A stretch of 40,544 nucleotides of DNA, taken from the NCBI RefSeq assembly GCF_001579175.1, contig NZ_KQ970763.1, positions 1 through 40,544 on the forward strand. Direction: 5' to 3'. The stretch is from Streptococcus oralis (GTDB lineage Bacteria; Bacillota; Bacilli; Lactobacillales; Streptococcaceae). The notes beneath the pieces were generated by a model that saw nothing but the letters and a program-made list of their open reading frames with translations, ran no database searches and was not told the DNA's origin. Shown piece after piece: positions 1 to 40,544 of this stretch. The translations under genes were made by a program, and so were the position numbers. Position 1 is the first letter of the stretch. The number at the start of each line of letters is the position of its first letter.

Positions 1-35
1 CTTTGTCACTCATTCTCTCAAGCGACAACTATATT

Positions 36-64
36 AGTATATCACAGCCATCTGTCTCTGTCAA
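36..64 (-). promoter_or_regulatory. strong rRNA-type promoter reading out of the window
   Basis: On the minus strand TTGACA (59-64) and TATACT (36-41) are separated by exactly 17 bases. It lies just downstream of tRNA-Glu and points toward position 1. In pneumococcus a comX copy is followed by tRNA-Glu and an rRNA operon, so this is probably the promoter of a 16S-23S-5S operon just outside the window. The rRNA itself is not visible here. Confidence 0.75.
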
Positions 65-110
65 CAGATTTTTAAAACTTTTTTCAAGTTTTTTTAACCG
101 CAATACACCA

Positions 111-182
111 TAGTCCGTACGGGATTCGAACCCGTGTTACCGCCGTGAAAAGGCGGTGTCTTAACCCCTTGACCAACGGACC
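111..182 (-). tRNA. tRNA-Glu (UUC)
   Basis: The minus strand folds into a 72-nt cloverleaf. The acceptor pairs GGTCCGT with ACGGACT (one G-U pair) and the discriminator is A. The anticodon stem CCGCC/GGCGG encloses the loop TTTTCAC, giving anticodon TTC, and the T-loop is GGTTCGAATCC. No CCA is encoded. It sits between comX and an rRNA-type promoter. Confidence 0.95.
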
Positions 183-203
183 TTGAGTTTTTCAACTCTT
201 TCT

Positions 204-231
204 ATTATACCGACTTTTTTACCTTTGTCAA
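204..231 (-). promoter_or_regulatory. promoter of tRNA-Glu
   Basis: Minus strand TTGACA (226-231), a 16-base spacer and TATAAT (204-209). The -35 box lies only 15 bases beyond the comX stop codon, and no strong terminator separates them, so comX transcripts may also run into the tRNA. Confidence 0.8.
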
Positions 232-246
232 GGACTTTTTTCATCT

Positions 247-720
247 TTACCGAAATTCTGAAAAGATAGGGGAAAGTTCTCTTAGTAGAGCTTTACGTCC
301 TCTAAAGACTTCTCCTCCCATGAGACGGTCTATTAACTCTTGTTTTTCCATACTCTGCTTTGATTTGTAATTCTTTAGAAGTTCGTGAAAGAGATAATAA
401 TCGTCCAGCCTGAGTCCTTTTTCTCCTAGACGATGGCTAATCTCACTCACCTCTTCATAGGGTTCTTTGTCGAAACGGCGCTTGTGACTTTCCTGTTTAC
501 GGATGTAATCTAGGATACGATTTCTAAACTTTGTTTTAAAACAGACATATAGTTGATGACGCTCGCCCTCTAGTAACTCTGGGTTGAGATTCACCAGCTC
601 ATACAGACATAACATGCCTTCTTGGTCCCAGTCCTCTTTCTCCCACAGATGCAAATGATAATCTTTGCGACACTTATGGACGATTCCCTTGCTTTCTTCA
701 TATAAGTCTTTTAGATTCAT
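247..720 (-). CDS. comX: ComX/SigX alternative sigma factor for competence
   Basis: This is the competence-specific sigma factor that directs RNA polymerase to cin-box (TACGAATA-like) promoters of late genes such as comG. The 157 residues include the ComX signature YFKTKFRNRILDYIRKQES-type stretch (here CFKTKFRNRILDYIRKQES, about residues 60-78), followed by KRRFDKEPYEEV. The pneumococcal protein is of almost the same length. The ATG at 720 has AGGAGAGG nearby. The gene follows the nusG terminator and precedes tRNA-Glu and an rRNA-type promoter, the usual pneumococcal comX setting; pneumococci carry two copies. A TATAAAAT box lies at 782-789, but I could not find a convincing paired ComE-binding repeat upstream. 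The matching cin-box is upstream of comGA in this same window. Confidence 0.93.
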   Translation of the reverse strand: MNLKDLYEESKGIVHKCRKDYHLHLWEKEDWDQEGMLCLYELVNLNPELLEGERHQLYVCFKTKFRNRILDYIRKQESHKRRFDKEPYEEVSEISHRLGEKGLRLDDYYLFHELLKNYKSKQSMEKQELIDRLMGGEVFRGRKALLRELSPIFSEFR

Positions 721-810
721 AGACCTCTCCTTTCTGCATTTAGTTTAGCAAAATGCGCGAGCTCCTGGGTCTACTTCCTCTATTTTATACTTCTTCCTCC
801 CTCAACAGCA

Positions 811-836
811 CATAAAAAGAGAGGCAAAGCCTCTCT
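811..836 (-). terminator. rho-independent terminator of nusG
   Basis: Perfect 8-bp stem AGAGAGGC/GCCTCTCT with a 3-nt loop (818-836), followed on the minus strand by TTTTATG. It immediately follows the nusG stop and isolates comX from the secE-nusG operon. Confidence 0.9.
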
Positions 837-840
837 GGGG

Positions 841-1377
841 TTATAATTCTGCAATTTGGTTGAGATTCACTTCTGCAATCGTATCATTACCAAACATAGA
901 GATAATCATCTTCACTTTGTTGTTATCAATTTCAGTAATTTTACCTGTGTAGTCTGCAAAAGCACCATCAATGATGCGGACTGTCTGGCCAACTTCAACG
1001 TCAATATCAAACTCTTGAACAGTTTGTCCCATTGAAACCAGAATATCACGGATTTCTTGTTCCAATAGTGGAGTTGGTTTTGATCTGTTACCGTGTGAGC
1101 CGACGAATCCTGTTACGTTAGGTGTGTTTCGAACGACGAACCATGCTTCATCGGTCATGACCATTTCTACAAGGACATAACCTGGAAAGCGATTCTCTTC
1201 AACTTCCTTTTTCTTTCCATTTTTCTCAACTTGCACGGTTTGTGTTGGAATCTCAACGCGAAGAATATTATCCAACATGTTATATGTTTGCGCACGTTGC
1301 AATAGATTTTCTTTTACCTTATTTTCATAGCCAGAATAAGTTTGTAGGACAAACCATCCCTTGTCAAAACTATCCAT
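841..1377 (-). CDS. nusG: transcription elongation factor NusG
   Basis: NusG binds RNA polymerase, modulates pausing and couples transcription to translation. The 178-residue product begins MDSFDKGWFVLQTYSGYENK and has the NGN core motif FPGYVLVEMVM (about 69-79), then NTPNVTGFVG and a C-terminal KOW segment (VRIIDGAFADYTGKITEID). An in-frame ATG 15 bases upstream overlaps the AAAGGA ribosome-binding site of the ATG at 1377, so I use 1377, which also gives the usual streptococcal length. It is the last gene of an rpmG-secE-nusG operon ending at the hairpin near 825. Confidence 0.95.
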   Translation of the reverse strand: MDSFDKGWFVLQTYSGYENKVKENLLQRAQTYNMLDNILRVEIPTQTVQVEKNGKKKEVEENRFPGYVLVEMVMTDEAWFVVRNTPNVTGFVGSHGNRSKPTPLLEQEIRDILVSMGQTVQEFDIDVEVGQTVRIIDGAFADYTGKITEIDNNKVKMIISMFGNDTIAEVNLNQIAEL

Positions 1378-1434
1378 GATATTTCCTTTCATACATATAT
1401 AGAAGAAATCTAGCAGAAGTTTTCCACTTTTCTT

Positions 1435-1611
1435 CTAAAAAATGTTAATAAATCGAATCAAACCTGAAACAATCAACTGGTCAAAAATGTAAATGATGAC
1501 CACAAAGAAGGCTGTATATTCCATAATAGAGCGAAAATCTCTCCAGCTTTCTTTGCGAGTTGGCCAAGTTGTTTCTTTAAGAAGTTTAAAAATATCCTTA
1601 ATAAAACCCAT
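1435..1611 (-). CDS. secE: preprotein translocase subunit SecE
   Basis: A 58-residue SecE, the small essential membrane subunit of the SecYEG channel. It reads MGFIKDIFKLLKETTWPTRK, then ESWRDFRSIMEY, then one hydrophobic span (AFFVVIIYIFDQLIVSG). The WPTRKE motif is the conserved cytosolic amphipathic region of single-span SecE proteins. The ATG at 1611 is preceded by AGGAGAG, which overlaps the end of rpmG 9 bases upstream. A longer reading in another frame over the same bases is a shadow. Confidence 0.95.
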   Translation of the reverse strand: MGFIKDIFKLLKETTWPTRKESWRDFRSIMEYTAFFVVIIYIFDQLIVSGLIRFINIF

Positions 1612-1620
1612 CGTTCTCTC

Positions 1621-1773
1621 CTATCTCGTTTCTCTATGTGTCGTATATTTTCCACAATGTTTACAAAATTTATTTACTTCTAGTCGTGTTGGCTTGGGGT
1701 TCCCACTAATTTTGATTGAGTAATTTCTTGAACCGCAAACTGCACATGCTAGGCTTGCTTTTTTTAGTGCCAT
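1621..1773 (-). CDS. rpmG: 50S ribosomal protein L33
   Basis: A 50-residue zinc-type (C+) L33 of the large ribosomal subunit. It has two Cys pairs, CAVC (10-13) and CKHC (37-40), with the flanking motifs ALKKASLAC and KYTTHRETR. Start ATG 1773 follows GGAGGCG. The first gene of the rpmG-secE-nusG operon, driven by the promoter at 1792-1820. Bacteria usually have several L33 paralogues; the copy before secE-nusG is typical of Firmicutes. Confidence 0.95.
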
Positions 1774-1791
1774 AACGCCTCCATCTTATCT

Positions 1792-1820
1792 ATTATAACA
1801 AGAAACCTAGGCTTTGACAA
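1792..1820 (-). promoter_or_regulatory. promoter of rpmG-secE-nusG
   Basis: Minus strand TTGTCA (1815-1820), 17-base spacer and TATAAT (1792-1797). The -35 box lies inside the hairpin that ends pbp2a, so promoter and terminator are interleaved. Confidence 0.85.
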
Positions 1821-1825
1821 GCCTA
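1796..1825 (-). terminator. terminator of pbp2a overlapping the rpmG promoter
   Basis: 7-bp stem TAGGCTT/AAGCCTA (1808-1825) with a 4-nt loop, starting right after the pbp2a stop, followed on the minus strand by GGTTTCTTGTTAT. The tail is imperfect, so some read-through is likely. Confidence 0.55.
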
Positions 1826-4021
1826 TTAGCGAAATAGATTGAGGATTGAGTCCCATATTGTCTGGGCTTTTTCTTTTATCTTGGCTTCTGAAATTGCCCG
1901 GCCTGCTTCATCTACAAGATTTTGGGCACGACTACGAATATCTCCTAGCGGATCTTCCGTCTGATTTGTTTCATTTTCAACGACTCGCTGCTTAGTATTT
2001 TCTGGTTCAATACCATTTTGCTTATAGGCATTCTCAACCGTAAAGGTGCTGCCAGGAGTGTAAGGCAAGATGGTGTTGGCCATGCTTCTAAAGACATGGG
2101 CAGCGCCATTAGAGGTCGAACCTGCTAGATAATGGTTCTCATCTGTTGTTGGGAAGCCGAGCCAGTGGCTAATTACCACATCTGGAGTATAACCAATCAC
2201 CCACTGGTCACTGGTATATTCCGGATTGAAAACAGCCTCAGTAGTACCTGTCTTCCCTGCCATGACATAATCTGCTGGCGATGAACTAATCCCTGTCCCA
2301 TTAGTAAATGTTCCTAGCATCATACTAGTCATTTTATCGGCTACCGACTTATCAATCACTCGTTTTTGAGAGTTCTTATGACTCTTAATGACTTGTCCAC
2401 TGGCATTTTCGATACGAGTGATAAAATGCGCCTCGGGCATCAGACCTTCGTTAGCAAAGGCTGCATAGGCTTGTGCCATTTGGAGAGGATTTGTCTCTAC
2501 TCCTCCACCTAGGGCAACTCCGAGAACGCGGTCAACTTTCTCCATATTCAGACCAAATCTCGTTCCAGCTTCAAAAGCCTTATTGATCCCCAAATCATTT
2601 ACAGTCGCAACCGCTGGTAGGTTGAGTGATTCTGCCAAGGCTTGATACATAGGTACTTCAGGAGAAGTCTTAATGCCCGCATAGTTGTCTACTTGATAAC
2701 TGTCATACTGCATGGTGTGGTTGTCCAGTTGCTTGTTCAGAGCCCATCCAGCTTCCACGGCTGGAGTGTAAACGACCAAAGGCTTAATCGTCGAGCCTGG
2801 GCTGCGTTTAGACTGAGTTGCATAGTTAAAATTACGGAAGCCTGATTTGTCATCACCAGCTACGCGACCAACAACTCCACGCACTCCACCCGTTTTAGGC
2901 TCTAGAGCAACACTACCTGATTCAGCATGCGTTCCGTCTTCTGCCGTTGGAAATAGCGCAGTGTTTTCGTAAATAACCTGCATGTTTGCTTGATAGTTTT
3001 GGTCAAGTTCTGTATAGATTCGATAACCGTTGTTGACAATCTCTTCTTCTGTTAGATTGTACTTAGAGACTGCCTCGTTGACAACCGCGTCAAAATAGGA
3101 TGGATAACGATAATCAGAAATCTTACCTTCATACTTATCTTGGAGTTGAGAAGCCATATCTACTCCAGCTGCTTCCGTTTCTTGATTTTTATCAATATAG
3201 CCTGCCGCAACCATATTTTGTAATACAGTATCCCTGCGGTTAGTTGAATCTTCAATGGAATTCAAAGGATTATACAACTCTGGCCCCTTGAGCATCCCAG
3301 CTAGAGTTGCCGCTTGATCAAGGCTTAATTCTACAGCCGATACACCGAAATATTTCTTACTCGCATCCTCTACACCCCAGACGCCATTCCCAAAGTAAGC
3401 GTTATTGAGGTACATAGTAAGGATTTGCTCCTTACTGTATTTTTTTGTCAATTCTAAAGCTAGGAAAAACTCCTTGGCCTTCCGTTCAACGGTTTGGTCC
3501 TGAGACAGATAGGCGTTTTTCGCCAACTGTTGGGTGATGGTAGAACCGCCTCCAGAACGACCTGCTGTGACAATAGCTAGGAAGAAGCGACCATAGTTAA
3601 TCCCGTCATTTTTATAGAAGGAACGGTCCTCTGTCGCGACGACGGCATTCTGCAAGTCTTTACTAATATCTGTCAGCTCAACATAAGTTCCCTTTTGACC
3701 GGATAGGGCGCCTGCCTCTTTTTCTTCGCGGTCAAAAATCAGAGTTCTTGTTTTCAAGGCATTCTGCAAGTCATTGACATTAGTGGACTTGGCTATGGCA
3801 AACAGATAGGTGCCCACCAACAATCCTGTACTCAATCCGATGATAAGAACAATTTTTGTTAAATGATAGCGACGCCAAAATTTCCGAATCGGACCTACAT
3901 GGCCTAATTTTTTTCTATCGCTCCGTGAACGACGCATACTAGTAGAATCAGACTCTGCTGATTCACTCGTTTCTTTTTTAAAAAGAGAAAGGAACTTCTC
4001 AAATAATTTATCTAATTTCAT
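1826..4021 (-). CDS. pbp2a: class A penicillin-binding protein 2a
   Basis: Bifunctional peptidoglycan synthase of 731 residues with glycosyltransferase and transpeptidase activity. A basic cytosolic N-terminus (RRSRSDRKK) is followed by one membrane span near 56-76 (IVLIIGLSTGLLVGTYLFAI). The GT51 domain has the catalytic Glu in ATEDRSFYKNDG and the motif GGSTITQQLAKNAYLS. The transpeptidase has the active-site Ser in SPGSTIKP, the SLN motif and KTGTTE. The sequence closely matches pneumococcal PBP2a as I remember it. Start ATG 4021; it is transcribed away from the divergent pseudouridine synthase at 4108. I see no mosaic block of odd composition by eye. Confidence 0.95.
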   Translation of the reverse strand: MKLDKLFEKFLSLFKKETSESAESDSTSMRRSRSDRKKLGHVGPIRKFWRRYHLTKIVLIIGLSTGLLVGTYLFAIAKSTNVNDLQNALKTRTLIFDREEKEAGALSGQKGTYVELTDISKDLQNAVVATEDRSFYKNDGINYGRFFLAIVTAGRSGGGSTITQQLAKNAYLSQDQTVERKAKEFFLALELTKKYSKEQILTMYLNNAYFGNGVWGVEDASKKYFGVSAVELSLDQAATLAGMLKGPELYNPLNSIEDSTNRRDTVLQNMVAAGYIDKNQETEAAGVDMASQLQDKYEGKISDYRYPSYFDAVVNEAVSKYNLTEEEIVNNGYRIYTELDQNYQANMQVIYENTALFPTAEDGTHAESGSVALEPKTGGVRGVVGRVAGDDKSGFRNFNYATQSKRSPGSTIKPLVVYTPAVEAGWALNKQLDNHTMQYDSYQVDNYAGIKTSPEVPMYQALAESLNLPAVATVNDLGINKAFEAGTRFGLNMEKVDRVLGVALGGGVETNPLQMAQAYAAFANEGLMPEAHFITRIENASGQVIKSHKNSQKRVIDKSVADKMTSMMLGTFTNGTGISSSPADYVMAGKTGTTEAVFNPEYTSDQWVIGYTPDVVISHWLGFPTTDENHYLAGSTSNGAAHVFRSMANTILPYTPGSTFTVENAYKQNGIEPENTKQRVVENETNQTEDPLGDIRSRAQNLVDEAGRAISEAKIKEKAQTIWDSILNLFR

Positions 4022-4092
4022 GCGTTTATTTTATCATCTTCACCATAGGAACTCAAGAATTTAGCTATTCCCTATCCAAATAGACCTTTTTT

Positions 4093-4101
4093 TGTTACAA
4101 T
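4093..4101 (+). promoter_or_regulatory. extended -10 promoter giving a predicted leaderless mRNA
   Basis: TGT followed by TACAAT, ending six bases before the ATG at 4108, so transcription should begin at or next to the start codon. No clear -35 box and no Shine-Dalgarno sequence is present. The same arrangement recurs at 24208-24216 (minus) and 32978-32986 (plus). Confidence 0.7.
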
Positions 4102-4107
4102 ATCTGT

Positions 4108-4983
4108 ATGCAATTCACATTTACATTACCATCATCCCTGCCTCAAATGACGGTCAAGCAATTCCTAGAGGAACAACTCCTCATTCCTAGAAAGATCCGC
4201 CATTTTCTAAGAATCAAGAAGAGCATCTTGATCAATCAAAAACAAGTTCACTGGAACGAGATGGTCAAGCCAGGGGATATTTGCCAATTGACTTTTGACG
4301 AGGAGGACTATCCCACAAAGGAAATTCTTTGGGGCAAGCCAGACCTCGTTCAAGAGATTTACCAAGACCAACATCTCATTGTTGTCAACAAACCCGAAGG
4401 CATGAAAACTCACGGCAATCAACCAGATGAAATCGCCCTTCTCAACCACGTCTCTGCCTACGTTGGTCAAACTTGCTATGTTGTTCATCGTCTGGATATG
4501 GAAACAAGCGGTTTAGTGCTTTTCGCTAAAAATCCTTTTATCCTTCCCATTCTCAATCGTTTGTTGGAGAAAAAGGAAATCGCTCGTGAGTACTGGGCAC
4601 TCGTAGAGGGGCAAGTAGGGAGTAAAGAACTTATCTTCCGAGATAAAATTGGTCGTGATCGACACGATCGCAGAAAACGAGTGGTAGATTCCAAAAATGG
4701 GCAATATGCTGAAACACAGTTAAGTCGATTAAAACAATTTCCTAATAAGACTTCTCTTGTTCGTTGCAAGCTAAAGACAGGTCGAACCCATCAAATCCGT
4801 GTTCACCTCTCTCACCATAAACACCCTATCCTAGGCGACCCTCTCTATAATAGTCAATCAAAGACAAGCCGGCTCATGCTCCATGCCTTCCGACTATCCC
4901 TTACCCATCCACTCACCTTAGAAAAGTTGAGCTTCACTTCCCTTTCTGATACATTTGAGAGAGAATTAAAAAAGAATGGATGA
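4108..4983 (+). CDS. RluA/RluD-family RNA pseudouridine synthase
   Basis: Isomerises uridine to pseudouridine in RNA. The 291 residues contain an S4-like N-terminal segment (RKIRHFLRIKKSILINQ..W..MVKPGD, about 29-65). The catalytic domain has the family signature HRLDMETSGLVLFAKN with the catalytic Asp, and the downstream KTGRTHQIRVHLSH. The substrate site (23S rRNA or tRNA) cannot be assigned from sequence. It is one of only two plus-strand protein genes here, divergent from pbp2a and convergent with gapA. No ribosome-binding site precedes the ATG and the -10 box ends 6 nt before it, so the mRNA is probably leaderless. Confidence 0.9.
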   Translation: MQFTFTLPSSLPQMTVKQFLEEQLLIPRKIRHFLRIKKSILINQKQVHWNEMVKPGDICQLTFDEEDYPTKEILWGKPDLVQEIYQDQHLIVVNKPEGMKTHGNQPDEIALLNHVSAYVGQTCYVVHRLDMETSGLVLFAKNPFILPILNRLLEKKEIAREYWALVEGQVGSKELIFRDKIGRDRHDRRKRVVDSKNGQYAETQLSRLKQFPNKTSLVRCKLKTGRTHQIRVHLSHHKHPILGDPLYNSQSKTSRLMLHAFRLSLTHPLTLEKLSFTSLSDTFERELKKNG

Positions 4984-5015
4984 CCGCTAAATCATCCATT
5001 TTGTTTTATCTAAAA

Positions 5016-5050
5016 ATAGAAAAAGCAAGACCTATTAGTCTTGCTTTTAT
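5016..5050. terminator. bidirectional terminator between pseudouridine synthase and gapA
   Basis: Perfect 8-bp stem AGCAAGAC/GTCTTGCT with a 6-nt loop (5024-5045). It is flanked by A-rich sequence on the left and TTTTAT on the right, so it works on both strands for these convergent genes. Confidence 0.9.
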
Positions 5051-5061
5051 CGACTCATGAA

Positions 5062-6069
5062 TTATTTAGCGATTTTTGCAAAGTATTCAAGAGTACGTAC
5101 AAGTTGTGCAGTGTATGACATTTCGTTGTCGTACCATGATACAACTTTAACCAATTGTTTGCCGTCAACATCAAGAACTTTAGTTTGAGTTGCGTCGAAC
5201 AATGAACCGTAAGCCATACCTACGATATCTGAAGATACGATTGGATCTTCAGTGTATCCGTATGATTCGTTAGCTGCTGCTTTCATAGCTGCGTTTACTT
5301 CATCAACAGTAACGTTCTTTTCAAGAACTGCTACCAATTCAGTAACTGATCCAGTTGGAGTTGGAACGCGTTGTGCAGATCCGTCCAATTTACCGTTCAA
5401 TTCTGGGATTACAAGACCGATAGCTTTAGCAGCACCAGTTGAGTTAGGAACGATGTTTGCAGCACCAGCACGAGCACGGCGAAGGTCACCACCACGGTGT
5501 GGTCCGTCAAGGATCATTTGGTCACCAGTGTAAGCGTGGATAGTAGTCATCAATCCTTCAACAACACCGAAGTTGTCTTGAAGAGCTTTAGCCATTGGAG
5601 CCAAGCAGTTTGTAGTACATGAAGCACCTGAGATAACTGTTTCAGTACCGTCAAGAACGTCGTGGTTAGTGTTAAATACAACTGTTTTAACGTCGTTTCC
5701 ACCAGGAGCAGTGATAACAACTTTCTTAGCTCCACCTTTAAGGTGTTTTTCAGCTGCATCTTTCTTAGCAAAGAAACCAGTTGCTTCAAGAACGATTTCT
5801 ACACCGTCAGTAGCCCAGTCGATTTGTTCTGGATCACGTTCAGCAGAAACTTTAACGAATTTACCGTTAACTTCGAATCCACCTTCTTTAACTTCTACAG
5901 TACCGTCGAAACGACCTTGAGTTGTGTCGTATTTCAACAAGTGAGCAAGCATAACTGGATCTGTAAGGTCGTTGATGCGAGTAACTTCAACACCTTCTAC
6001 GTTTTGGATACGGCGGAAAGCAAGACGACCGATACGGCCGAAACCGTTAATACCAACTTTAACTACCAT
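5062..6069 (-). CDS. gapA: glyceraldehyde-3-phosphate dehydrogenase
   Basis: Glycolytic NAD-dependent GAPDH, 335 residues. The Rossmann motif [16 protein letters not shown] opens the protein, the catalytic Cys is in [12 protein letters not shown] (about 148-159), and the catalytic-domain motifs [18 protein letters not shown] and WYDNEMSY follow. An upstream in-frame start would add 24 unrelated residues. The ATG at 6069 is preceded by AAGGAGG and gives the normal family length. Strong promoter at 6156-6184. Very even, highly expressed codon use. It follows the ABC permease gene on the same strand with no obvious strong terminator between them, so some accessory-operon read-through is possible. 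Confidence 0.97.
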
Positions 6070-6155
6070 TAGTGATTTCCTCCTTATGAAAATCATGAAA
6101 TTTTTATTGTGAAAAGAGTAACTTGAATCACTACAAATCACCTTTCAACGAACCT

Positions 6156-6184
6156 ATTATATAACTATTTGAGCTTAATTGCAA
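6156..6184 (-). promoter_or_regulatory. promoter of gapA
   Basis: Minus strand TTGCAA (6179-6184), 17-base spacer and TATAAT (6156-6161). The leader to the ATG is about 80 nt. Confidence 0.85.
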
Positions 6185-6246
6185 GTGCTGACCTTGATTT
6201 TCTATGTCAGTTTCTTTTTAATAGGATGCCTCTGTAATTTCTTTCT

Positions 6247-7548
6247 CTACTCATAGCGTAAGGATTCCACTGGATCCATTTTGCTAATCTTACGTGCTGG
6301 GAAGAAGGCAGAAATATAGCCAAGAAACAAAGCAAAAATGAAGGTCCCTAAAATAGAGAGAAGATTTAATTCAAAAACTTTAGAGATTGATGGATAGAAA
6401 TGGTGAACAATAACATTCGCTAGACTGCCTATCCCTTGAGCAATGATGAAAGCTATAAACAAGGCAATTCCTACAATCCAAAGAGCTTCGTAGATAAAGA
6501 TTCCTTTCACATCTCTATTTTGATAGCCAACAGCCTTCATGACACCGATTTCCTTAGAACGTTGCATAATATTGATATAAATGATGATGCCTATCATAAC
6601 TGCTGCCACCACAATCGCTTGTGAAGAAAGCACAATCAGTAGTCCTTGGATGACACGAATAAAGGTAATCACAATATCAAGAACAGCCTGTTGAGAGAGA
6701 ACTGTATACTTCTTATTTTTCTGCAATTCTTCTGTTACTGTTTTCGTACGAGATGGGTCTTTAAGCTCCAAAATAAAATAGGATACGGCCTTTGTGAATT
6801 CAGCTTCTTTTAAAATCGTTTCCATCTGCTTGGGAGCCATAAAACTATTACTATCTTCTGTATCATCTTCGTCATTGATGACACGCACAATATGAGTCTG
6901 AAAACCTGCCAACTTGCTACCTTCAGCAGCATTTTCTACAATGCTTGCCGAGACTGGTTTGCCAATCACATCACTAGCTGTCAGATTGTTCCCGGTTTGT
7001 TCATTCCAATTTTTGAGCAAACTCATCGGAATCGTCAATCCCTCCTCGTTAACATCCGTATAAAGAGAGCCTGCTAGCACTTTTTCTTTTTCATTGCTAC
7101 TAACAGAAATACTTGTATCTTCATATAAACTCACAACCTGAGCATAAGAAGGCAGGGCTTGGCTAAAATCCACTTCGTGTCCGTCTATGCTGATCTTTGA
7201 CATGGTCATACCAAAAGGACTCTCTAGATATTTAATATTTTCTTTCCCAATCGTATCTGTGATGTAGTTCTTATCATCTTGGTTTAGAAAACCTCTGCCA
7301 GCAACACTGGAATTCAGTGCAATCTGAACTTGGGAAGGAAGCTTGCCACCGTTGGTATTTTCATCAATCATTGAAATCAAGGCATTTCCTAGACCAAAAG
7401 AAATCAACACGCCTACAAAACCAATCGAGGTTGCTACTGCAATCAACAAGTTACGCCACTTTCTTTCTAAAAAGTTACTTAAAGAAAGTTTGAATTTGTT
7501 TTTAAAGGACAATCCTTTATTTTTTGACTTCTTCAACGACTTCACCAT
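6247..7548 (-). CDS. MacB/FtsX-type ABC transporter permease
   Basis: Membrane subunit of a type VII ABC transporter, 433 residues. One N-terminal span (about 36-57, IAVATSIGFVGVLISFGLGNAL) is followed by a large extracytoplasmic MacB-like domain (about 60-290). Three C-terminal spans follow (FIRVIQGLLIVLSSQAIVV, ALWIVGIALFIAFIIAQGIG, LLSILGTFIFALFLGYIS) with the FtsX-type motif KEIGVMKAVGYQNRDV. It overlaps the ATPase gene by 32 bases and ends with ARKISKMDPVESLRYE, a typical end. Such pairs often act in antimicrobial-peptide resistance or lipoprotein/peptide export. Its position at the end of the Trp-rich-peptide operon suggests self-protection, but this is inference. Confidence 0.88.
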   Translation of the reverse strand: MVKSLKKSKNKGLSFKNKFKLSLSNFLERKWRNLLIAVATSIGFVGVLISFGLGNALISMIDENTNGGKLPSQVQIALNSSVAGRGFLNQDDKNYITDTIGKENIKYLESPFGMTMSKISIDGHEVDFSQALPSYAQVVSLYEDTSISVSSNEKEKVLAGSLYTDVNEEGLTIPMSLLKNWNEQTGNNLTASDVIGKPVSASIVENAAEGSKLAGFQTHIVRVINDEDDTEDSNSFMAPKQMETILKEAEFTKAVSYFILELKDPSRTKTVTEELQKNKKYTVLSQQAVLDIVITFIRVIQGLLIVLSSQAIVVAAVMIGIIIYINIMQRSKEIGVMKAVGYQNRDVKGIFIYEALWIVGIALFIAFIIAQGIGSLANVIVHHFYPSISKVFELNLLSILGTFIFALFLGYISAFFPARKISKMDPVESLRYE

Positions 7549-8200
7549 CCTTCATTTTGATAATCACATCTGCGTATTCAGTAACCTCTGGGTTATGAGT
7601 AACAATCAGTACTGTTTTCCCAGCTTGGGCCAAACTTTTGAACACTTCCAAAACCATCTCCTGAGATTGAGAATCGAGTGATCCAGTCGGCTCATCAGCT
7701 ACAATCATATCTGGTTGGTTTACCAGAGCACGTGCAATGGCTACACGTTGCTTTTGCCCACCAGAAAGCTGTTTTACATTCTTAGCCATAAAAGGCTCCA
7801 TCCCTAGACTATGAAGTTGCTCCTGAGCGATCCTTGTCATTTCTTTATCCGATAAATCTTTGACATAGAGAGGCAACTTGACATTATCCAGAACCGATTG
7901 ATGGGGGATGAGATTGAAGTTTTGAAAGACAAACCCAATGTTGTCTTTGCGAAATTGAGTCAATTCAATCTCCGATAGTTCTCTGAGAGACTCCCCTTTA
8001 AAATCTAAAACTCCCTCGTACTCCCTATCAAGACCACTGATGATATTCAGTAGACTGGTTTTGCCACAGCCTGACGGACCATAAATCGCTGTAATTTTTC
8101 CTTCAGAAATCTGCAGGTTAATATTTCTTAGAGCCTGTTCTTTATGTTTGCCGTCCAAAGCGTAAAATTTTGAAATATTTTTCATGGATAAAATGGACAT
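7517..8200 (-). CDS. MacB-type ABC transporter ATP-binding protein
   Basis: ATPase partner of the permease at 6247-7548, 227 residues. Walker A is GPSGCGKTS (about 40-48), Q-loop [14 protein letters not shown], signature [15 protein letters not shown], Walker [14 protein letters not shown]-loop VTHNPE. This is the LolD/MacB subgroup. Start ATG 8200 has AAAGGAG upstream; an alternative Met lies five codons in. The gene begins 59 bases inside the 3' end of the frame-shifted permease fragment. It appears co-transcribed with the accessory block upstream. Confidence 0.9.
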
Positions 8201-8600
8201 TATAATCTCCTTTAATCACTTGTGTTATCGTGTACCGATACAAACTAAAATAAACAATACCAATATAAATTATATTTAAGAAAATCTGAGTCAAAAAACC
8301 GAATATTCTTATTTGGTTAACCAAAAGACAGACTAGGATTGGTAGAAAACGAATAATATACATTGTCACCCTCATCTTTAAAGGGAGCGAAAAAGCTTCT
8401 AGCTCTTTCGCATCTCGAAAATGATATTCTCGAAATAGTAATACCTCTATCATTTGTATTCCTTGGCATAAAAAGTATGCTAGAAAGACTCCGAAAAGAA
8501 ATAGGAAAATATCTATAAAACCGTACCCCAGATAATTTAAAAAGAAATATAGTGAGGTCGCAGGAACTAAGATACTAATAACATTTAAAGACCAAATTCT
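8142..8600 (-). pseudogene. frame-shifted C-terminal part of the ABC permease
   Basis: An open frame runs on from the A7 tract (8600-8606) of the preceding permease gene, one frame away, for 152 codons. The last 103 of these (from ATG 8453, with AAGGA upstream) could be translated on their own. The sequence is strongly hydrophobic, with several membrane spans (VISILVPATSLYFFLNYLG, IFLFLFGVFLAYFL, IIRFLPILVCLLVN, IFLNIIYIGIVYFSLY). Joined in frame, permease residues 1-263 plus these 152 give a coherent 415-residue transporter. I therefore read it as the displaced C-terminal half, produced by indel, slippage or programmed -1 frameshifting, and not as a separate gene, but a separate small membrane protein is possible. 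Its end overlaps the next ATPase gene by 59 bases. Confidence 0.7.
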
Positions 8601-9388
8601 TTTTTTATAAATTTATTAAGATTGATTCCCACAGCCTTCAGATAAGGGAAATCCTTATTTAAAGTAAGAAAATAAAAATTTATCCCTTTATTGCTAAAAA
8701 ATACTGTCCCTGAGAATAAAGCTGTATTCAATATCATCACTTTATTCGTGGTATCAATTCCTAAAAAATCTGGTAAAACCAACCACATGAACATAAACAT
8801 AAAAGTTGAAAACACAGGTATAGTAATCGCTTTAAACATTGTCAAGCCATCAACAACAGATAATAAATAGGACATACTGAACGATTTTTTAAATCTTGGT
8901 CTAACATACCTGATTTTCGGTATAAAAAATATATTATTAAGTAAAAAAACAAGTAGGCACGCAAATATTCCTAAAGAAATATTATAGAAAAAAATAATTA
9001 CTAAGATGGGCAAAACTAGAATTAAATTCTTAAAGAATACTATTTTCCAAAATTCTCTCCCTGTTATATTGAAAAATATCCTCATTGTACTTTCTGTTTT
9101 AGTTTTTAAAACATAAATATTTTCATAAAGTATTCCTAATAACAGAATTGCAGGAACCAATATTGTTGCTAATTCAAAGTATGATAAGATTCCCCAAATT
9201 TGATTTTCTTTTAATATATTATAAATTTCTGATTTAGCAATCAAAAAAATAAAAACCAAGGCAATAGAAGATAAAAAATATTTGTAAGTCAATTGAATTA
9301 GCGATAATTCCTTGACATTATTCGAATCGTTCCAGTATCCTTGCCGTGATAGGAACAACAGAGTAATAGAATAATAAAACTTTTCCAT
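8585..9388 (-). CDS. ABC-2-like membrane permease, prematurely ended by a frameshift
   Basis: Hydrophobic protein of 267 residues with about six to seven predicted spans (for example about 35-50, 75-88, 115-147, 183-205). Basic loops such as IRYVRPRFKKSF lie between them. No sequence family is recognised with certainty; the position directly after an ATPase gene marks it as the transport subunit. The ATG at 9388 follows GAGGGAAATT, which overlaps the ATPase stop codon. The reading ends NKFIKKEFGL just after an A AAA AAA G stretch. Shifting -1 there restores another 152 residues of membrane protein. AT-rich, with codon use poorer than the housekeeping genes around it. Likely role: export of, or immunity to, the Trp-rich peptides encoded upstream (inferred). 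Confidence 0.8.
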   Translation of the reverse strand: MEKFYYSITLLFLSRQGYWNDSNNVKELSLIQLTYKYFLSSIALVFIFLIAKSEIYNILKENQIWGILSYFELATILVPAILLLGILYENIYVLKTKTESTMRIFFNITGREFWKIVFFKNLILVLPILVIIFFYNISLGIFACLLVFLLNNIFFIPKIRYVRPRFKKSFSMSYLLSVVDGLTMFKAITIPVFSTFMFMFMWLVLPDFLGIDTTNKVMILNTALFSGTVFFSNKGINFYFLTLNKDFPYLKAVGINLNKFIKKEFGL

Positions 9389-9399
9389 ACAATTTCCCT

Positions 9400-9984
9400 C
9401 TACAAAGAAATAATCTGATCAACTGTCGGTAAAATTTCCTGTCTCTCGTGGCTTACAATAATAAAGTGTTTACCTAGATTTATCTTTTGCTCAATCAAAT
9501 GAATAAGATTTTCAACCGAAATTTGATCTAATCCCGATAAAGGCTCGTCCATAACATACAAATCAGAATCCAATAAAAATGCTGCTATAAGCATTACTTT
9601 TTTCTTTTCTCCTAATGACAATGATTGAATTGTTTGCGTCATCAATTTCTCATTCAAATAAAATTGTTCTCGTAATTCTCTTAACCGTTTTTCAAACAAA
9701 TTTGTTTCAATAAAAAATTGTTTCTGTAAAAATTCGAATAATAAATTAGGAGATAAACCGATGAAATAGTTGTCCGAAGAATCTGGAACATAGCTAACCT
9801 TTTCGTCAGAAATCACTGAGCCAGAATATGGTTGAACAATTCCTAGTAATACTTTTAATAATGTTGACTTCCCCGCACCATTTTTCCCAGTAATCAGTGT
9901 GAGACCTGAATTTGAAGTATCAAAAGAAATATTATCAAAAAGTATACGACTGTTTACCCGATACGAAATGTTTTCTACTTTCAT
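9400..9984 (-). CDS. ABC transporter ATP-binding protein (peptide cluster)
   Basis: Compact ATPase of 194 residues beginning MKVENISYRV. Walker A is GKNGAGKSTLLKVLLG (about 33-48), the signature is LSLGEKKKVML, Walker B DLYVMDEPLSGLD, and the H-loop IIVSHERQEI. An upstream in-frame start would add 25 residues but would run through a long hairpin. The ATG at 9984 has AAAAGGAG at proper distance, so I use it. It partners the permease at 8585-9388. Small two-gene transporters of this kind accompany leaderless and other bacteriocins as exporters or immunity pumps. Here it lies directly downstream of three Trp-rich peptides. The function is inferred from context. Confidence 0.88.
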   Translation of the reverse strand: MKVENISYRVNSRILFDNISFDTSNSGLTLITGKNGAGKSTLLKVLLGIVQPYSGSVISDEKVSYVPDSSDNYFIGLSPNLLFEFLQKQFFIETNLFEKRLRELREQFYLNEKLMTQTIQSLSLGEKKKVMLIAAFLLDSDLYVMDEPLSGLDQISVENLIHLIEQKINLGKHFIIVSHERQEILPTVDQIISL

Positions 9985-10015
9985 TTTTTCTCCTTTTATA
10001 TTATAATTAAAATAG

Positions 10016-10078
10016 TTGATAGTTATGTCTATAATCTTTTTGAGAATGCCCATTTTCAAACCGAGACATAACTATCAA
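10016..10078 (-). promoter_or_regulatory. long imperfect hairpin between peptide genes and ABC genes
   Basis: Outer arms TTGATAGTTATGTCT (10016-10030) and AGACATAACTATCAA (10064-10078) are perfectly complementary over 15 bp. Inside them TTTGAGAATG (10039-10048) pairs with CATTTTCAAA (10051-10060) with one mismatch. On the minus strand it is followed by CTATTTTAATTAT, a mediocre U-tract. It may be an attenuator that lowers ABC expression relative to the peptides, a stabilising 5' end if the TATAAT at 10094-10099 is a promoter, or a small inverted-repeat element. Confidence 0.6.
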
Positions 10079-10142
10079 TTATTTTTTTATTCAATTATAA
10101 TCATTCTAGTAATTTCTAATAGAAATTATTTATCATCTGTTA

Positions 10143-10235
10143 TTAACTAAACCATTGTTTTACCCAGCCCCAAATTGCTCTTAAAATCCAGTCAATAATA
10201 ATCCATTTAATAATTCTCCATACGAAACGCCACAT
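10143..10235 (-). CDS. Trp-rich cationic peptide C (30 aa), putative leaderless bacteriocin
   Basis: Third of three tandem paralogues. Residues 1-16 read MWRFVWRIIKWIIIDW, then ILRAIWGWVKQWFS. It has seven Trp, three Arg, two Lys and one Asp, so it is cationic overall and strongly amphipathic. It has no signal peptide and no double-glycine leader, and starts with fMet-Trp like aureocin A53/BHT-B-type leaderless bacteriocins. The ATG at 10235 follows GGAGGAATTGTT, the same ribosome-binding site as peptide B, and the stop TAA is followed by a second TAA. It differs most from A and B, in residues 13-21. Function is inferred; it could also be a toxin or a signalling peptide. Confidence 0.8.
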   Translation of the reverse strand: MWRFVWRIIKWIIIDWILRAIWGWVKQWFS

Positions 10236-10246
10236 AACAATTCCTC

Positions 10247-10342
10247 CTATTTACTAAACCACTGTGCAACCCAAGCCCACATAGCTGTCCACATTAAATT
10301 AATTAAAATCCATTTTACAATTTTCCATACCCAACGCCACAT
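10247..10342 (-). CDS. Trp-rich cationic peptide B (31 aa), putative leaderless bacteriocin
   Basis: Middle paralogue: MWRWVWKIVKWILINL for residues 1-16, then MWTAMWAWVAQWFSK. It has eight Trp at 2, 4, 6, 11, 18, 22, 24 and 28, the same positions as in peptide A, and net charge about +4. ATG 10342 follows GGAGGAATTGTT. The gene lies 11 bases after the stop of peptide A and 11 bases before peptide C. Codons are conserved with A over the first 16 residues, indicating recent tandem duplication with selection on Trp positions and charge. Too short for routine gene calling. No transmembrane-plus-leader layout, so secretion would need a dedicated ABC transporter such as the one just downstream. 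Confidence 0.82.
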   Translation of the reverse strand: MWRWVWKIVKWILINLMWTAMWAWVAQWFSK

Positions 10343-10353
10343 AACAATTCCTC

Positions 10354-10449
10354 CTATTTACTAAACCATTGTTTTACCCAGCCCCAGAGAGCTTCCCATA
10401 GTAAATTAATTAAAATCCATCTTACAATTCTCCATACCCAACGCCACAT
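10354..10449 (-). CDS. Trp-rich cationic peptide A (31 aa), putative leaderless bacteriocin
   Basis: First paralogue in transcription order: MWRWVWRIVRWILINL for residues 1-16, then LWEALWGWVKQWFSK. It has eight Trp in 31 residues, five basic residues and one Glu (net about +4). The Trp spacing would place most aromatic side chains on a membrane-facing surface of a helix. ATG 10449 follows AAGGAG at good distance, and the stop is TAG. It begins 25 bases after the stop of the 96-residue protein, so the peptides share a transcript with it. The family of multi-peptide leaderless bacteriocins (such as aureocin A70 or garvicin KS) uses 3-4 tandem peptides of about 30 residues, but those are not Trp-rich; BHT-B and aureocin A53 are Trp-rich but longer. 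Confidence 0.82.
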   Translation of the reverse strand: MWRWVWRIVRWILINLLWEALWGWVKQWFSK

Positions 10450-10474
10450 ATATTTTTCTCCTTTTCTTTGATTC

Positions 10475-10765
10475 TTATTTTAATCTTCTAAAAAAATTAA
10501 AATTCCTAAATGTCCTGTTATTCTCTAACGTCATATCCAGTCCTACACTTACTTCTTGAACGAGAATAAGTGCATTTTTTTTAATGCCTACTAAAGGATA
10601 AATTTTTAACTTTTGGGGTTTTATTGTAATCAGATCCATTAAATAGCCATTAACTCTTATTTCTACTTGAATAAGATTTGATAATGTTTGTCGAATGAGC
10701 AGTACATCTCCTACTTCTGACATGCCAGTCAATAAAACATTGTTTATTCTTTCAAATTCTAGCAT
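10475..10765 (-). CDS. unknown 96-residue protein between pheromone and Trp-rich peptides
   Basis: I do not recognise this protein. It starts MLEFERINNVLLTGMSEVGD and ends NRTFRNFNFFRRLK, with alternating hydrophobic stretches (VLLIRQTLSNLIQVEIRV, LKIYPLVGIKKNALILVQEV) that suggest beta strands and not membrane helices; no signal peptide. The basic C-terminal tail is notable. ATG 10765 follows AGAGGAATGAT and lies 15 bases after the stop of the 16-residue peptide, so the two are probably translationally close. Position before the bacteriocin-like peptides makes it a candidate immunity, chaperone or regulatory protein. No function is claimed. Confidence 0.75.
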   Translation of the reverse strand: MLEFERINNVLLTGMSEVGDVLLIRQTLSNLIQVEIRVNGYLMDLITIKPQKLKIYPLVGIKKNALILVQEVSVGLDMTLENNRTFRNFNFFRRLK

Positions 10766-10780
10766 ATCATTCCTCTAAAC

Positions 10781-10831
10781 TCAAGTCCACCACCCACCCG
10801 TGATAAATAGAAAAATCAGTATTTTAATCAT
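10781..10831 (-). CDS. 16-residue hydrophobic peptide ending GGWWT, putative WW-type pheromone precursor
   Basis: The minus strand encodes MIKILIFLFITGGWWT followed by TGA. ATG 10831 has AAAGGA seven bases upstream. A Lys near the N-terminus, a hydrophobic core and a C-terminal segment with a Trp-Trp pair resemble the ComS/SHP class of short pheromone precursors, in which the mature signal is the last 7-8 residues and WW is typical of several streptococcal XIP pheromones. It sits 87 bases from a divergently positioned role partner in function but on the same strand as the ComR-like regulator gene, directly downstream of a GACA-N4-TGTC dyad promoter. It is shorter than most ComS peptides. Export, processing and re-import through Ami/Opp would be expected but are not shown. 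Confidence 0.72.
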   Translation of the reverse strand: MIKILIFLFITGGWWT

Positions 10832-10861
10832 AGTAAATTCCTTTCTCTTTATTATGAATCC

Positions 10862-10905
10862 ATTTTAACAAAAAAGCGACATTCCTCCAATGACAGAAAT
10901 GTCAC
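10862..10905 (-). promoter_or_regulatory. promoter with ComR-box-like dyad for the peptide operon
   Basis: A perfect inverted repeat TGACA-GAAA-TGTCA (10891-10904) abuts a weak -35 (TTGGAG on the minus strand, 10885-10890), followed 17 bases later by TAAAAT (10862-10867) with TGT before it. A T-rich tract TTTTTT lies in the spacer. A wider repeat GTGACATT ... AATGTCGC spans 10876-10905. GACA-N4-TGTC is, from memory, the core of streptococcal ComR boxes, and placement just upstream of the -35 fits an activator. Confidence 0.65.
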
Positions 10906-10918
10906 TCCTATAAAGCAT

Positions 10919-11839
10919 TTAAAGATATCTTTCTAGGTCCTCAGCCCATTCATTGTCTAAACTAATGAGTAACTGCTCATTGCCAAACATTCTCGCCATC
11001 ATTTTTGCTTCTTCATACTTTTGTTTGGCTGTTTCATAATCCATCTGAATATAATATTTCCACTCAAGCATCAAGACAATTGGTTGTTTTTGAAAATCTC
11101 GTGTTTTCTGTCCTATTTTATTTAAGGTCTCAACTGCTCTCTTAAAATAATGAAACAGCCCCATAATTTCTATACAAGCTAAAGAAGCTAACAAGGAATC
11201 TCTAAGCAAGTCCAAACAATCGAACTCTATCTTATCAACCTGAGAAATTAGTTTGTCATGAAAACAAAGAATGGTTTCATGCTCAGATTCTTTTATCTCG
11301 CCCACATTTAAACCATCCATTAACTGACAGTTGAAATACAGTCTCAATTTCAAAAAGTCCTCGGCTTTATATACATCTCTGGACAGTAAGTCTTGAAGAC
11401 CGCCCTCAATCACACTACTTCCGTATAAGGAATTACTAGTCGCCCTCACCTCATCTATAGCTTGAAGACAATCCACTATCACTTTCTCATCACGTGGCAA
11501 ATCATCATAAAAACATTCAAAAATCTCATCAAAATATTCTTCCTTTCGTTCCTGCAACTCTTTGTCTCCATAGTCAGGATGATGAAGAAGAAAGTATTTT
11601 AATTCTTGGTAACGCTTGGGTAATTCCTTATAGTCTGGCATCAAGACATAGGATGGAATGCCTAGCCTATCTGCAATGTATTCTAGTGTTTTTATCGTAG
11701 GACGAAATTCTCCTTTCTCGATGCGGACCAACTGACGAACGGACAACTCTGACTCATCCCCACAAAAAACTGGACGACTAAGACCTTTCTCCTCTCTAAG
11801 GATTCGTACCTTCTCTCCTAATTCATTCACTTGTCCCAT
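10919..11839 (-). CDS. ComR-like (RRNPP/Rgg-related) peptide-responsive regulator
   Basis: Transcriptional regulator of 306 residues. The XRE helix-turn-helix (about 6-63) includes LGEKVRILREEKGLSR and ELSVRQLVRIEKGE. This aligns with the DNA-binding domain of ComR as I remember it (GAELTVRQLIRIEKGES), the activator that binds WW-containing XIP in salivarius, mutans and pyogenic streptococci. The rest (about 70-306) is helical, TPR-like and acidic, ending with EEAKMMARMFGNEQLL-type repeats. The length matches ComR (about 300). ATG 11839 follows GAGGAAGAC. Own promoter 11894-11922. Because comX here sits far away and mitis-group competence uses ComCDE, this paralogue more likely controls the adjacent peptide cluster, as ScuR/SarF do for bacteriocins in salivarius streptococci. 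Confidence 0.85.
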   Translation of the reverse strand: MGQVNELGEKVRILREEKGLSRPVFCGDESELSVRQLVRIEKGEFRPTIKTLEYIADRLGIPSYVLMPDYKELPKRYQELKYFLLHHPDYGDKELQERKEEYFDEIFECFYDDLPRDEKVIVDCLQAIDEVRATSNSLYGSSVIEGGLQDLLSRDVYKAEDFLKLRLYFNCQLMDGLNVGEIKESEHETILCFHDKLISQVDKIEFDCLDLLRDSLLASLACIEIMGLFHYFKRAVETLNKIGQKTRDFQKQPIVLMLEWKYYIQMDYETAKQKYEEAKMMARMFGNEQLLISLDNEWAEDLERYL

Positions 11840-11893
11840 GTCTTCCTCACAATGCCATAAAAATGTTTGATGTTCAAATAAATATATACGCTT

Positions 11894-11922
11894 ATTATAC
11901 CATTTTTCAAAAAAATGTACAA
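11894..11922 (-). promoter_or_regulatory. promoter of the ComR-like regulator
   Basis: Minus strand TTGTAC (11917-11922), 17-base spacer and TATAAT (11894-11899). The -35 box shares bases with the U-tract of the adhE terminator. Confidence 0.7.
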
Positions 11923-11949
11923 AAAAGAGACAGGATTTCTCCTGTCTCT
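11921..11949 (-). terminator. terminator of adhE
   Basis: Perfect 10-bp stem AGAGACAGGA/TCCTGTCTCT with a TTTC loop (11926-11949), followed on the minus strand by TTTTTTG, 14 bases after the adhE stop. Confidence 0.93.
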
Positions 11950-11963
11950 AGGCTGATAAACGA

Positions 11964-14615
11964 TTATTTACGACGTCCTGGACGTTCTGCATAACCATAG
12001 TAAGCATCTGCCATGATTTCTTCCATGTCAGCTACCATTGGCAAGCGAGGGTTAGCAGGTGAACATTGGTCTTCATAAGCAAGCAAGGCAATTTCATGCA
12101 AGCTGTCTTTCCAAGCTTTTTCATCAATTCCTTGATCCTTGAAGTTCATCTTGATACCTACTGCAACACCAAGTTCGTAAACAGCTTTAGCGTATGCTTC
12201 AACTGCTTCTTCTGGAGTTGAGTGAGGCAAGCCAAGCATTTTCGCGATGTCTTGGAATTTCTCATCAGCTTTCCAGTAGTTGTATTTAGGCCATGTAGTC
12301 GTCTTAGATGGACGAGTTCCGTTGTAACGGATAACATATGGAAGTAAGATTGCGTTTGTACGTCCGTGAACAGTATGGTGAACACCACCAATCTTGTGGG
12401 CCATTGAGTGGCTCATACCAAGAAAGGCATTGGCGAAGGCCATACCAGCCATTGTAGAAGCATTATGCATTTTCTCACGTGCTTCTGGGTCAGCTGTCTT
12501 AACAGATTTTTCCAACCATTCAAAGACAAGTTTGATTGTTTGAAGCGCAATACCGTCTGTGTAGTCGTTGGCAAAGTTTGAAGTGTAGGCTTCAGTAGCG
12601 TGAGTCAAGACGTCCATACCAGTGTCAGCTGCGATGAAGTCTGGAACTGATTCAACCAAAGCAGGGTCAACAATCGCAATCGTTGGTGTCAATGAGTAGT
12701 CAGCCAATGGGTATTTGCGGTTGTTTTTCTTATCAGAGATAACGGCAAATGGTGTTACTTCTGAACCTGTACCTGAAGTTGTTGGGATACCGATGTACTT
12801 CGCTTTCTTACCAAGTGATGGGAAGCGGAAGGCACGTTTACGGATATCCATGAATTTTTGAACCAAGTCACGGAAGTCGATTTCTGGTTGTTCGTAGAAG
12901 AGCCACATCACTTTCGCTGCGTCCATTGGAGAACCACCACCAAGAGCGATAATTGTATCTGGTTCAAATGCTTTCATCACTTCAGCACCACGTTCTACAG
13001 TTGTGATGTCTGGATCTGGTTCAACATCTGAGAAGACTTGAATAGTTACACGGTTGCTACGTGCGTTCAATTGATCAATAACACGTTGAACAAAGCCAAG
13101 TTTTTCGATAGATTTGTCTGTAACAATCAGAACGCGCTCAATATCTTCACATGTTTGAAGGTATTGGATAGAATTGCGTTCGAAGTAAATTTTTGAAGGA
13201 ACTTTAAACCATTGCATATTATTTCTACGTTTCCCTACTTTCTTGATGTTTAGAAGGTTAATAGCGCTCACGTTATCACCAACTGAGTTGCGTCCGTATG
13301 AACCACATCCAAGTGTCAATGATGGGATAAAGGCATTGTAAACGTCACCGATACCACCGAAAGTAGATGGAGAGTTCCAGATAATACGCATAGCTTTGAT
13401 TTCTGTACCAAAGCGTTTAGCAAGCTCTTCGTCTTTTGTATGGATAGCTGCTGAGTGACCAAGTCCGTTAAACTCAACCATTTGACGAGCTTTTGTAAGA
13501 CCATCTTCTGTGTCTTCAGCTTTTAGGACAGCAATAACTGGTGACAATTTCTCACGAGTCAATGGTTCTTTTGGTCCTACTTCTGCACATTCTGCAGCCA
13601 AGATATTTGTTCCTTCTGGAACGCTGAATCCTGCTTGTTCTGCAATCCATGTAGCTGGTTTACCAACGATGTTGGCATTTAGTTTAGCACCAGCACAGTT
13701 TTTGCTGTTTGCTTTAACGCCGAAACAGAATTCTTCAAGAAGGGCTTTTTCTTTTTTGTTTACAAAATAAGTGTGGTATGATTTGAATTCTGCTACAAAT
13801 TCGTCATATACTTCTTTATCAATGATAACCGCTTGCTCTGATGCACAGACCATACCATTATCAAAGGATTTAGACATCACAATGTCATGGGCAGCTTGAC
13901 GAAGGTCAGCTGATTTCTCGATATAGGCAGGAACGTTTCCGGCACCTACCCCAAGAGCTGGTTTCCCACATGAGTAAGCAGCCTTAACCATGGCATTCCC
14001 ACCAGTTGCAAGAATAGTCGCAATACCTTCGTGGTTCATAAGCGCTCCAGTTGCTTCCATAGATGGCTCTGTAATCCATTGAACACAGTTTTCAGGAGCT
14101 CCAGCTGCGATTGCCGCATCACGAACGATTTGTGCTGCGTGAGCAGAAGATTCTTGAGCTGATGGGTGGAAGGCAAACACGATTGGATTACGTGTTTTCA
14201 AAGCAATCAATGATTTGAAAATAGCTGTTGATGTTGGGTTCGTTGTTGGAGTGACACCACACACAACACCGACAGGTTCTGCAATCTTAGTCAATCCTGT
14301 AACGGGATCTTCTTCAATAACTCCGACAGTTTTAACTCCGCGCATGTTATTCACAACATGTTCACAGGCAAAAAGGTTTTTTGTAGCCTTATCTTCAAAT
14401 ACACCACGACCAGTTTCTTCAACTGCATGTTGTGCAAGGATACCATGTGCATCAAGAGCTGCAACTGAAGCTTTCGCTACGATATAGTCAACTTGTTCTT
14501 GGTTCAACTTGCGCATTTCATCAAGCGCAACCAAAGCTTTTTGTACTAGTCCGTCTACATGCTTTTCAGCAGCGAGTTGTTTTTGCTCAGGTGTTACAGT
14601 TTTTTTATCAGCCAT
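11964..14615 (-). CDS. adhE: bifunctional acetaldehyde-CoA/alcohol dehydrogenase
   Basis: Converts acetyl-CoA to acetaldehyde and then ethanol, regenerating NAD during mixed-acid fermentation. The 883 residues comprise an N-terminal aldehyde dehydrogenase (to about 450) with the catalytic Cys in DNGMVCASEQ, a linker containing NLLNIKKVGKRRNNMQWFKVP, and a C-terminal iron-dependent alcohol dehydrogenase with ALGGGSPMDAAKVMW, PTTSGTGSEVTPFAV and the metal-binding region AFLGMSHSMAHKIGG..HHTVHGRTNA. The ATG at 14615 follows GGAGG. An in-frame ATG four codons upstream overlaps that site and was not used. AdhE forms spirosomes in related bacteria. The upstream region has several possible redox and carbon-catabolite elements. 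Confidence 0.96.
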   Translation of the reverse strand: MADKKTVTPEQKQLAAEKHVDGLVQKALVALDEMRKLNQEQVDYIVAKASVAALDAHGILAQHAVEETGRGVFEDKATKNLFACEHVVNNMRGVKTVGVIEEDPVTGLTKIAEPVGVVCGVTPTTNPTSTAIFKSLIALKTRNPIVFAFHPSAQESSAHAAQIVRDAAIAAGAPENCVQWITEPSMEATGALMNHEGIATILATGGNAMVKAAYSCGKPALGVGAGNVPAYIEKSADLRQAAHDIVMSKSFDNGMVCASEQAVIIDKEVYDEFVAEFKSYHTYFVNKKEKALLEEFCFGVKANSKNCAGAKLNANIVGKPATWIAEQAGFSVPEGTNILAAECAEVGPKEPLTREKLSPVIAVLKAEDTEDGLTKARQMVEFNGLGHSAAIHTKDEELAKRFGTEIKAMRIIWNSPSTFGGIGDVYNAFIPSLTLGCGSYGRNSVGDNVSAINLLNIKKVGKRRNNMQWFKVPSKIYFERNSIQYLQTCEDIERVLIVTDKSIEKLGFVQRVIDQLNARSNRVTIQVFSDVEPDPDITTVERGAEVMKAFEPDTIIALGGGSPMDAAKVMWLFYEQPEIDFRDLVQKFMDIRKRAFRFPSLGKKAKYIGIPTTSGTGSEVTPFAVISDKKNNRKYPLADYSLTPTIAIVDPALVESVPDFIAADTGMDVLTHATEAYTSNFANDYTDGIALQTIKLVFEWLEKSVKTADPEAREKMHNASTMAGMAFANAFLGMSHSMAHKIGGVHHTVHGRTNAILLPYVIRYNGTRPSKTTTWPKYNYWKADEKFQDIAKMLGLPHSTPEEAVEAYAKAVYELGVAVGIKMNFKDQGIDEKAWKDSLHEIALLAYEDQCSPANPRLPMVADMEEIMADAYYGYAERPGRRK

Positions 14616-14633
14616 ATTTTCCTCCATAGCCTT

Positions 14634-14651
14634 AAAGGATTTAAATCCTTT
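14634..14651 (-). promoter_or_regulatory. perfect 18-bp palindrome in the adhE leader
   Basis: AAAGGATTTAAATCCTTT lies between the predicted transcription start (about 14665) and the ribosome-binding site. It could be an operator or a small 5' hairpin. Confidence 0.5.
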
Positions 14652-14660
14652 GTTAATTTT

Positions 14661-14823
14661 TTCACAAGTTTATTATAACTCTTTTTTCAGACTTTGTAAA
14701 CAGTTTCATGTAGATTTCACAAAGAAATTTTATTCATTTGTGAATTTATTATCAATATCGCGGTGCTACGGGATTTTACTCTAATGATTGTGAAATTAGA
14801 ATAAAAATATTTTTATTTCACAA
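14661..14823. promoter_or_regulatory. cluster of five TTGTGAA/TTCACAA half-sites upstream of adhE
   Basis: Half-sites are at 14661-14667, 14716-14722, 14738-14744, 14788-14794 and 14817-14823. They match the half of the Rex (NADH/NAD sensor) operator TTGTGA-N6-TCACAA but none are paired at the standard spacing. The last two flank a perfect inner palindrome ATAAAAATATTTTTAT. Redox control of adhE by Rex is known in Gram-positive bacteria; assignment here is tentative. Confidence 0.45.
14672..14700 (-). promoter_or_regulatory. promoter of adhE
   Basis: Minus strand TTTACA (14695-14700), 17-base spacer and TATAAT (14672-14677). A TTCACAA half-site lies at about +1. Confidence 0.75.
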
Positions 14824-14863
14824 ACTTTTTCTACATTGAGGATTCTTCTCTAACAAGTGTTCT

Positions 14864-14877
14864 GGTAAGCGCTTTCT
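14864..14877. promoter_or_regulatory. cre-like CcpA site upstream of adhE
   Basis: GGTAAGCGCTTTCT matches the CcpA operator consensus TGWAARCGYTWNCW at 13 of 14 positions. It lies about 165 bases upstream of the adhE -35 box and just after the MORN gene. Confidence 0.5.
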
Positions 14878-14911
14878 TTTTCGTCTGTAAGAATACCTCC
14901 TAATCAGGAGG

Positions 14912-15325
14912 TTATTGTTTTTGTTGGAAAACGCCTTGTTTAAAGCTTCCTTCATAGACAACTTCTTGCTCGGTTGTCAATTTCCCTTGACCTTCGGCCT
15001 GGCCGTTTACAAAATCGCCTTCGTATTTCCAGCCAGATTTGGACTGGAAGGTTCCTTTACCATTGAAAGCCCCATTATTGAACTCTCCTGTGTATTGGTC
15101 CCCGTTTTCAAAAGTCATAGTCCCCTGACCATTCATCTTTCCTCTTACCAAGGTTCCATCATAAACAAGCGCACCATTGTCAAGTGTCAGTACTCCTTTT
15201 TTTGGTATGTTTAGTAGAAAAACTGACACGGCACAGATAGCGATTAGCAGAACGGTTGCAATCTCTATACGCGGGCGAGTTAGATATACTCGATATTTTT
15301 CGAAGATTTCTTTAAACTTTTCCAT
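14912..15325 (-). CDS. MORN-repeat membrane-anchored protein
   Basis: 137 residues from the Met of MEKFKEIFEKYRVYL. A single membrane span lies near 24-41 (IATVLLIAICAVSVFLLN), then about four MORN repeats (YDGTLVRGKMNGQGTMTF, YTGEFNNGAFNGKGTF, YEGDFVNGQAEGQGKL, YEGSFKQGVF). MORN repeats bind lipid or protein, but no specific role is known to me. An in-frame ATG 12 bases upstream is possible; both lack a clear ribosome-binding site and overlap the end of the phosphatase gene, suggesting translational coupling. A weak hairpin (ACCTCC/GGAGGT) follows the stop without a good U-tract. Confidence 0.8.
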   Translation of the reverse strand: MEKFKEIFEKYRVYLTRPRIEIATVLLIAICAVSVFLLNIPKKGVLTLDNGALVYDGTLVRGKMNGQGTMTFENGDQYTGEFNNGAFNGKGTFQSKSGWKYEGDFVNGQAEGQGKLTTEQEVVYEGSFKQGVFQQKQ

Positions 15326-15755
15326 TGTCACTCTCATTTTCTAAACGGTCTAACCAGCTTTGGCATCCACTTGTGATGCGCGCATAGGTTTCCTCAAAAT
15401 CTCCTGTGTACCATGGATCTGGAACACTTTCAGATGCAAAAGCATAAATCTTGTGCTCTTGTCCCTGAGGACACATTTGACGCAAATCTGAAACGTTTGA
15501 AGCATCCATACCGATAATATAATCAAACGACTCAAAGTCTTCTCTGCCAATCTGAAGCGATGTTTTGTCTTTGTCATAAGGAATCTGATACTGCTGGAAA
15601 ATCCCTTGCGTTCCCTTATGAATCGGATTGCCATGTTCCCAAGACGAAGTTGCACGACTCTCAACTTGATAATCACTCGTCATGGACTTCATCACAAACT
15701 CTGCCATAGGACTGCGACAGATATTTCCTAAGCACACAAATACTATTTTTTTCAT
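15312..15755 (-). CDS. low-molecular-weight protein tyrosine phosphatase
   Basis: Dephosphorylates phosphotyrosine. The 147 residues start MKKIVFVCLGNICRSPMAEF, containing the P-loop CLGNICRS (CX5R) with the nucleophilic Cys. The C-terminal VPDPWYTGDFEETY supplies the general-acid Asp in the DPW motif. The ATG at 15755 is preceded by AGGAAAAGGG; five extra upstream residues in frame are unlikely to be coding. It overlaps the MORN gene downstream, and a terminator separates it from yajC upstream, so its own promoter must lie in the short gap or it depends on read-through. In streptococci such enzymes are linked to capsule or adhesion control, not shown here. Confidence 0.92.
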   Translation of the reverse strand: MKKIVFVCLGNICRSPMAEFVMKSMTSDYQVESRATSSWEHGNPIHKGTQGIFQQYQIPYDKDKTSLQIGREDFESFDYIIGMDASNVSDLRQMCPQGQEHKIYAFASESVPDPWYTGDFEETYARITSGCQSWLDRLENESDNGKV

Positions 15756-15775
15756 CCCTTTTCCTCTCATATCAT

Positions 15776-15805
15776 AGAAAAACGGGAGTGATAGAATCCC
15801 GTTTT
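15776..15805 (-). terminator. terminator of yajC
   Basis: AACGGGA/TCCCGTT stem (15781-15803) with a 9-nt loop, extended by flanking A/T pairs and followed on the minus strand by a T-run. It overlaps the yajC stop codon. Confidence 0.8.
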
Positions 15806-16133
15806 ATTCTTCGATTGCTCCACTTTCGTCGATAACTGCTCCTTCTGGTGTCACAGCTTCTTTGAGTGGCAACACTGTCTTGATAGCAGCTAATTCAAAA
15901 GTCAAATAAACACCATCTACGTCCAGTACGATTGTTCGTTTCTCAGTATCTACTTCATCCACTGTTCCGTAGAGTCCACCGATTGTGATCACTTCATAGC
16001 CTTTTTGAAGCTTGTTCAAGCTTTCCATACGCTTTTGAGCTTGTTTCTTTTGAGAACGTTGCATAAAGAACATCAAGGCAAACATACCTACAAGCATGAT
16101 CACAAATGTTAAATTTGGACTAATATTTTCCAT
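15804..16133 (-). CDS. yajC: preprotein translocase subunit YajC
   Basis: Small accessory Sec membrane protein, 109 residues. An N-terminal span (LTFVIMLVGMFALMFFMQR, about 8-26) is followed by QKKQAQKRMESLNKLQKGYEVITIGGLYGTV, the YajC hallmark, and a beta-rich tail ending acidic. The ATG at 16133 has AAAGGAG upstream. Promoter TTGTAA-N17-TATAGT at 16166-16194. Its neighbours (tkt, phosphatase) are unrelated in function. Confidence 0.93.
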   Translation of the reverse strand: MENISPNLTFVIMLVGMFALMFFMQRSQKKQAQKRMESLNKLQKGYEVITIGGLYGTVDEVDTEKRTIVLDVDGVYLTFELAAIKTVLPLKEAVTPEGAVIDESGAIEE

Positions 16134-16165
16134 AGTATTTTCTCCTTTGTATTTTACATAGGACT

Positions 16166-16194
16166 ACTATATCAAATTTCAGCTACTTTTACAA
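16166..16194 (-). promoter_or_regulatory. promoter of yajC
   Basis: Minus strand TTGTAA (16189-16194), 17-base spacer and TATAGT (16166-16171). The -35 overlaps the arm of a small hairpin ACAAGG/CCTTGT (16191-16207). Confidence 0.65.
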
Positions 16195-16219
16195 GGTTGT
16201 ACCTTGTTTTTATGGTTAT

Positions 16220-16249
16220 AAAAAATCAGAGTTTTCACTCTGATTTTTG
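16220..16249 (-). terminator. terminator of tkt
   Basis: ATCAGAG/CTCTGAT stem with a 6-nt loop (16225-16244), flanked by A and T runs on each side; directly follows the tkt stop. Confidence 0.92.
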
Positions 16250-16252
16250 TGA

Positions 16253-18229
16253 TTATTTCAAGTTTTGAACAACTTTGACTAGATTTTCAACAGTAAATCC
16301 ATACTCTGCCAATACTTTTGGTGCTGGGGCAGATGCTCCAAAGGTATCAATACCGAGAACTGCACCATCAAGACCAACATATTTGTACCAGTTTTGGGTT
16401 GCTCCCATTTCGACTGCAACACGACGACGAACTGCATTTGGAAGGATTTCTTCTTTATAAGCTGCGTCTTGTGCGTCAAAGACATCTGTAGATGGCATGC
16501 TGACTACACGGACTTTTGCACCTTGACTAGCCAATTCTTTGGCAGCTGCGACAGCGAGATTCACCTCTGAACCTGTTGCAATCAAGATGGTATCAAAGTC
16601 TGCTGCACTTTCATAGACAACATAGGCACCTTTAGCAACCTTGCCAAAGTCTGTCCCTTCTTCAACAGTCAAGTTTTGACGTGTCAAGACAAGGGCAGTT
16701 GGTGTTTTTTCGCTTGTCACGGCAAGATACCAAGCTGCTTGAGTTTCACGCGCATCTGCTGGACGGAAAACATTGAGATTTGGCATAGCACGAAGACCTG
16801 CTAGGTGTTCAACTGGTTCGTGAGTTGGACCATCTTCACCAACCGCAATAGAGTCATGGGTGAAGACATAAGTCACAGGAAGTCCTTGTAAGGCTGACAA
16901 ACGGACAGCTGCTTTCACATAGTCAGAGAAGACAAAGAAAGTACCACCGTATACACGAAGTCCACCATGAAGGGCCATCCCGTTCAAAATCGTTCCCATT
17001 GCAAATTCACGAACACCAAACTGAATGTTGCGGTTCAAGCGATTGGCATCATCTTGAAGTCCATCCGTTTTGATGTAAGTCATGTTTGAGTGAGCGAGGT
17101 CAGCTGATCCACCTAGGAAAGTTGGTAACTTGGCAGCTACAACATTCAAAGCATCTTGACTTGAATTACGAGTTGCTTGAGAGAAACCATTTTCTAAGGC
17201 TGGGAAGTCTGCTGGAGTTACCTCAACTGGGTCGCGTCCGTCGATAATGGCTTCTACTTCTGCAGCCAGTTCTGGATGAGCTTCTTTATAATCAGCAACT
17301 AGTTTTGTCCAAGCTTGATAAGCTGATGCGCCACGATCTGCAACATTTTCTTTGAAATCAGCATAAACTTGTTCTGGAATTTCAAATGGTTCATAGTCCC
17401 AACCGAGAGCTTGGCGAGTAGCCGCAGTTTCATCTGCTCCAAGAGGAGCACCGTGTACCGCATTAGTTCCTTGTTTATTTGGAGAACCGTATCCAATAAC
17501 AGTCTTCACTTCAATCAAAGATGGTTTTCCTGAAGCTTTAGCTGTTTCGATAGCAGCATGGATTGCTTCCAAGTCTGTCCCATCTTCAACCAAGGCTGTA
17601 TGCCAACCGTAGGCATTGTAACGGTCACGAACACTTTCAGTAAAGGAATCCTTTGTTTCACCATCCAAGTTGATGTCATTTGAATCATAAAGGACAACCA
17701 ACTTGTCGAGTTTTTGCAAACCTGCGTATGAAGCCGCCTCACTTGAGACACCTTCCATCAAGTCTCCATCTCCACAAATTACATAAGTGTAGTGATCAAA
17801 GAGATTGTAGCCTTCGCGATTGTATTTTGCTGCTAGGAAACGTTCTGCTTGGGCAAAACCTGTGGCAGTCGAAATCCCTTGACCTAAAGGACCAGTAGTA
17901 GCATCAATTCCTGCTGTATGACCAAATTCTGGGTGACCTGGCGTTTTGGAACCCCATTGACGGAAGTTCTTGACCTCATCCATGCTAACATCTTCAAAAC
18001 CAGAAAGGTGAAGAAGGGCATAAAGCAACATAGAGCCATGACCTGCTGAGAGGATAAAGCGATCACGGTTGATCCAGTTTGGTTGTGCTGGATTAATGCG
18101 AAGTTGTTTTGTAAAGAGGCTATAAGCCATCGGAGCTGCTCCCATAACCACCCCTGGGTGACCTGAGTTGGCTTTGTTGATAGCGTCAATTCCTAGGAAA
18201 CGAATTGCATTAACAGATAGATTTGACAT
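16253..18229 (-). CDS. tkt: transketolase
   Basis: Thiamine-diphosphate enzyme of the pentose phosphate pathway that moves two-carbon units between sugar phosphates. The 658 residues have the normal length. Visible motifs: ANSGHPGVVMG near the N-terminus, the ThDP-binding GDGDLMEGVSSEAASYAG..N (about 155-190), HDSIAVGEDGPTHEPVEHLAGLRAMPNL with the catalytic Glu region, and the C-terminal domain. ATG 18229 follows AAAGGAAA. Promoter at 18282-18310, terminator at 16220-16249, so it is monocistronic. Confidence 0.96.
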   Translation of the reverse strand: MSNLSVNAIRFLGIDAINKANSGHPGVVMGAAPMAYSLFTKQLRINPAQPNWINRDRFILSAGHGSMLLYALLHLSGFEDVSMDEVKNFRQWGSKTPGHPEFGHTAGIDATTGPLGQGISTATGFAQAERFLAAKYNREGYNLFDHYTYVICGDGDLMEGVSSEAASYAGLQKLDKLVVLYDSNDINLDGETKDSFTESVRDRYNAYGWHTALVEDGTDLEAIHAAIETAKASGKPSLIEVKTVIGYGSPNKQGTNAVHGAPLGADETAATRQALGWDYEPFEIPEQVYADFKENVADRGASAYQAWTKLVADYKEAHPELAAEVEAIIDGRDPVEVTPADFPALENGFSQATRNSSQDALNVVAAKLPTFLGGSADLAHSNMTYIKTDGLQDDANRLNRNIQFGVREFAMGTILNGMALHGGLRVYGGTFFVFSDYVKAAVRLSALQGLPVTYVFTHDSIAVGEDGPTHEPVEHLAGLRAMPNLNVFRPADARETQAAWYLAVTSEKTPTALVLTRQNLTVEEGTDFGKVAKGAYVVYESAADFDTILIATGSEVNLAVAAAKELASQGAKVRVVSMPSTDVFDAQDAAYKEEILPNAVRRRVAVEMGATQNWYKYVGLDGAVLGIDTFGASAPAPKVLAEYGFTVENLVKVVQNLK

Positions 18230-18281
18230 AGAATTTCCTTTCTCTTTGAGGTGATTAATGAATCACACATCCTATTTTACT

Positions 18282-18310
18282 ATTATATGAAAAAATGCAT
18301 AGAATAGCAA
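18282..18310 (-). promoter_or_regulatory. promoter of tkt
   Basis: Minus strand TTGCTA (18305-18310), 17-base spacer and TATAAT (18282-18287). Confidence 0.75.
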
Positions 18311-18347
18311 TAAAACAACTTAATATAAAACAACTCACCTAATCCTT

Positions 18348-18971
18348 CTAGATCCTTGTCGCTTCATAGTAAGGCAGCAAGCAATCATAGACTTCTTCTA
18401 ATTTTTCTAAGATCACTTCTAATGTTTGATTTTCAATAAAAGAAACATCTGCCTTAACCAAAACTTTACGGACTTCCTGACTTATCACCTTCTCGCGTAA
18501 AGTACGACGATTTTCTTCATTAGCCTCCATCTTATAATTTTCCCCATTTGAGTAGACTAAGTAATAAACACCTTCTACTGGTGGAATATCTAAAATCTTG
18601 GCTTGTTTGCTCAGCGTCTGCTCATCCTTCTTACGCTCGATGAAACTGACTTCCAAAGAAATTCCAAAGTCAGCAGGTGTTCCATACAAACGCAGCGCCA
18701 TCATAGGCTCTGTCACCTGCCCCTCTCTCTGTATATAGGCCCAAAAATGTGGTCGCAAGCGCTGCGCTTGATTCATCCACTGACTAGTCTGTTGTAGTTG
18801 TCATTCTGGATGACTTGCTTGGAAGGTCTTGGCTAGATTTGTAAAAGCCTTACGAGCCTCCTGGCCCTTGTGGCGCAATTCCAGCATCTTCTCTCGTTCA
18901 TCTCCAGCCTTATCTGGATTACGGTACTGGATCCCCGCGTAAGATAGATAATTTCTGATGGTTTCCATCAT
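18348..18971 (-). pseudogene. conserved streptococcal protein interrupted by an in-frame TGA
   Basis: From ATG ATG at 18971/18968 (GGAGAAGAG upstream) the frame encodes 56 residues (METIRNYLSYAGIQYRNPDK ... FQASHPE), then TGA at 18801-18803. The same frame then stays open for another 150 codons: QLQQTSQWMNQAQRLRPHFW, then AYIQREGQVTEPMMALRLYG, to ...YYEATRI. I recall a pneumococcal protein of similar sequence running through this point with Trp, so a single TGG-to-TGA change would explain it. The 3' part could restart at ATG 18776 (142 residues) but without a good ribosome-binding site. Function is unknown to me. It lies between jag and tkt. Confidence 0.75.
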
Positions 18972-18993
18972 CTGTCTCTTCTCCTTTTTTCTA

Positions 18994-19020
18994 ACAAAAA
19001 ATCAGGTCAAGCCTGATTTT
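18994..19020 (-). terminator. terminator of the rnpA-yidC-jag operon
   Basis: ATCAGG/CCTGAT stem with a 5-nt loop (19001-19017), flanked by A/T runs, immediately after the jag stop and followed by TTTTTTG on the minus strand. Confidence 0.9.
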
Positions 19021-19022
19021 GT

Positions 19023-20009
19023 TTATTCTGTATCCACGACAACATAGCGATTTGGCTCATCACCCTCAGAATAGCTAGTCACCCCATCCATGCGTGAAAT
19101 AATGCGATGGATGATCTTGCGTTCGCTATTTGACATTGGGTCTGTTTGCTGGCTACGACCTTCCTCTAAAACGCGAGTCGCTAATTTTTGAGCGTAGGTT
19201 TGTAACACTTCTGCACGGTGTTCAACATAATCATTGACATTAATCGTAATGTAGAAAGTTCTTGAATAGCGATTATAAAGATAATTTTGTGCCAAGAGTT
19301 GAAGGGCCTTCAAGACTTTTCCATGATAGCCGATAATACGACCTGGTTCGTTGGTGTCAATTTGAAGATTGATGGTACGACGATTGTAGTCGCTCGAAAT
19401 CGTACCTTCAACATCCATATCATCCACAATGGTTTGAACGTAGCTAGCTACTTCTGTTGCCACTTGTTCGGTATCATAACTTGGCTCTACTTTTAAGCCC
19501 AAATCTTCCAACGATTGGCTCGCTACTTCTTGCGTTTCAGCTTCTTTTTCTGGAGCAGGCTTAACTTCCTCAGTAGCATCTTCTACTTGCAGTTCATTTA
19601 AAATTGAAATATGACCTGTTTCTTCCAAAATCGTGCTGGCATGTTTTTCATTTTTCAAGATTTCAGCCTTGACCTCTTCAGAGACACCTTGACCTTCTTC
19701 TTCAATTTTCTTGATGGCTTCAACCACATATCCCAAATCAACAGTCGCTTCGCTGACGGTTTTCACTGGCTCATTCTTTTCATTGACTTCTTTTGGAACA
19801 CCTTTGACAGCCTGTTGATTGGCTTTAATCACTGTTGTTTCACTGATTGCTTCGATATCAACTTGAGCTGGCTTCTTACCAAACAAGCCCAAGAAACCTT
19901 TTTTCTCTTTTGAAACGACCTTGATGTGGGCCTTCATTCTTGAAATATTTAATTCTTTCAACCCTTTTTGGATTGCTTCTTCAACCGTTGAACCTGTAAA
20001 TAATACCAT
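19023..20009 (-). CDS. jag: Jag/KhpB (EloR) RNA-binding protein
   Basis: RNA-binding regulator of cell elongation in streptococci, partner of KhpA. The 328 residues have the Jag N-terminal domain (MVLFTGSTVEEAIQKGLKEL ... KKGFLGLFGKKPAQVDI, about 1-53), then a long acidic, low-complexity linker (about 60-185). A KH domain follows, with IIGYHGKVLKALQLLAQNYL, and an R3H domain at the end (ERKIIHRIISRMDGVTSYSEGDEPNRYVVV). ATG 20009 follows AAGGAGG. It is 14 bases downstream of yidC, in the conserved rnpA-yidC-jag operon. Confidence 0.95.
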   Translation of the reverse strand: MVLFTGSTVEEAIQKGLKELNISRMKAHIKVVSKEKKGFLGLFGKKPAQVDIEAISETTVIKANQQAVKGVPKEVNEKNEPVKTVSEATVDLGYVVEAIKKIEEEGQGVSEEVKAEILKNEKHASTILEETGHISILNELQVEDATEEVKPAPEKEAETQEVASQSLEDLGLKVEPSYDTEQVATEVASYVQTIVDDMDVEGTISSDYNRRTINLQIDTNEPGRIIGYHGKVLKALQLLAQNYLYNRYSRTFYITINVNDYVEHRAEVLQTYAQKLATRVLEEGRSQQTDPMSNSERKIIHRIISRMDGVTSYSEGDEPNRYVVVDTE

Positions 20010-20023
20010 TACCAGATTCCTCC

Positions 20024-20857
20024 TTATTTTTTCTTTTTCTGTGCTTTCTTCAAGGCTCTTCTCTTCTTGCCTTCTAAATCTCTTTCTGCTTGGACTACTG
20101 CTTCTCTTTCAGCAATAATCTTGAAAGGATTGTTCAAGAAATAGGTTTGCAAAACTTGATAAGCATTGGATACTGTCCAGTACAAGGCAACTCCACTAGG
20201 CGCAGAGATGGCAAAGATAAAGATCAGTACCGGCATCCCGTACATCATCCCTGTCATAGCTCCACTTCTTTCAGGCAAGGCCTTATTTGATAACCAACTG
20301 CTCAAGAAGGTAAAGACTGCCGCCAAAATCGGAAGGATAAAGCTTGTGTCTACTCCCCCTAGGTTCACCCATAAGAAGTGCCCTGTTTTTAAAAAATCCA
20401 CTCGACTCAAGGCTTGGAACAAAGCCAAGAGGACCGGCATTTGTATTAGAATCGGCCAAATAGAGGACGAATGTTTGACCCCCAATTCCTTATAGACCTT
20501 CCGCATCTCCTGGTCTAGCTTGGTTCTACTTTCCATATCGCGACCCGGATATTGTTCTTGTAGAGCCTTGATGCGCGGTTGAGCCTCTTGCATTTTTCTA
20601 GAGGCAACCATCTGAGTCTGAAAGACTGGTAATAGAATCGTACGAATCAGGATTGTAAAGAGGATAATCCCCACTCCGATACTAATGTCAAAGGACAAAA
20701 AGCGGATAATTTCAGCAAAAAAATAGACAAATTTGCTCCAAAGATCTGTCGAATCTGCCGTTATATCGCTAGCTGTACTATTTGTTGCACAGGCCGTCAT
20801 GATAAACAAGGACAAGCCCAACAAACTAGTCAACTGTAGTTTCTTTTTCACTCCCAT
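20024..20857 (-). CDS. yidC: YidC/SpoIIIJ membrane protein insertase (lipoprotein)
   Basis: Inserts membrane proteins with or without Sec. 277 residues; the N-terminal signal ends in a lipobox (LFIMTAC) so the mature protein is lipid-anchored. It has five membrane segments (for example [21 protein letters not shown] and [17 protein letters not shown]), the conserved Arg in the first core helix, and a basic C-terminal tail ([15 protein letters not shown]) for ribosome contact. The start is ambiguous: ATG 20857 or GTG 20851. The latter has better spacing to AGGAAGGA. It overlaps rnpA by 32 bases. This is the YidC1 copy by position. Confidence 0.93.
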
Positions 20858-21197
20858 TTCCTTCCTGATAAATCTTTGATAACTTTAATACGTGGAGTAG
20901 ATTTTTCTCCATCTCTGCATATTCCAAGGTTTCCACCCCTTTTCGGGCAATCACGACAAAATCGACATGCTCTACCAAACTCTCTTTTACACTTTGTAGA
21001 ATGTGTCGGATTCGTCTCTTAATTTGATTTCTGGTAACTGCATTCCCCAGCTTTTTGCTGACGGACAGTCCTACTCGAAAATGGTTTTGCTGGTTTTCCA
21101 ATTGATAGACAACAAATTTTCGATTGGCAAAACTTGTTCCTTCCTTGAAAATTGCCTTAAAATCTTTCTCTCTTTTTACACGAAAGTTTTTCTTCAA
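20826..21197 (-). CDS. rnpA: ribonuclease P protein component
   Basis: Protein subunit of RNase P that helps the catalytic RNA mature tRNA 5' ends. 123 residues with [24 protein letters not shown] and the RNR motif [24 protein letters not shown]. The start codon is TTG (21195-21197), preceded by GGAGTTGAG. No ATG is available that keeps the conserved N-terminus, so a TTG start fits. First gene of the rnpA-yidC-jag operon, with a TATAAT box at 21227-21232. Confidence 0.94.
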
Positions 21198-21226
21198 AAC
21201 TCAACTCCATCTATTAAATTACTACT

Positions 21227-21235
21227 ATTATACCA
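21227..21235 (-). promoter_or_regulatory. extended -10 promoter of rnpA
   Basis: Minus strand TGG-TATAAT (TATAAT at 21227-21232). A weak TTGGCT lies 16 bases upstream as a possible -35. Confidence 0.65.
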
Positions 21236-21283
21236 TATTTTTCCAAAAAGCCAATAACAGCAAGGTTTTAGAGATTTTCTCCA

Positions 21284-21318
21284 TAAAAAAAGGTGGGAAA
21301 CTACGTTTTCCAACCTTC
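21284..21318 (-). terminator. terminator of ackA
   Basis: AAGGTTGGAAA pairs with TTTCCCACCTT (one mismatch, loop about 6 nt), followed on the minus strand by TTTTTTTATGG. Confidence 0.85.
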
Positions 21319-21357
21319 TTTTCTTCTATTATTTGCTCAATAAAATGTTAAAACAGC

Positions 21358-22548
21358 TTATTTTTTCAAACGTTCCACATCACGCGCAATCACTAATTCT
21401 TCATCAGTTGGGATAACCAAGACACGAACAGATGCTGCATCTGTTGAGATATCTCCAGTTACGCCAAAGACGTTCTTCTCTGAATCTACATCACATCCAA
21501 ACCAAGAGATGCCTGAAATAACATCACGACGGAAATTTACTGCATTTTCACCAACACCTGCTGTAAAGATGATTGCGTCTGCTCCGTTTAGGACAGCAAG
21601 GTATTGACCGATGTGTTTTTGGATACGGTCAACATAGATTTCATAAGCCAATTTCGCATCGTGGTTACCTTCTGCTACAGCTGCTTCGATATCACGCATA
21701 TCACTTGACTTGCCTGAAACACCCATGAGTCCTGATTCACGATTGAGAATGCGACTGATATCTTCTGGCGTGTTGAAGTCCTCAGTATACTGCATCAAAT
21801 AAGGGATGATAGCTGGGTCAATATCTCCTGTACGAGTTCCCATCATCACTCCACCAAGCGGTGTGAAGCCCATAGAAGTGTCAACCGAACGACCGCCCTT
21901 AACTGCCGTAATCGAAACACCATTACCGATGTGACAGGTAATCAATTTCAAATCTTCTAGAGGGCGTCCCAAAAGTTTTGCTGCTTCTCCAGCTACAAAC
22001 TGATGACTTGTCCCGTGGGCTCCGTATTTACGAACCTTGTTCTCTGTGTAGTATTTAGTTGGTAGAGGATAGCGATAAGCCTTCTCTGGCATGGTTGTGT
22101 GGAATGAGGTATCAAACACAACAACGCTAGTAATATCCGGAAGCAATTCCTTGAATGCACGAATTCCTGCTGCGTTGGCTGGATTGTGGAGAGGAGCCAA
22201 AAGTCCCAACTCTTCGACTTTCTCTAAAACATCGCCCTCAACGACCGTTGATTCCTTGAAGTATTCACCACCAGCTACAACGCGGTGTCCAACACCTGTA
22301 ATCTCATCATAAGATTTGATGATATCGAAACGAATCAAATCATCCAATAAAATTTTAACGGCTTGTGTGTGATCGTCAATATCAAGAATTTGTTTTTCAG
22401 AACGGTCGTCGAATTTTACAGTTGAGATCGAATCCTTCAAGCCGATACGTTCAATCAAGCCTTTCGCCAATACTGTTTCTTCTGGCATTTGGTATAGTTG
22501 CCATTTCAAACTCGAACTTCCAGCATTGATTGCAATTGTTTTTGTCAT
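21358..22548 (-). CDS. ackA: acetate kinase
   Basis: Converts acetyl phosphate and ADP to acetate and ATP; also affects acetyl-phosphate signalling. 396 residues beginning [19 protein letters not shown], with the family motifs [31 protein letters not shown] and [11 protein letters not shown], and FTAGVGENA near the C-terminus. Ten further upstream residues are in frame, but ATG 22548 has AAAGGGG upstream and matches the known N-terminus. It has its own -10 box (22581-22586) with a cre-like site between that box and the start codon, and follows the methyltransferase gene on the same strand. Confidence 0.96.
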
Positions 22549-22563
22549 AACATGATACCCCTT

Positions 22564-22577
22564 TTTAAGCGTTTTCA
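22564..22577 (-). promoter_or_regulatory. cre-like CcpA site just downstream of the ackA -10 box
   Basis: Minus strand TGAAAACGCTTAAA matches TGWAARCGYTWNCW at 13 of 14 positions. It covers the predicted transcription start, a position that would block and not activate, unlike the activating cre sites known upstream of ackA in other Firmicutes. Confidence 0.55.
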
Positions 22578-22580
22578 TCT

Positions 22581-22589
22581 ATTATAACA
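22581..22589 (-). promoter_or_regulatory. extended -10 promoter of ackA
   Basis: Minus strand TGT-TATAAT (TATAAT at 22581-22586) in the 50-base gap after the methyltransferase gene; no good -35. Confidence 0.6.
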
Positions 22590-22598
22590 AAATCTACC

Positions 22599-23552
22599 TT
22601 ATATTTCAGTACCTTTGCTCCAATTTTGAAAATTTTCTTTAAAGGTCAACAATACTGACGGATCTTGCAGACTTGTTAGAGGATAGACAAAGGGTTCTGT
22701 TTCCTTGTCTCTTTTCTTTTGTAAGACAAAAATACTCTTGGCCTGACTGGCCGTTGAAAAAATATCCTCTGGTAAGGCGATGATAGCAGTCAGACTGACT
22801 TCGTCTTTGAGCCAAGCTTTTAACAAATCACTTTGGGGGCTGGTCAACAAATCACTCGGAGCCAGAAAAATAGCATAGCCATCTGACTTGAGGTACTTGA
22901 GACCTTGTTCCATCAGCAAATGGTGGGCATAGGTATGCTCTTGACTAGAAGCCACTTGATAGCGTGAAGCGATGGCATCATCTGGGTAATAGCCAACAGG
23001 CAAGTCGCTGATGACCACGTCGCTTTCTTTAAGCATTTGCGGACGAACGGCGTCTCCTTGGACAAAACCAGCTTGCAAACCAATCACATCTGCCATACTG
23101 GCTGCCAAATCAATCAGCAAGTCATCCACTTCGACTCCCAAGTAATCCACCTTTTTAGCAAGAGAAGTCAAGAAAGTAGCGCCCAGAATCCCCATGCCAG
23201 AACCCATTTCGAGGATGCTAATTTCCTCTTGATCAAACAACTCTTCCACAATAAGTACCAAGAGGAGGGCAATGGCATCCGGCGTAAACTGGTGATTAGC
23301 CTGCAAAGGCTCCGTTTGCCCTGCCTTCATCAAGAGAAACTGGTAGGTCTTGAGCCACTCTTCCTTGCGAAGGGCTAAGCGCTTAAGGGCTTGATTGTTC
23401 TCCTTGACCTGCTCTAGCTCGGTCTCGCCATCTAGGTAGATACTATTTTGCTCTACCAAGGCATCATAAAAGTTGGTCGCCAAATCACTTTGGATGACTT
23501 GGACATTCTCTAGTAAATACGTATAAGCTTGTTCAATTTTTTCAAAATCCAT
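22599..23552 (-). CDS. class I SAM-dependent methyltransferase, YtxK/HsdM-like
   Basis: 317 residues. The SAM-binding glycine motif ILEMGSGMGILGATFL (about 111-126) and a DPPF-like catalytic motif SDLPVGYYP (about 180-188) place it near the N6-adenine methyltransferase fold. The N-terminal helical region resembles HsdM-type proteins. No specificity subunit or restriction gene is adjacent, so it is unlikely to be a restriction system. It lies between comG and ackA, the same place as in pneumococcus as I recall. A TAAGAT box with TGA before it ends 6 nt upstream of the ATG, and AGGA overlaps that spacer. Confidence 0.85.
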   Translation of the reverse strand: MDFEKIEQAYTYLLENVQVIQSDLATNFYDALVEQNSIYLDGETELEQVKENNQALKRLALRKEEWLKTYQFLLMKAGQTEPLQANHQFTPDAIALLLVLIVEELFDQEEISILEMGSGMGILGATFLTSLAKKVDYLGVEVDDLLIDLAASMADVIGLQAGFVQGDAVRPQMLKESDVVISDLPVGYYPDDAIASRYQVASSQEHTYAHHLLMEQGLKYLKSDGYAIFLAPSDLLTSPQSDLLKAWLKDEVSLTAIIALPEDIFSTASQAKSIFVLQKKRDKETEPFVYPLTSLQDPSVLLTFKENFQNWSKGTEI

Positions 23553-23610
23553 ATTCCTATCTTATCAAAATTCCCCTATTTTTTCCATCTGAAGAGAAAT
23601 AATCACTGCT

Positions 23611-24201
23611 TTAGTCAGCGAGTGATTTTTGGGCTACAGTTAAAAAGAGCTCTGCGTAATTTCCTAGGAAAAGACCTTCAGCACTATGAAGAATCTGACT
23701 GTCAATGCTCGAAAAACCAAACTGGTCGAGTTTGGTTTCCAGTTCAGCCAATTCAAATCCGTGGTGGTTGGTATCTGTCTTGACAAAATCAGCAATGAGG
23801 ACTTGTCCCTTCACCCTAAGGTGTTGGTGAAACATGGCAAGGGTCGCGTCTAGATCAGGCATATGATGAAGAACCCGACTGACAACAATCAGATCAAATT
23901 GCTGGTCCAAAGGATTCACCAGTAAATCCTGCTCCAAGAGTTGAAGATTCCTGATTTCTTGGTCCTCTGCTTTCAAACGGGCTTCCCCCAGCATTTTCTC
24001 TGAAATGTCTACTAGGGTAACCGACTTGGCCTGCTTGGCCAGGGGCAAGGCTAATAGACCCGTCCCACCACCGAAGTCCAATATTTCCTTGTCTGATAGA
24101 AGAGCAATCTGTTTTTCAACTGCTTGACAAACCAAATTTGCAAGAAAGATATTTTTGGGCGAATCAAAGGTTTCTGCTTTGTGATTAAAATCGTGTTTCA
24201 T
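23611..24201 (-). CDS. class I SAM-dependent methyltransferase (Methyltransf_11 type)
   Basis: 196 residues starting MKHDFNHKAETFDSPKNI. Motif I is ILDFGGGTGLLALPLA (about 42-57), followed by VTLVDISEKML and DLIVVSRVLHHMPD, typical of small-molecule methyltransferases. The substrate is unknown. Its own extended -10 box (TGT-TACACT) ends six bases before ATG 24201 with no ribosome-binding site, so the transcript from it should be leaderless. It also lies directly downstream of comGG on the same strand with no clear terminator, so it may additionally be expressed during competence. Confidence 0.85.
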   Translation of the reverse strand: MKHDFNHKAETFDSPKNIFLANLVCQAVEKQIALLSDKEILDFGGGTGLLALPLAKQAKSVTLVDISEKMLGEARLKAEDQEIRNLQLLEQDLLVNPLDQQFDLIVVSRVLHHMPDLDATLAMFHQHLRVKGQVLIADFVKTDTNHHGFELAELETKLDQFGFSSIDSQILHSAEGLFLGNYAELFLTVAQKSLAD

Positions 24202-24207
24202 GCTTTT

Positions 24208-24216
24208 AGTGTAACA
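24208..24216 (-). promoter_or_regulatory. extended -10 promoter giving a predicted leaderless mRNA
   Basis: Minus strand TGT-TACACT (TACACT at 24208-24213), then AAAGC-type 6-base gap and ATG at 24201. No Shine-Dalgarno sequence. Confidence 0.65.
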
Positions 24217-24233
24217 CAAAGAAGTTGAATTGC

Positions 24234-24647
24234 CTAGGAATTGGCTTTCTTTTCAGGTTTTTCTTCTGTTTTTTGTTGATTTTGTTTTGGATTTGAATCA
24301 GTCGCTAGCTGTTGCTTTTTATCCGTTTTCTTTTCCTTGGCTTTCATCGAAGGAAAGAGAAATTCATAGTTGCCCTTATTCATACGAACACTTGTTGCAA
24401 AACCTGTTTTGGTATTTTGATAAGTGACTTTTCCTAGGTTAAAGACTCGTTCCCCACTTTCTTGCTCAGCCTTATCTTTACTTCGCTTGGCCATGGCAAA
24501 AGCTGCCAACTTTTCTTTGTTTAGGGTATAGTCTTTGTGATGGGCAACTTGCCGATTCAAATAAAACTGCAACAAAAGGCTAAAAATGGCTGCCATGGTG
24601 ACTGCATATAAAAGAACGCCTGCCTTAACTTTTTGTTTTTTCCACAC
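24234..24647 (-). CDS. comGG: competence pilus minor component ComGG
   Basis: 137 residues, last gene of the comG operon. The start codon is GTG (24645-24647) within the end of comGF. An N-terminal hydrophobic segment ([20 protein letters not shown], about 11-30) is followed by a hydrophilic body and a Lys/Glu/Gln-rich tail. ComGG lacks the usual prepilin cleavage motif but is a core minor pilin complexed with ComGE/ComGF in the transformation pilus. Confidence 0.92.
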
Positions 24648-25086
24648 GATAGATGAACTCCCTTTCTAAGCCCTTTTGAAATTGGAAACGAAAGCGAACC
24701 AATTGATTTTCCTCTGTAATTTGAGCTGATTTGAGTCCATAAACCATTGGCTGGTAACCCCGTCCACTGCTATCCGTTTTTCGAAAATCATCCGATTTGA
24801 ATGTGCCCATAGCGATAGCCTTGCCGTCTTGCTTCATATAGAGGCGATTGTCTTCCACCTTCTCAAACTGCGAACGCTCTAACTCAGCCTCTAGCTGGTC
24901 CACAAACAAGAGCCACTCCTTTTGCTCGCTTTGCTGCTGGTAACGAACTTCTGAAATGAGGAGCTGACTCATAGCCTGAAAGAGGAGCAAGCCTCCGCTA
25001 ATGACGATAAGGGCAATCAGAGATTCTAAAAGAGTGAAAGCTCTTACCTTACTGCTCTTTAAGATCGAGCAACTTCTCTGAACCAT
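24625..25086 (-). CDS. comGF: competence minor pseudopilin ComGF
   Basis: 153 residues from ATG 25086 ([20 protein letters not shown]). It has a type IV prepilin-like signal, [22 protein letters not shown], with the conserved Glu five residues after the expected cleavage site. The body ends with [19 protein letters not shown]. It overlaps comGE (38 bases) and comGG (23 bases). A 17-codon in-frame extension upstream has no support. Confidence 0.93.
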
Positions 25087-25351
25087 GGTAGACCTCCAAT
25101 CCTTTTTCGCTAGCAAACACCTGAATCTCCACTCCATTGACCTTCACTTGATTTTGCCCTGTTTGCAGGGCCATCTTAGCTACACGCAAGACTTCCTCTT
25201 TTTGCAAGATCTCTGCCTCTTCTTGTCTATTTTTCTGGATTTGTCCCAAAAGAAGGGTTGCAATACTGGCAAATACGGCCAGAGCCACTACTGCTTCTAG
25301 TAAAATCACTGCCCTAATTTTTTGTCTCTTTAATGCGTTTAATTTTTCCAT
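25049..25351 (-). CDS. comGE: competence minor pseudopilin ComGE
   Basis: 100 residues. The prepilin-like N-terminus [25 protein letters not shown] has a hydrophobic helix with the conserved Glu. ATG 25351 overlaps comGD by 38 bases, with AGGA immediately upstream. Part of the transformation pilus initiation complex. Confidence 0.92.
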
Positions 25352-25748
25352 TTCCTAGATATAATCGATAGCTGATTGCTCCTTTGCTGGTCTGAAATTC
25401 AACCTTAGCCAGAGATCTATTCCCACCAGCTCGGTCAAAGTGAATCGTCTGTCCTGATGGTGCTTGAATTCCTTTGGGAACTGTCAACTTTTGACTGCCA
25501 TTGCTAATCGTCTGTCCGTCTATGCTCAAATTTGTCTTTTGTTGACTAGCTACACTACGCTTTTGCGTTTCACGGTAGAGTTCTTCAAACTCCATAAAGA
25601 AAATCTGCTCCTCCACCGCTGCAAAACTGGACTGAACAGAACCGGACAAGCCCAAGGCAAGGATACTCACAAGTCCCAAAACCAAGAGGCTTTCAAACAT
25701 GGTAAAGGCCTTAATCTGCAACAGTTTGACTTGTTTTTTGTTTTGCAT
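25314..25748 (-). CDS. comGD: competence minor pseudopilin ComGD
   Basis: 144 residues if translation starts at ATG 25748 (MQNKKQVKLL). The prepilin cleavage motif is QIKAFTMFESLLVLGLVSIL. No strong ribosome-binding site is visible; the start lies inside comGC, so coupling is likely, and a nearby TTG closer to the cleavage site is an alternative. A much longer in-frame reading through comGC is not credible. Confidence 0.9.
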   Translation of the reverse strand: MQNKKQVKLLQIKAFTMFESLLVLGLVSILALGLSGSVQSSFAAVEEQIFFMEFEELYRETQKRSVASQQKTNLSIDGQTISNGSQKLTVPKGIQAPSGQTIHFDRAGGNRSLAKVEFQTSKGAISYRLYLGNGKIKRIKETKN

Positions 25749-26034
25749 GGTAGTCTTTATAAGCTTTGGCTTGCTCAGCTGTGATACGACCGTCCGCTTG
25801 TAATTTGCTAAGACTAGCATCTTCATTCTTGTCCAGACGATAAAGCTCTGCCTGGCTTTCCACGACCTTGACAACAGCAGCTTTTCCTTTGTCATCTACG
25901 GCATCCTTTTGCTTGGTCAAATTGGGCACAAAGAGCAAGAGGAGTACGCTGATGATTAAAAGGACGACTAACATTTCTACCAGAGTGAAGGCTTGAACCT
26001 TGGCTTTTTTTAAATTTGTCTTGATTTTTTTCAT
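25711..26034 (-). CDS. comGC: major competence pseudopilin ComGC
   Basis: 107 residues. The prepilin peptidase site is VQAFTLVEMLVVLLIISVLL (cleavage between A and F), followed by a soluble C-terminal domain rich in Lys and Ala. ComGC is the main subunit of the DNA-capturing transformation pilus. ATG 26034 is one base after the comGB stop, with GGAGG 12 bases upstream. The processing peptidase (PilD/ComC) is not in this window. Confidence 0.95.
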   Translation of the reverse strand: MKKIKTNLKKAKVQAFTLVEMLVVLLIISVLLLLFVPNLTKQKDAVDDKGKAAVVKVVESQAELYRLDKNEDASLSKLQADGRITAEQAKAYKDYHAKQKTSQTVAD

Positions 26035-26035
26035 T

Positions 26036-27052
26036 TTAGAAATTTACCTCCATATTTTGATACATGGGCATGAGCATTGCCGCATAAAGTAAAACGATAA
26101 TCAGGGCCACAAAGATAAAAACCAGTGGCTGCACCAAATTCATGGTGCGGTTGACTCGAGTAAAAAAGGCTTCCCAAGTCTTTTCTGCATAGATTTCCAA
26201 CTCACTCCCCAGCTTGGACTTGACTTCCCCATACTCGATGATGAGACTCAACTCCTTTTTAAAGAAAGGATAGGTTGCTATGGTTTGAGAAAATTCACGA
26301 CCATTTTGCAGGGCTTGAGCCAGATCTTGACCGATTTCTTTAAAGAGCTGAGAGCCTTGTTCCTGCATGATTTGAAAAATCTGCGCCAGCTCCATCCCCT
26401 GCGAAATCATATTGCCCCATTCACGCGCGTAATAGGCCGTCAGATAGGTCTGAACAAAGATTCCCAGAAAGGGCAGGCGTGCTAAGATAGAAAAGACGCG
26501 CATCTTGGAACTTCTTTTATAGAAAGTGAGGGATAAAAGGGCGAGTATGGAAACAAACCCTACCATTCCCAGAAAAATTTGTGGCAGATTACCGATGATT
26601 TGGGTAGCAATATTGCTACTATCTAGTTGAGGGAGCAAATAGTTCCTCAACCCCAGCATGATTAGCAGGAGAAATCCCAGCAAAATCAAGGGATAAGTCG
26701 CCACTTCGATTAATTTTTTCTTGACCTTGGCCAGATTGTCCAGATATTCTTCTATCTTCCCCAGACTCAGGTGGAGATTTCCATGAACTTCAGCCAGGGA
26801 TAGCTGGGTCACAATAGCACTTGAAAAACCCAAGCTGTTCATCATTTCTGAGAAAGATTTTCCCTTGGATAAGCCTTGGTGCATCTGGGCCACATAGTCC
26901 TTTTCCAGCAGGGCACTTCTGCCCAAAAAAGAAATAATTTCCACCAAATGAAAGCCACTGGAGAAGAGATTATGAAACAGGGTGATAATTTTCTTCTGCT
27001 TAGCGGTAGCTAATTTTTTCCGTTTCAGCCTGAAGACTTGTGATATGTCCAT
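26036..27052 (-). CDS. comGB: competence pilus platform protein ComGB
   Basis: Polytopic inner-membrane platform (GspF/PilC family), 338 residues from MDISQVFRLKRKKLA. It has the family pattern HGNLHLSLGKIEEYLDNL and spans at about 135-150 (VATYPLILLGFLLLIMLGL), 180-200 and near the C-terminus (LVFIFVALIIVLLYAAMLMP). It starts inside comGA (53-base overlap). In-frame Met codons further upstream exist; I use 27052 because it matches the pneumococcal CglB N-terminus as I know it. Confidence 0.93.
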   Translation of the reverse strand: MDISQVFRLKRKKLATAKQKKIITLFHNLFSSGFHLVEIISFLGRSALLEKDYVAQMHQGLSKGKSFSEMMNSLGFSSAIVTQLSLAEVHGNLHLSLGKIEEYLDNLAKVKKKLIEVATYPLILLGFLLLIMLGLRNYLLPQLDSSNIATQIIGNLPQIFLGMVGFVSILALLSLTFYKRSSKMRVFSILARLPFLGIFVQTYLTAYYAREWGNMISQGMELAQIFQIMQEQGSQLFKEIGQDLAQALQNGREFSQTIATYPFFKKELSLIIEYGEVKSKLGSELEIYAEKTWEAFFTRVNRTMNLVQPLVFIFVALIIVLLYAAMLMPMYQNMEVNF

Positions 27053-27941
27053 CTTTAAGAAGCTGGTCAATCTGTTCATTCCAGCTAGTTGGCTGGTGTT
27101 CTTGATAGTCTTTGTTTGCAAAGTCAACGATTCCTCCTCCCCCGATTAATCTCTGATAGCAGACGCCTTGCAGAACAACTGCTAGTTCCTCCTCCGTCAC
27201 ACCCAACTCCAGAAGGCGCTCATAAACACCTCGGATACTTTTGGCATGAATGGTTGAAAAGACCGTCGCCCCTGTCAGACTGGCTCTAACCACTGCACGC
27301 GCCGTCTCACTGTCCCGAATTTCACCGATAATCAAGAGGTCTGGGCGATGTCGGAGAGACAGTTTGATCAGATTTTCATAGGTCAGTCCAATCGCCTCAT
27401 TCAACTGCAACTGGAGCATGTCGTCCTGCTTGATTTCGACAGGATCTTCGATAGACATAACTTGCTGTCCCTTAAAGAGGGACTTAGCTAATTCGTGCAT
27501 CAAGGTCGTCTTGCCACTGCCGACTGGACCGGCAAAAAGGTAGAGCCCCCTTTGCCTGTACTGCTCTCCTAACTCCGCTAGATTCTGAAACCAAAAGCGC
27601 AACTCCCTTTCCTCGTCGTGCAACAAACGAATGACCAAACTCTCATGTCCCCGATAATCTCCTACGGTTGACAAGCGCAGAGAAGACACCTTCTCTCCAT
27701 GCTGGTAGTCACAAGAGCCCAGCTGACTGCGGCGTTTTTCTCCTACATTCATACCCGCCACAAACTTGAAATGACTAATCACTGCAGCTAAAACCTCAAA
27801 ATCATAGGAGTCAATTAGACACCTCTCATCACCAATTCGCATATGAAGTTCATAAGTAGCCTCCTTGGGAATGAAATAGATATCCTGAGCCTTCTTTTCT
27901 TTCGCAGTCGCAATAATTTTCTGTGCAATTTCTTGTACCAT
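27000..27941 (-). CDS. comGA: competence pilus assembly ATPase ComGA
   Basis: Secretion/type IV pilus ATPase (GspE family), 313 residues. Walker A is GPVGSGKTTLMHELA (about 136-150), the Asp box VMSIEDPVEI, Walker B LLIIGEIRDSETARA and the His box GATVFSTIHAKSI. It powers pilus assembly for DNA uptake. ATG 27941 follows GGAGGGAG. It is driven by the cin-box promoter at 27962-27969, so it depends on ComX, whose gene is at the other end of this window. Confidence 0.96.
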   Translation of the reverse strand: MVQEIAQKIIATAKEKKAQDIYFIPKEATYELHMRIGDERCLIDSYDFEVLAAVISHFKFVAGMNVGEKRRSQLGSCDYQHGEKVSSLRLSTVGDYRGHESLVIRLLHDEERELRFWFQNLAELGEQYRQRGLYLFAGPVGSGKTTLMHELAKSLFKGQQVMSIEDPVEIKQDDMLQLQLNEAIGLTYENLIKLSLRHRPDLLIIGEIRDSETARAVVRASLTGATVFSTIHAKSIRGVYERLLELGVTEEELAVVLQGVCYQRLIGGGGIVDFANKDYQEHQPTSWNEQIDQLLKDGHITSLQAETEKISYR

Positions 27942-27961
27942 AGCTCCCTCCTTATCTAGAC

Positions 27962-27969
27962 TATTCGCA
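27962..27969 (-). promoter_or_regulatory. cin-box (ComX-dependent promoter) of comG
   Basis: Minus strand TGCGAATA, 7 of 8 matches to the ComX -10 element TACGAATA, preceded by the typical T-rich tract and 20 bases before the comGA ATG. One mismatch (A to G at the second position) may lower strength. Confidence 0.85.
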
Positions 27970-27984
27970 AAAAAAATAAAAAAA

Positions 27985-28000
27985 CAACTTTTAAAAGTTG
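27985..28000. terminator. terminator after the DUF1033 gene
   Basis: Perfect palindrome CAACTTTTAAAAGTTG flanked by T-runs on both strands. On the minus strand it ends the DUF1033 transcript, and its T-tail forms the T-rich part of the comG cin-box promoter. Confidence 0.85.
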
Positions 28001-28005
28001 CTTTT

Positions 28006-28371
28006 TTATCTCAATTTTATACGGCAAGAACGGTGCTTTTCTTGACCTGTTTGTTTTTCATAACCTGGGCGTAGTTTTTCATCGGGTATGATGCCTTCGT
28101 CTTCGAGAAGGAGGAGGGAGTGATATTGTTGCAAATACTCATCACACTCATCACACCAACGCTGGTCCGCAGGATCCCAAAAAATGGTCATAAGGTCACT
28201 CCGACTCTTATAGAAGGGAGTTTTGCTTTCTAACTCAAACCAGCAAGTTTTGTAATATTTTAGAGCATCATAGTACTTGTCAAACCGTTGACTCATGATG
28301 ACATCTTCTTCCCAACCTTCCATGAACCACCAAGGCTCAAAGTCCCCATACATTTCTATAACACGATACAT
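28006..28371 (-). CDS. DUF1033-family protein
   Basis: 121 residues starting MYRVIEMYGDFEPWWFMEGW. Trp- and Tyr-rich with many acidic residues; CDECDEYLQQYHSLLLLEDE near residue 80 and a basic tail (KHRSCRIKLR). Recognised as the DUF1033 family found beside comG in streptococci; its function is unknown to me. GTG 28377 is in frame, but ATG 28371 has AAAGGAAG at proper distance. A TATAAT box lies at 28397-28402. Confidence 0.82.
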   Translation of the reverse strand: MYRVIEMYGDFEPWWFMEGWEEDVIMSQRFDKYYDALKYYKTCWFELESKTPFYKSRSDLMTIFWDPADQRWCDECDEYLQQYHSLLLLEDEGIIPDEKLRPGYEKQTGQEKHRSCRIKLR

Positions 28372-28396
28372 TTTCACTACTTCCTTTGTACCGTAT

Positions 28397-28402
28397 ATTA
28401 TA
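28397..28402 (-). promoter_or_regulatory. -10 box of the DUF1033 gene
   Basis: Minus strand TATAAT about 26 bases before the start codon; the -35 is not clear. Confidence 0.5.
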
Positions 28403-28482
28403 ACGAATTTTTCAAAACAAGGAAAGAATTTTGCTTAAGTGCCCTATCAGAGAAACTTATTAAAACCTATTTTGAGACTATC

Positions 28483-28516
28483 ATAAAAATAGGAGTCCCT
28501 TGCCGACTCCTATTTT
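28483..28516 (-). terminator. terminator of nagA
   Basis: 9-bp stem ATAGGAGTC/GACTCCTAT (28489-28513) with a 7-nt loop, followed by TTTTTATG on the minus strand. Confidence 0.92.
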
Positions 28517-28522
28517 ATCATC

Positions 28523-29674
28523 TTATGCTTGATAACGTTTCACACCATCTAGATAGGTAGCTACCAATTCCAAATCTTTATCTAGCACGATAAAGTCAGC
28601 ATCGTAGCCTTCACGGATTTGGCCACAAACATCATCAATGTGAACAGATTTTGCTGGGTTGAAGCTGGCCATCATGACTGCTTCATGTGGAGAGGCAATG
28701 TTCCAGTCAACCACATTCTTCAAACCGTCTTTGAGCTTGAGAATAGAACCCGCCAAGTTTCCAGTAGATTTGAGACGAGCAGTTCCATTTGCAACGACAA
28801 CTGGGAATTCTCCCAACATGTAGTCACCGTCTTCCAATCCACCAGCTGTCATACAGTCTGTGATAAGAGCAATATTTTCTGTTCCTTTTTGTTTGATAAG
28901 GATTTCGCAGGCTTTCGGATCCACGTGGTGACCGTCACAGATCAACTCTGCATAGGTATGAGGTAATTGATACATGGCTCCAACCATACCGAGTTCACGG
29001 TGAGTCAAACCACGCATCCCATTGTAGGCATGTACCCAAACACTAGCCCCAGCATCGACTGCCTTTTTAGCTTCGTCAAATGTTGCATCTGAGTGACCAA
29101 GAGCAACCGTCACACCTTCGCCCGTAACCGTACGAACAAAGTCTTCTACACCTTCACGTTCTGGCGCAAGGGCGATTTTATTGAGCAAGCCATTTGCTGC
29201 TTTTTGCCAAGCACGAAACTCATCCATACGAGGATCTTTCATGTAGGCAGGGTTTTGAGCTCCCTTGTATTTCTCTGTGAAATACGGACCTTCAAAATAG
29301 ATACCACGAATCTTGGCTCCAGTTGCTTCCTGGTAACGGGCACCGATATTTTCTGTTACTGCGAGCAATTGCTCATAAGAAGAAGTCAAAGTAGTTGGCA
29401 AGAAGCTCGTTACTCCCATGCTGAGGAGCCCTTCACTCATGGTATGAAGCGTTCCTTCGATGTTATTATCCATGACATCCACACCGCCAAATCCATGAAT
29501 GTGGGTATCCACAAGTCCTGGAGCAATGCTGTAGCCTGTATAGTCAATGACGTCAGCGCCTTCAGAAATCTCTTCTACATGCTTTCCAAACTTACCATCC
29601 ACAAGTTCCAAGTAGCCGCCACGACGAACTCCGTGTGGATAGAAAAACTGATCCGCTTTAATATAATTAGGCAT
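28523..29674 (-). CDS. nagA: N-acetylglucosamine-6-phosphate deacetylase
   Basis: Removes acetate from GlcNAc-6-P, the first step of amino-sugar catabolism. 383 residues with the amidohydrolase motifs GLVDTHIHGFGGVDVMD (metal-binding His), FEGPYF, VALGHSDATFDEA, WVHAYNGMRGL, ICDGHHV and ALITDCMTAGG. The ATG at 29674 follows AAGGAGG. The promoter has a NagR-like operator next to its -35 box, so induction by GlcN-6-P/GlcNAc-6-P is expected. Monocistronic. Confidence 0.96.
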   Translation of the reverse strand: MPNYIKADQFFYPHGVRRGGYLELVDGKFGKHVEEISEGADVIDYTGYSIAPGLVDTHIHGFGGVDVMDNNIEGTLHTMSEGLLSMGVTSFLPTTLTSSYEQLLAVTENIGARYQEATGAKIRGIYFEGPYFTEKYKGAQNPAYMKDPRMDEFRAWQKAANGLLNKIALAPEREGVEDFVRTVTGEGVTVALGHSDATFDEAKKAVDAGASVWVHAYNGMRGLTHRELGMVGAMYQLPHTYAELICDGHHVDPKACEILIKQKGTENIALITDCMTAGGLEDGDYMLGEFPVVVANGTARLKSTGNLAGSILKLKDGLKNVVDWNIASPHEAVMMASFNPAKSVHIDDVCGQIREGYDADFIVLDKDLELVATYLDGVKRYQA

Positions 29675-29724
29675 AATGATAACCTCCTTGATAGATTGTT
29701 TCTAGAATTTATTATGTCAATTAC

Positions 29725-29753
29725 ATTATAAACCTTTCTTTTTCATTTGTAAA
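29725..29753 (-). promoter_or_regulatory. promoter of nagA
   Basis: Minus strand TTTACA (29748-29753), 17-base spacer and TATAAT (29725-29730). Confidence 0.8.
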
Positions 29754-29768
29754 TGGTATAGACCTATT
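29752..29768. promoter_or_regulatory. NagR-type (GntR) operator
   Basis: AATGGTATAGACCTATT resembles the dre/NagR consensus WTTGGTMTAGACCAAW closely. It abuts the -35 box, consistent with repression of nagA by NagR. Confidence 0.7.
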
Positions 29769-29782
29769 TTCTGGAGATATTT

Positions 29783-29811
29783 TAAAAGAGCTGGATTTCT
29801 CCAACTCTTTG
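29783..29811 (-). terminator. terminator of the acyltransferase gene
   Basis: AAGAGCTGGA pairs with TCCAACTCTT (one G-U) around a TTTC loop; followed by TTTTAAAAT on the minus strand. Confidence 0.85.
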
Positions 29812-29814
29812 ATC

Positions 29815-31632
29815 TTATTTTGATTTCACAGGTAGTTCTTGAGCAGCCTTAACAGCAGCTGCAATCGTCTCTGCGTAAAGTTTAGCACCTTCTTCAATCA
29901 TGTTGCTATCATTTCCAAAGTGAACTTGGTCGGTTCCAGCCCAGATTTCAGGGTGTTCCTTAGCAACTTTATTCCAGTCAGCGATGCTCACGTAAGGATT
30001 CTTTTCAGCTAATTCCCGCGCATAAGCCGCATACTGCTCCACTGATGTGTAAGTGTCCTTACTCTTATCTCCCTCATAAGGTGTCACCAGTATCAGATGG
30101 TGTCCTTTCGGTAGATTGTTCACGATGCTGTCCAAGTCATTCTTATAGCCTTCAGGATTATTGACTCCCGTTGCAATGACAACTGTTTTTAGCAACGCCT
30201 TGTTCTGACTGTTATTGAGCATAATATCGTTGGCTTGCTTGGTCGTTCGACTAACCTGGGCATTGATATTTGCTTCAGGAAGTGCCTCTTGTAAGGCTGT
30301 ATTGGCACGCAAGGCTACCGAATCTCCTATTAGGCTTGTTCCATCAGAAATTCCTAGACGACTCAGTTCAGCTTGTTCAGCAAGAGTCTTTGTTTGTCCT
30401 ATATTGGTCTGGGCTTGTTTGAAACCATTGACCATCAAGTCTGTCTCAAAGGCTCCAACTTGGGGAGATACAATAGTAATCACCAAAGCAATCGCTCCAA
30501 GGATTCCCACACTAGAAGCACTGATAGATTTGATATGAGGCAATTTGCTGATTTTCCTAATGAAGGGATTGGTCCTACCGGCAATCAATGGCTCAATAAT
30601 ATAGAAGGATAGGATAGCAAAGAAATAAGAAAAGATGATCGTCAGAATAACAGCAGGCAGATTACTCATCAACTGAGAAAAGATAATATAGAAAGGCCAG
30701 TGGAAAAGATAAACCGCATAGCTGGTATCCGCTAGAAAGATGATTATCCTAGGTTCTTGTATCTCTGGAGTCTTCTCATGCAAGACACGCGCAGCGAAAA
30801 TCATGACCACGGCTGCTAAGCTGGCAAGTAAGAAACCAAACAAGTAAGCGAACAGGTAGGTAAACTTAACAAAGAAGGTCAAGAGTACTAATACCAAAAG
30901 CCCCGCGGCAAACACCAGTAGATTCTGACGAAGATTCCACATTCGATCAAATTGTTTGACCAAATCAGTCGTCTGACGAACTCCCACAACTGTCGCAAGG
31001 ATACTTCCTAAAAAGAAAGGGTAGACATGGGTTAGACTTGAAAAGTAGACAGACGAATAAGAACTAGCCATGAGACTACCAATAAACATAGAGAAGAAGC
31101 TAAGGATGAATGCTCCCGCAGACAGGAGAAAGACGGTTCCTCTCAACTGACTACTAGATTTTGATCGTTTAGACAAGAACCAGACAGCCAAACCCCAAAG
31201 GATGTAGTAGTGAACCTCAACAGCCAAACTCCAGTTATGAACAAAAAGGTGGGGAATGAACTGAGATTCATAGCTGCCCCCCGTAAGCATTTCATAGAAG
31301 TTGGTCACAAAGCCGAAAACTCCAGCAATCTGACCGCCAATACCTGCAACATAGTCTTGACGAACTAAGAGAGTAAAGGGCATGGTCACCAAAACCATCA
31401 AAACCACAGGTGGTACGATACGGTAAAACCGTCTCTTAAAAAAGCCCAGCAAATCAATCTGGCTTTTCTTACCAAACTCTTCCAAGAGGAGAGAGGTAAT
31501 CAAGAATCCTGAAAATGTGAAAAAGACATCTACCCCGAAAAAGCCTCCAGGAAAGATGGTCTGAAAGAAGTGGTACAAGAGTACCAGTAGTAAACCTGTA
31601 ATCCTAATCAAGGAAAACCATTTAATGCGCAT
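29815..31632 (-). CDS. OatA-like acyltransferase (AT3 plus SGNH domains)
   Basis: 605 residues. The N-terminal acyltransferase-3 domain has about ten spans (1-350), with the motif RITGLLLVLLYHFFQ including the catalytic-type His, and FFGVDVFFTFSGFLIT. The extracellular SGNH-like domain (about 410-600) contains SLIGDSVALRAN (Ser in GDS), VVIATGVNN and DQVHFG (Asp/His). This layout O-acetylates peptidoglycan or another surface sugar. I cannot tell whether it is the main OatA/Adr or a paralogue. ATG 31632 follows AAAGGGAG. Confidence 0.88.
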   Translation of the reverse strand: MRIKWFSLIRITGLLLVLLYHFFQTIFPGGFFGVDVFFTFSGFLITSLLLEEFGKKSQIDLLGFFKRRFYRIVPPVVLMVLVTMPFTLLVRQDYVAGIGGQIAGVFGFVTNFYEMLTGGSYESQFIPHLFVHNWSLAVEVHYYILWGLAVWFLSKRSKSSSQLRGTVFLLSAGAFILSFFSMFIGSLMASSYSSVYFSSLTHVYPFFLGSILATVVGVRQTTDLVKQFDRMWNLRQNLLVFAAGLLVLVLLTFFVKFTYLFAYLFGFLLASLAAVVMIFAARVLHEKTPEIQEPRIIIFLADTSYAVYLFHWPFYIIFSQLMSNLPAVILTIIFSYFFAILSFYIIEPLIAGRTNPFIRKISKLPHIKSISASSVGILGAIALVITIVSPQVGAFETDLMVNGFKQAQTNIGQTKTLAEQAELSRLGISDGTSLIGDSVALRANTALQEALPEANINAQVSRTTKQANDIMLNNSQNKALLKTVVIATGVNNPEGYKNDLDSIVNNLPKGHHLILVTPYEGDKSKDTYTSVEQYAAYARELAEKNPYVSIADWNKVAKEHPEIWAGTDQVHFGNDSNMIEEGAKLYAETIAAAVKAAQELPVKSK

Positions 31633-31683
31633 ACGAGTTAATTCTCCCTTTCGTTATACACTTTATTCTATCAAAAAAAGAAG

Positions 31684-31714
31684 AAAAATCCTACGAGAAA
31701 ACGCAGGATTTTTT
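31684..31714 (-). terminator. terminator of tgt
   Basis: AAAAATCCT ... AGGATTTTT stem with a partly paired GCGTTTTCTCGT loop; T-run on the minus strand. Confidence 0.85.
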
Positions 31715-31733
31715 AGCTTCTATAAATTCCATT

Positions 31734-32879
<1,146 letters not shown>

Positions 32880-32891
32880 TTACCTCCGAAG

Positions 32892-32930
32892 CTGGGAAAA
32901 ACAGTCCCAGTTCATACTTTGCGCCCAAAG
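32892..32930 (-). promoter_or_regulatory. structured 5' leader of tgt
   Basis: Two clear hairpins: CTGGGA/TCCCAG (32892-32910, 7-nt loop) directly before the Shine-Dalgarno, and CTTTG/CAAAG (32917-32930, 4-nt loop). It could be a regulatory leader; it does not match the preQ1 riboswitch consensus sequences I know. Confidence 0.45.
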
Positions 32931-32942
32931 GCATACTGTATG

Positions 32943-32971
32943 ATTTTATCAAAAAAAGCTGGAACTGTCAC
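32943..32971 (-). promoter_or_regulatory. promoter of tgt
   Basis: Minus strand GTGACA (32966-32971), 17-base spacer and TAAAAT (32943-32948) with TGA before it. Confidence 0.7.
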
Positions 32972-32977
32972 GAACTA

Positions 32978-32986
32978 TGGTATAAT
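32978..32986 (+). promoter_or_regulatory. extended -10 promoter giving a predicted leaderless mRNA
   Basis: TGG-TATAAT (TATAAT at 32981-32986), then six bases and ATG at 32993. No ribosome-binding site except a short GAGAGA in that gap. Partly overlaps the divergent tgt promoter. Confidence 0.7.
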
Positions 32987-32992
32987 GAGAGA

Positions 32993-33850
32993 ATGAAATA
33001 CCCAAAAATTGATTTAAAAACTATTCGTCTGCAGGCTAGGCAATTTCAGGCTGAAAATCCCCGCCTCCTTCTGGTCTATCTCCTTCCTAGTATGCTGGTC
33101 ATCTTGTCAGGCTTTCTCAACCCCTTGGCTCGTCTCCAAGAAAGTGTTTTAGAGCAATCCTTTTTCAGCATGCTGACACAAGTTCTCCAAGCCTATCTCT
33201 TCCCGCTAGTGGTTTCTTTTATGAGCGCTATTTTTCTAGCAGGTGCTGCTTTTGCGACACTCCGACTCCTCAAGGATCCTGATACGGAACTCTCAGCAAA
33301 ATCAAGCCTGGCCCTTTTTACTGAAGAGCGCTTCTCGCAAACTTTCCTGACCCTCCTCCTCAAACGCTTCTACCTCTTTTTATGGAGTATCCCAAACCTA
33401 GTAAGCGTTTATTTTCTTTTTTATAGCAATCTCTTGGCTCGGAGATTTGTCGCCCTACATCCTGAATTTCCAAAACTAGACCTCTCATCCGTTGAAACGG
33501 AGCAATTCCTTATGACCTTTGGTCTCTACTTTTTCGCGAGCCTCATCTTGATGATTGTAGGAAATGCCCTCTATATCCCGCAACATTACGCCTACTCGCA
33601 GGTAGAATTCCTCCTCTGCGACACTCTAGATTTAGGGCAGGCTAAACCCAGTCAAATCCTGAAAACAAGCCGTTTCTTGATGAATGGTTACAAATTCCAG
33701 CGCTTTGTCCTCGACCTACAACTACTCCCTTGGTACTTCCTCAATTGGATCACTTTTGGAATTGCTAGTTTTTCAATCCTTCCCTATATCCAAAACAATC
33801 ACATCTTCTTTTACAGAGCCCTACTAGCCCGTAAACGTCGAAATGGATAA
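32993..33850 (+). CDS. DUF975-like integral membrane protein
   Basis: 285 residues from MKYPKIDLKTIRLQARQFQA. At least five hydrophobic segments (LLLVYLLPSMLVILSGFL, YLFPLVVSFMSAIFLAGAAF, FYLFLWSIPNLVSVYFLFYS, FASLILMIVGNALYIP, WYFLNWITFGIASF). The pattern with a TSRFLMNGYKFQRF segment before the last span resembles DUF975-family proteins of Firmicutes, whose function is unknown. A 44-codon upstream extension would run across both divergent promoters and was rejected. Probably translated from a leaderless mRNA. Confidence 0.8.
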   Translation: MKYPKIDLKTIRLQARQFQAENPRLLLVYLLPSMLVILSGFLNPLARLQESVLEQSFFSMLTQVLQAYLFPLVVSFMSAIFLAGAAFATLRLLKDPDTELSAKSSLALFTEERFSQTFLTLLLKRFYLFLWSIPNLVSVYFLFYSNLLARRFVALHPEFPKLDLSSVETEQFLMTFGLYFFASLILMIVGNALYIPQHYAYSQVEFLLCDTLDLGQAKPSQILKTSRFLMNGYKFQRFVLDLQLLPWYFLNWITFGIASFSILPYIQNNHIFFYRALLARKRRNG

Positions 33851-33858
33851 GAATCTAC

Positions 33859-33896
33859 AAAACCCAGTGTCCTGAAAGACGCTGGGTTTCTTATTT
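33859..33896 (+). terminator. terminator of the DUF975-like gene
   Basis: AAACCCAGTGTC pairs with GACGCTGGGTTT (one G-U) around CTGAAA, then CTTATTT. Confidence 0.88.
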
Positions 33897-33983
33897 AAAA
33901 AGCAACATACTCAGCAGAGTCAAAATAGCGGGTCCACCTTGCTTCAGAATAATCTTCTTATTATCCTGAAGGAAGACACACAA

Positions 33984-34018
33984 AAAAGAAGCGGGAACTC
34001 AATCAGTTCCCAACTTCC
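33984..34018 (-). terminator. terminator of the LysM protein gene
   Basis: GAAGTTGGGAACT pairs with AGTTCCCGCTTC around GATTG on the minus strand, followed by TTTTTTG. Confidence 0.88.
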
Positions 34019-34028
34019 ATTTTAATGA

Positions 34029-35240
34029 TTAGTTCATTGAAACGTGAACGTGATCATAGTGGTTTTCGGTTACGCTACCACGGTCTGGCATTGGATTCCA
34101 AGTGTAGGCTGGTCCATATTTACTATCGTATGGAGCGTAGAAACGTTGTTTCCAGATGATATAGTTAATGCCACGGCTAGCCATATTTTTGACTGCATAT
34201 TCTACAATTTGATCCCCGAGTGCTGAACTCACTGGAACCATAAAGTCGATGGCCAAACCTTTTCCATGGTCCCCACTGTCACCAGGACGGTAACCACTAA
34301 AGGATGTGATGCCAAACAAGTTGGCTACTTCTTCTTTAAAGGCTGCCGTTTGTGGTTGAAGACCAGCATTCTCAGACTTAGCTACAGCAAGTCCTGCATA
34401 GTCAGGAGCCGCTGGAGCCGAATACGTTCTTGAAGGAGTTTGGCTTTGCTCTGCTTGATAAGTTGAAGTTGCAGTGTCAGAAGTTGCTGTTGATGCTGCT
34501 GTTTCTTCTGCTGCACTTGTTCCTGTTGTATCAGCAGGCGTTTCAGTTGCCGGCGCAGCTGCTACTGGTGCTTCTGCTGGAGTTGTTGCTGCCGTTTCTT
34601 CGGTAGCTGGAGTCGCTGCTTGTGGAGCTTCTTCAACTGGACTAGTTGTTTCTGCTACTGGTGCTTCCGCTGGAGTCGTTTCAGCTGTTTCTTCAGCTAC
34701 AGATGTTTCTGTAGATGGTGTCTCTTCAGCAACTGTCGCTGTCTCAGAAACTTCTGAACTTGGCGCTACTTCTGCTGGTTTTTCCGTCTCGGTTGCAGTT
34801 GGAGCTTCCTCAATTGGTTGAGAAAGGTCTTCTACTTGAACCGTTTGTTCATCGACGGTTACTTGGTTGGTCGTCAAATCAGCTGTCGCAGTCGTCACTT
34901 CTTCACTAGCATCTGCTTGAGGAGTCTGGATTTTAACTTCCGTCACCTCTTCTGCCTCATTGACAGTTGTAGTGAGGACAGTATCTGGGAAAATCAAGTC
35001 CATATTGGTGATCTTGTTCAAATTAGCAAGAACTGTCACATCTACTCCCAAAGCTTCTGCAATCGTGCTCAGGGTATCACCATACTGAACTGTATAGCTG
35101 TTTTTGTTCTCGTTTTTCGTCACGTCATTTTGGATTTGCTCAACGGTACGTGCTGTCCATGCAATTTCTTCCGCTTGAGTTGCCAATGCTGGCGCAAAAG
35201 ACAAGGCTACTGTTGAGGCTAAAATAATTCTTTTCTTCAT
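34029..35240 (-). CDS. secreted LysM-domain cell-wall protein
   Basis: 403 residues. The signal peptide is MKKRIILASTVALSFAPALA, cleaved near TQAEE. A LysM domain (about 47-90, YTVQYGDTLSTIAEALGVDV..LANLNKITNMDLIFPDT) binds peptidoglycan. Then come about 180 residues of low-complexity Thr/Glu/Ala/Pro with near-repeats of TTPAEAPVA, probably a wall-spanning stalk. The conserved C-terminal domain (about 280-403) has FSGYRPGDSGDHGKGLAIDF and ENHYDHVHVSMN, with His/Asp residues like a D,D-carboxypeptidase-related fold. Substrate not proven. The ATG at 35240 follows AAAGGAATG. An extended -10 (TGTTATGAT) lies near 35274-35282. I recall a homologue in the pneumococcal WalRK regulon, but see only a partial WalR-like box. 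Confidence 0.88.
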   Translation of the reverse strand: MKKRIILASTVALSFAPALATQAEEIAWTARTVEQIQNDVTKNENKNSYTVQYGDTLSTIAEALGVDVTVLANLNKITNMDLIFPDTVLTTTVNEAEEVTEVKIQTPQADASEEVTTATADLTTNQVTVDEQTVQVEDLSQPIEEAPTATETEKPAEVAPSSEVSETATVAEETPSTETSVAEETAETTPAEAPVAETTSPVEEAPQAATPATEETAATTPAEAPVAAAPATETPADTTGTSAAEETAASTATSDTATSTYQAEQSQTPSRTYSAPAAPDYAGLAVAKSENAGLQPQTAAFKEEVANLFGITSFSGYRPGDSGDHGKGLAIDFMVPVSSALGDQIVEYAVKNMASRGINYIIWKQRFYAPYDSKYGPAYTWNPMPDRGSVTENHYDHVHVSMN

Positions 35241-35286
35241 TCTTTCACATTCCTTTCAAATGAGTACCTGTCTATCATAACACAAA

Positions 35287-35312
35287 AAAAGCAGAAAAAA
35301 AGCCCTCTCGGG
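35287..35312 (-). terminator. terminator of the HAD/MATE operon
   Basis: GCCC/GGGC stem with TCTC loop plus flanking A-T pairs (35301-35312), followed on the minus strand by TTTTTTTCTGC. About 95 bases after the HAD stop. Confidence 0.75.
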
Positions 35313-35405
35313 CCTATTTAACAGAACTGACCATTCCTTGTAACAAACTCGATCAGTTGAAATAGTTTGTTAGGTTTCTGTCACAGAACTGACACACTCT
35401 TCTCG

Positions 35406-36026
35406 TTACTTATCCTCAAAAATATAAGGAATATCTGCTAGTGCTTGAATCTTCTGATTCCCTTCATAAGATGACTCTAAAAAGTTAATGCTTTGAAGAC
35501 CACTATTCTGGGCAAATTCCACATCCAAAGTCCGATCCCCTATATAATAGGTAGTCCTAGGATCCAACTCATATTTGTCTAACAGATATGTCGCCGCTTC
35601 TGGACTAGGCTTGCGTGCAAAACCACTCTGACTGGTTAGAATCTCTGTGAAATAGAACTCCAACCCCAAGTCTCTTAAAATAGTAAGAGCATTGTCTCCC
35701 TTATGAGTATAAACAAACTGCTGAATCCCTGCTTGTTCTGCCCAAGCCAACACTTCACGCGCACCTGGCATCAAAACTACCTGGGCATTCTTCTCAGCTA
35801 GACTCTGGGCACGCACCTGATTGAGCACTTTCGCATCCAGCTTTCGCTCTTCTGCCACCTGCTCCAGCAAATCCTGCACAGAGTACCTGAGGATAAACTC
35901 TCTCACGCTCTCCTTATCATAAGGAATAGAAAACTGACCAAAGGTTTCCTCAATCCCTGACAAAATCGCTTCGTAAGAGTCCAATAAGGTTCCGTCTAAA
36001 TCCCAAATAAAGGCTATTTTTTGCAT
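35406..36026 (-). CDS. HAD-superfamily hydrolase (phosphoglycolate-phosphatase-like)
   Basis: 206 residues. Motif I is IWDLDGTLLDSYEA (nucleophilic Asp), motif II FVYTHKG, motif III KPSPEAATYLLDKY and motif IV YYIGDRTLDVEFA. The helical cap between motifs I and II marks subclass I, as in PGP/beta-phosphoglucomutase relatives. The substrate is unknown. ATG 36026 is 3 bases after the MATE stop, so the two are one operon. A repeat-rich 3' region follows the stop. Confidence 0.9.
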   Translation of the reverse strand: MQKIAFIWDLDGTLLDSYEAILSGIEETFGQFSIPYDKESVREFILRYSVQDLLEQVAEERKLDAKVLNQVRAQSLAEKNAQVVLMPGAREVLAWAEQAGIQQFVYTHKGDNALTILRDLGLEFYFTEILTSQSGFARKPSPEAATYLLDKYELDPRTTYYIGDRTLDVEFAQNSGLQSINFLESSYEGNQKIQALADIPYIFEDK

Positions 36027-36029
36027 CTC

Positions 36030-37310
36030 CTATCCTTTCAAACTCATATAACGCTGGTAACGGTAGCGTAGAAATAACCATCGAAAACCATTATCCAAGA
36101 GAGTCCCTGCCCAAATACCAGGTAAGCCCCAACCAAGAACAATACCCATCAGATAAGCTGTCCCGATTCGGATACACCACATACCGATACTTGTCGCATA
36201 AAAGGGGAGACGAGCATTCCCCAAACCCTGCCAAACTGCCGTATATATAACTGTCCCTGTCGCCATGGGGGTTCCTAGTAGAGAGAACAGTGCCACCAAA
36301 ACACTCGCCTCGACTGCTACAGGGTCCGTCGTATAGAGATGAGTCAGTGGTGTCCCCAAGGCATAGATACTGAAAGTTAAGGGCAACATGAGAAGCAGAG
36401 AAAGCCAAAAGGTTTGTTTGCTCAAACTAGCGACTCTTTCCCAATTATTCTCTCCAACTGCTCGAGCCACCTGCATGACTGTTGCCGTAGCGACGCCAAA
36501 GGCAGGCATATAGTTAAACTGGGTCAAGACTTCTCCGACTGCATTCCCCGCTACTGCCTCCGTCCCAAAAGAAACAACCAAGGCAATGATTACTACATCT
36601 CCAGCTCGCATCATGAGACGTTCTCCTGCCGCTGGCAAAGCCAAAGTCAATAGTTCCTTATCTAAACCAAAAGTCGGTTTCTCAAAAGGCAGCTTTAATT
36701 GCGACCACAGAATCACAAGACCGACTAATCGAGACAAGATAGTCCCCCAAGCAACACCCGCTATGCCCATATCAAGGACAAAAATAGCTAGACTTGAAAA
36801 AAGAATATTTAAGGCATTTGACAAGAGACTAACATAGAGGGGGAGACGCGGATTATGAGTTGCACGAATCAAGGCCCCAAAACTGGTCATCAAACCCAAA
36901 AGAACAATCGAACCACCCACTAAAGAAAGGTAGAGTCCTCCACTTTCAGCCACAGCCTCCTCAGTCCCCAAAAGTCCAATCATCTCTTGCCCAGCAAAGA
37001 TAGACAAGGCCCCTAAAAGCAAACTCAGTAGCAAGGTAATCTTCAGCGCTTCAGTCACATGATAAGCTAGCTTGGACTGATCTTTCTGCCCCATGCTTTT
37101 TGAAATAACACTGGAAATAGCAGCCCCCAGAGCGATGAAAATCGCCTGGTAAATGGTGATAATATTGCCAGCCACTGAAACACCCGAAATAGCGATCAAG
37201 CCCAAGTGAGCGACCAAGTAACTATCCACCATGCCCATGAGCATCTGCAAAAAGTTTTCGCCCATAGCGGGTAAGGCAATGTTGAGAATGTCTTTATTTT
37301 TCCTAAACAT
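36030..37310 (-). CDS. MATE-family efflux transporter (DinF-like)
   Basis: 426 residues with about 12 membrane spans, matching the MATE length. Typical features: the N-terminal ALPAMGENFLQMLMGMVDSYLVAHLGLIAISGVSVAGN, and the related second-half LALPAAGERLMMRAGDVVIIAL, showing the internal duplication of MATE proteins. Exports drugs or metabolites using Na+ or H+; substrate unknown. ATG 37310 follows AGGAGG. No promoter is visible in the 60-base gap to thrC, so expression may rely on read-through of the thrC terminator. Confidence 0.9.
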   Translation of the reverse strand: MFRKNKDILNIALPAMGENFLQMLMGMVDSYLVAHLGLIAISGVSVAGNIITIYQAIFIALGAAISSVISKSMGQKDQSKLAYHVTEALKITLLLSLLLGALSIFAGQEMIGLLGTEEAVAESGGLYLSLVGGSIVLLGLMTSFGALIRATHNPRLPLYVSLLSNALNILFSSLAIFVLDMGIAGVAWGTILSRLVGLVILWSQLKLPFEKPTFGLDKELLTLALPAAGERLMMRAGDVVIIALVVSFGTEAVAGNAVGEVLTQFNYMPAFGVATATVMQVARAVGENNWERVASLSKQTFWLSLLLMLPLTFSIYALGTPLTHLYTTDPVAVEASVLVALFSLLGTPMATGTVIYTAVWQGLGNARLPFYATSIGMWCIRIGTAYLMGIVLGWGLPGIWAGTLLDNGFRWLFLRYRYQRYMSLKG

Positions 37311-37324
37311 TCTGTCCTCCTGAT

Positions 37325-37358
37325 GAAAAGAAACTCAGTTGGTTTCCCAACCGAGTTT
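37325..37358 (-). terminator. terminator of thrC
   Basis: 12-bp stem AAACTCAGTTGG/CCAACCGAGTTT (one G-U) around TTTC (37331-37358), followed by CTTTTC on the minus strand. The short T-run may allow read-through to the MATE gene. Confidence 0.85.
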
Positions 37359-37370
37359 ACTTCCTCTGTC

Positions 37371-38855
37371 TTAAAGTCCTAGATAAGCCTCAACCGCTGC
37401 TTGCATGTCAGCAGCTGCCACTGTTGTTTTATGACGAACTGGAGCCGTTTCTAGGCCATCAACTGCTGGTGGCACTGCCACTCCTGAGATTTCATGTAAT
37501 TGAGCCAAGGCTTCAAAGTCTGTCAAGCCTGATTTTCCTGTTACAGCTTCTACGGCAACTACTGGGAATTTATAAGGACTAGCTGTTGAAGCAATCACGG
37601 TCTTAGTCACATCACCTGTCGCCGCTTGGTATTTTTTATATACGGCCGAAGCAACTGCTGTATGAGGGTCCTCAATATAAGCATCTGCCTCATAAACACG
37701 CTTGATTTCTGCTGCTGTTTCCGCTTCAGTCGCATACTCAGCTGCAAAGAGGTTCAAGATAGCAGAATCAAAATCAGTCAACTCATATTGTCCTTGTGTA
37801 CTCAAGGCGTTCATGAGTTCAGCTGTCTTAACCGCATCATTCCCCAAAAGATGGAAAATCAAACGCTCCAAGTTTGAAGATACTAAGATATCCATAGATG
37901 GACTAGTTGTGACCTTAAACTCACGTTTCTTATCGTAAACACGTGTTTTAAAGAAGTCTGTCAAGACATTGTTGTCATTTGAAGCACAGATCAATTTGCC
38001 AACTGGCAGACCAATTTGTTTAGCATAAAAGGCAGCCAAGATATTTCCAAAGTTTCCTGTTGGTACTGTGAAGTTGACCTTATCACCAGCCACAATCTCA
38101 CCAGTCTTGACCAACTGAGCATAGGCATAAACATAATAAACAATCTGTGGTACCAAACGACCAATGTTCATAGAGTTAGCTGATGAAAATTGCAGTTTAT
38201 TGGCAGCCAATTTTTCACGAAGAGCCACATCATTAAACATATGCTTCACGTTTGTTTGCGCATCGTCAAAGTTTCCATCAATAGCGATAACATGAGTATT
38301 GCCGCCAGTCTGAGTAGTCATTTGCAACTCTTGTACCTTGCTGACACCATCCTTTGGATAAAAGACGATAATCTCAGTACCAGGTACATCCGCAAACCCT
38401 GCCATAGCCGCTTTTCCAGTATCACCAGATGTCGCTGTCAAAATGACAATCTTGTTCTCTAAACCATGCTTTTTAGCGGCCGTCGTCATAAAGTATGGCA
38501 AGATAGACAAGGCCATATCCTTAAAGGCAATCGTTGAACCATGGAACAATTCCAAGTTGTATTGCCCATCCAATTTCACCAATGGCGCAATAGCTGGAGT
38601 ATCAAACTTGCTATCGTAGGCATTGTTGATACAGTAATCCAACTCCTCTGCTGTAAAGTCATCCAAAAATGCTGACAGGACAAGCTTAGCTACTTCTTGG
38701 TAAGAAGCATCTTTTAATTTGTCAAAGTCCAAATCGACCTTTGGATAAGTAACTGGGGTAAAGAGACCACCGTCCGTCGCCAAACCTTGCAAAATAGCTT
38801 GGCTGGCAGTTACTGTATTTTTCGCATCACGCGTTGATTGATAAACTAATGTCAT
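37371..38855 (-). CDS. thrC: threonine synthase
   Basis: PLP enzyme making threonine from O-phosphohomoserine. 494 residues. The PLP Lys lies in HGSTIAFKDMALSIL (about 104-118), with ATSGDTGKAAMAGF and the phosphate loop VPTGNFGNILAAF. ATG 38855 follows AAAGGATAG. An extended -10 (TGA-TATAAT, 38887-38892) drives it. No T-box or threonine leader peptide is visible in the short upstream gap. Confidence 0.95.
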   Translation of the reverse strand: MTLVYQSTRDAKNTVTASQAILQGLATDGGLFTPVTYPKVDLDFDKLKDASYQEVAKLVLSAFLDDFTAEELDYCINNAYDSKFDTPAIAPLVKLDGQYNLELFHGSTIAFKDMALSILPYFMTTAAKKHGLENKIVILTATSGDTGKAAMAGFADVPGTEIIVFYPKDGVSKVQELQMTTQTGGNTHVIAIDGNFDDAQTNVKHMFNDVALREKLAANKLQFSSANSMNIGRLVPQIVYYVYAYAQLVKTGEIVAGDKVNFTVPTGNFGNILAAFYAKQIGLPVGKLICASNDNNVLTDFFKTRVYDKKREFKVTTSPSMDILVSSNLERLIFHLLGNDAVKTAELMNALSTQGQYELTDFDSAILNLFAAEYATEAETAAEIKRVYEADAYIEDPHTAVASAVYKKYQAATGDVTKTVIASTASPYKFPVVAVEAVTGKSGLTDFEALAQLHEISGVAVPPAVDGLETAPVRHKTTVAAADMQAAVEAYLGL

Positions 38856-38886
38856 GAATCTCTATCCTTTATCTATAGTCTCTTCC

Positions 38887-38895
38887 ATTATATCA
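38887..38895 (-). promoter_or_regulatory. extended -10 promoter of thrC
   Basis: Minus strand TGA-TATAAT (TATAAT at 38887-38892), 31 bases before the start codon. Confidence 0.65.
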
Positions 38896-38930
38896 TGATT
38901 TTTCAGAAAATTCTCCCTTTATCAGAGAAA

Positions 38931-40208
38931 TTATAGGCCCAATTCTTCTTTCAAAGGCTGTAAGTAGGTCATTTCTTGCTTACCTCTCTTCTCCAGACCT
39001 TCCTCAGCTAGAAGGAGTAAGCCTTTTGAAAACTCGACAATTGCAGTTTCTTCCTCAACTGTGAGCATTTTCTTAGAAAATTGTCGCCTCAATGACTTAT
39101 AATCACGACCAAATGTGGTTAAAAATGGTGCAGATTGCAAGTAAGCTTCTAACTTGTTTAAATTAACCAACAAACCCAAATGAAAAGCCGTCGCAGCAAA
39201 AGTACGATTCAAGGGTTGCGTACAGACACTACGAAACTCAATAGTACCTCGAGTTGTCAAATCTTGGTACTGGTAACTACGATGAGTTTGGAAATCCTCC
39301 TCCTGAGGATGAATCAACACCTCATCCCCATTAAGGGCGAAGGCGTGAATTTCCGGAGTCCCTAAGTAATCTTTTGCTCGAATTGGGTAAAAATAATAGG
39401 TTTCGCCATCACGTTCCGCAGTAAAGATTGCAGAATGATCTAGGTAATCAAAAAAATCATTCTCATCTTTGAAGAGTCTGGCATTGACGCCTACATTTTC
39501 AGGATAAATCCCGTGCATAGATTCTTCCCAAAAAATATCTCTCGAAATTTTGGTATCCCAATCTGCCCCTGAAAACTCAGAATTGGCAAACAAATAAGCT
39601 TTTGCAGCTTCGATCTGAGTAAATGCGTTGATAACACGCAAATAGTTAGACTTTGAAACATCCAATTGAACTTGGCTTCCACAGATAAAAGCACCATATT
39701 CCGGGTAATCGTGTAAATCCGCCCCTAGAAAAGTTCTACTCAACTTCAAATAGTTCATTAACATCTGATAGCGTGCATAAGCAACCGGTTGATTCTCATT
39801 CTTCTCCCAGTATGGATGGATTCCAGAACCAATAATGGCATGATTTGCCTCACCCAACTTTTTCTGAATCAGAATCATGTAATCTCGAAAACGCACTTCA
39901 ACCTCTTGGATGGATTCCGCCCTACCAAAGGCAAACTCGATAGTTATATAGGAGACTTCGAATAAGATAGTATCTTGGCTAACTGGATCAAGTAACTGAA
40001 TTGGATTTCCAAAATCATCTACTTTTTCGATCGTAAAACCCAGAACTGATGGTAAATACCGAAAGAGATCCTTAACAACTTCACCATCTGTAGCTTTACC
40101 CTCTAAATTTACAATAGGATATTCTAACTCAATACCAATAAATAAATCAGGATTCTCTTTTATATTCTTTAAGTAACGTTTCTTTAGTAATTCAACAGAC
40201 CGAGACAT
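38931..40208 (-). CDS. glutamate-cysteine-ligase-family (GCS2-like) enzyme
   Basis: 425 residues. The N-terminal LFIGIELEYPIVNLEGKA contains the carboxylate-amine ligase metal-binding Glu pattern, with EVSYITIEFAFGRAES, GSGIHPYWEKNE and RGTIEFRSVCTQPLNRT, typical of plant/EgtA-type glutamate-cysteine ligases. It should ligate Glu to Cys or another amine, but the real substrate is uncertain, and no glutathione synthetase is next to it. ATG 40208 has a weak GGTGATT upstream. TATAAT at 40256-40261. Follows the tRNA-Leu terminator. Confidence 0.8.
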   Translation of the reverse strand: MSRSVELLKKRYLKNIKENPDLFIGIELEYPIVNLEGKATDGEVVKDLFRYLPSVLGFTIEKVDDFGNPIQLLDPVSQDTILFEVSYITIEFAFGRAESIQEVEVRFRDYMILIQKKLGEANHAIIGSGIHPYWEKNENQPVAYARYQMLMNYLKLSRTFLGADLHDYPEYGAFICGSQVQLDVSKSNYLRVINAFTQIEAAKAYLFANSEFSGADWDTKISRDIFWEESMHGIYPENVGVNARLFKDENDFFDYLDHSAIFTAERDGETYYFYPIRAKDYLGTPEIHAFALNGDEVLIHPQEEDFQTHRSYQYQDLTTRGTIEFRSVCTQPLNRTFAATAFHLGLLVNLNKLEAYLQSAPFLTTFGRDYKSLRRQFSKKMLTVEEETAIVEFSKGLLLLAEEGLEKRGKQEMTYLQPLKEELGL

Positions 40209-40255
40209 TAATCACCAAACTCTTTCATAATCAAAATAAATTGTGAATAAGTAAT

Positions 40256-40264
40256 ATTATACCA
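40256..40264 (-). promoter_or_regulatory. extended -10 promoter of the GCS2-like gene
   Basis: Minus strand TGG-TATAAT (TATAAT at 40256-40261) with a 48-base leader; no clear -35. Confidence 0.6.
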
Positions 40265-40351
40265 AAAATACACTAAAAATGACTAGAATAAGAAAAAAAT
40301 GATTCTTCAGTTATCTGTACTTAAAGAAAAATATCAAAATCTTCACTAAAT

Positions 40352-40377
40352 CAAAAAACAAGGTCCGAAAACCTTGT
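40352..40377 (-). terminator. terminator of the tRNA-Gln/tRNA-Leu transcript
   Basis: Perfect 7-bp stem ACAAGGT/ACCTTGT (40358-40377) followed by TTTTTTG on the minus strand, 12 bases after tRNA-Leu. Confidence 0.9.
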
Positions 40378-40388
40378 CTTTCATACTA

Positions 40389-40472
40389 TACCGGCGGCCG
40401 GGGTCGAACCGGCACGTCCTTGCGGACACTGGATTTTGAGTCCAGCGCGTCTGCCAATTCCGCCACGCCGGC
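40389..40472 (-). tRNA. tRNA-Leu (CAA)
   Basis: 84-nt class II tRNA on the minus strand with a long variable arm (TGTCCGCAAGGACGT). Acceptor GCCGGCG/CGCCGGT, anticodon stem CTGGA/TCCAG with loop CTCAAAA giving anticodon CAA, T-loop GGTTCGACCC. No encoded CCA. Confidence 0.94.
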
Positions 40473-40481
40473 AAATAGTAA

Positions 40482-40544
40482 CTGGGGTAGCTGGATTCGA
40501 ACCAACGCATGAGGGAGTCAAAGTCCCTTGCCTTACCGCTTGGC
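40482..40544 (-). tRNA. tRNA-Gln (UUG), 5' end cut by the window
   Basis: Minus strand contains about 63 of 72 nt. Anticodon stem AGGGA/TCCCT with loop CTTTGAC gives anticodon TTG. The 3' acceptor is TACCCCA with discriminator G. It lies 9 bases upstream of tRNA-Leu, so both are co-transcribed. Confidence 0.92.

What the first reader, a model, noticed from the sequence alone, without database searches (positions are those of the whole stretch)
10781..11839. ComR-like regulator paired with a 16-residue GGWWT peptide in a mitis-group genome
The regulator has a ComR-type helix-turn-helix and length. Immediately downstream lies a tiny gene for MIKILIFLFITGGWWT with a good ribosome-binding site. 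WW-containing C-termini are the hallmark of several ComS/XIP pheromones. Mitis-group competence uses ComCDE, so an orphan ComR/ComS-like pair here is most likely a separate quorum circuit, as ScuR/SarF are for bacteriocins in salivarius streptococci. The peptide is too short for standard gene callers.
Basis: partly seen in the sequence, partly recalled or inferred. Interest (0 to 1): 0.93.

Follow-up and report, generated by a model that had tools for sequence, protein, structure and literature searches.

The report
Swappable pheromone-receptor pair in mitis streptococci
In a mitis-group Streptococcus, a ComR-type regulator gene lies next to a gene for a 16-residue peptide predicted to be the signal that switches on a set of likely bacteriocin genes beside it, and a close relative differs strongly in only two blocks of this locus, the regulator's predicted peptide-binding stretch and the peptide's own stretch, as would be expected of matched partners.

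Summary
A 306-aa ComR-type regulator (10919-11839, minus strand) is followed by a ComR-box promoter and a 16-codon gene for MIKILIFLFITGGWWT (10781-10831). It is most likely a ComRS-type pheromone circuit separate from competence. Strongest evidence: against relative L067 most 60-base bins of the locus are 0.90-1.00 identical, but two blocks fall to 0.32-0.60: the regulator's codons ~134-247 (32% protein identity) and the promoter spacer plus peptide (LLWWK instead of GGWWT). The exact box occurs once each in 30 of 284 Streptococcus genomes, always within 250 bases 3' of this regulator. Of 43 distinct regulator genes, 11 have a WW peptide; 24 instead have an ABC ATPase gene within 500 bases, as expected of receiver-only strains; three loci carry both receptor types in tandem. 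Downstream lie a 96-aa protein, three tryptophan-rich 30-31-aa peptides (likely leaderless bacteriocins) and transporters; one permease is split by a frameshift here. The kind is known: ScbR/ScbS controls streptococcin B in S. pneumoniae/pseudopneumoniae. This is a different locus (38% identity), not found in our literature searches. Against: near-identical receptors pair with different peptide ends in one group; no activity has been tested.

The parts
10919..11839 (-). ComR-type regulator, 306 aa (XRE helix-turn-helix plus ComR TPR domain)
   Evidence: Pfam ComR_TPR 200.5 bits; best PDB sequence match S. suis ComR 5fd4, E 2.5e-54; predicted fold best matches ComR structures
11099..11440 (-). 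Codons 134-247 of the regulator: the block that changes with the peptide (predicted pheromone-binding TPR region)
   Evidence: 32% protein identity to L067 against 98% before and 90% after it; nucleotide profile; helices between 138 and 246 in the model
10887..10905 (-). ComR-box-like inverted repeat GTGACATTTCTGTCATTGG
   Evidence: Exact match once each in 30 of 284 genomes, all 3' of this regulator; core present at 43 of 43 regulator genes
10862..10867 (-). -10 element TAAAAT, 24 bases after the TGTC half-site
   Evidence: Same offset at 39 of 43 regulator genes
10781..10831 (-). Predicted pheromone precursor gene, MIKILIFLFITGGWWT
   Evidence: allelic forms in relatives
10475..10765 (-). 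96-aa protein of unknown function, mostly beta in the model; its family is linked to ComR-like loci
   Evidence: no Pfam match
10354..10449 (-). Tryptophan-rich 31-aa peptide, likely leaderless bacteriocin
   Evidence: 8 W of 31, +4, pI 11.7; orthologues
10247..10342 (-). Tryptophan-rich 31-aa peptide, likely leaderless bacteriocin
   Evidence: 8 W of 31, +4, pI 11.3
10143..10235 (-). Tryptophan-rich 30-aa peptide, likely leaderless bacteriocin
   Evidence: 7 W of 30, +4, pI 11.7
9400..9984 (-). ABC transporter ATPase, likely bacteriocin export or immunity
   Evidence: ABC_tran 77.2 bits
8142..9388 (-). Permease gene, split over two frames in this window (8585-9388 and 8142-8453); 415 aa in the two relatives compared
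7517..8200 (-). ABC ATPase of a MacB-like pair (best NCBIfam match the putative bacteriocin-export subfamily TIGR03608, 221 bits, below its cut-off of 254.85); in 24 peptide-less loci its relative starts within 500 bases of the regulator
6247..7548 (-). FtsX-type permease of the same pair, likely immunity or defence
   Evidence: FtsX 69.3 bits; follows the ATPase in 23 of the 24 peptide-less loci by its start motif

Best explanation
This is likely a ComRS-type peptide-pheromone circuit: the 16-residue peptide encoded at 10781-10831 is predicted to be exported and trimmed to its WW-bearing C-terminus (about TGGWWT), re-imported, and bound by the ComR-type regulator (10919-11839), which would then activate the one box-bearing promoter in front of the peptide gene and a likely leaderless-bacteriocin operon. 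Shown by sequence: the regulator family, the box and its spacing, the peptide gene and its allelic forms, the gene order, the coupled change of receptor block and peptide between the window and L067, and the peptide-less loci. Inferred: export and processing, uptake by the Ami/Opp permease, binding, activation, one transcript for the operon, killing activity, and that receiver-only strains switch on ABC/FtsX defence when producers signal. It appears not to control competence in this strain.
For: ComR_TPR; ComR structures are the 5 of 5 sequence matches in the PDB at E 0.001 and ranks 1-10 by fold. R35 and R39, which contact the GACA half-site in S. thermophilus ComR, and K100, which binds the peptide's C-terminal carboxylate there (PMC5131891, passages), align with R35, R39 and K99. 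The box has GACA-N4-TGTC with -10 at offset 24, the spacing of the published scb motif (PMC11796350). One exact box per genome in 30 of 284 genomes, 30 of 30 beside the regulator, reversed control 0. Window against L067: regulator blocks 98%, 32%, 90% identical; nucleotide bins 0.97-1.00 from 10760 to 8721 but 0.42-0.60 over the promoter spacer and peptide. Window against L063, with the same peptide: blocks 92%, 100%, 95%. Peptide difference correlates with the middle block (r 0.66) more than with the N-terminal (0.21) or C-terminal (0.35) block over 11 loci. ComC beside a GHKL histidine kinase and 6 peptide-binding SBP_bac_5 proteins, a common family, in the own genome.
Against: L071 (SISWWK) and L072/L069 (IGGWWG) have middle blocks 94-96% identical but different peptide ends, so pairing is not strict everywhere. 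Only 11 of 43 regulator genes have a peptide gene. E117 of the S. thermophilus lock aligns with R116 and R51 with T51, so the autoinhibited state may differ. The permease in this window is split by a frameshift, so this strain may not export or resist the product, unless it is an assembly error. I found no expression, binding or killing data for this locus. The correlation rests on 55 non-independent pairs and was not tested by permutation.
Confidence: 0.85

Rival explanations
1. The regulator is a ComR-type activator but its inducer comes mainly from other strains; the local peptide gene is a decaying remnant and the locus mostly serves to sense others and switch on the ABC/FtsX pair.
For: 24 of 43 regulator genes have no peptide and an ABC ATPase gene within 500 bases; in relative L066 the first W codon of the peptide gene is TGA; the window's own permease is frameshifted; the pneumococcal scb locus responds to a peptide it does not encode (PMC11796350).
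Against: In the window the peptide ORF, start and ribosome site are intact, and the peptide is identical in L063 and differs by one residue in L064.
Confidence: 0.2
2. The 16-residue ORF is not a signal but a small hydrophobic effector, such as a membrane peptide or one more bacteriocin of the operon.
For: It is hydrophobic (mean Kyte-Doolittle 1.57) and lies first in a likely bacteriocin operon.
Against: Between the window and L067 its sequence changes together with the receptor's TPR block while the downstream tryptophan-rich peptides are identical; it has the position and WW end of ComS and ScbS.
Confidence: 0.06
3. A competence ComRS system: the regulator activates comX in this strain.
For: Regulator family, WW peptide and box are those of competence ComRS.
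Against: No other site within 2 mismatches of the box in the genome held, and the six 3-mismatch sites lack the promoter layout; ComC and a kinase beside it are present. The comX promoter itself was not inspected.
Confidence: 0.03
4. The tryptophan-rich peptides are not bacteriocins but signalling or membrane-stress peptides; the circuit controls something else.
For: No Pfam or NCBIfam match; no activity data; none seen in the 5 type C loci.
Against: Size, charge and hydropathy lie in or near the range tabulated for multi-peptide leaderless bacteriocins (PMC6131525, passages), and ABC transporter genes follow.
Confidence: 0.2

Closest known systems
ScbR/ScbS (SIP) of S. pneumoniae and S. pseudopneumoniae, streptococcin B locus (PMC11796350; passages and Discussion read)
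   Same: ComR-type regulator, downstream box-n20-TATAAT promoter, short WW peptide, bacteriocin target, strains that keep regulator and box but lack the peptide gene, not required for competence
   Different: Other site (between the genes read here as adhE and gap) and 38% identity to the ScbR-type protein of L080; target is tryptophan-rich peptides with ABC transporters, not a lactococcin-972-like protein; several pherotypes and tandem double receptors here; a ComE site was not sought here
ScuR/SarF of S. salivarius (PMC6703854; passages)
   Same: ComR paralogues that control bacteriocins apart from competence; receptor differences concentrated in a few stretches
   Different: No short coding sequence was found beside scuR or sarF; here the peptide gene is adjacent
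Type II/III competence ComRS, including the S. suis pherotypes (PMC5131902, PMC4072589; passages)
   Same: Same protein family, WW end, box; in S. suis pherotypes the DNA-binding half is identical and the C-terminal half varies with ComS
   Different: No competence target found; here the variable block is internal, with a conserved C-terminal end after it
Multi-peptide leaderless bacteriocins such as aureocin A70 and garvicin KS (PMC6131525; passages)
   Same: Several cationic hydrophobic peptides of about 30 aa without leader, with transporter genes
   Different: 7-8 tryptophans per peptide; no family match; regulated by a predicted pheromone circuit

Membership tests
ComR-type pheromone receptor (RRNPP superfamily) | XRE helix-turn-helix plus ComR TPR domain over the whole length | tested here: met
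   ComR_TPR residues 74-298, 200.5 bits; HTH_3 is 0.2 bit below its cut-off; 5 of 5 PDB sequence matches and fold ranks 1-10 are ComR
ComR-type pheromone receptor (RRNPP superfamily) | Conserved DNA-contact arginines R35 and R39 | tested here: met
   Aligned R35 and R39; invariant in 16 of 16 aligned proteins
ComR-type pheromone receptor (RRNPP superfamily) | Small ORF downstream with tryptophan-bearing C-terminus | tested here: met
   Window and 10 further regulator genes of 43
ComR-type pheromone receptor (RRNPP superfamily) | GACA-N4-TGTC box and -10 at fixed spacing | tested here: met
   43 of 43 with GACA-N4-TGT[C/T] box, 39 of 43 with offset 24
ComR-type pheromone receptor (RRNPP superfamily) | Direct activation by the processed peptide, imported by Ami/Opp | not testable with these tools
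   Only presence of 6 SBP_bac_5 proteins shown
S. thermophilus-type autoinhibitory lock (mechanistic detail, not used to define the family) | E117 and E118 paired with R39 and R51 | tested here: not met
   E117 aligns with R116, E118 with D117, R51 with T51
Competence ComRS | Second ComR box at comX/sigX and control of competence | tested here: not met
   No second site within 2 mismatches; six 3-mismatch sites without promoter layout. comX promoter not inspected directly
ScbR/ScbS | Orthologous regulator before a lactococcin-972-like operon | tested here: not met
   38% identity to the regulator of L080, whose peptide differs by one residue from published ScbS; the window operon has tryptophan-rich peptides
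SHP/Rgg | Rgg-type C-terminal domain and SHP peptide | tested here: not met
   Pfam gives ComR_TPR and helix-turn-helix families only; the Rgg2 chains listed rank below the ten ComR chains
Leaderless bacteriocin | Small cationic hydrophobic peptide without leader, with transporter | tested here: met
   pI 11.3-11.7, +4, GRAVY 0.25-0.57; transporter genes
Leaderless bacteriocin | Antimicrobial activity | not testable with these tools
   None

The most novel reading that the evidence does not exclude
Mitis-group streptococci run a modular pherotype market at one chromosomal site: the receptor's pheromone-binding block and the pheromone are exchanged together inside otherwise similar loci, most strains are receivers that lost pheromone and bacteriocins but keep an inducible ABC/FtsX defence, and some carry two receptor types in tandem so as to hear two pherotypes.
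Probability: 0.5. Interest if true: 0.78.

Novelty: new variant of a known kind. Interest (0 to 1): 0.64.

Why it matters
Mitis-group streptococci are common in the human mouth and throat and share that niche with the pneumococcus. A second ComRS-type circuit in this group, with a natural receptor/pheromone swap in very similar surroundings, gives matched natural experiments for how ComR-type receptors choose peptides, and the peptide-less and double-receptor loci make bacterial eavesdropping directly testable. The tryptophan-rich peptides are candidate antimicrobials that would stay silent in the laboratory without the peptide.

Full report
WHAT IS THERE. On the minus strand of the window, 11839 down to 10919 encodes a 306-aa regulator; 87 bases after its stop codon begins a 16-codon gene, MIKILIFLFITGGWWT (10831-10781), with an AGAAAGGA ribosome-site-like motif. 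The regulator matches Pfam ComR_TPR with 200.5 bits, its best solved relative by sequence is ComR of S. suis, and its predicted structure (mean pLDDT 88.1) is closest to ComR chains. Between them lie GTGACATTTCTGTCATTGG (10887-10905) and TAAAAT (10862-10867). The host is a mitis-group Streptococcus: among the named loci at hand its 2664-base adhE-like gene is closest to ones labelled S. pseudopneumoniae (96.8%), S. mitis (96.1%) and Streptococcus sp. M334 (95.8%); the species is not settled. The names adhE and gap for the flanking genes are recalled; gap has a Pfam match.

IS IT CHANCE. In the window one of 32 ATG-started ORFs of 12-20 aa with a ribosome-site-like motif ends in WW plus 0-2 residues, and it is this one. 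In 19 related loci 12 of 153 do (11 distinct ORFs), each behind a ComR-like gene and box. The exact 19-base box occurs in 30 of 284 Streptococcus genomes, once in each, and by coordinates all 30 lie within 250 bases 3' of this regulator; the reversed pattern gave 0. In the own genome 6 further sites differ by 3 mismatches from an 18-base box, against 2 for the reversed control.

RELATIVES. I compared 43 distinct regulator genes from the loci then at hand (identity at least 55% over at least 280 aa; shorter pieces were dropped before counting, and a split copy in genome G139 was never fetched). All 43 have the box core; the -10 lies at offset 24 in 39, and the four others are in tandem-receptor loci. 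By residues 134-247 they fall into type A (26, like the window), B (11, like L067), C (5) and D (1). WW peptides follow 4 of A (GGWWT three times, GGWWG once), 2 of B (LLWWK), 2 of C (SISWWK, GGWWG) and D (FSWWW); 2 further C loci have IGGWWG at a second box about 2 kb on. That makes 11 of 43. One A locus (L066) has TGA at the first W codon and another cassette. One B locus is masked by N there. Two A loci stop at contig ends. Three A genes are the upstream copy of a tandem A-B pair. One C locus has no peptide. In 24 (16 A, 8 B) the ABC ATPase gene that in producers lies at the end of the operon starts 153-351 bases after the regulator, and in 23 of these the start motif of the FtsX permease follows; in one of the 24 a 37-aa ORF lies between. 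Two of the peptide-less loci printed (L033, L043) still show an AGAAAGGAATT stretch like that before the peptide gene, which suggests loss rather than absence from the start; this is inference.

THE SWAP. Against L067 the window is 0.97-1.00 identical in every 60-base bin from 10760 to 8721 and 0.82-1.00 over the rest of the regulator, but drops to 0.32-0.57 between 11420 and 11121 and to 0.42-0.60 between 10880 and 10761. In protein terms the three blocks of the regulator (1-133, 134-247, 248-306) are 98%, 32% and 90% identical. L063, with the same peptide as the window, has 92%, 100% and 95%. So in these pairs the receptor block goes with the peptide, not with the rest of the protein. Over the 11 peptide-bearing loci peptide difference correlates with block 134-247 (r 0.66) more than with the N-terminal (0.21) or C-terminal block (0.35) (55 non-independent pairs, no permutation). 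The exception is told plainly: L071 (SISWWK) and L072/L069 (IGGWWG) have middle blocks 94-96% identical.

THE OPERON. After the peptide come a 96-aa protein, three peptides of 30-31 aa with 7-8 tryptophans each, an ABC ATPase, a permease, and an ABC ATPase/FtsX pair; that they form one transcript is inferred. Charge +4, pI 11.3-11.7 and GRAVY 0.25-0.57 of the small peptides fall in or near the range tabulated for leaderless bacteriocins (PMC6131525, passages). In this window the permease is split into two frames relative to 415-aa relatives. The 96-aa family has matches in 45 of 284 genomes. Comparing coordinates by hand, 13 of 13 copies at orthologous loci and 38 of 41 other copies lie within about 6 kb 3' of a ComR-like gene on the same strand; for the remaining 3 no such gene was's list, which was cut, so they are untested.

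NOT COMPETENCE. The own genome has ComC beside a 445-aa protein with a GHKL histidine-kinase domain, one ComR_TPR gene, and no second box within 2 mismatches; the six 3-mismatch sites lack the promoter layout. The comX promoter was not inspected itself.

MECHANISM. By analogy with ComRS (PMC5131891, passages; PMC6703854, passages) and ScbRS (PMC11796350, passages and Discussion), the peptide would be exported, trimmed, taken up by Ami/Opp, and bind the regulator's TPR domain, freeing its DNA-binding domain for the box. R35, R39 and K100 of S. thermophilus ComR are conserved here (as R35, R39, K99), but E117 and R51 of its autoinhibited state are not (R116, T51), so the resting state may differ. 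In receiver-only strains the same promoter would raise ABC/FtsX genes when neighbours signal. All these steps are inferred.

KNOWN OR NEW. ScbRS showed in 2024 that the mitis group has a ComRS-type bacteriocin circuit and that strains without the peptide gene can respond to a neighbour's peptide; its authors suggested that this may protect them. The window's circuit is another one: other site, 38% identity to the ScbR-type protein, another kind of target, several pherotypes, double receptors. Ten literature searches listed no paper that I recognised as describing it. I rate it a new variant of a known kind.

Noticed in passing
window 8142-9388, minus strand: The permease gene of the likely bacteriocin operon is split over two frames near 8600-8654 relative to 415-aa relatives; frameshift or assembly error not decided.
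   Followed up: partly
window 10475-10765 and L103, L107, L108, L118: A 96-aa, mostly beta protein family without Pfam match travels with ComR-like loci of different targets.
   Followed up: partly
L079 (G104:C1:587000-596000): Another ComR-like gene (41% to the window's regulator) followed by a box-like site and a 13-aa ORF, MLVLVVAIFWIYK, without a WW pair, before an ABC transporter-like ORF.
   Followed up: no
L078 (G262:C13:19000-29500): Two tandem ComR-like genes, a box-like site, MFGYFKILDISGWWIKRG, and the start of a protein resembling the one after the scbS-like ORF in L080.
   Followed up: no
L066 (G116:C1:908000-918700): First W codon of the peptide gene is TGA and the downstream cassette is a different one, though the 96-aa gene is kept.
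   Followed up: no
L014/L082, L041, L046/L022: Type A and type B regulators in tandem, box after each copy, no peptide gene found.
   Followed up: partly
L081 (G256:C1:69500-79500): Four ComR genes in tandem before one ComS-like ORF ending in GGNWGTWVEE, a S. suis-type arrangement (the species label comes from the peptide, not from a record).
   Followed up: no
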